From positions 27,188,101 through 27,252,100 of the forward strand of contig NC_092677.1 in assembly GCF_964355755.1 (NCBI RefSeq): a DNA stretch of 64,000 nucleotides, written 5' to 3'. Within the stretch, counting starts at the first letter, position 1; the number at the start of each line of letters is the position of its first letter. Under the pieces are notes generated by a model that had not been told where the DNA came from, searched no databases, and worked only from the letters and a program-made list of their open reading frames with translations. This document shows, one piece after another, positions 1-64,000 of the stretch. Position numbers and translations under genes: made by a program. The DNA is from Antedon mediterranea. Taxonomy: Eukaryota; Echinodermata; Crinoidea; Comatulida; Antedonidae.

Positions 1-165
1 TTAAACCAGGAGCCTTTGCCCTTTGCAATTCACCAGCGTTAAAGGGCCCCTTATGAGTGTTAAACCAGGAGCCTTTGCCCTTTGCAATTCACCAGCGTTA
101 AAGGGCCTCTTAGGAGTGTTAAACCAGGAGCCTTTGCCCTTTGCATTCACCACTGGATAGAAATG
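1..165. repeat. 59-bp tandem repeat, about 2.7 copies
   Basis: Copies begin at about 1, 60 and 119, each starting TTAAACCAGGAGCCTTTGCC. The last copy is cut off about 25 bases before a dynein exon, so the array lies in the intron upstream of it. The left end is cut by the window, so the true copy number is unknown. Confidence 0.9.
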
Positions 166-188
166 TATTTATTTCTTTTGTTTTGTAG

Positions 189-3100
189 TGGCAAAGAACT
201 GTTAAAATCCCTTGACACTCTCTATGAACTTCAACATACACCAGTCACCGGTAACATAACACAGCTTCATACAAACTTGAACATGACAAGGCTGCAGTAT
301 GCTATGACCATGGTTGTGGAGCAGCTTCCAGTGTTGCTAGAGCTAGGCGAGCTGCCATTGCATATCGTAAACCAAGCAGAGCACTACTCGTTCCCGTATC
401 ATGCGCCCTCGCTCATGAGTCTGCTGAGTATGGCTAGTGTCGAGATGCCGCAATCCGTTGGATTTGTTCTACTTCAGGTAAAGAATAACTTATAGTTTAT
501 TTGTTTTTAGTTCCAGAATTGTAATTGTTTGAAATTATTTATATTGTTTTTTCTCTCAGCCTGTTAGTGGAAAATCTTAATCTCTATTGGCTGTGAATTG
601 AGTAAAAGAGAAATATATTTCTATATCTTTTACAGGAATGTCATTGGATGAACTCATTGGTGTGCCACATCAGACAAACCCTCCATGAGCTTTACCAGCA
701 TGTTCTGGGTGGTCAGCATGCCATTCCTGAGGAGTTAAAGTCTACAGCAGCTGCTCTTCAGCAGGAGCATGTGCCGTTGTCATGGTTACATCCAAACAGA
801 CAGCCTACTGATCACACACTTATCACATGGCTTCAAGGCAGGTTCTTTTGAATTTGTAAACCGTAGATTGAGGACACCCCAAACAGTTTGTTGTTTCCTA
901 ATAGATGTTGTTCTGCACGTTAATGTGTTTGGCAACCTGTTAAGCTAATGTACAGTATGAAAGCAGCTTTCATTCTATAACAACAAGCTATGGAGAGATT
1001 GAAGTGGTGAAGAGGGCTTGTTTTTAATCTAAACACCTCATGTGATGTTTTCTTTATGCCTGTCATTTGTATTCTTCTGAGACTCTAACAATTTGTCTTT
1101 TTCTGTAGATTTATTGAAGCGACATGGCCAACTAAAGTCTTGGGTAAAAGAAGGGAAGGTACCGACACGAAGCAGAAACATAGAGTTTCCACATGGTCAC
1201 TTGATGTCAGTGTGGATGGGAGGCCTGGTCAATCCAATGGCGGTCATTACTGCTCTGTGTCATGAAAAGGCAGTTCTGCATGGTGGTCTCTTAACTGATG
1301 TAAAACTTATTGGATGTTTTGTTCGTTTTTAACTCCTTTTTTGTAGCTTTTGTGTGTAAATTGTACTTCAATCCGATCTCCCACAGATCTATGTATTATA
1401 GTTGATTTTAAAAACTGCATTAGCTTCCGCAAATTTCATTACTATCAGTTTATTTAGATTTCTTAAAATTCCTAAATCATTATCTTTAACAGGTTTGCCT
1501 TAACTGCAAAGTATCTACTTCCTTCGATGCTGACACCTTTGACATCTCACACGAGGGCGGTATGTACCTACAAGGCCTCTACATTGAGGGTGCATCATGG
1601 GATATTGAAAACAAGTGTTTAGATAACGCCAAGTAAGAAAATACTTTTAAAGACATGTTACAATCAGTTAAGAATATTTCTACTAGGCCTACAAATAGAT
1701 TTCACTTTTGTTTGAGTTTCTGAACAAGTGATATTTACCTTTATTTAGGACGGCATTGTCACCAATGCCTAGTGTATACATCCATCCTATGTTGAAAGGT
1801 GAACAGACTGATAACGAGGAGGAAGGTTATGGCATCTATGACTGTCCGGTCTTTATGAACAAATCTCGACAGTTGTGTACATTTACACTCAATTTGAGAT
1901 GTCCAGAACCAGTGGAGCAATGGATCTTGGCGGGAACTGGTCTTCTATTGGACCCAGGTTAGTTGAAATGTGTATTTTATTACTTTACTTAATATATCTT
2001 GTAACTGAACCAGAGATGGACCGAAAATGCAATCCTGTCAAATGAAAGAATAAACATGGTGTGTACAAGTTCCTTATATTTTTGAACCAAAGTCTTTTAA
2101 CCTGTCAAAATTGTAATGAGGTATCCTGTTGTGAAATGTGTACACAAACACAGCAGGGTCCTTGGGACTGCTATACACTTTACAGTAGTACAGTTTCTAG
2201 GTGGCCTCCTCATCAGGGTATGACTGGAAATTTATCTAAGGGGCTTGTACACGTAATGATACGATAACTTATAATTTTTATTATTATTTTAATAGGAATC
2301 CCTGAGGGAGGCATAAAGAAGTCTTCTCAGTTTAAAGCTGCTAAAAGAGAAGCAATTGATGAACATGGTGAGGTACCAGAAACTGCATCGTCTACTGCCG
2401 CCAGACAAGCAGAAGAAGAAGAGGCTTCTGACCAAGTGAATGATATTGAAACAGGTGGTCAGCGAGAATCTCTTTCACGCCGCTCCGTCATGTCACGACA
2501 GTCGCTACGAAGCTACAGTGGCCAGAAGAAGCTTACCCTTGAGATAGCTGAAGAAAAGGAAGAAGAGAATGATGACTTGAAGTTGACTGCACGCTCAGAG
2601 CAGTTGGATATAGAGCGCCACCAAACAACAGAGTTTGATTATCGTATGCCGACCAAGTTAACAGAGAAGCAAGTTTCCCAACTAAATGATAACCAGAATG
2701 CTAGTAGGCATTCAAGTGCCGGGTCATCCGCTAGTTTACTTTCATCAAATGCTGATAGAAATGAAATTGAAAAAGAAATGTATAAGATAGCAGAAAGTGA
2801 TAAAGTTAACCAAGAGTATGACGATGAGGATGGATTTGAAGGTGATGGATCACAGAGGTCATCGACATCATCGAGTCAACATTCTTGGAGTAGTGTTGAC
2901 AGTAGGATTAGTTATACCGGGCAGTCGGAGAAGAAAGATAAAAACAAATCAGGTAACGAGAATGAGTCTCCAAATCCTCCTAAAGATGAACAAGATGGCA
3001 ACGTTTTATCATCAAAGATATCTGAAAAATCTGTAGACGGTAAATTAGAGTCTGTGAAGTCTTCTAATAAAGATCCAGATGAAAGCTCAACAACGCATCC

Positions 3101-4127
3101 GATAGAGGAAGATAAATTGGAAAATGGTAGTGAATTGGTGTCTGTAGAAACAAAAGAAGATGGTGCAATAATGAAAACTGATGACACATCCAGATGGGAA
3201 AACGAGAAAAACTTAGAGGATAAAGCTAATGAAAGTGACAAAAATGGAGTTGTTGATGATGAAGAACATGTTGAAAGCACAGAAGAGGTGATGTCAGATG
3301 CTAAACAAAAATTACATGAAGATCCATCTCAAGTCAAAAAGAACATGGCGGTAGTTGCTAATGAAAATAAGGAAACGGCAAATGGCGGTGAGTCTTTGAC
3401 AAATGGAAGCACTGATAAGGAAAACAAACATTCTCTGTCTAAAAGCTCAGTAAGAACTGATGATGAGGACAAGTCAGAGAAAATGAAGTCTTCGTCAGCT
3501 CACGGAAGCCAAAGATCACTTTCATCAAAGTCAACTAACAAAGAACAACCAAAAAATCAGATAAACGACTCAAAGATATCTGTTAATGTCGGAGTAAATG
3601 ATGATAAAAAAGAAAATGCACGTCGCATCACGTCACAGCAGTCAAGAGCGTCTCTCAAGTCTGCGGAGCTGGCTTACAGCGACACTGTTCCAATAGAAAA
3701 GAAGACTACAAAAGAATTGAACTCGCGTAAAAACTTACAATCGGGAAAATCTCAGAAGAGTGTTACTTCTCACAAATCTGCACAGAGTGTTTACTCCCAG
3801 AAGTCTGTGAAATCTGCTTCTAAAAGTAGGACAGGTTCATCTCAGATGTCTTCTGCCAAATCTGGAAGATCACGTGAAGGTAGCGGCCAAACCTCCAAGC
3901 CAACAACTAAGCCTCACGTAAAGAGTGCATCAAGAAGTATTAAATCAAATATTGAAGAGTCACAGAAAAATGCGACACAGAAAGGTTCACAGCAGAGTGT
4001 CAAAGGTCAAGGGTCAATTGGTAATGTAAGGTCAAATCTAAAGAAAGATGATGTACAGTTAGAAGATGATGAGTTATCAGGTACAGAAGATTACCAAATA
4101 ACTCCCAAAGAAGAACCACAATATTAG
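189..4127 (+). CDS. Dynein heavy chain, C-terminal part (divergent, possibly DNHD1-like), 5' end outside the window
   Basis: Six exons fit one frame: 189-477, 636-837, 1109-1299, 1493-1632, 1749-1957 and 2296-4127 (stop TAG). The first five encode the end of a dynein heavy chain. Recognisable blocks are QECHWMNSL, a DLLKRHGQLKSW helix, the VNPMAVITAL block (canonical NPQAFLTA), YLQGLYIEGASWD (canonical GLFLEGAxWD), MPSVYIHPM and YDCPVF. These belong to the helical and beta-barrel C-terminal domain that follows the AAA ring. The canonical TGHSTNF stretch after the CPVY-like motif is replaced by an unrelated sequence, so this is a divergent member. DNHD1 is a guess only. Canonical chains end soon after this domain, but here a 3'-terminal exon adds about 610 residues rich in Ser, Lys, Glu, Asp and Asn with no visible domain. 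The second intron needs a GC donor at 838. Acts, if canonical, in microtubule motor complexes. Confidence 0.8.
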
Positions 4128-5688
4128 CTTTCAATTTTATGCCAAAGTAAGGTTTATGAATAACATGGACTCTTCCACTTTGATGGTTTTATTATCTGAT
4201 TGTAAAATATATATCCATTTTTTGTGTGTACTGTGAATATTAACAGTTAATTAAGGTTCTTGTACAATAAAAAGAAAGTATTTATGATTTTACGGTAATA
4301 TTATTTGAAAATACGTTGAAATGCATTCCAGGCCATATCCTAAAACAAATCAATATAAGTTAATCAGAATTTTGCTTCAACCTTGTGGCTTCCAAGTTGA
4401 ATAAACATAACAAGGTAATAACGTAGCTGATGTCTGCTTCCAAATCAATATAAACTGTATAAAACAAAACGGCTTCCAAGATTATACTCCATCATTTTGG
4501 TTCCAATGTGTGTGACAATGAATACTATGGTGTTTTTAAATAATTTTCTTGCGTCTTTTCAATTTAGTTACTGTAACAAGAATGTTTATATAATTTATTT
4601 TTCGGTATGGAAATCTATGGGTTTGTAAAAGAAAGATTTTGATTTATCTTTCGAAGTCTCATAATATTGATCAATTAGTAATCATTTGACAGAATAGAAT
4701 TGTAAATATAAAAGTTATAAATGGTATTAAAATGACAAAACAATTTGTAATATATATATATGAACTATAGAAGACTATAACAAGATCCGTCCAGCAAAGT
4801 TTAATGTACAACCTCATTTACTTTTCACCTTGTGTATAGATGTTATATATCCGTCCATTAAAGTTAGAAATGACATAAAAATGATAATTTTTTATACATA
4901 GGAACTATAACACTATAACAGAATCCGTCCCCAACACTTGTTGTATGCATTGTTTTTAATAACCAGTTATGTACAACCTTGTGTAATATAGATGTCATTA
5001 TTGCCATCCATTAATGTATACATATATTCTTGTAATGACAAAATGTTAAGACATTCAGTGTAAAAAGTTGCATAATTTACTATTGTAACCTGTGTGAAAA
5101 TCTGATGTGCATATTAAATTATAATAAGTGTAAAAAAAGTGTATTGTTTATTTTTAGCAAATCAAACATGATTGGAATGTTAGCCTCTGATGAGAACTCC
5201 ATAATGATTCACACAGGATATATGTTTTAGTTTATTAATCATCTTAAAAGTTTTTTTTTTTAGTAAGGTCGAGTTTTACAAACATTGTAGCTAAACTGAA
5301 GCCAAGTGGACAACATGAAACCACCAATGGATTGACTTCTTATCGGGTTTTTCTAAGTAAGTACAACAAACACAAATAACATTTCAACAACCCATCTTTC
5401 TTTTTTAATAGATCAATAATTATTTCACAAAACTACTGACAAAAAACTAATTTTGAATGTTCTACTTTGATAGTGTTTTCCAAGCAAGTATAGCTACTTT
5501 ACTTAACTTGCCTGAAACCATAGTCAGTGCTATATGAGTTGTTGTAGAACTTTTGTTTAACAAGCCACCTATAGTAATATCATTGGCCTTAAATCATTGG
5601 TACTGTAGTCCTATATATTTAAATTAGTTTAATAGTTAAATTTCGCAACAAAACATAGACAGAGAGAGCACTATCCTCAACAGAATGG
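4128..5688. other. Convergent 3' spacer between dynein and PSMC4
   Basis: No gene seen. The stretch holds the two 3' UTRs. Positions 4760-5060 contain two or three diverged copies of a block with CTATAACA, ATCCGTCC, GTACAACC and TAGATGTTAT-like pieces, so an old tandem duplication is likely. A reverse-strand AATAAA (TTTATT at 5147-5152) could end PSMC4. Confidence 0.5.
4266..4271 (+). terminator. Polyadenylation signal AATAAA for the dynein gene
   Basis: AATAAA lies 139 bases after the stop codon, inside AT-rich DNA. It is the first good hexamer after the stop. No cDNA evidence is available. Confidence 0.45.
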
Positions 5689-11279
<5,591 letters not shown>

Positions 11280-12103
11280 TTTGTATTTTATTAACCTTTG
11301 ACCTTCTGTGTTGAACTGAGCAGCAGTTAGGTGTGGCCGATCCAGACGCGGCGCGATGCACGTGGCCGCCTATTTGCTTTTTCTACTAGAAAAATTTATA
11401 GGATATTAAATCAATAACATTTTTATACCAACAATTTGATGAGAAAAGCAATAATACAAGAAAAATAAAGCGGTGTAAAAAAATGCACCAATGCAATTAT
11501 TATTATACTATACTAAAAACTCATGTATATGCCTATAACTGCAAGCATGGAGCTATAAAATCTAATTTTATAGCTCCATGCTGCAAGTTCATAGATAAAT
11601 ATATATAAATTAATTGTTGTGAAGCAATTCAATTTTCTAAACAATGAGCTATTGTCTTTGAAATAAAGAAGGCGCCATCTCAAAATGTTGTATTGAAATT
11701 GTTAAAATTCTCGCGCGTAAAAGTTCTTTAAAAAAAAAAAGTGAGTATACAATTGCAAATAACGTCTGGACATCATAGCCTATTATTAATGTAATTTGAT
11801 TGGTTCGCTGAGCTAAGCTTGATGTTAGGTATGCAAAATTAACTTTCGGGCAGATTCGGATTTCAAAAAGACCCTTTTTCAATCATCTTAAAAAGCTGTT
11901 TTAGCACTTATTTTACACCAAATAGACGTTAGCATCATATATAAGAGGTAAGTAAGCATATTGCACGTTATATTGATTAGTATTTTGTCTTTAAAGCCCA
12001 AGTAGAGTGTAGGCCCAATACCTGATTAATTCTCGTAAATGTTCGGACTGAAGATAAAGCCTCAACTAGGATGCGTTTACGGTCTAAATTTTAATATGCA
12101 AAA
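11280..12103. promoter_or_regulatory. Head-to-head spacer, shared promoter region of PSMC4 and the POU gene
   Basis: 824 bases separate the two start codons, so both promoters and 5' UTRs must lie here unless further 5' exons exist. No clear TATA box was found. A hairpin with 16-base arms (11545-11560 and 11566-11581, GCATGGAGCTATAAAA) stands out. AAAATGGCGG at 12101-12110 resembles a YY1 site, overlapping the POU start codon. Promoter activity is inferred from position. Confidence 0.4.
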
Positions 12104-15100
12104 ATGGCGGATGGACTGGCTCAGAACATGGAAGAAAGAACAGGTAGATTTGCTTTTACATATTCATATTTTCGATTTTAGCATAATTCATTAGAGTTTT
12201 AAAAACTTGTGAGTGATTCATCGATGACCAATTTGATGGTTTTAAAACGTTATAGAACAGTTTGTAAAACCTAAAAACGTAGTATTTTCGCTCTTGTTTT
12301 TGTTAAGAACAGCAGCATTCAACGAGAATTAAATAACAAAACCTGGAACGATTTCGCAAAAATCTAACACAAAGCAAAAAGGTTGATAGCAGCCGACCGG
12401 GCGGGTGACACTTAAATAGGCGTCGATTAGCAGAGCTTATGAGGCCTAGCCGCCTAGACATTGGGGCTAGGATTAGCATTATTTAATAATATTAATATTA
12501 CGCTGGTGTGTTTACTGTTCCTATTTTATTTACTTGATTAGCTAGGCTTGAGATTATAATAATATTTTTTCTGTACAATTTTTGTAATAATTTACACAAA
12601 AAAACAACAAAATGTATATGTTTATGGCCTGCCCTGGGTCCAATATTTTAATTTGCATAAATTTGAATAAATATTTAGGTATAATTAAAATTCATTTTTT
12701 TTTTTGCAAGTCTTAATAAAGTTCTGCATTAAAATTCTAATCCTTGTTGAATTGAAAGTAATTTCTAAATTTCTATTTAAAACATTAAAAACTAACATGT
12801 ATAATATTAAATAAAACAAACTAGCCTACTGTCATGTATTCTAAATTATAAGACAGTCACAAACATTGATGACTTTGTTTACGAAAAAGAAAAATTGTAG
12901 TATTTTTAAAACACTCGCGTCTTGTATAAGTAATGGATGGATTTTGGTTTATCTTTCAATTTATTTTAATATTTATAAATAATATTTTTTCAGAATATAG
13001 CCAAAATATTTGAAAGCTGTCTTGCCATCCTAATAATAAATACTTCGCCTATTAAAAAATACCATAATTAATTTTACCTGACCACTTAGGGCCTATAGAG
13101 CGGAGAATACGGTTTTGAATACCGTTCTTTTCAAGAACCGTTTTTTCTTGCCAGCAGAAATAGGTCCCCACAAAAAAGAACCGATCTTAAAAACGGTTTC
13201 AAAAACCCCAATTGATTGCGGTATCGATCGCAAAGAACCGTTCTGAAACCGGTTTCAGCGGAGCAATTTTTAGCTGCAACACAATCGCGGTCTCAATTTG
13301 ACCCCAAAAACTGAACTCTGCAGTCTGCTGCACTGGGACGATTGCGGTCAACTCGCAGTCAAACCCGCGCGATACAGTAGGACCTAGGCCTAAGTCATTT
13401 TTATTTCTCTAGATAGTGAGTATTTTATTTAACTAAAAAATGTTGACCGATGCCATTACGAGGTTCGTAAAAAATATGTGAAGGGAAGAAGATGAGGGGA
13501 CTTTTCGGGAGTCGGAAGAAAGACTCACGTAGGCCTACATGTTTGAAAGCTAGACGAGCTCAACTTGGCAATATCAGAGGGTGCGACGTATACTTTTTAA
13601 CCAAGGACCACAATAACGTTTCAGGTTACAATTCCCCCTTCTATTATGAAATGGATGCTATTTCTGGGGGATCGCGCTATGCTAAAAAAGTAAACGTGAC
13701 CTCGATCCAATCGCACTTCCGCCTAACGAACTGCATTGTGGTGTATATAATGACGTCATTCATAACGAACGCACATGGACGGAACCGGTTTTATTGGAGT
13801 AAAAATTGAGCTGCAACGCGATCTTTATTTATAAACAACAGCCGAAACCTGTTTCCAAAAAGACGTTCTTTTTTTATTTTTCAATAGAAACAGGCCCTTA
13901 AAATTGTGTTTCCTTTTTAATCAAAATATTTATTCTTTCAGAATATATTTTAAAATGCAACCAAGTTTGTTATAGTATTTGATAGATTACAACCATCCTT
14001 TAAATGCCAGAATATTTAATTTAATAAAATGTAGTAAAATATATCTATAAAAATAATCACATCCTCTTAAGAAAAATAGTAGTAAAAATATATGAATCTT
14101 AGAATGGAGAGTAAATAAAAGTAATAAATTGGTTTTATATGGAACGCCGTTTACGCAAAATTTTGATGATATGAATTTTATGACGCGATATGTGAATGAA
14201 ATGCATCGATATGAATTGAATGGCGCGATATATGAATGAAATGTTTTGAATTGAATGCTTTGAATTGAATGTTTTGAATGAAATGTTTTGAATGAAATGT
14301 TTTGAATTGAATGTTTTGAATAAAATGTTTTGAATGAAATGTTTTGAACGAAATGTTTTGAATGAAATGTTTTGAATGAAATGTTTTGAATTAAATGTTT
14401 TGAATTAAATGTTTGAATTGAATTGAAAAGTCAAACTATTGGCGGCGTATGTCATTCCCGCTCGCGATTTTGTTTTAACCTCTTAGGCCTAAGCCTGGGT
14501 ACCCTCATCTCCTTTCCACGCTGTCATCAATATGGATCCTTTACAGAGAATCCTAACAGACCTGAAACATTGGAATACATATTTCCGAACCCAGGTCTGT
14601 TAGGATTCTCTGTAAAGGCAGCGTGGAGATGAGGGTACCCACGCTTAGGCCTAAGAGGTTGAGAAAAAAATCGCGAGCGGGAATGACATACGCCACCAAT
14701 AGTTTGACTTTTCAATTCAATTCAAACATTTTATTCAAAACATTTCATTTAAAACATTTAATTCAAAACATTTCATTCAAAACATTTCATTCAAAACATT
14801 GCATTCAAAACAATTTATTCAAAACATTTCATTCAAAACATTTCATTCAAAACATTCAATTCAAAGGATTCAATTCAAAACATTTCATTCATATATCGCG
14901 CCATTCAATTCATATCGATGCATTTCATTCACATATCGCGTCATAAAATTCATATCATTGAAATGTTGCGTAAACGGCGTTCCATACTTTTAAGTTTGTT
15001 TTGTGGATGTAATTCAGTTTCAGTTTTTTAGAATGTAAGAACATTTTTTGTTTTAAAAAGTTTTGTCTGTATTGGGCTGATTTTAGTTTAGTAATTTATA

Positions 15101-18100
15101 ACCATCATAAAATGAATATGCCTGCAATGGCTATTACACTATTTTGTACACAAGCTTTGTTTGAATAGAGCATGCAGCGTTGTGCCTGCATATTCATATT
15201 AACTTGTTGGTTGTCGGCGGCCGGCAGTATCACAGTCAATGTACACACAGTACATCCCTTGTGAGGCCTCTCCTATCTCATTATCATTTATGCCTGTCAG
15301 GCATTCAAAACAGCTTTCTTTATTTATATTACGTAGTCAGCCAATCTGCCTCGCTCAGTCTGCTATTGTTTGCGGGAGTGTTATGTTCAAGGAAAGTTAA
15401 TTATATATTCACTATCTTTATTCTTAATCAAAAGAAATATATCAAGAAAAAAAATCAAAAGATCAATTGCAGCAAAAATAATAGACTAATTAACTTAACA
15501 AATACATACATTAACATATTACAATCAATGTGTAATATATTAATTAGTGCATTTGATAATCAATGTTTGTTACCATGCCAACATATTTAAAAAATTAAAA
15601 AAAAATATATAATTTGTACTTCTATTCGTGTCATCTATTTTAAATATCATAAAATAAACCAAAAATAAATAAAATGTATGAATTAATATTTTACATTTGT
15701 TATTAAAAAAAAATGCAAACAAATAATAATGGTGTACTGTACAGTAACTAAACCATCCTATGATTTTATAATTTTTTGTTATTAAAAAACTAAAATTAAA
15801 GTCCTTAAAAATATCCATACTGCAAAAATTATTGAATATGCATGAATTTACCATATGCATAAGAGCTGTTGTTTATTCAGGCTTATGAAACTTTTGATGA
15901 AAGGAATTCATTGAAGCGCACAAAAGGTGACTGACTAAGGTCACGCTCGTTGGCAAACAAGGGCTACAGTATATAAAGGTGCTGTTTTACACAATTGTAT
16001 GTTGATTGAAGAATCAGTTGTGAAAACTTGTTTCTTTGTGATTGTTATGACAATAGACTAGTTGCCACTATGCTGTGTCTGAATATATTATTTTGTCATA
16101 GTTTACTAGTTATATATTTGCTGAACTCTAAATTTAAAGACAGATTTAGAATCAGGAATTTCCATTGATCTCTAAATAAATATATTTTAATTTGTAAATT
16201 TTTTTTTGGACTTTAAACTCATTTTATCTATAAATTAGTTTTTAATTAAACTGAACATTTGAATTTCTTTCAAAATCTACACTGTCGTAAAGAGTTTCAA
16301 TAAATTATTCATGTACCAAAAAAAAAATGAACAGACGTGTTGACGAATATTTTAAAGTGTAAATTTGCCATCACGAATATGCTTGGCAATGCATTGAAGT
16401 TACAAATAGAATCATGCATAATTCATGACTACTTATGAATAATGCATGACTCATGTACAATATGCAGCACAACAGCTAACTTGCATGTACTGTAAGTTGC
16501 TATATATCCATATTGGATATGAATAAGGGGATATTATAAAACAACATTTAGTAGTGAGAGAGATATATAACAATAAGTAGTAGGCCTAAACCAATGTACT
16601 GTACATTATAATACTATTAAGCTTTTAGTCCTTAATTAACACACGCATGAAGTTTAATAAAATATTTTTACTGAAATCTTCATTTCAATTTGTTAATGAA
16701 TCAATGTTCTTATATATTAAATGGCTATCAATATTAGTTATTATAATAAACTCTGCTTTAATTATGACTAACTTATACAATACATATTTCCAAGTACTAT
16801 ATTCAAGGTAAAAACTAAATTAAACAGAATTTTAAATTAATTAATGTCAATTTGCTGTTCATTTCTAAAAGGCTGTACATTGTGGTCCTCCTATGTTAAA
16901 GAAAGTACAGTTACTGCAATATGAAACAAAAACTACTTGATATTCATTAATTATTCATACTTTGAAATTTAATTCCAAGGACAGTACCCACTCTTAGATA
17001 ATTATTCAATTTTACAAATGTTCATAAATGTATAATTAAATTGAAGTTGCCATTTAACCCATTTTAGTTGTTCATTAGTTTTAGGATTTATTAACATTTT
17101 TAATTTAATTTTCTTGTAAACAATGTCATAAAAAATAAAATATATATAATTGTTTAAAGTGAAATACCCAATAAGTTGTTTAGGCTTGGTTCCCACTAGA
17201 ACGTAACGCAAGGACGTAAACGCAACGCAAGCGTTTTAACCAATGACAAGCGAAGTTATAGACAGTTAGCAATCACAAGCGAATAAGCCATCGCTTGTGA
17301 TTGGTCAATTCACTTGCGTTGCGTTACGTCCTTGTGTTGCGTCGCTAGTGGGAACCACGCTTAAGTGACTAAAACATACAGAACTGTATAAAAACACAAG
17401 CAGGACGCATACAGATTTTTAAAGTCTTAAAAGTTTTGCTTTTGTGTACATGAATGAATGATAATTATACCATTTTAAAATATTTCACTGTAAGTAAGTA
17501 AATAAACTACATTCAACCAAACAAATATGTTTTTACTGTGGAACTGTAATTTACTATACACAGGGATAGGTGTTAAAAAGGTTTAGATGCCGGGTTGGAA
17601 TAAACTGTACTCAATGTACAGTAGCTACAGTTGTTTGGATGGATGTGTTAACATTATTCTGAGTAGAAAAAGACTTCAAGGGTAGGGTGTCGCTATCTTC
17701 CTCCGCCCACCAGACAAAAAAAATTTTTTTTTTTTTAATTTGAATTAATTTGCATCAGACTATACAGCTCTAGTGTATTGATTGGTAATAACACAAAACT
17801 GCTTTAAAGTAATATTTATTAGTTACAAGTAATTGCTTTAAAATTCATGGCCAGGCTACAGCAAATAGTACATGCATATGCACAAGTAATTTATATGTAA
17901 ATGAGTGATATTCAGTAGAAATGCCAGTGTCTGATATCATCAAATAGCTGGCTATTAGTGGCTTTGAATATGCAGTAAATGGCTTTATGCAAATCAGTTT
18001 GTGAGGATTCTGCTGCTACTGCGTGGTTGCCATACTGCTGTATATATCTCCGTCGTATCTTTATTTATTGCTAACCTTAGTAAACTAGATGTCATTGTGT

Positions 18101-21100
18101 TCGTGACTTTGTTACAACATCTTGGAACACAAATTTATTTTTGTTTAACTTTGGAACACTTGTAGATTATGCGTCAAGGTATGTTGATATTTACAACAAA
18201 ATGTATTTTAATGTGTTTTATTTAATGCTTTTATATGTTTTAAAAATTATTTTTTCTTTTGCTTTATTTAAAAATACAGTACATCTTGTTTCATTCTAAG
18301 TTCTAATTTTAAGATGGGATATTATGTGATGAAATTATAATTGTTATAACTCAAGTTTTTTTGGGTTTTTTTCACGATATTTTTAGTTTTATGTTTTACA
18401 GTTACAATACCTGTATAGCTATACATTTAATAAAATAAAATTACTGTATTTGGTAAAATATGAAAAAATTTTTAAATTACCGTACTTATTTTTAATCAAT
18501 TTTATTTACTGTTTGTGTAAAGTACATACTGCCTCTTGAATTTAGTATGTAAAAAATAGTAATATAAATTGAAAAAGTTTCTTAAATTTAAGATGTGCTT
18601 GTGTGTGTTTTAATTCAAATACTGTATTTTGTTTTTGTTCTTCAGATATGAGTACAGATGCTACACAAGCAGACGGGCCAATCCCACTGAAGTTAGACTT
18701 AGCTGGTAAGAAACATTACTTAAAATTGAACTACAGTACTATACTAATCAGTATTTTACAGTTACTTTGTACTATAGGCAGAGCAGAGTTTTAAACAGAA
18801 TACAGTACCATATTTCCCTATTTTGAATATACAGTATTAATCCAAAGACCATTTTTTTGTAGAAAAGTGTGTTAATTATTCATTCTGTTCATGATGTACA
18901 GTAATTGAATTATAGATGTTTTTAATTTTAAGGATTAGCACTGACAATGACAAATTTACACAACAATAATAAATTAAGAGAACATTTTAAGAATGTTGTA
19001 TTAATGTCTCATAAAAAAGATGTATAAGAACAGAAAAAAGTACAGCGAGGTAGAATGTAGGAAATTACAAATTTTATCTTTAATAATAATACATTTTTTT
19101 TAATATTCCAGGAAAGCAGGCTGTGAATGATGTACAGAATAGACAAGTTAGCGTAAGTTACACTTCCTTATTGATCATTAAGCTCTGTCTATACTATCAA
19201 ACTTGTTTGACAAAAAGAGGGTGATGTGCCCAAATATGTTAGTGATATACCCAAATATGGTAATGATATGACATCATCATGTCCATATATGGGTGCATCA
19301 CATGGTTTTGTCGCGTAATTTTTGAAAAAGCTTTAGAAATCACTTCATTATTCTATTACAGTAACTACATTCTTTTTGCAATAACTGATTTTAAGTTGTT
19401 TCAATATAGTTTAATGAGTTGCAGTAGTCAAGTTCTGTAATAATTAATAAAGTAAAATAATAGCTAAATAATTAAACTGATTTAAACCGGTTAAAGCATT
19501 AACAAAATGTGACTACTGCAATAAGTCAATTTTTTAGTAATCTCTACTATATTTTCCAGCTAGCATCGTTTACACTTTTAAATTGAATATTATTTGTATT
19601 TTTACAGGCACAACCACACATCCAGCAGCAGGTATTAATGCAAGGTGTTACTGTACTACCCCATCCTACTGCAGCCGCTGCTGCAACTATTGTTACCAAT
19701 GGAAATCAAGTGACTGGTTCGCTCCAAATGGAAGTCAATGACGAGACACAAACTGCACCAAAAAATGCTGTATGTTATTTATTTTATTCTCCTGATACAC
19801 TGTGTTTTCGTTCCATCGATTTATAAAATATTTTATTTCTTGTTTCAACTGTAATCTCAAGGTTTATCCCATGTTACTGCACTGTTATGCGGCAGTCTTT
19901 GCAATATAAACTTATCAATACCCCAACAAAATAGAACATGACTGGTTCGTGGTCCTTAAGTCCACACCCCAGACTTAACCCACTATTGTATAAAGGTGTT
20001 AAGTATTCAAACCAATTGTCTTTGACAGGTTGAAACAATCACAGCAGTGTCACAGGGACAACAAGTAGTGCAAGTACAGACTCAACCCCAAGCCCTGTCA
20101 CTACCTACACAGACAGTGGTACAACCAATGCTACAGTCACAGTTACATGCGCAGCCTATACTACAGGCAATTCAACAACCACTAGCCCTAACTCAAACAC
20201 TAACACAGCAGCAGCTTCAGCTACTTCAGCAGCAGGCTAACGCCGCTGCTCAGGTACAAGTTGTCCGGGTAAGTAATCTCCCAATAGCTTAGCTTCTGTT
20301 CAGCTTTGTCTACACTATCAACTTGATGTGACAAAGAAATGTGATGTGCCCATATGGACATGATGATGTCATATCGCTACCATATTTAAGCATACCATAT
20401 TTGGGTACATCACACTTTTTTGGTCAAACTAGTTTATTAGTGTAGGCAGAGCTTAAGGTTACCCTTTGAAAACTGTGAAGTGTACACACAGTAGGTTGCT
20501 AACATCAGCCTTTTGTGTGATGTGCACTTGGACGATGTGAGTTCTGTGAAAGGGATATAATACAGAATTAACCTGGTTTTTCCCCAAGCATGCATCTCAA
20601 ATTTATAAACAAATGTTATTATACCCAATAATAATTCATTTATTATTATTTGTTTGTTATTTAAATAGTTTTGTTTTCTATTATCCCTTTGTTTGAATTG
20701 TTCATTATTTAGCTTCATTTCATAAGGCTTATCATCATTTGTTGTTTTCATAATCCCTTTTAGTCCAATTCAAATGCTGTATCATTCCAGAATATATTAT
20801 TTCATTTATAGCTGGCACCAGTTGCAGATGTTGCAACCACAAGCTGCTCCATGTCAGCAGCAGCCCACTAATGCTACGCTAGCTGCTATCAATCTTTTTC
20901 CATGTGCTTTGTCTCCTAGTCTATTTATTCCAGACATTTTTATCATTTTATTTTTATACCCCATGTACTCTATTCCCTAGGCTCCAGCAGCCCAGCAGTT
21001 GCAGATTCTGCAACAGCAAGCTGCCGCTGCAGCTCAACCTCAGGTGCAGGTTGTCAGGGTGAGCTTTATTTCATCCATCCTCTTCTTGGTTTCCAAAATC

Positions 21101-24100
21101 ATGCTTTTTGTTTCTGTAGTTTTTAAACATTGTTTATATTGCTGTATGTTGTTTGCTTGGCTAATCAACCTTTTTCTTTATGCATTTAAATGCATGTTTT
21201 TCTTCTATGATAGATTTCAACATATTTTATTTCTTTGTGCATGTTTTTTGATTTCTGCTTCTTTATTCCTGTTTTTACTTTAAATACATTTTATTATTTC
21301 AAATCTTGGTAAACAAAATAGTTCTAACTTTTAACTTGAAAGGGGATAAGCTTAAGATTTGAGAAGGACATCAAATACCTTAGATGGTGCCATAACCACT
21401 TGTATAGTGATTTAGTTCCAACATTTTACCCTGCCAGCTTGCCCTGCATGTTGTAGACTTCTGTAATAACATTTTTACTTGGTGCAATTAAAACACAATG
21501 CATTACAGTACTTGGTAAAAATGTTATCACACATAGAGTTCATGGCATATGACTTTCATATATGTCCAGAATTGAAGCTTTTGTGGTGGGGTGGTAAACA
21601 AAGGTTGGAGGATGGGGGATGACTTGACTGTAATGAGTGGAATTTTTATTCAGTGCATGTTACACAACTACTGCAGTTTAGTAAATTACCGTCCCAAAAT
21701 GATATCTCGCTAACCATGGTAAGTTACCCTCTAGACTTCACATTCACAGTTTGTAATATAAATACTGAAAAATTAAAATAATTAAAAACTAGAGTTTAAA
21801 CTGCTCAGCAGACCTCCATCCTCTTAAATTAAGTCCATATGAAGTTATTTAATTATTGTAAATGTTTCAAGTTTTTTATGGAAATTAATCTCTAATGGTA
21901 TTTTTTTTAATACATTTGCTTTTGGCAAGGTTGTATTATGCAAATTTTCTTCATGAATTATGCATGAAAGGGTGATTTTTCAACAACCTTTTACTACAAT
22001 GAAGTTCATGCATATGATGCATAATTATTGTGAATAAATTAGCATATTTCTTTTACAGTAGCTTCTGTACATCAATAATATTTAGTGCAATTTATACAAA
22101 CTACTACTAGCTATGTTATACTGTAGCTATTAGAAGATAGAGGGAGAGGGGGTTTGTGCAATGTGATATGACAGGAAAGAAATGCATTTTGTCTGAATTA
22201 ATAGAGTTTGTCTTGTGAGGGAACGAGCGAGAAATAAAGTGAAGGTTACACTTGTTTAAAGAATGATTTAGTATGAAGAAGTGAGCAAGGATTACAGAAG
22301 AATTATTGAAGAAGGAAAGATAATTGAGAAGGAAAGGCATAATATGAGCAATAGTTTTAAAAATAATAATTTATTAAAAATAATTACGTTTTGGCTAAAT
22401 TTAATTGCTTAAATAGAACATTCCCTTTCTAACTATGGCAGAAGAATTATACTGAATATTACATTGAAGATTACATGAATACCTTGTTTCTACAAGTGTT
22501 ACAATCACCTGCCTTCCTCCCCTCTGCTCTTATCTACCTTGTTCATAATTTGTTCCTTGGACACCACAATTAAAGCTTTGATTTACAGCAGGGTAGTTTT
22601 TTTCTCAAGATTTTAGTTTTTTTTGGATAAATAAATTGATTTAAAATCAAAACGTTATTGAATGTTAATTATTTAATCTACTTATAGGGTTATAAATTTG
22701 GATGTGGATTAAATTTAAAGATGTTTAAAAGATTACTGGCACACTTAATGTTTTAAGTCTGAACTTGGAATTAATAAATCTGTCTGCTACAAATCTTTGA
22801 ATTTGAATTTGCAAAAAAATGAAAAATGAAATATTCATGATATTACTAAAGCACTTAATTATAAAACAAATTAATTATGGAAAATAATGAAGTTTGTCGG
22901 TTGCAAGGTAATGGATAAAAGTGAATAATTATTTCATGAAATGTTTTTAAGTAATATGTTTAATAAATTTTAAATTTTAGAGCGAAGCATGCTTAGGTTT
23001 CAGTCTTTACTCCTATATTGGGGAGAAAGGTTTTGATCTGCTTACAGAGAATGTTAAACAAATTAATTGGTCCTTAATGGTGATGATGATGTTTGTAGAG
23101 ATATATATAATATACCTTTTATATGCCAATTTTGAAAAAAAATAATGATGAAATGTAATTAATAAAGTAAAAACCTGAGAAACTTTGGGCACGTGCTTAG
23201 ACCATTGGGCATGTGCTTTGACCATTGGGCATGTGCTTTGACCATTGGGCATGTGCTTAGACCATTGGGTAAATCCAATTTCCATAAACAAAATCCATAA
23301 TGCAACTTGGACGTAGACTACTGTACATAAGAGTTGAAACAGTTGATATTTACAACCCTGGCACTAGGTCAGGAATGATCTCTGAAACTTGGGATTGGAA
23401 GGCAGGCGTGTTAACCCCCAAGCTACATCGGGATTGGAAGGCAGGCTTGTTAACCCCCAAGCTACATCGGGATTGGAAGGCAGGCTTGTTAACCCCCAAG
23501 CTACATCGGGATTGGAAGGCAGGCTTGTTAACCCCCAAGCTACATCGGGATTGGAAGGCAGGCTTGTTAACCCCCAAGCTACATCGAGATTGGAAGGCAG
23601 GCTTGTTAACCCCCAAGCTACATCGGGATTGGAAGGCAGGCTTGTTAACCCCCAAGCTACATCGGGATTGGAAGGCAGGCTTGTTAACCCCCAAGCTACA
23701 TCGGGATTGGAAGGCAGGCTTGTTAACCCCCAAGCTACATCGGGATTGGAAGGCAGGCTTGTTAACCCCCAAGCTACATCGGGATTGGAAGGCAGGCTTG
23801 TTAACCCCCAAGCTACATCGGGATTGGAAGGCAGGCTTGTTAACCCCCAAGCTACATCGGGATTGGAAGGCAGGCTTGTTAACCCCCAAGCTACATCGGG
23901 ATTGGAAGGCAGGCTTGTTAACCCCCAAGCTACATCGAGATTGGAAGGCAGGCTTGTTAACCCCCAAGCTACATCGGGATTGGAAGGCAGGCTTGTTAAC
24001 CCCCAAGCTACATCGGGATTGGAAGGCAGGCTTGTTAACCCCCAAGCTACATCGGGATTGGAAGGCAGGCTTGTTAACCCCCAAGCTACATCGGGATTGG

Positions 24101-27100
24101 AAGGCAGGCTTGTTAACCCCCAAGCTACATCGGGATTGGAAGGCAGGCTTGTTAACCCCCAAGCTACATCATGGCTAAACACAAACAAACAAATTGTTAT
24201 GATCACTATTTCTATTATATCATGCATTTGTGCATATGACCATAGAGATTATTTCTCCATCATACAGTATGACACTGACAGACATTGATGGCATTACTAA
24301 AACTTGAAAAATGTAAAATCAGAATAATAATTCTGTTTATATTGTTATTGAATACAAACAGCAGCCTCTTTCAGAAATCTCCAGGATGTGGTGTAATACA
24401 TATATTGATAAAGAACATCCAAGTTATGAAGCAGAAGAATCTCCAACTAAGGTGTACATTTAAATATTGCCACATCATGTTCTGTAATGTTTCTAATATT
24501 TTTTATATTGTACACTTACACAAAAACTAACATTTTAGTTTTAAGTAGACATGTTTTGTGCTGTTTCGATAGCCCAAACATGGTTTGTGCTGTTTCGGTA
24601 GCCCAAACATGGTTTGTGCTGTTTCGGTAACCCAAACATTGTTTGTGCTGTTTCGGTAGCCCAAACATGGTTTGTGCTGTTTCGGTAACCCAAACATTGT
24701 TTGTGCTGTTTCGGTAGCCCGAACATGATTTCTGCTGTTTCGGTAGCCCAAACATGGTTTGTGCTGTTTCGGTAGCCCAAACATGGTTTGTGCTGTTTCG
24801 GTAGCCCAAACATGGTTTGTGCTGTTTCGGTAGCCCAAACATGGTTTGTGCTGTTTCGGTAGCCCAAACATTGTTTGTGCTGTTTCGGTAGCCCAAACAT
24901 GGTTTGTGCTGTTTCGGTAGCCCAAACATGGTTTGTGCTGTTTCGGTAGCCCAAACATGGTTTGTGCTGTTTCGGTACCCCAACCATGGTTTGTGCTGTT
25001 TCGGTAGCCCAACCATGGTTTGTGCTGTTTCGGTAGCCCAAACATGGTTTGTGCTGTTAGTTAGCCCATTAAAAATTGTTTGTCAATGTAAAGTACCATA
25101 GATTTTGCAAGTCCTCATAACAACATTCTTATTTTTTAATTGTTGGTATTGTACATTACACAATTTTTCATTGATTTTAAAATCAATTTTCCTCACACTG
25201 TTTTATTTTATATCCATTTCATTGTTTACAGTCGTCTGTTCATATTTTAAACTAACAACCCTCAAATGCTAAATATGATACAGGGAAAATTTTCATTTAA
25301 AAATTTTGTTTAGCAATATTGTATAGTATTTTTTTGCTACACAATTTTCAAAATGTGTAGCAATAAGGTTGTTTTGTATAGCTTTTTGCTATGCTACACT
25401 GGCGAAAATGTTCCCTGTGATAGTAAAAGGTATAATAGTTAATGTATCTGTACATATTTAATTGAAATTTTTTATTTATTCAACAATCGATTTAATTTAC
25501 TTTTAAAATAGATGATGTTCTAATTTAAAAATCCATTAATACTAAAGTTATAAATAAATTAAATTTTATTTTTTGAAATAAATTGTTAGTTGAAATGAAA
25601 TATTTTCAATTAATGAAATATTAAATATGGATGACATTTACCAAATAAATGAGAATAAAATCCACTTAAAGATATTGCTATTAATTTTATCTGATCTACT
25701 TAAGATGAAATACTAATATTAATTAACAAAGCTATAGGTAGTAATTATTAACTACTCAAGGCCAGTAGACACTTTTTCTTACAATTTTCCCCCAATAAGA
25801 GTGATTCATGCAGATAAAAGCATTTTTTTGTTATTTTTTTTAGACAAATGATCGTTTTCCATAGTATTCTCAAAATATATATTTTTTTGTCCATGTTTAT
25901 GTAAGGTAATTGAACAACCATTTTAATGTTTCCCCTTCTCCTTTTAATGTTCCCCTGCCCCCTTTTAATGTGTCCTTCCCCCTTTTAATGTCCCCTTCCC
26001 CCTTTTAATGTGTCCTTCCCCCTTTTAATGTTCCCTTTCCTCCTTTTAATGTCCCCTTCCCCCATTTTAATGTTCCCCTTCCCCCTTTTACTGTTCCCCT
26101 GCCCCTTTTACTGTTCCCCTGCTCCCTTTTACTGTTCCCCTGCCCCCTTTTACTGTTCCCCTGCCCCCTTTTACTGTTCCCCTGCCCCCTTTTACTGTTC
26201 CCCTGCCCCTTTTACTGTTCCCCTGCCCCTTTTATTGTTCCCCTGCTCCCTTTTACTGTTCCCCTTCCCCCATTTTAATGTTCCCCTGCCCCTTTTAGTG
26301 TTCCCCTGCTCCCTTTTAATGTCCCATCATTCCTTGCCTCAATACAACTTATTGGTCACTCAATTCTCTGTGCTATATCTATACACATAGCATTGTTTGT
26401 TGGTAACTTTCATTTTTCTTGATCAAATCTAAAGTTTACCTTAAAGATTATTAATATTTGTCCCTGTAGTGGCAGTCTAAATAATTGCTTTTTATCGTTA
26501 GAACGCCAATGTCATTAACGATCTTTGAATAAAATATTTAGTTTTTACTTCAACCTAGCCAATTCAATTTCATGAGATTAAGACTTTAAAATAAAACCTA
26601 AAACCTTGAATATATACATGTTATATCTCCCATGCCATACATTAATAACAATATTATGGAAATAAACAAGAATTAATGCAAATTTACTTCTAAACTATTT
26701 TTAGCATGAATAGCAATAGAAGAATTTTAATCTTTGAAAGTATTTAAATACAAACAAAATCTATCATCTGGTTTTAAGTACAGTAGTTAGCAAATGTTGT
26801 CAAAGTTGAATTAAGTACCAAACTAAATTTGCTAGTGAAGGTTTTGCGATACCAGTTTCTATTCTGTTTCAATAGTTGTAAGTATACTGTACTACAGTAT
26901 TTAGCAAATGCTTTAAAAATATACCAAATTAAGTTTGCCAGTAAAGATTTGTAGTAGTTTCCAAATAAAATAAAGTAATGAAGTTTAGAATATCTCTGCA
27001 TTTTCATTCTTCTGCTACAACCATCTTCTAGAATACAAAGCAGGTTCAGTAAAGTTGAGGTGACTATAAAGTTCCACAACGGTGCTCCCAATTTGCCTAG

Positions 27101-30100
27101 GAAGTTTATTTTCCTTTTACCGCAAACCTGACTTTTCTATTGTTTATTCACCATTCAAACCTTAACAAAAAATGTTTGTTTTGTCCAATGCTGCGTGTAG
27201 AAACATAAATATGTTTCCTATTGAGCGCCGAGGAGTAGTTATTTTTATTTAAGGGGATAATACTGTAGATTTGTGTTTCATTCTATTAACATTCATCCAA
27301 TTTTGTTATTCAGTTTGATCTGCATTTGTGTACAGGTGTGCATAAAATTTGCATATTCATTATCACGCTAATAAACTGTCTGTAAAAACTCATAAACATG
27401 TTTGCAAACATAATCTATTTATTCAACTGTTGAAAAGAAAAGAAAAGCAATGCATGCATAACATCTGTGGTTATGTAAGGTTGAAATCCTGAATACATGT
27501 CTATTGAGAAATATTCATTTAAAACATCCTTTGTAAATAATGCCAAACCATTAAACGTTTTGTTAAGCTCTGTCTACACTATCAAACTTTATGTGACAAA
27601 AAATGTGATCACACAGTGTAGACAGAGCATAAAACATATTTCTAGTTTAGTTTTTCAAGTGGTGGTTTTCAGAAGTCATTGTGACAGAATTTTAATATTG
27701 AAAGTAACCAAGTTTAAAAGTAGACAAGTAGATTTTGTGTTTTCATTGTTTTTATTCACTTCAACTAATCACAAAGCTTGAAACTATTTGTCTTGGCATC
27801 GCTAAACCGTAGTATTTTGATAACAACCACAAACTATAGACAACTCTAACCCCAGACGTTTTCTTTTAAATTGAAAACAATAGTCATTTGGCAAATGTAC
27901 AATTCTTATTGAGCAATAATTTAAGTTATAATAAAATGTGAGGTTTATCATTTGTGGGTGTGGTTGTACCAGTTAGTGCGTTTATCGGCGTATTGGAGTT
28001 AATGTTGTTGGATGTATTTTGTGTTCACTTGGTGAGTTAGTTAGTAAATTAAATAGTTGTTAATTATTCTTATAATTTCATTTATTTGTTTTTAAAGTTT
28101 ACTTCATGCATTCTTTTTTGCACTTAATTGAACAGCTTGGTGGTAAATTAAGTTATGTATGTGCAATATTTCTTTAATTGTTTTATAATAATTAATAATA
28201 ATAATCAACACTATTAGATAAAGTGTTATTTTTAAGTACACTGCATCCATGTTTTCTCCACGTATTGTCCAACCTAATTATTAACTCTAATAATAAATTA
28301 TATTTACTGTAGTTTTTTTATACGTACCACATGTTGCACTTTGAAAATTTAATTTCATTATAACTTTTAAAAATTTTATCAAAACATTATCTGTAATTTC
28401 AGACCACATATTAATGAACCTATTCTTTTTTAATGAATAATAATAATCTGTACTAATCAAGGTTTTACTATGTATTATTTTGCACTTTATTGAAATAAAT
28501 CATTTTGTACTTGAGTTGAAAATTTAAATATTGATAAAATCTATTAAATTATCTACTAAAGGAATACTCCTATTAAAAATTAATTTTCACTTAAAGATAT
28601 ATTGTCCCCCAAAATCATGAAAAATAAAGATTTATACAATCAGACTTGGAATATGTCATTTTGTAGTTTTAATGAAATTTATTCACTTCCATAAGAAAAA
28701 ATGAACAAAAACGATGATTTCACTTATAAAAAGATAAAATAAACAGTTAAATTTTGAACACCAACAATTTTCTTTGCTTTTAATAAGTTACAGATTTTCA
28801 GGTAAAATAGTTTTTTTTTTTGACGATCTAACTTCTTTTTTCAAAGTCAAATTATTTTTTCAAATTATTTTTTCGGGGAGGCAATATATCTTTAATGTTT
28901 AATCTGTACTATAACAATCCCTTAAACATTTATAAATGACATTCTCAATTTTTAAAAAAACAATTAATTTTGATTAATGTTCTTATCATTCATTATATTG
29001 TAGATTGATTAACTTTCAACATTCTCGTTGCAGATGCTAGGCCAGCAAGTTCCGCTAGCTGGGGCACAAGTCCAGCAGTTCTCTGCCTCAGACCTTCAGC
29101 AGCTACAGCAACAACTTCAACAACAAAACACAGGCCTACAACAATATGTGTTTCTTCAAACACCTGGACAGGTATGCATTTATTTATTTATTTTTATAAC
29201 CAACACTAACAGTGAATTTAAATTTTAATGGTTACACTTATTTTCAAAATGTTTTATCTAAAATGTCCATTTTCTTGTTAAGTTTATGATTTTTTTGTTA
29301 CCCCCTCTGATGAATTTGATTATTTGTTTCTGTTCATAACACCCTTTCCTTCCCCCACTTCCTCATATGTGGTATTTCTGTTTCAAGTTTTCTTACATTT
29401 TAATTTGATTAAATTAAAAAAAAACCAAAATTAACATTTTAAAGCTTGGTTCCCATTGAACGCAACAACATACTTGCACGACCAATAACAAGTTACTTGA
29501 ATTGCTTGTACATTGATGAGTTGCATCTTAAGCCTCTGTCCACGCTATCAAACGTTATGTGATGTGCCAATATATGGACACGAGGACATCATATCACTGT
29601 CATATTAGGGCACCTCACACTTTTTTGATAGTGTAGACAGAGCTTTAGTGGATACCAAGCTTAAGTGAATATTTAACAATTAACATCATCTACTAAATTA
29701 AACACTAATATAGTTATGTAATTTGATTTATAATAATGATTATGCTTTAATATTAATATTTACTAAACTGCATGTTTACACTAACAACGAAATTATAAAA
29801 ACGCTCATTTACTTCGGAGGAAAATTTTACCACCAAAAAAGTTATACTGAACTACTTGTGTATACTGTTAGCATCCTTGCATGTACAACCCAAGCCCCTC
29901 CATTACACTCACTACCATTGGCTGTGTATCATGTGTGATTCCATGTATTGACCAATCATATGCATGCTTTATTTGATGCCTTTAGATGCCTGCCAACATG
30001 CAACAACAACTGTTACTACAACAACAAGCCCAGCAACAAGGCTTGCTCCAACAAACACAAGCTGGTATGCTGCAACAGGTAGTAATACAGCTAATGTTTT

Positions 30101-33100
30101 ATAATCAATCTAATACGTACCTTACTCATTTTTAAAGCCTTCATAAAAATTGTATATTTTTTCGTACCCAGTCATTGTATTGAATCGCGTATAGACCTGT
30201 ATTTAATAATCTCAATGAAACAGATAATGTAGCTGAATATCAGCAAAGCTAAAGCTCTGTTTACACTATCAAACAGTATGTGACCAAAAAAATGTGATGT
30301 GGCCATATATGGACACGATGATGTCATGTCACTACCATATTAGGGAACACTTTTTTTGTCAAACTAGTTTGCTTTACTACACATAAAACTGTAAATATAA
30401 GAAAAATAGAAAGATGATAATATTGAAAAAAAATCCACGCGCATGAAGAGAGGCCACAGATTGTATTATTGTATACATATTGCTTACAGTATAGATAACA
30501 CGCTCCAGACCTTGATTTAAAAGGAGCGCCATGGCGCTGACGCTCCTTGGCGCTCCTGAAAACGATCAAAGGAGCGCCTAAAATAGCGCTCCCCAACCTG
30601 TTACAGTGCGTCATAAAAATATATATAATGATAAGAATATTAACCCCGAATACAACACACAGTCTATATATAGTCGCGCAAACGATCTTTGTTATGGCTA
30701 CCCCCGATAGGCTAGGCGCGCCTACGATCTTTGATGTTGCGAGAAAAATATCGTAAACAATTCATTCTAAATATAGTATCAGAATGTTCAATCGGTAGCT
30801 CAAAAAGACTGCCGTCAGAAGACCGTAATTATACAGACCTAGTTTTTTTGGTCACATGGCATGAAACGCGATACTCTCTGCTTTACCGCAACATCTCACA
30901 TTTTTTTTAACTCATATGTACGAAAGCCCATTAATGCCATTTTAAGTATATGTTTTTCGAACGTAATCCGTTATAACGAATTAGTAATTCGTTTGAACGG
31001 ATTAATAATCTGTTCAAACGAATTAGTAATCCGTTCAAACGAATTGCAACATATACAACAAGTGCCATTTAAAGTATATGTTGTAATTCGTTTGAACGGA
31101 TTACTAATCCGTTCAAACCAATTACTAATTTGTTTAAACGGATTACTAATTTGTTCAAACGGATTACTAATCCGTTCAAACGAATTACTAATTTGTTTAA
31201 ACGGATTACTAATTCGTTCAAACGAATTACTAATTTGTTTAAACGGATTAGTAATCCGTTCAAACGAATTACTAATTCGTTCAAACGAATTAGTAATCCG
31301 TTTAAACGAATTAGTAATTTGTTTAAACAAATTAATAATTTGTTTAAACGGATTATTAATCTGTTTGAACAAATTAGTAATTCGTTTGAACGAATTAGTA
31401 ATCCGTTCAAACGAATTACAACATATTCTTTAAGTGGCACTTGTTGTATATGTTGCAATTGGTTTGAACGGATTACTAATTCGTTTGAACAGATTACTAA
31501 TCCGTTCAAACAAATTAATAATTTGTTTAAACAGATTAATAATCTGTTCAAACGAATTAGGAATCCGTCCAAACGGATTAGTAATTTGTTTAAACGGATT
31601 ACTAATCTGTTTAAACGAATTACTAATTCGTTTAAACGAATTAGTAATCCGTTTAAACAAATTATTAATTTGTTTAAACAAATTACTAATTTGTTTAAAC
31701 GGATTACTAATTCGTTCAAACGAATTACTAATTCGTTCAAACAGATTAGTAATCCGTTTAAACAAATTATTAATTTGTTTAAACAAATTATTAATTTGTT
31801 TAAACAAATTACTAATTTGTTTAAACGGATTACTAATTCGTTTGAACGAATTAGTAATCCGTTTAAACAAATTATTAATTCGTTTAAACAAATTAGTAAT
31901 CCGTTTAAACAAATTAGTAATTCGTTTGAACGAATTAGTAATTCGTTTGAACAAATTAGTAATCCGTTTAAACAAATTAGTAATTCGTTTGAACGGATTA
32001 GTAATCCGTTTAAACGAATTACAACATATACTTTAAATGGCACTTGTTGTATATGTTGCAATTCGTTTGAACGGATTACTAATTCGTTTGAACAGATTAT
32101 TAATCCGTTCAAACGAATTACTAATTCGTTAGAACGGATTACGTTCGAAAAACATATACTTCAAATGGCATTAATGGGCTTTCGTACATATGTGAGGGTG
32201 GCTGCCGACGATAAACAGTAATCAATCGTGTACCTGGATTTTGTGTCACATGACAAGAAACATAATTATACTCTCTCTGATCTTAATAACTGCTCACATG
32301 TTTTCCCCTCCAAATTCTGGTCGGGCCTTTTCAGTCTTATACACATGTCGCCTTTATGTTAAATCTTATAGTAATTAATATGGAATATATATTTATTTTG
32401 CATATATTTTGTTGGTGTCCTAGCCTAGGTGTCGTTGTTTTTATAATTCGCTAACCCAAGGTAGGATTAAATAATTTATAGTGTAGGCCGCCGAAACTAG
32501 ACTAGGCCTAGGCCTAGGTAGATAGCCTCGACTCTCTCTCTCTGCGTGAGCTGAGAGGTCCACGGACCCGATGTCGTCTCGTCGGCGGATTTCCGTCCAA
32601 ATTAGGATAACCGATGCGTAGGCCTAGCTAGGGTGGCTACAAAAATTAACGTCTACTATCTTTAGATAGGATTTTAATTAGCAAACAATACATTGTTTGT
32701 TTGCATTGTCCATGCTTCTAAAGGCGATGACAATGGTGTTTACTAACCCTACGAACCACCCTACGATCAACGCCTAGATAATTATCATAACAATACATCA
32801 TAGACTACGTTCAGAGAACAATGACCTACGATGAATTTTACGTGCGAGAGTACCATTTCCGGCCATCTAGAGGTGTCATTTATCAAAATTCGGCTCGTCA
32901 CAGGCCCAACCATGGTGGGCCTGTGCCTCGAATACTTAATCAAAATAATGGCTCTCCTCAACATATTGAGGAGAGCCATTAGGAGCTCTCCTCTTATATT
33001 TATAAATCAAGGTCTGACGCTCCTTATCCACACTTTATGATAAATGAATGCAACCATACATTATTTTATATGCATGCTATGTCATGTTAACAACACCGTC

Positions 33101-35785
33101 ATTGCTATTTAGCCTTTTATTTTTAATGTTTAATCAAACTAAGGGAAAATTTGAATGCATTAAAGCTCTGTCTACACTATCAAATTTTATGTGACAAAAA
33201 AATGTGATGTGCCCATATATGGACACGATGATGTCATATCACTTACATATTTGGGCATATCACTTACATATTTGGGTACATCACACTTTTTTGTCACATA
33301 AAGTTTGATAGTATAGACAGAGCTTAAGGTAATAATGGTATTTGTATATATTTTATTTTTAGAATATCATTTTTAATAACTAATGAAAACTATAATAATA
33401 ATAATTAACCTACATAAATAAATGCAATAACTTTGGCATGCATACTACCTTATAAGGTGATCATTCACTATCAAGCTAGTACATAAATGAATTTAATATT
33501 ATATTTAATATCTGTAGTTAAGTTCACCCTGTGCTACAAATACAAGCCTGTATAAAGTTTATCCTAGTGTAACCCATCACCATCGTTGATGCAATATGTT
33601 ATAATCCTCGAATGTAAACCCACTTTCTAAATGCAAAGGGATTAATATGTTATGATCCTCGAATGTAAACCCACATTCCAAATTAAATATTACATTCTCC
33701 CCATTCAATACATAATTGGTGACATTAGTTAATAAATATGTTGTTAATCTAATTCTGCTTGTTGAGTTGTATTCTTGTTAATGTTACAATGTTTATGTTG
33801 CAAACAAATATATAATTACTTTATTATCAACATTACATTATGGTATAATCCTTGCCATGTATTTTTAAATAATTTATGTATTGGTTGATTTGTACACGCC
33901 TTGCATACAAATTTTCATTTAAACCATTATAAACTTAATGGTAGGTGTAACGATGTTTATATAAAATTTCTATCATAATATAAAACAAACTAACAACAAA
34001 AAGTGAGGCAAATTATTATGATTCAAAAATTCATTCAACATATAAAGTTTTAAAATTGAATCATATGGTTTTTTTTTTATATTATAATGTATTAGTAAAC
34101 TCTCTAATGTCATGATATTAATGTTTTAAGTAACATTCTTTTTTTCAGTTTACTACAAGTCAAGCAAACCTGCTTCAAGGTCAAACTTTAATCGGAGGTC
34201 AATCACTCATACCGACTGCAACTATAGCTACCGGTACGTCGGCACCAACCGCAGCAACCATCGTGACACCAGCGGTGCAAACGGCAGCAGTAATACAGCA
34301 GCAGCAACAGCAGCAGCAGATACAAGTACAAGCCAAAGCACCTACAATAAATGAAGAACCAACAGATTTAGAAGAGTTAGAACAGTTTGCAAGAGAATTC
34401 AAACAGAGGAGGATTAAATTGGGATTCACTCAGGTAAGAAGAGTCTTATTTAAACTGTTAATGGGTATTATTTACCATAGAAAGTGTCTTAGTTTATGGT
34501 TGTCTGATATGGTTCAGTAGAATGTTCAATGTTTAGTAAATAAGGCGTGCAGAATAACTTAACAGATCATTAGATTTGATGATGTTTGAAACGTCAAAAT
34601 TTATGATAAGGTCATTGTTCCGTACTCAATTATACATCTTAATAATCGTTTTATCCTTTTAACTTTGAGCAATTGTATGTCACATGAATTTCTGTATGGA
34701 CAAATAAAATGAACTATGAACTATGTGGTGAACTATGAACTATGAACTATGTGGTGCGGTATCAAAAAACAAAACAGAACATATTGAGATAAAAATGTGG
34801 TGATGGTTGTTTTGTATGTTTTTTGGCAAATAAGAATAATAATGTATTATTTGTTTGTTTGCATCCATAGGGAGATGTAGGATTGGCAATGGGCAAGCTA
34901 TACGGCAATGACTTCAGTCAAACAACTATCTCAAGATTTGAAGCATTAAATTTAAGTTTTAAGAACATGTGCAAGTTAAAACCACTTCTACAAAAATGGC
35001 TTGAGGATGCGGACTCGACCGTTGCAAACCCAGCTCTGCTCGGATCCCCGCATAGTACACCCGACGGCATTGGTAGGAGACGTAAAAAACGCACTAGTAT
35101 TGAAACTAACGTAAGAGTAGCTCTTGAAAAAAGCTTCTTAAATAACCCAAAACCAACGTCAGAGGAGATACAGTTGTTAGGTAACTCACTTGGCATGGAG
35201 AAGGAAGTCGTACGTGTTTGGTTCTGCAACAGAAGACAAAAAGAAAAACGTATAAACCCGCCTAATTCACCATTTAGTCATGGTGGATTGCTTTCCCCTG
35301 GGCTATCCACTCAATCGTTGATAAGTCCTCAATCTACTATGTTAACGAACATTACAGGAGGAAGCCAATTGGCTACGTCCGTTCCAAATTCAAATACCAT
35401 TCCAGGTCTGACCCAGATTGCGACATCGTCTGTGCCCTCGCAAGTACTACCCTCTGGCTTCATGCTCAATGTACCGCTTAACTTTGCTGTGAATCCAGTT
35501 GCAACTTCCGCTACCTCAACGAACACTAATACAGCAATGAATTTGGCTGCTGCTAATGCAGTTGCAAATGCTGCAGGACTTACGCTCGCACCGAGCCATC
35601 TACCAATCTCATTGGCTACGTCGTTAGCCAATGGTAACCCTCAAATGGTGATAGCAAATACGCAGGGTAATACAAACATGATTCAAACAGCCTCGATTCC
35701 AGTATCTCAGGTACAAAGCCACATCATCACGGCCGCGCCTATATCAACACCTGCAGTAACGCAAGTATCGTCAGCAAGTAAATAA
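12104..35785 (+). CDS. POU2F1: POU class 2 homeodomain transcription factor (Oct-1/Oct-2 type)
   Basis: Ten exons fit one frame: 12104-12143 (ATG), 18646-18705, 19112-19152, 19608-19769, 20029-20268, 20981-21058, 29034-29171, 29986-30078, 34149-34433 and 34871-35785 (TAA), giving 683 aa. The N-terminus MADG matches a vertebrate Oct-1 isoform. Residues about 100-350 are glutamine-rich ([20 protein letters not shown]), a transactivation type. The POU-specific domain spans about 353-427 ([13 protein letters not shown] to LQKWLEDA), the homeodomain about 448-507 ([12 protein letters not shown] to [11 protein letters not shown], with the POU-class Cys in helix 3). A Ser/Thr/Ala-rich tail ends SSASK. 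The family binds the octamer ATGCAAAT in the nucleus. Both POU halves are near-identical to vertebrate Oct-1, so the class call is secure, but one invertebrate gene may represent POU2F1-3 together. Introns 1, 6 and 8 are 4-8 kb and repeat-rich. Confidence 0.95.
13089..13897. mobile_element. Harbinger-like element (candidate)
   Basis: Ends GGGCCTAT (13089) and ACAGGCCC (13897) are short inverted repeats, each flanked by TTA (13086-13088 and 13898-13900), as expected for PIF/Harbinger insertions. Subterminal GAACCGTTTT/AAACCGGTTT words recur inside. An open frame at 13492-13809 has no match I recognise and is not called a gene. Confidence 0.5.
14140..14984. mobile_element. 845-bp fold-back element with TA target duplication
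   Basis: Almost the whole element is one palindrome centred near 14560. Ends are TGGAACGCCGTTTACGC and its reverse complement, flanked by TA at 14138-14139 and 14985-14986. Each arm holds 14-bp tandem units (TTTTGAATGAAATG on the left, its complement on the right) and then a unique inner arm (GTCAAACTATTGGCGGC to AGAATCCTAACAGACCTG). The inner centre is only about 40 bases. Lies in intron 1 of the POU gene. Confidence 0.85.
14990..17180. other. Intron 1 of the POU gene, AT-rich DNA
   Basis: No exon or clear element seen. Short ORFs here are AT-biased and resemble no known family. Confidence 0.4.
17181..17363. mobile_element. MITE with GCTTGGTTCCCACTAG ends
   Basis: The left end GGCTTGGTTCCCACTAGAAC is mirrored by a right end CTAGTGGGAACCACGC, and the complementarity extends inward through AACGCAAGGACGTAA. 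Total about 180 bp, so the element can form a long hairpin. A second, interrupted copy lies at 29443-29665. Confidence 0.75.
18169..18178 (+). other. Possible alternative first coding exon of the POU gene
   Basis: ATGCGTCAAG followed by GTATGT gives Met-Arg-Gln plus one base, exactly the phase needed to splice to the exon at 18646. A TATATA run lies about 130 bases upstream (18038-18046). An intronic promoter producing a shorter N-terminus is possible. Evidence is weak because such short matches arise by chance. Confidence 0.25.
19178..19337. mobile_element. MITE of the AGCTCTGTCTACAC family, copy 2
   Basis: Starts TTA-AGCTCTGTCTATACTATC, with CCATATATGGG inside. The right end is worn. In a POU intron 26 bases after an exon. 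Confidence 0.8.
20301..20456. mobile_element. MITE of the AGCTCTGTCTACAC family, copy 3
   Basis: Starts CAGCTTTGTCTACACTATCA and ends TGTAGGCAGAGCTTAAGG. It begins 33 bases after POU exon 20029-20268. Confidence 0.85.
20811..20880 (+). pseudogene. Decayed copy of a glutamine-rich POU exon
   Basis: After an AG at 20809-20810 the sequence CACCAGTTGCAGATGTTGCA and the following CAACCACAAGCTGCTCC parallel exon 20981-21058 (CAGCAGTTGCAGATTCTGCA). Its reading frame would begin one base off the phase-0 neighbours, and no good donor follows, so it is probably a dead duplicate. Confidence 0.5.
21059..23180. other. Start of the 8-kb sixth intron of the POU gene
   Basis: AT-rich, with no exon or element that I could define. 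Confidence 0.4.
23183..23270. repeat. 20-bp minisatellite, about 4.5 copies
   Basis: Tandem ACCATTGGGCATGTGCTT-type units, with TTTG or TTAG as the main variable position. Lies 120 bases before the 39-bp array. Confidence 0.9.
23391..24170. repeat. 39-bp minisatellite, exactly 20 copies, derived from a tRNA-like SINE head
   Basis: The unit begins GGGATTGGAAGGCAGG, has GTTAACCCCC in the middle and ends CAAGCTACATC. 780 bases equal 20 units. Differences are very few: GCGTG in unit 1, and AGATTGG in two later units, so expansion is recent or homogenised. Read on the minus strand the unit is TGTAGCTTGGGGGTTAAC followed by GCCTGCCTTCCAATCCC, like an A box and anticodon arm of a tRNA. Unit length divisible by 3 leaves four frames open for up to 299 codons. 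These ORFs are not genes. Confidence 0.95.
24549..25064. repeat. 29-bp minisatellite, about 18 copies
   Basis: The unit contains GTTTGTGCTGTTTCGGTAG followed by CCCAAACATG. Because 29 is not a multiple of 3, all three minus frames cycle through the same 29-residue peptide without stops, producing three overlapping ORFs of about 170 codons. No gene is implied. Located in the sixth POU intron. Confidence 0.95.
25927..26325. repeat. Pyrimidine-rich minisatellite (CCCCTTTTA-type, period about 20)
   Basis: About 20 imperfect units of CCCTTTTACTGTTCCCCTGC. The plus strand is almost purely C and T with TGTT or AATG breaks, giving strong strand asymmetry. The ORF at 26010-26390 is a by-product. Confidence 0.9.
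26330..27560. other. Intron DNA of the POU gene
   Basis: AT-rich. The only internal repetition seen is between 26770 and 26960, where AAACTAAATTTGCTAGTGAAG and a near copy recur. No gene. Confidence 0.4.
27563..27631. mobile_element. MITE of the AGCTCTGTCTACAC family, copy 4, internally deleted
   Basis: Only about 69 bases remain: the left end TTAAGCTCTGTCTACACTATC joined to the right end CAGTGTAGACAGAGCATAA, with the centre missing. Confidence 0.8.
27640..29030. other. Intron DNA of the POU gene, no feature seen
   Basis: AT-rich with homopolymer runs. No exon is needed between 21058 and 29034, since both flanking exons are phase 0. Confidence 0.4.
29443..29665. mobile_element. GCTTGGTTCCCA MITE interrupted by another MITE
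   Basis: Left part AAGCTTGGTTCCCATTGAAC (from 29443) and right part GTGGATACCAAGCTTAAG (to 29665) are the two ends of the element also found at 17181. Between them, at about 29532-29649, sits a copy of the AGCTCTGTCTACAC family (CCTCTGTCCACGCTATCAA to GTGTAGACAGAGCTTTA). Hence the latter inserted later. Confidence 0.75.
30251..30372. mobile_element. MITE of the AGCTCTGTCTACAC family, copy 6, right end lost
   Basis: Starts TAA-AGCTCTGTTTACACTATC and fades after TTTTTTTGTCAAACTAG. Located in the eighth POU intron, just before the composite element at 30494. Confidence 0.75.
30494..33028. mobile_element. 2.5-kb composite inverted-repeat element
   Basis: The outer ends pair: left GATAACACGCTCCAGACCTT (30494) and, at the right end, AAGGTCTGACGCTCCTTATC (ending 33028), both next to GATTTA/TAAATC. 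CGCTCC/GGAGCG words recur just inside. A second nested inverted repeat begins CTCATATGTACGAAAGCCC at 30911 and ends at 32197. A perfect hairpin (GGCTCTCCTCAA arms) lies near 32951-32978. No transposase seen. The class is unknown; the layout is fold-back-like. Confidence 0.65.
30911..32197. repeat. Palindromic 21-bp satellite inside a 1.29-kb inverted repeat
   Basis: The interior is built of about 50 units of 21 bp, each combining a GTTTAAAC-type and an ATTAGTAAT-type centre (for example AACGGATTACTAATCCGTTC), so every unit is itself nearly palindromic. A 43-base marker with GTGCCATTTAAAGTATATG or its complement occurs at about 31045-31088 (one orientation), 31416-31458 and 32021-32063 (the other). 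Unit length divisible by 3 gives ORFs of up to 363 codons on both strands, translating as repeats like SNPFKRI. These are not genes. Confidence 0.9.
33160..33328. mobile_element. MITE of the AGCTCTGTCTACAC family, copy 7 (best copy)
   Basis: Both ends are intact: TAA-AGCTCTGTCTACACTATC on the left and GATAGTATAGACAGAGCT-TAA on the right, suggesting a 3-bp TAA target duplication. The inside holds TGTGATGTGCCCATATATGG and two direct copies of CATATTTGGGCATATCACTT-like sequence. At about 170 bp it can fold into one hairpin. The family has at least 13 members in this window, all in introns or spacers. Confidence 0.9.
33590..33685. repeat. Short direct repeat, two copies
   Basis: AATATGTTATAATCCTCGAA with the following TGTAAACCCAC recurs once about 56 bases downstream with one or two changes. 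In the eighth POU intron. Confidence 0.7.
34560..34755 (+). mobile_element. Possible LINE 3' tail
   Basis: ATGGACAAATAAAATGAAC followed by repeated GAACTATGAACTATG resembles the tail of the LINE fragment at 10625-10670 (GGACAATAAAGTATATATGAC). No coding part remains, so this is tentative. It lies in the last POU intron. Confidence 0.35.
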
Positions 35786-36287
35786 ATCTACATGTGCGAG
35801 TGTCGCCGAGTAAATGACTATTTGACGAGTGCCAAACTACCGTACTGTCGTTCTAATCGGTATTATAATAGAGATTGTGCGCACGTATTCTCTTGCTGTT
35901 TGTGAGTTGATTACAAACATATCGGGTCTTGTTTGTGTTTCAACCTCTTAGGAAAGATTGATAGTGAATATACCTTGATGTTTAGCTGGTCAAACTATGT
36001 GATTATTGACTGTATTCTACTGCGATATGTATCACAACTTTTTATTCATTATAGGAAATCAAAATTAGTAAAATGATTATGATTTTAAAATGTGCATTTT
36101 CAAATCATGCTTATCAGTGACTTTTAAGCTATTGATCATTGATGTGACCTGGTTTTAACAAAAGTCAACAAAAACGGATTATTTCAACTTTACTGCAGCT
36201 TATTAACTATCTTTAATAACACATTTTAAAGGAAAGAAAATAACTTGAAATTGTCAACTAATCTCTTCTGCATTTATTTTTTTTATA

Positions 36288-36452
36288 TAGACAGAGCTTA
36301 AAGCTCTGTCTACCATATCAATCTACTGTAGTTTGGCAAAAAAGTGTGATGTGCTCAAATATGGTAGTGATATGCCTAAATATGGTAGTGATATGACATC
36401 ATTATGTTCATATATGGGCACATCACATTTTTTTGTCACATAAAGTTTGAGA
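36288..36452. mobile_element. MITE of the AGCTCTGTCTACAC family, copy 8, abutting the end of another
   Basis: GACAGAGCTTAAAGCTCTGTC at the left edge is the right end of one copy joined through TTAA to the left end of the next. The rest of the first copy is missing. The complete member ends near CACATAAAGTTTGA. Confidence 0.8.
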
Positions 36453-37973
36453 TTAATTGCAAAGCTGAATACATAGCTATTTACTATTACTAAATATAAA
36501 ATTCTTTACTTCCATTATTTTGTTTTTGTTGATTTATCCACCTATATTTCTGTACAGTTTATCCTTTGTTGATTTAAAATGAATGAAATATTATTTTAAA
36601 TTCTTTATTTTCTATTGTATATAGAAAGGAGTGTTTTTAGTTTTTGTGTTAAAGAAAATTATTTATCAGTTCGTTATTAGTTACTCTAATATCAGTATTT
36701 ATTTAATCTTTATTTTAAATATTAGATTTTAGTTACCTTTTTGTTGCTAAGCAACTTAAAATGCCTTATCTGTGAACTTTGACCTCATAATGTTGTCCCA
36801 TTGAAACAATAATTACGAAAATGTACTGTAGCCTACAGAAGGAAAGTTTTATTTCAATCCAATTGATAACTTATGATCATGGATATGTAATGTTTTGGAA
36901 TTCTTAAATCATAAATCATCACATTTATTTTAAGAAGTTTGTGTAAGTAACGTTTGGCTGAATGGTAGTCAAGTTAATGAATGATAAATTAAGTGAGCCT
37001 CCTCAGAAGGTGCTTAAACAGGATTAATCTAGGTAATACTGGTGTTTAATCCAGTTATAACTGGTATTTGATCCAGTTAATACTGGTATTCAATCCAGTT
37101 AAAACTGGTATTTTCATTTGGTTGTTTTCAAGAGACAATATACTCTTTTAATCTTCATAAAACTATTGTCTTGAAATGAACATTCCAGAATGTAATGTAA
37201 ATGTTTTATAAGATGTAAAGAGTGTATGTCAAGTTGCCAATGTACAGTTCTGTCATGTTTTATCTATTTTAAGTGTAATATTTTTAAATGAGAAACCATT
37301 TCAATTTAAGTTTATCTTACCAAGAACAGTTATATAGATTAGTATTATGTTCATTACACAGTTAACTCTCTAAACTCCCTTCAATTGGCATGCCTCTAAT
37401 AATTTAAGCGTCATGAAAACAAAACATGGACGTTTGCTTTGATTTGCAGGACCAGAACCGTGCCGAAACAGGTGTGAACACTGAAAGACACTTTACAGTT
37501 CAAAAAAGTGTTTGACTTTTATTCTTAAAAATGGTATGAATTACCATATTTAGTACATCAGTTTCTTTTATTGTATATCAACATATTAATTTTAAACATG
37601 ATTATTTGTTTCACATCCTGGTTTTGCCTCACAATTTGATAATTGTAATTAGAATAAACTGCTGTATTTGATACAGTTTGATATCAATCTAATTGAGAAT
37701 ATGATGAATGGTTTTCACAATGTTTACAGATAAAATCTTGTGTGAATTACCAAGGGAGCCTTTGATTACGGACGACCTAACTAGGTCAGGTCAATTGATG
37801 CGTTGTTGGTCGTTGTCTGGACTTAGAAACCGTCAAAACTGTGTTGACCTGTGAAATGAAGAAACTAGTCCCTATGTATATTGCACAATGAATTAACATG
37901 ACATACATTGGTCAAAGGTCGTTGAAAATCAAAAGCTCCTTATTTATAACACTTTATACAGCATCATGTTTTG

Positions 37974-38091
37974 TAAAGCTCTGTCTACACTATCAAACTG
38001 AAAAAAGTGTGATGTGCACAAATATGGTAGTGATATGTTTAAATATGGTATCGTGTCCATATATGGGTTTGATAGGGTAGACAGAACTTAG
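37974..38091. mobile_element. MITE of the AGCTCTGTCTACAC family, copy 9, shortened
   Basis: Starts TAA-AGCTCTGTCTACACTATC and ends GGGTAGACAGAACTTAG. The internal part is deleted relative to the copy at 33160. Confidence 0.8.
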
Positions 38092-39398
38092 AAACATAGA
38101 CAGTAGAAATAATATTTTGATGTCAGATTATGAATGTTATTAGCATACTAATCCTGGTATAGACCCAGCTTGAGGAAAAGAGCTGCACCGAATTGTTGAG
38201 TAATGTGTATGTCACATGTTACTGCTAAGTAGTATGGTTGGTTGCATGGTCGCATTCATTATACAGTACATTGAAACCAGGTAGTGTAATAAAGATATTT
38301 GTGACCATTGCAAATTTTATTTAAAGAAATCAATTTAATACAAGATTCATATTGTTGTTATAAATGTTCTAGAGGTAAACAGGTTTCTGGAACAATTGGA
38401 AATGCTTTATAAATAAATTCATTTATTCACAATTAATTTTAATTGCTTGAACAACCTACAGGTGAATACAAGTTCCGATATCAATTGACAATGTTTTATT
38501 TAAATTTATTTATTAACCAATAGATTTATTTATTCTCCATTAATGTTTTTGTTAATCAAAAAAGTATCTTAATTTATATTTTGTATTCAGAATGTTACCT
38601 CTTTCAAGTAATGTTTCTGTTATTTTTTATTGATTTTTTTTAAAGGGAGAGTTTTTATTTAAAATTTCCATTGTATATTTGTTTAAATAATCCAGCATTT
38701 CACTTTTTGTGTAATATTTTTTAAGTCATGTTGTTCATTTAGGCTCAATCCTTTTTAGAAAATTAAAATTGACTGAAGTTTTGTACATTTTTTGAAATCT
38801 TTTCCTAAGCTCTCAGTGAGAAAAAAATCACCCAAAATATGAACGTTTAAAAAAATTAACCAAGTGAGAGAAGATGGCTGGAAAAAAGGAAATTATTCTG
38901 CTGGCAGCTTGGACAATTCCACACACAAGATGAAAGTATGCAAACTAGACATGGTTGAATGACTCGGCCAACAATGTGTGAGTATATTTTCCCATTAACT
39001 ATTTGTCACAATTTTCCCTCACAAATTTTTTTTTGTAAACAAATATGAAATTTTACAAATTCAATTATTATAATATTGCTGTGTGACTAAAAAAGGTATA
39101 TTCTCCCCATTCTACTTGTAACATTACATTTTAATAAACAAGAGGGCACTATATATATATTTTTCCAAACTTTTTATTTACCCTACAGCAGATAAATACA
39201 GTATTTAATCATCTTAATTACAAATACTAGATTATTGTACTAAAAGTATAATTATTGTGTCGATTTTTCTTTTGTGTTCGTTCCATTTCCCTTCTAGCAG
39301 TGATACCCTTTGTACAGCATATGACGTCTTTAAATTACTTTATTCAAACACTATGTTTTTGTATAGCAGTCATTTTATTTAAATTCTCAGAACTATAG

Positions 39399-48808
<9,410 letters not shown>

Positions 48809-50706
48809 TTTTACCTTTAATTTGAAATATAAGTTAACAACTTGTTCATATTGTGCCTTACATTAATTGCATAAAAAGCATGAATTTGTGATTTTTATTT
48901 GCAGTTATTGCTAGGCCTCCGTTTTCATGGATCACCAGGCATCGAGATGACTGGGCAAATATGAAAATTAATAATTTATTATTTACAAAATTCGTGGCGG
49001 TTCGGAAGATTTTATGTTTTCCCCGGAAAATTTTATGTTTTCCCCGGAAAATTCAATGTTGTGAAAAAAATAATTGAGCGTCATACTATGGTACGCCAAA
49101 TACGCCTGATTTATTAATTACGTTTTTACAACAATTTAAACATTTTCTAAATAATATTTAATGATTTTTATAGTATTTTCTGTATTATACGTTTATACCT
49201 TTATGACAAAGGCAGAATAGGCTTCTAGATAATACACTGTCAATTATAAACACTATGATGTAACATTACATCACACACCTTTGCCATATTTGTTGAATAT
49301 GTTTTTATTTCACTACAGTTAGTTGTGCCAAACAACAATCGGACAACAGCGGGAGAATTGAATAACAAATAACAGGAGCTGGCATAAATAAGTCTAGCCT
49401 AGATTTCCCAAATAATGAATACGTTGTTTTATACACAAAATACAAAAAGGTGTGTGTTAGGTAGTTATATTATTAGTAGAGTAGGCCTACCCTAGGGCCT
49501 AACTAGCTAGGCTACCCAGCTAGCTAGCTAGAGGGCCAGGCCGATAGCGATCATTTATTTATTACGGTAGTAATAAATGATGAGTAGGATATCTATGTTA
49601 TGCGCGATTTGAACGATTTGCGCAATTTGAAATTGCGCAAAAAAAATCCTTGCGCAATTTGAATTGAAACATGTGTTTCAAATTGCGCAAGCAACGTATT
49701 AAATTGCGCAAGTAATCTGCAAATTGCGCAAGTAATCTGCAAATTGCGCAAGGTTTTTCGACAGATTGTGAAATCATGCACACCCATATTTTTATAGTAA
49801 TTTCTAAGAATGATTCAAAATTAAAGATAAATATCGCATTTCCTTATTTTAGTAGTGCAAATATTGTTATAAGTTAGCATACCGTCGAAGAACCGACGAA
49901 GGAAAACGAAGCGGTGGTGTTCCACCAGGCGGGCGCGGCGCGGGAGGCCGGCTATACTACTCTAGCCTAGCTAGGGTCTGGACTACTGATACTGACTAGG
50001 TTACATGGCCTAGCTTAAACTAATATTAAAAACTTAATTTTTACATTTATTTTGATTTATTTCAAGTTACAGTGATAATATTATTTAATTGTAATAATAA
50101 ATGTTATGTATTTATTATACACATGTTATCTTCGCAGCGCATTTATTATGTTTTATTTTGAGTTATTTAGTTTCCAATAAATTATTATAATACCGATTGT
50201 CTGGTAGAATTTTGTTGCGCAATTTGAAAATTTGCAGTTCGTTTTCAAATTGCGCAAAGGTGTCATATTGCGCAAGAACTATCTTGCGCAATTTACAAAT
50301 TGTGCAGCGCAATTTAAAATTGCGCAAAGATTTTCTTGCGCAATTTGAAATTGCGCAAGTTGATTGCGCAATTTGAAATTGCGCAAAAAAATCCTTGCGC
50401 AATTTTAAATTGCGCAAGAATTCTTTGCGCAATTTGAAATTGCGCAAGGATTTTTTTGCGCAATTTCAAATTGCGCAAATCGTTCAAATCGCGCATAACA
50501 TCTATACTAAGCTAGCTTGTGGTCTTTCTAGGCCTAGGTTAGGTCATGCCAGAGGATGCTGGTTATGCCATTTAGTAGGCCTACTATAACCGCAACATAT
50601 TTATCTATCATAATAAAAGTATTGTCATTGTGTCAAAAGAGTGCAAACTCGGGCGTATACATAACATATTACATACATTTTATATTATATATTTTATTCT
50701 TTATAG
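48809..50706. promoter_or_regulatory. Head-to-head spacer between AFG3L2 and the PROSER3-like gene
   Basis: Should contain the AFG3L2 promoter and the promoter plus first exon of the gene starting near 50707. I could not identify that exon. Contents seen: TAGGCCTA clusters (49480-49540), a CG-rich patch (49890-49960, GGCGGGCGCGGCGCGGGAGG) that may be promoter, and the fold-back element at 49597-50499. Confidence 0.35.
49597..50499. mobile_element. 903-bp fold-back element built of TTGCGCAATTT units, 6-bp target duplication
   Basis: Ends GTTATGCGCGATTTGAACG and its reverse complement are flanked on both sides by ATCTAT (49591-49596 and 50500-50505). Both termini are packed with TTGCGCAATTTGAAATTGC palindromes in alternating orientation (about 49617-49755 and 50213-50485). 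The middle (about 49760-50210) is unique, AT-rich, with one CG-rich patch. ORFs over the repeats are artefacts. Confidence 0.85.
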
Positions 50707-53700
50707 GAACGACCCATTTGCTGAAACAGTATTGCCTTCGTCGCACTATCATCCAACTACTCAAAATGTCCTAACAACAAAGGAGAAAGAAACAAAAATT
50801 AAATCACATCTAGCGGAACAGTCCAAGCAGAAGAAAACGACAAAAGAATCCAAGAAAGTCAGTCCAAAAGAAAAAACATTCCTTGACAAAGGTCATGCAT
50901 ATATCACTCGAGAACTGCCGACTCATGACACGCCCTCACCTGGTAATAATTCATCTAAGTTTGAAGAATCGTGGCCAAGCAGCGAACTTCCATCAACTTT
51001 AGACAGCCCAGAAGTAACTACAGGTTTAGCAAAATATCAACCACTTTCCAACCAAGAATTACCATTGGACTTTTCTGCCAGACCATTTATCTCGGAACAA
51101 GTAAGGCACTATATATGTTTGTAGACCAGAAAAATGAACTAACTTTAGTTTCAATCTCAAATTCTTAAATTTAACTAGTGTAATATTTGACATCTCTGAT
51201 ATATCTGATATTTTTTTTTTCTGTATTTTTGTGAAACAGAGCAGTATGAATGGTCAGCCATCGTGGAAGCAATCCAAGTCCAGCAACTTGTTTGACGGTT
51301 CAGATAAGAAGAAACCAACTATCGCAAGGTATCATTTGTTTTTTTTTTCTTAAAATTCATTCTTTGTACTTAACTTACTACCAAACTAAATAACTATGAA
51401 AATGTTTTTATTTATTTGTCCTTGATGCCACCCCAATGGACGTACCACCTTCTTTGTATTTAAAATTCAATGTTTGTACTTACTGTAAAACTGTAAACAA
51501 TTATTTATTTTCTTTGATAGCATTTCTGTTATTCATTTTACCTCATCCTTTATTAAATAAGCCTTTGATAATTATAGTAATTTGGAAACAAGTAATTGAA
51601 GTCATTTGAAAGTATTTTTAAAATCGTTGGATTTAAATCAGTATATTACAAACATTTCTATGTGTTAGGTATATAGATCGGTTTAGATATGCTGAACCAC
51701 GCAGCCGTCAAGAGAGGCAAAGAGAGAAGACAAGTCAAGACTTCTGGTGGCTTCACCACGATGATTCAACATCATTCCAGACATCCACCCCAACTGATGA
51801 GGACTCAAGTAGAGGTAGGAGAATTCCTGCAAAAGCTAGGCCTTCAGATTCCTCAATGAAAGGGAGCAGGACATCTGGTTCTATGGATGCATACATGACA
51901 CCCGGGGGTCCGTATGAGGTAGGTAGTTTTTATTTTTATGAGGCTTAGAATGAGGTAGCCACATTTTTAAGACACTGTTATTTTTACTCTTTTCACACTT
52001 TAATTTCCAGAGTGATTCAAGTTCATTTCTTGCGCCACATTCTACTGATAGACATACTGCAGATATACAACATAGAGCAAATGCCCTCATTGAAAGAAGG
52101 TTGGTATCTCTGATTTTAAGTTCTCTGGTATTCACCATTCACATTTAGGCTTAAAATTTAAAAAAATCTTGTATCTAAGTGAATACAATTCAAGGGAACT
52201 ACTTAAATATTTATTGAGTTAAGTGTGTCTGCTTTGTAAAGTTTTCATTACCTCTGGTTTTTTTTCTTCTGTAGTGAAACAACTTTTTCTGATGAAAGCA
52301 TCGTAAAATGTGATCCCAGAAATCTGTTTGCTCCTTCTTCTACTCAGTCACAGCATCCATTTTCATCCCTTCACATTGTACCACCCGAGTACAACAACAG
52401 TAAGTCATAGATTCTACCATTTTACTGTCAGGTATATACTCTGCTCTGGAATTAAGATCTTATACTTAGTTATTTCCAAAGTAAAAGACATAAACAACAA
52501 AACAATGCAAGAGAACCCGTTCTATGACCACCACCAGGTAGGCTTACTTCATTAAGGCTTCTATGAATGGACGACTGGTTGGGAGCAGGAACGCTAGTAG
52601 ACCAATCCCAGTACCGTTTTTGATTACGATTAATCGGGAAATTACTTTACGATGTAAATTGGCAGGTAACATAAAGTTATCATTTTCAGGTTTTCCTCAA
52701 CTTATCACTAGTTGTAAATAAGAATTGTATAAATTTTATTACATATTCATCGTTAAAAATCTTTTAAGAAATAATAGTGTTTGTTTATCTATAGTGAATC
52801 GTCTCCCAGTTGAACCACACATTCAGAATAATTTTAAAGCGTCAATGAGGAAGTCCACACCAGAAGATGATATTCTGTATCAATGGCGATTAAGACGTAA
52901 GCTGGAGCAGGCCAGAGAGAGGCCAGCAATGTGGAAAGAACCAATATCTGTACCTTCTTCAAGGGTGAATATTCCAGGCCGTACTGTTACTGTAAGAGCT
53001 GACTTATCTTTGCTTACAAACTTTATGATACTGTATTTGTTTTGTTTGAATGTGTGTTATGTAGAATATCACTTCTAATGCTTCCCTTCCCTCTTGGCAT
53101 AGCTTTGCTGTCTTTTAAGCTACACTATCTAACTTTATGTGACAACAAAATGTGATGTGCTATGATATGATGATGTGATATATGGACATGATGATGATAT
53201 CACTACCATATTTGGGCATATCACTACCATATTTGGGCACATCACACTAGTTAGAGTGTAGACAGAGGTTAAGTCATGCTTAATATCAGTAAAATCTTGC
53301 TACTTCAAAAGTGTAGAGAGAGCCTGCTTTTACCCCAGAGTTGCTTTCTGTTATTCTATCCGCAACAACATAGAAGATCCATAAAGTTGAAAGATATAAT
53401 AGATTCCATTGTGGCCACAATTAATAGTAATCTAGTTTATCTGTTTTTATTTCATATCAGGAAACAAGGAAAGATGGAGTAGATTCCAAGTTATCTGAAT
53501 TTAGAGAAAGATTAAGACATCAGGAGCAAGTATCCGGGTTGAGATTATCTTATCCATCAAGAGACCAAACTAGACATACTGGTAATGATCCCATACCACA
53601 AACTATTGCCACCCAGACAAATGGAATGTCTCAAGCCAGGTCAGAATTAAATCAATCACCTGACAGGAATTCAGCACAGTTTTCTGAAAATAATGTTCAA

Positions 53701-54608
53701 ATTGCTGACAAACATGATGTTTTACCTGTCCAGATATCGAGCCCAAAACATAAAGATTATTTACATGGTAAACCAGGTGTTGTACCACATTTGCATATGT
53801 CATGTGATATTATACCATGTCATGATGTCACACATCATGAACATACCAAAGAAACCCATTTAAAACCGCAACCACAAAACCATAAATTAGATGATGCAGA
53901 AACTGACATTAAAGACGGGAGCATTGATACACAGAAAGAAACATACAGTGCAATAGAAAAAGAACAATATAAGACGAGCCATGGAATAGAACGGAATAAA
54001 TCTGTACCATTGCATCAGGACGAAACGGGAATGGAAGATTCCGTTGACCTCTTTGATGACACTATTGTAAGTCAGGCTGAGACACCAGATCACCACATTG
54101 GTGTACCATCTTCTCCAATTACATCTATGATTGGAAAAGTAAGTATGAATTTCTTGGCAGCAGAGCATCTAATAAATGCATAGTGAAAAATAATAATAAC
54201 AAAGAATGCATGTAATGTCCATTAAACAGTGTTTAATATACAATATTATATAACCCCTATATAAATTCCTGTCATTTGATTGGACAATTGTTGGTCACAT
54301 GGTATGCACTATTGAACAAAGATGATTACACTCATAAACATTCATTATTACAGGTAGTAGGTGATCGACTGTTTTCAACACCCAAGCAAAGCGTATCACC
54401 CTGTTCGAGTGTGCACAGTCTACCCAGCATGCATTCTTCCACACAAGACTCTAGGAATGAGGTAGTCAATGGTTCGGTATCCGATGGCAACAGCAGTGGT
54501 GAATTTTCAGACGATGAATTGCTACAAGTACTACGCCAAAAACGAGAAATATTTGATGAAGAATTGAGGGAAATAGATAAAAGGTTAGCAGAGTTTGAAA
54601 ATACATGA
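50707..54608 (+). CDS. Serine-rich protein, candidate PROSER3 ortholog; first exon not found
   Basis: Eight exons in one frame: 50707-51100, 51240-51328, 51669-51918, 52011-52099, 52275-52399, 52795-52991, 53461-54138 and 54354-54608 (TGA). They encode about 690 residues. The first listed exon enters at phase 2, so at least one 5' exon is missing. Mostly low-complexity, rich in Ser, Gln, His and Pro. Conserved-looking islands are NDPFAETVLPSSHYHP near the start, YIDRFRYAEPRSRQERQ then DFWWL, and DDILYQWRLRRKLEQARE. The end, LLQVLRQKREIFDEELREID, is a short coiled coil. The YIxRFR, FWWL and QWRLRRK blocks remind me of PROSER3, a poorly known centrosomal or satellite-type protein; this is from memory and unverified. 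Convergent with RBM42. Confidence 0.75.
53117..53274. mobile_element. MITE of the AGCTCTGTCTACAC family, copy 11
   Basis: Begins AAGCTACACTATCTAACTTT and ends GTGTAGACAGAGGTTAAG, with two CATATTTGGGCA repeats. Inside an intron of the PROSER3-like gene. Confidence 0.8.
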
Positions 54609-55156
54609 CAATTGATTTTGATGCACTTGATTTCAAACTGAAATGAAACACAGGTGTTAATGTGTATGTATTCTCCATTTCAAGTTCAGATTTGTAAAAG
54701 ATGAGGACGTATCAATTTTCCTGGTTGTATATTATAATATTCGGGAACTGTAGCACTGCTTCTCTGCACCACATCAGACTTTAACATACTTTTTAAGTGG
54801 AGTTTCACAGAGAGCACATAAAGTAGAAACACTACACGTTTGTACAATTGTTTATTATATACACTTCTCTTAGCATGTACAGTAAAAAGGAAAACTCTTT
54901 CACCTACAACCAAAGTTATCCAACAACAGGCTTAAAAAGTTAATAAGTTATAGCATTGTTTTTCTAAGATAAACTTACAGATAGCCAGGGATGCAGAGTC
55001 CAACAAAGATATTTATTACTTTTACTAGGAAAACGTTGTTTTCAAATGATGGCAAATTAAAACAGCTATTCTGCTAGTTGTAACATTAGATGCTGTCTGG
55101 CTTTATTTAACTGTCACTTCTGTCCCAATCTCAACTGATAACTTCCAATAGGCTTG
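54609..55156. other. Convergent 3' spacer between the PROSER3-like gene and RBM42
   Basis: Holds the two 3' UTRs. No gene or repeat seen. Confidence 0.5.
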
Positions 55157-58100
55157 TCACCTTAGTCCCAATTTCTGCTTTTCTCTCATTTTCTTTTTTG
55201 AGTTTTCTAAGTTACGTTCCTTCCACATACTTTTCCTCAATTTGATTGGTCGATTACCGACATACTTTCCTGCAAATAAAAAATATCACATTTATGTAAG
55301 TTGTTCTAGAATCTTTGGTATTAACAACATTACTTTGAAAACTAAAGTGATCTAATATGGTGCCTGCATATCAAGCAAAATATTTAAAATCTAACTGAAG
55401 CAACTTTTGTTTCCTTGCCTATGGAGGGCCAAAAGCTCTGTATACGCTATCAATTTAGTTTGACTAAAAAATGTGATGTACACAACAAATATGGTAGTGA
55501 CATGCCCAAATGTGGTAGTGATATGACGTCATGTCCAAATATGGGCACATCACAAGATGATTTATTGGTTACTTACCGTTCATTTCTCTCATGGCTTGAA
55601 CAAAATCATTTGGATCCTTGAAACTTACAAAGCCATAGCCTTTAGTCTTTCCGTTCCTTTTATCTCGTACAACCTAAAATAAGTTAACAAAATAGGTAGC
55701 ATGTACTCGTTCAGTACTGGTCCAAGTATGTATATTATTAATAGGTGTTACTATTCTTACACATTTGAGTGAAAGCAAAATGAACCAACCTTTGCCTTTA
55801 AAAAGGATGGATATCTATTAAACGCCTTCGCCAATGTGTCGTCGTTTACCTCATTTCCAAGATCACCACAAAAAATTCTAAAATCACCTAATAAAAAAAA
55901 AATAATGGAGTAAAATTATTCAAAAATTTAAATATCAATTTTATATGATTATTGGTTTACTGGAAGTTGGGATAGGCCCCTAGCTTGGCCATCACATTCA
56001 GGGGCGGACGCAGGGGGGTTGCCCCAGTTGCCCGGGCAACACCCTTAATTTCATACTAAATGTTTTTTCTGTCACTCTGTGCGATAGTACCATTTCCGGC
56101 CATCTAGGGGTGTAATTTAACAAAATTCGCAAAAACTCGTTATCTACGGTCCTGGACTCGTGGGCAACCCCCTTAAAATAGTTTTGCGACCGCCCCTGAC
56201 ATTGCACACCATTCTGAATAGTGTAATGTTCTGTGCTGTGAGGAGCGGATCCAAGATTTCATCATGAGGAAATTTCCTGAATGATCTAAATCAAAACGAT
56301 ACTGGGTTTGGTCTACTAGTGTTCCTGCTCACAAAAGTCACCCATTCATAGAAGAACTGATGAAGTTCAGCAATCAGATTTTTCAAAAAAGTACATTTCA
56401 TTTTAGTTGTCAAAATGGGGAGCACACGCTCAAAGTGCAACCCCATTGGTGGTAGTTGTACACATATTTATATATGTACATAAGACCAATGTCTTGTTGT
56501 CATGGCATTATTATTTTGATACTTCAAGTAATGATGATGTTTCTAAAAAGCAATACTAACTTGAATCCCACTCTTGTAGACTTTCGTCCTCCCAGTTCTG
56601 GCCTGCTGCTGTACGGACAAACTTCTTTTTCTTTGCCTTCCTTGATGGTGCGGCTGCTTCTTGTGTTGATGGTTGTTGCATGTGGTGTTGGTGCATTTGT
56701 TGTTGCATCATGGCTTGCTGAAACATGATGGAAGTATTCACTGGTGGTTGTGGTTGGGGTTGTGTAGGTTGTGGTGGCCCTGCAGAAAAAAAATATCATG
56801 TCATGGTATGTTCATGCAAGGACGATCAATCGATTTAATGAAGAAGGTATCCAACAGATGAAAGAGGGGGAGGGGGTGAAACAGCTTCTATTCTGGTTAC
56901 CATTTATCTTATTGTAAATGTATGCTTGTTTTTTTTTCTTGAATGCTTGTTTCAAATAAATGTGGAGCTAGGCGATCTAGAGTTTTTACATTTTATTACA
57001 TTATAGATTTTATGAAACCCATTCATGTAAAAAAATTTAGAACAACATGTTTAATGCATTTATAGCAAATTTTCACCATACCTGTTGTCTTCTCGGCTAC
57101 AGAGGGCGTCTCTTTATTTTTCTCCTCCTTCTTATCGGCTGTGTTAAACTTGACTGGTTTTGCAGAGTACACCGTCGGTGCGGCAGATATGGTCTTAGGC
57201 TTCATGTGCATTGGCATCCGTCCAACTCCTGGCGGCATCAAATGTGGCGCTGGGCCACGATGCAGTTGATGAGGAATGAAATTCACTGAAATTTAAACAT
57301 TATTATTTCAAATGAATTGAATATATTTATTGAAATATTATAAAACTCAGTCATGAATGAATTTCTCCCATCTTCCGTGTGTTTAAAGCCCTGTCTACAC
57401 TAGTTTGACAAAAAAATGTGTGATGTGCCCAAATATGGTAGTGACATTACATCATCATGTCCATATATGGGCACATCACATTTTTTGTCATAAGATTGGA
57501 TAGTGTAAACAGAGCTTTATTGTGTTATTTTGTTTCATGAGGAATATCTGCAATTACCACTGTACATTGTGAACAATATTAACAAAATGAATCTTACTTT
57601 GTCTTGGACCTGAGGCAACACCAGGTGGTCCTCCCATCCTCATTCCAGGTGGTCCTCCCATTCTCATTCCAGGTGGTCCACCCATTCTCATACCAGGTGG
57701 CCCACCCATTCTTACACCAGGTGGGCCAGACATGCGGGGAATTTGTCGTGGTTGGAATCCGGTAGGAACCGGAAAGCTGTCCGGTTGACCTGTGTTATGA
57801 TTACTAGCTGGAGTCGGTGAAAATCCAGGGAAAGGAGGTTGTAGGCAACCATCCTGATGCTGGTTGTTAGCTACTACGCCATCATCAACAGACTCTTGAT
57901 CTAGCTCTTCTTCAAACCTAAAAGATACAAGCGTTTTATTTAGTACAAATTTGTTGCAAAGCCAAAATGACCCAAAAAAATGGAAACCATGATGATGGGC
58001 CAAAGGACCGACACTAGTAAATTATTATTAAAAAAACAATACATTTAACTAATTTAATCATCGGATATCCCAATTGTACTCAATTTAAAATCTCTCAATT

Positions 58101-58403
58101 CTCCGGCCACTCTACCTACTGTATGTAGATACTAGGCCTGGTAGGCGCCGACATCATTGGCATAGCACAGGCTATGAACGCTGGGCGAGTACCTATTTAT
58201 GAGGGGACAAAAGGGTTCATAAGAAGGCCTACTAGTACTAGGCCTAGCATTCAGCTTATTAATTATTTATCATATAGGCCTAGGCCATACCTAGATGCCA
58301 AACTTTAAAAAAATGGGTACCTGTTCATCTCCTCCTCCATTTCTTTCATCTTGTCCATCGCAAACATTTGATTTTGGCCCGTGTCACAGTAGTTATTGTC
58401 CAT
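55157..58403 (-). CDS. RBM42: RNA-binding protein 42
   Basis: Complete, 7 exons on the minus strand: 58321-58403 (ATG), 57598-57917, 57082-57285, 56561-56779, 55790-55887, 55577-55673 and 55157-55269 (TGA), 377 aa against about 480 in human. The N-terminus has KEMEEEMNRFEEEL, as in the family. A Pro/Gly-rich middle includes four 8-residue GGPPGMRM repeats and a Met/Gln/His-rich run. Next comes the invariant KFVRTAAGQNWED, then one RRM (about 277-354) with RNP2 IFCGDL (280-285) and RNP1 KGYGFVSF (319-326). The tail WKERNLENSKKK, ending KLGLR, matches the family end. RBM42 binds RNA and works with hnRNP K and in splicing in vertebrates. The shorter length reflects a reduced low-complexity middle. 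A reverse AATAAA at 55102-55107 could be its poly(A) signal. Confidence 0.95.
55433..55555. mobile_element. MITE of the AGCTCTGTCTACAC family, copy 12, right end lost
   Basis: Starts AAAGCTCTGTATACGCTATC and stops after CAAATATGGGCACATCACA, 20 bases before an RBM42 exon. Confidence 0.75.
55999..56198. mobile_element. hAT-like MITE, 200 bp
   Basis: The ends CAGGGGCGGACGCAGG and TTTTGCGACCGCCCCTG are imperfect inverted repeats of the CAGGGGCGG type common in hAT elements. Inside, GGGGTTGCC and GGCAACCCCC also pair. ACATT lies immediately outside both ends, so an imperfect target duplication is likely. The segment TACCATTTCCGGCCATCTAG recurs at 32851 in the composite element. Confidence 0.7.
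57385..57522. mobile_element. MITE of the AGCTCTGTCTACAC family, copy 13
   Basis: Starts TTTAAAGCCCTGTCTACACT and ends GGATAGTGTAAACAGAGCTTTA. In an RBM42 intron. Confidence 0.8.
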
Positions 58404-59777
58404 GTTGATATAGTTTTACAAACGCAGGCCTAACGTCGATGTGTGTGGTGTCGTGTGTGATCTGAGTGAGAGATCCTATGGAAAAATATCGCGTCTCGCC
58501 GGCTGATCAATGATGCATCGCAAAGGCGTCTTGTAGAACTATAGAGGGAGACAAACCAAATTCTCTTTCTCTCCTCTCACAAGGCCCTTTCCCCCCTCCC
58601 CCTCCTTTGTTGTGTACATAATTAAAAACTAAAAACACAAAGAAACAAAACTGCCTCATAAGTCTACTTTAATGTTTATATAAATAGAAAAGTACAGTAC
58701 ATAAAAAAGTAGTTGCACATTACCCATAATATTGATACTTAACCTACTGTCGTGCGTCTATGGAATGATTTCAGAATTTAAAGGCATTTGCACATTCATT
58801 TGTAACCTCTTTCACATTCAACATTCAAGTTAATGTATAACTATTTTTAGTATTGTATCAAATACAGACATTTTTGTTTAGATAGTCCAGATAAATAAAA
58901 TGAGAAGTAAATAAAAAAAGAGGTATTTTTGGTAAACATTTTTATAAAATATCTATATAGTTTATCAAAAACATTGCATTAAAATATATTGATATATCTA
59001 ACAGAAAATACTTGTATTCACCTATATATGAACAATTTCATAATTGTTTACTAAATTAAATATAAACACAATAATATCTAGTATTACTTTATACAAATTG
59101 TAAAACCATAACCTTATTAGTTCATGGAGTTTTAAATATTTCTAAAATATTATATCTCCATTTTGGATACACACAATACACTGTAAACCTACCCTATTAT
59201 GATTAGTCTTGCTAATCACTAATACCTTTTAAATTTGGTTTCTTTATAAATGTTATAGTTTGCCAAATATTATATACCATGTATTATCTTTACCATCTTT
59301 TAAAATATAAATTATAATTTCAAGGTGTTAACTATTGAATATGCAAATATCATTTCAAATTATCCTAAAATTAAAAGGTTTTATAACAAATTAATATATT
59401 ATTATTATATTACATATTAATATAATAAATCATATTGATTTTAATATTATTTAAAAATAGGAAAATAATTAAATTACTAGTAAAAACCTCCAAAATGTTA
59501 GATGCATATGTTTAGAGGAGGTGATGTTGTTGATTAGAGCATGGAGAAATAAGTTGGGTAACTAACTTATTTCTTCATGTTCAGAGCGACATAGATTTTG
59601 CATTTTGTAAATTGCATAGGAGGTTCATAACCTAGCCCTTTGAGGTGGCCTAACCTAGCCTAACCTAGCCCTTTGAGGTGGCCACTCTGTTCTAGTTACT
59701 TGTTTACTCAAGTCATGAAAGATTCTATGAGGAGGCTACTCGGTTCCAGTTTCATGTTACTCAATTCATGAAAGATT
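58404..59777. other. Spacer between RBM42 start and the SRCR receptor stop
   Basis: Includes the RBM42 promoter side (to about 58600, with a CTCTTTCTCTCCTCTC pyrimidine run) and a long AT-rich stretch likely to contain the receptor 3' UTR. A short repeat, CCTAACCTAG with CCTTTGAGGTGGCC, occurs twice at 59630-59690. No protein gene seen. Confidence 0.45.
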
Positions 59778-62554
59778 TTACAGATTGCTTGTTGTATGTT
59801 GTTCATTGAAGTCAAACTGTAGGTTTGTGTACGCTGGGGGCGGTGTTAGGTTATCGTCCGGGCGCTTATAAGCATTTGGGTCATTTATAACATTGGTGTA
59901 GGACGGTGGTAAATCCGCTACCATTGGTTGGTCTGCTGTACCATTCAAATCAGGTGCAGATGGTGTTGTGGGTTGTGGTTGTGAAGGTGTAGCTGCAGGA
60001 GCTCCGCGTTGAGAAGCACGCCGCTTACTGCAACACGCATTAAAAAATATTATACCAATCACTATTGGAATAATAATGAACCCACTGAATCCTGAACCTA
60101 GAAATGAAGGAAAAGTAAGTCTTTTGTTTTTTTTTTGTTTTTTTTTTTTTTTTTTTCTTTATTCGAATTCATAAAATAACACAACATAAAAAAAAAAATA
60201 CAAAGAATGAATTCAGGGTAACACAAAAAAGTAACCAAAGGTCAAACTTATTTCCATTGTGGCCAACTTCTGTTTTTGAGATGATAAACAAATGAAGCAG
60301 TTATTATTATGGCATTGTATGAAGCTGTAATCTTTGAGGAATATGAAAAATAGATTAAAATGAAATTATTTGTATACATCCATCTTCAATCGGTTTTTTA
60401 ACAAAAATGTATAAAATCCGACCAGCAATGCAATAGCATCTGTACCACAATTGGCATTTATTTTCGAAAAGCGGCACAAACTGTGCTCAGCACCAACTTC
60501 TGTTTTTCTAAAATAAAAGTAGTATGTATATTTATCATAAATTACCTCCATGGTCGTCTGTTTGACATACGATTGCAACCACATCAGTCCTTGAACATTC
60601 ATGTGGCAAGATAGTTGTGTTAATGTAACAGTCATTCAAATGCTGTTCAGAACCAGTACATTGAAATGCAAACTTGTGAAATGGTGAATAGTCCCCTGCT
60701 TCCACCAGTCCTTCCTCAGCTCCTTTAAAGCCAAGTTGTCTGCAAACAACCTCCGAGTCTTCTTGCGACCAGTGCCGAGAACACATTGTTCCCAAAACAC
60801 CAAAAAGGTCCACCAGAATACGACCCCTATTACCATTTCCAACTATACGTACTGATTCATATCCTTGATCTTCATCTACAAAGATATATATTAAGATTAT
60901 AATCATTATTCATTATTAGGAGTGGAGTTGTGGCTTAGTGGTTATGATGCTTGGCTACCACTCCAAGGGTCCTGGGTTCAAGTGCCGTCACATGTCAGGA
61001 TCTTTTCCAAGGACAAAATTACAACTCCACTCCCAAAGACTTGTAATAAGACTTTGTTTATGTAGAGCATCTTGTGTATGTTTGTCTTGTGGGTCCTTAA
61101 TTATCAGCAATTGCTGGATGGATCACCCTCAATAAATATGGCTAAAAAAAACAAACAAACTTCTTGACTTGACTCGTCGTTGCTGTCTAAATTAAATCAT
61201 AAGACAAGTCGTTTTGAGATAGTGTCGGGCGTGGTTTTTAGGTCGTTGATAAAACATTAAACATGTATAATTTTCTTCCGACAAGACGATGCTGTCTGAG
61301 TCGGCCTTTAGTATTTCATACGCCATTTTTATCAAAACTTGTTGGTTTACACTCACCCTCATTTGAACATTGCAATTTTACAGGATTACAGGTGATGTTG
61401 TCATTCACAAGTGTAGGACCACAGTCCCATAGATGATCCTCAAACCCACCACAGTCAAACTTGTACTTATAATCAGCATTACCATCTGATATTGTGTTGT
61501 TCAACGTATCAACCTTATTGTAACCTAACTCTCTGCAAGTAACCTGTGAATTTTCAACTGTCCAAACTGTATCGTTGCATATTCGTCCCACTTCTCCATT
61601 GGGGTAAGTCATTTCAAGTCGACCGGAATTTGAATAGACTCCATCTCGAAGACGAGGCATTGTTCTCCCTAAAATGTGAAACAATTATTTGTAACAATTT
61701 TGTGTCAATTTGTGCAACAGCTTTTGGAGACAACAAGGGCTGCCCAAACTAAATGAGGAGGTGGGATTATACAATTCTGTTTAATCTACATTAGGGGATG
61801 AGATTTAGCATGAAAATATATTCAGGATTTTTTGTTGTTGTTCTGGAAGCTGGAGGGTTATACCATTCTTGGTGATAGGTGTGTCTCATTATCACGATTA
61901 AATGATTGACCGAATACCTTCTGAGCAGGTAATTGCTAAGTCCTCATAGTGACGACAGTTGTGCTCTCCTATTGGTTGATATGTACAGGATGAAAGTGTA
62001 GCCTCTATGCCATTACAATCCACCTCATCTAAGTATATAGGTTGACTAGAATTGCCTTCGAGCGTGAAAGTTGATACAGGATCACCATAACCTAGTTGGC
62101 GGCATACCACCATAGAATTTTCTGGTTTCCACAAATCGTCGCAAACTGTTCCCCATCTCCCTTGGTAGTATACCTCAACACGTCCGGAGAAATTTGTATC
62201 TCCAGCGGCAAGTCGAAGATCGAGTACCGGTAAGTCTAAATAACATTCTTTGATTTTATTTCAATTGAAAAACACATATATAACACATGAACAGACCAAA
62301 ATTGACCACTTTGATGAAACTATCCTAAAATTATCTTTTTATTTTAAAATTGAATAGTATTGTATTTAAATACTTTAGGAATTTATAAGGGCCTACCGTA
62401 ATGATTTTTTATTTATTTACACATGGTAAAGAAAATATTCATATTAATGAGCAGAATTGAGTTTTAAAATTCTGATAAAAATGAAAACGTATGTACCTGA
62501 ATTAACACAGTTGAAGACAGCCAATAAGAACACAATCTTTCTACAAACCACCAT
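59778..62554 (-). CDS. Type I membrane scavenger receptor with three SRCR domains
   Basis: Complete, 5 exons on the minus strand: 62497-62554 (ATG), 61918-62235, 61357-61668, 60546-60875 and 59778-60097 (stop), 445 aa. Exon 1 encodes a signal peptide (MVVCRKIVFLLAVFNCVNS). Exons 2, 3 and 4 each encode one SRCR domain (about 20-125, 126-229, 230-339), with SGRVEVYYQGRWGTVCDDLW, CRQLGYG and ITCSEG-type landmarks; one domain per exon. Domain 2 has changed the usual GTVCDD to GRICND. Exon 5 gives a membrane span (about 343-362, FIIIPIVIGIIFF), a Cys-Cys-basic stop (CCSKRR) and an 80-residue tail with two PPxY motifs, PPSY (403-406) and PPAY (426-429), which bind WW-domain proteins such as NEDD4-type ligases. 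SRCR proteins recognise microbial or self ligands, and are greatly expanded in echinoderms. Ligand unknown. Confidence 0.9.
60118..60164. repeat. Poly-T tract
   Basis: About 45 bases nearly all T, followed by CTTTATTCGAATTC and, 30 bases on, a poly-A run. It may be the tail of an old reverse-strand retroelement, but no body was recognised. Confidence 0.6.
60921..61162 (+). mobile_element. tRNA-derived SINE
   Basis: The head GAGTTGTGGCTTAGTGGTTA contains an A-box-like TGGCTTAGTGG, and GGGTTCAAGTGCC about 40 bases later is B-box-like. A non-tRNA body follows and the 3' end is AATAAATATGGCTAAAAAAA then ACAAACAAAC. About 240 bp, in an intron of the SRCR gene, opposite orientation. A similar ATGGCTAAACACAAACAAAC follows the 39-bp array at 24171. 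Confidence 0.7.
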
Positions 62555-63320
62555 TATGCCTCTCTATCCCTCTGCTGCTGCTGACTACACCATGTGTACA
62601 GTATTAGAGTTTGCAGAAATCTTGAATAAACTAAAACTGTAAAATAAGAAATTATTAGTAAATTAAAAAAACTTTGATTTTCCACAAAAACAATAAATAC
62701 AAACCGCCATGTCATAGTAAGTATACTATTACTACCTATACTTACTAAGCTAAATATGAGTGGCAGGCTGGGGATCCGATAGGCTTAGTAGACACACCGA
62801 GAGTCACCACCAGCTTAGTTAGCCTCACAAGCTAGGCCTACCAAGCCTATATATAATATTCTCTCTAAAGAAGGCTAGGCTAGCTAGTTAGTCTGGTCCT
62901 ATACTACTACTAAGGCCATACCTACCTAGCTACTAAAAAGGTAGGCCTAGGCTTGGCCTGCTGGCTGGCCCTAGCCTCTAGCTAGCCTACTCTACTACTA
63001 CTACTACCTAGGCCTAGGCTAGGCTAGTTTGGCATAACTTTAAATCAAATTTAAAAAGTAGGCCCTAACCTAGCCTAACTAAGCTTATTGATATTATTAA
63101 ATTTATATTAGTATGACACACATTGTGTATAGAAAGTAGTTTCAAGTAAAATGGGTAGTAGGCTAGTCTCTAGGCCTACCTGTTGAGGAAGTGCATTCTC
63201 CTAGTCAGAGTGAAATATGCCTAGCTAGGTGGTCTTCTTCCACACAAGTAGTTGGTTGCGGCGAGGGAACCACTACGGTAATCTTGACGATCCTCAAAAA
63301 GTTTGTCGACGTCGTTTAGT
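62555..63320. promoter_or_regulatory. Head-to-head spacer between the SRCR receptor and the last gene
   Basis: 766 bases between start codons. Contains a dense run of TAGGCCTA and GCTAGCTAG words (62820-63010) and, nearer the right end, CGACGTCG (63307-63314). No TATA box recognised. Promoter role inferred only from position. Confidence 0.35.
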
Positions 63321-63764
63321 ATGGGGGCGACAAACATTTTCCTCGGGGAAGAAAAAAAAATGGAGGAAAACGTTCCGAACGTAAGCAACCAACAGCCAAT
63401 TGTTCAAATGCCAATTTCATCCCCTAGTAGTGGTTTAAACGTTACAGCAAGACTACCAGCAATACACACAATTCCTTCTCAGGCTGCTCATTTACTTGGT
63501 CATGATTATGTGGCCGCAAATGCTACATTTTCGCCCGAAGGAGTTAGGCCCAGACACGATGTCGTCGCGGCTGGAGCATCGTCAGCCACCGATGTTGCAT
63601 CTGCGGTGATTAGGGCAGCTGTCGAAGCTACAACACATGTAATTAACCGGCCTAGCCACCCATCCCCGATTCAGCAAACAAGTCATATTCAAAATGGAAC
63701 TGTATTAAGCACATCAAATCACCATAATTTGCAACAAATACCAGCATCTCCACAACAAATTCAG
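63321..63764 (+). CDS. First coding exon of an unrecognised gene, continues beyond the window
   Basis: ATG at 63321 opens 148 codons ending at a CAG/GTTAGA donor in phase 0. An upstream in-frame extension has no ATG, so this start is preferred; a second ATG lies at 63360. The sequence is rich in Ser, Ala, Pro, Gln and His, with one ordered-looking stretch, about residues 70-110 (RPRHDVVAAGASSATDVASA followed by VIRAAVEATTHVI), probably an alpha helix. It looks like the start of a nuclear regulatory protein, but I do not recognise the family. Confidence 0.6.
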
Positions 63765-64000
63765 GTTAGACATTTTTGTCAAAAATTAAATATTAATAAA
63801 TAAATAAATTAAATAAATATTAAGTCTAATTTTAGTATAAATTCAATTTCAAGGCATACAGTAGGCCTACAACTACATGTAGATATAAAATTTTAAGTAT
63901 TATTCTAGCCTAGGCCCACAGAATAGTTTTTAAATTTTTAAATGGCGAAATCATGACCTCTCTTTTTTTTTATTTGACGAAGTTAGTTTCTTTAAATTAA
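63765..64000. other. Intron DNA of the last gene
   Basis: AT-rich, no exon seen before the window ends. Confidence 0.4.

Follow-up and report, generated by a model that had tools for sequence, protein, structure and literature searches.

A transposon with palindromic 21-bp array ends nested inside a second, unrelated transposon

The inverted-repeat layers at this locus are two unrelated transposons, element B being nested inside element A. The outer element A is ordinary, and the inner element B is unusual in its build, as its ends are made of a palindromic 21-bp array. An object that looked nameless thus becomes a clear and datable nesting of two families, and for each of them the genome contains a partner that encodes a transposase. 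It is highly probable that both are non-autonomous cut-and-paste transposons, with B consisting of the long terminal inverted repeats of a ~12.9-kb element and moved in trans, and with the array probably made of binding sites. The nesting itself, the empty site, the target-site duplications, the copy families and full-length partners for both A and B were all observed. Positions refer to the window, which is the whole 64-kb stretch of DNA analysed; genome-wide searches used the 354-Mb eukaryotic assembly.

Results

Structure of the locus

Element A spans 30506-33016 and element B 30919-32186, which corrects the limits of 30494-33028 drawn around a single object in the initial annotation. The left part of A (30506..30912, forward strand), delimited by genome copies and by its ends, begins with the 14-bp terminal repeat CAGACCTTGATTTA; the right part (32193..33016, forward strand), 99.2% identical to the sister copy L002 over 830 bp, closes with the terminal repeat TAAATCAAGGTCTG at 33003-33016. 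Directly outside lies the target-site duplication of A, ACGCTC, identical on the left (30500..30505) and on the right (33017..33022). The outer ends had been described as pairing over 2.5 kb; they do pair, over 14 bp (CAGACCTTGATTTA / TAAATCAAGGTCTG) and not over 2.5 kb, and mark the tips of an element ~1.24 kb in length. That the two flanks of the core resemble each other directly was borne out: A contains a ~105-bp internal duplication, whose local alignment scores 40.3, while the best of 1000 shuffles reaches 28.6. The alignment was made in L002, an uninterrupted copy of A, and gives the approximate limits of the duplication in the window (copy 1, 30807..30905; copy 2, 32203..32310; both on the forward strand).

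Element B, delimited by its ends and duplications, occupies 1268 bp (30919..32186) as two repeat-built terminal inverted repeats placed back to back, and is flanked by CATATG on the left (30913..30918) and on the right (32187..32192). Its array (30964..32142) contains about 50 units of 21 bp, in agreement with the first count: matches to the strict pattern AATNNGTTNNAACNNATT number 50 in the core and 0 elsewhere in the 64-kb window, and Tandem Repeats Finder gives a core period of 21 bp. The description of the units as near-palindromic applies to the consensus, TAATTCGTTTAAACGAATTA plus 1 base, which is a 20-bp palindrome with one spacer base, whereas perfect palindromes make up 104 of 1091 units from 22 copies. 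The nested inverted repeat is likewise real, with arms of 506 nt (30913-31418 / 31687-32192) that are 95% complementary; at the other offsets of the core that were listed, complementarity reaches at most 89%, because palindromic units give such pairing for free. The array is broken by the spacer segment CAACATATACAACAAGTGCCATTTAAAGTATATGTTG (31047..31083, forward strand), whose sequence forms a hairpin with a 10-bp stem. A second spacer segment lies in the opposite orientation (31419..31455, reverse strand), and a third (32022..32058, reverse strand) is the right-arm mirror of the first, both being placed by sequence and by repeat family D6.

Insertion of B into A

A genome search with the flank and the ends, as suggested in the initial annotation, found independent copies of A and of B. 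With the left flank of A as query, the best 40 copies are 96-100% identical; paired copies of A are mostly ~1.2 kb long, against 2.5 kb for the window copy, and in the fetched copies both flanks of the core adjoin, with B absent. The sister copy L002 has AACTCATATGTGAGG where the window has AACTCATATG-[B]-CATATGTGAGG. As AACTCATATGTGAGG is intact in L002, A was the target into which B (30919-32186) inserted, with duplication of CATATG, at a point near the junction of the two direct repeats of A. Beyond B having come after A, we infer the order of events as follows: A would have inserted at ACGCTC, and B would later have entered A at CATATG.

Element A and its relative

Uninterrupted, A measures ~1.24 kb with 14-bp ends, and exact 6-bp target duplications flank 12 of 16 copies. 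At C6:11438697-11443387, A ends lie 4.69 kb apart, with CATAAT flanking both sides. This relative is identical to A over the left 124 bp (100%, the first 124 bp of L002 matching the transposase-carrying copy completely) and 94.6% identical over the right 186 bp, and a 429-aa ORF inside it encodes the hAT dimerisation domain PF05699. The joint occurrence of A ends and a PF05699 ORF identifies A, by sequence, as a non-autonomous hAT element. Two further candidates for a transposase-carrying A were rejected: the A-end pair at C3:16217994-16223974 contains a nested insert, and at C4:17564216-17568067 no transposase domain was noticed in the ORFs, which were looked over without a profile search.

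Element B in the genome

Element B starts with TACGAAAGCCC and finishes with GGGCTTTCGTA; the window copy, further B copies and the ~12.9-kb partner all carry these TA..TA termini. Across the genome there are 116 exact matches to the 20-bp end TACGAAAGCCCATTAATGCC, and a 24-bp version with at most 3 mismatches marks 138 ends; no match to the B end was found in viral contigs. Exact 6-bp duplications, for example CATATG, GATATC, GATAAG and CATATT, flank 17 of the 26 distinct parsed copies, and copy lengths range from 282 to 2028 bp. Copies over 1 kb have a median alignment identity of 97% (up to 99.9%), while the two arms within one copy differ by 4-22% and are usually 87-96% alike. Copies this alike, with arms less so, indicate that B expanded recently out of a small number of source copies and that its arms are not undergoing homogenisation. 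Gene conversion between arms is thus unsupported, and the arm differences, being larger than those between copies, point to inheritance from the source copies.

Solo B ends also exist; most of them break inside the array, which rules them out as full elements. Of the 1308 array matches counted in the genome, the first 100, which cover C1 up to 8.95 Mb, all sit within a B element or a solo B end, and among these 100 there was no large tandem array free of the transposon. Two B copies on C1, L077 (C1:2339407) and L079 (C1:2675478), share length, flanks and the target-site duplication CAATCA; they are 336 kb apart and 99.8% identical, and represent a segmental or assembly duplication. The 9.07-kb pair of B ends at C1:36080778-36089847 (L097, L064/L065) was rejected as an autonomous B, as it is a B copy with a third nested element and no long ORF. 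This copy lies within what looks like an intron of a conserved gene. The third element is built from partly palindromic units of ~86 bp, arranged in long inverted arrays of its own, and has inner ends GTGTACAGCCAAATCAAAACCAGGC / GCCTGGTTTTGGTTTGGCGGTACAC and an apparent 6-bp duplication, ATTTGT.

Full-length partner of B and related families

Relaxing the B end sequence exposed related end families and thereby opened the route to the partners. The search with TACGAAAGCCCATTB, for which ~2 chance matches are expected, gave matches that both belong to a related family and led to the partners. The diverged relative at C1:5572635-5585349 has ends 12.7 kb apart and is flanked by CATTTT; a 5.6-kb version is flanked by ATACTT. 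Just inside its left end is a 29.6-copy 21-bp palindromic array, TTAATAATTCGAAATTTCGAA, followed by an integrase-type ORF (Pfam rva_4 5e-16, IS481 profile 1e-7) that holds one stop in this copy. A genome search with this ORF found C1:8956264-8956836, which is 71% identical, has a 312-aa open frame and lies 1.9 kb inward from C1:8954369, where there is an exact B end.

The ends of this partner are at C1:8954369 and 8968774, with CGTAAG flanking both sides. Its right end contains a further B copy of 1457 bp as a nested insertion (8967302-8968758); once this copy is set aside, the partner is about 12.9 kb long. Over the ~5.5 kb covered of the ~14.4-kb locus (C1:8954369-8968774), the arms are 87-94% identical to B (90-91% to the window B), carry 31 and 34 strict 21-bp units and share the place of the window spacer, with gaps at unit positions 109-166 and 101-158. 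The transposase frame is stop-free over the fetched piece and runs on beyond it, with matches to Pfam rva_4 (1e-29), NCBIfam IS3 (3.8e-5) and IS481 (0.0037) and a catalytic-type spacing of D-58-D-33-E. We regard this C1 element as the likely driver of B; as the identity to B is 87-94% and not 100%, the partner read here may be related to the true source rather than being the source itself. The simplest reading of the shared ends is that B would be the two ~0.6-0.8-kb repeat-built ends of such an element, back to back, with the ~11-kb interior lost, and that it would move in trans via the integrase-type transposase of full-length elements.

The duplications of the relatives are all 6 bp (CATTTT, ATACTT, GATTTC), and a sister end family in the genome, TACGGAAGCC, is close to the fungal IS3EU end TAYGG..CCRTA (PMC12730594). 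Sister families with related ends are found at C1:13489251 (L102) and C5:23373656 (L103), and they include a ~96-bp miniature palindromic element with the duplication GATTTC; TACGGAAGCCCGTTCGGGCCACAA ends number at least 154 genome-wide within 3 mismatches. The 12.7-kb relative (L108, L110) carries ORFs of 245, 116, 116 and 90 aa opposite the transposase strand, which gave no confident Pfam match; one of them looks HECT-ligase-like by eye. The best IS481-profile match, C7:21688066 (L100), was rejected as the transposase of B, as its ends differ (TGACCGGTCAGTTAAGG). This element (C7:21685900-21690700) carries rve_3 and OTU domains, i.e., an integrase and an OTU protease; its inverted ends resemble a tRNA gene (TGGCCGAGCGGTTAAGGC, GTTCGAGGCC), and it is possibly a tRNA-associated transposon.

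Other repeats in the window

In an inverted structure at 14168-14956, units of 14 bp (TGAATGAAATGTTT and its complement) form arrays of ~170-190 bp; the structure has mirrored 40-bp flanks and ends GGAACGCCGTTTACGCAA / TTGCGTAAACGGCGTTCC. An abundant short element with ends AAGCTCTGTCTACACTATCAAA is present at 7046, 19180, 20433, 27565, 29624, 30252, 33163-33325, 36301, 37976-38089, 42776, 55433 and 57496; several copies hold a 21-bp internal repeat, ATATCACTACCATATTTGGGC, and element A lies between two copies that share one orientation. Long tandem arrays, most of them highly homogeneous, are found at 44044-47643 (72 bp x 50, 98%), 39765-40363 (21 bp x 28.5, 97%), 23391-24170 (39 bp x 20, 99%), 24549-25058 (29 bp x 17.6, 95%) and 25921-26322 (21 bp x 19.4, 88%), and an array of palindromic GCGCAATTTNAAATTGCGC motifs at 50286-50479.

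Discussion

The three layers are co-axial at the window locus, which could suggest a single composite transposon of new build, its outer ends, nested repeat and satellite core moving together. However, the best 40 copies of A were found with the left part alone, those fetched lack B, and B copies lie at unrelated sites with duplications of their own. Together with the empty site in L002, these independent copies of A and of B rule out a single element, which has practically no chance of being correct, and the word composite used in the initial annotation is apt for a nested insertion and not for one element of new build. It is also very improbable that B is an ordinary satellite with inverted ends that multiplied through recombination or circles and not through a transposase. 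The short tandem unit, the variable length of B and the solo ends that stop inside the array are what such a satellite would look like, but the first 100 of the 1308 array matches all fall in B or solo B ends, B copies are flanked by 6-bp duplications, and the full-length partner encodes an integrase.

The role of the array is a separate matter. Twenty-one bp correspond to two helical turns of B-DNA. The half-site TAATTCG, the period of 21 and the palindromic layout are common to B, the partner and the diverged relative, and the centre letters of the unit differ between B (AATTCGAAATTTCGAATT) and the diverged relative (AATTCGTTTAAACGAATT). Period and half-site having been kept while the centre letters changed, the array may be a phased platform for the transposase, for which the 21-bp palindromic units would serve as repeated, phased binding sites. 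We favour this platform reading, with neutral expansion about equally likely, also because Tetris and Galileo provide a precedent, the tandem repeats in their ends acting, or being suspected of acting, as additional transposase sites (PMC4079207). That IS3EU-like ends can take the form of long 21-bp palindromic platforms, and that bare platforms such as B are efficient enough to spread alone, is a tentative proposal that falls somewhat short of probable. A quite possible alternative is that the array is non-functional, AT-rich ends having expanded by slippage and hairpins and being tolerated. Palindromes and short tandem units expand easily, other elements in the genome also carry palindromic arrays, and the halves of a unit match no better than chance in single copies, so that perfect hairpins are not kept and selection for them within the unit is unsupported; yet period, layout and half-site persist in the diverged relative and in both arms. 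An array serving as a source of dsRNA or small RNA through its long hairpin, or as a gene-regulatory element, is improbable. The fold of a 335-nt piece of the arm is 27 standard deviations more stable than those of shuffles, and for the whole 1270 nt the folding energy is -838 kcal/mol, but such folding follows trivially from palindromic units, and hairpin formation alone is no evidence.

Why some transposon ends expand into satellite-like arrays is a question that can be tested cleanly in the B family. Array-bearing ends are present here together with their bare-end derivatives, a full-length partner whose transposase frame is open, and a diverged relative.

Comparison with known systems

According to PMC12730594, 6-bp duplications mark the hAT6 group. 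Element A resembles hAT6 in its 6-bp duplications, its CAG..CTG ends and a partner with a hAT dimerisation domain (PMC12730594), a likeness in duplication length, ends and domain. For element B, the signature of IS3EU/GingerRoot is TA..TA ends with 6-bp duplications (PMC10045372). B shares both the termini and the 6-bp target duplications, and its partner shares the integrase-like DDE transposase related to bacterial IS3/IS481; opposite-strand passenger ORFs are common to the 12.7-kb relative and fungal IS3EU (PMC10045372; PMC12730594). By termini, duplication and transposase profiles, B is thus classified as IS3EU/GingerRoot-like. The initial view that no named family has this build does not hold at the superfamily level; at the family level it may, B being perhaps an IS3EU/GingerRoot family without a name. 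B differs in that its terminal repeats are ~0.6-0.8-kb arrays of palindromic 21-bp units, ends of which no description for IS3EU/GingerRoot was found in the papers searchable here.

In structure, B belongs with the foldback elements, as its long terminal inverted repeats are largely tandem subrepeats (506-nt arms, 95%). Galileo is a member of the P superfamily, and its transposase is different from that of B. As cited in PMC4079207, Galileo and FB are foldback elements with internal tandem repeats in their ends, like B, and secondary transposase sites have been reported for Galileo. Tetris, a foldback element of Drosophila virilis, resembles B in its long terminal inverted repeats, whose tandem subrepeats vary in number and are suspected of acting as additional transposase sites, and in being non-autonomous and satellite-like (PMC4079207). 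Unlike B, Tetris has 220-bp units that are not described as palindromic and 8-10-bp duplications, and Mutator was suggested as its superfamily; free satellite arrays of it exist, and no autonomous, transposase-encoding copy was found (PMC4079207). Element B is foldback-like, an array-ended variant of a known superfamily and not a new class.
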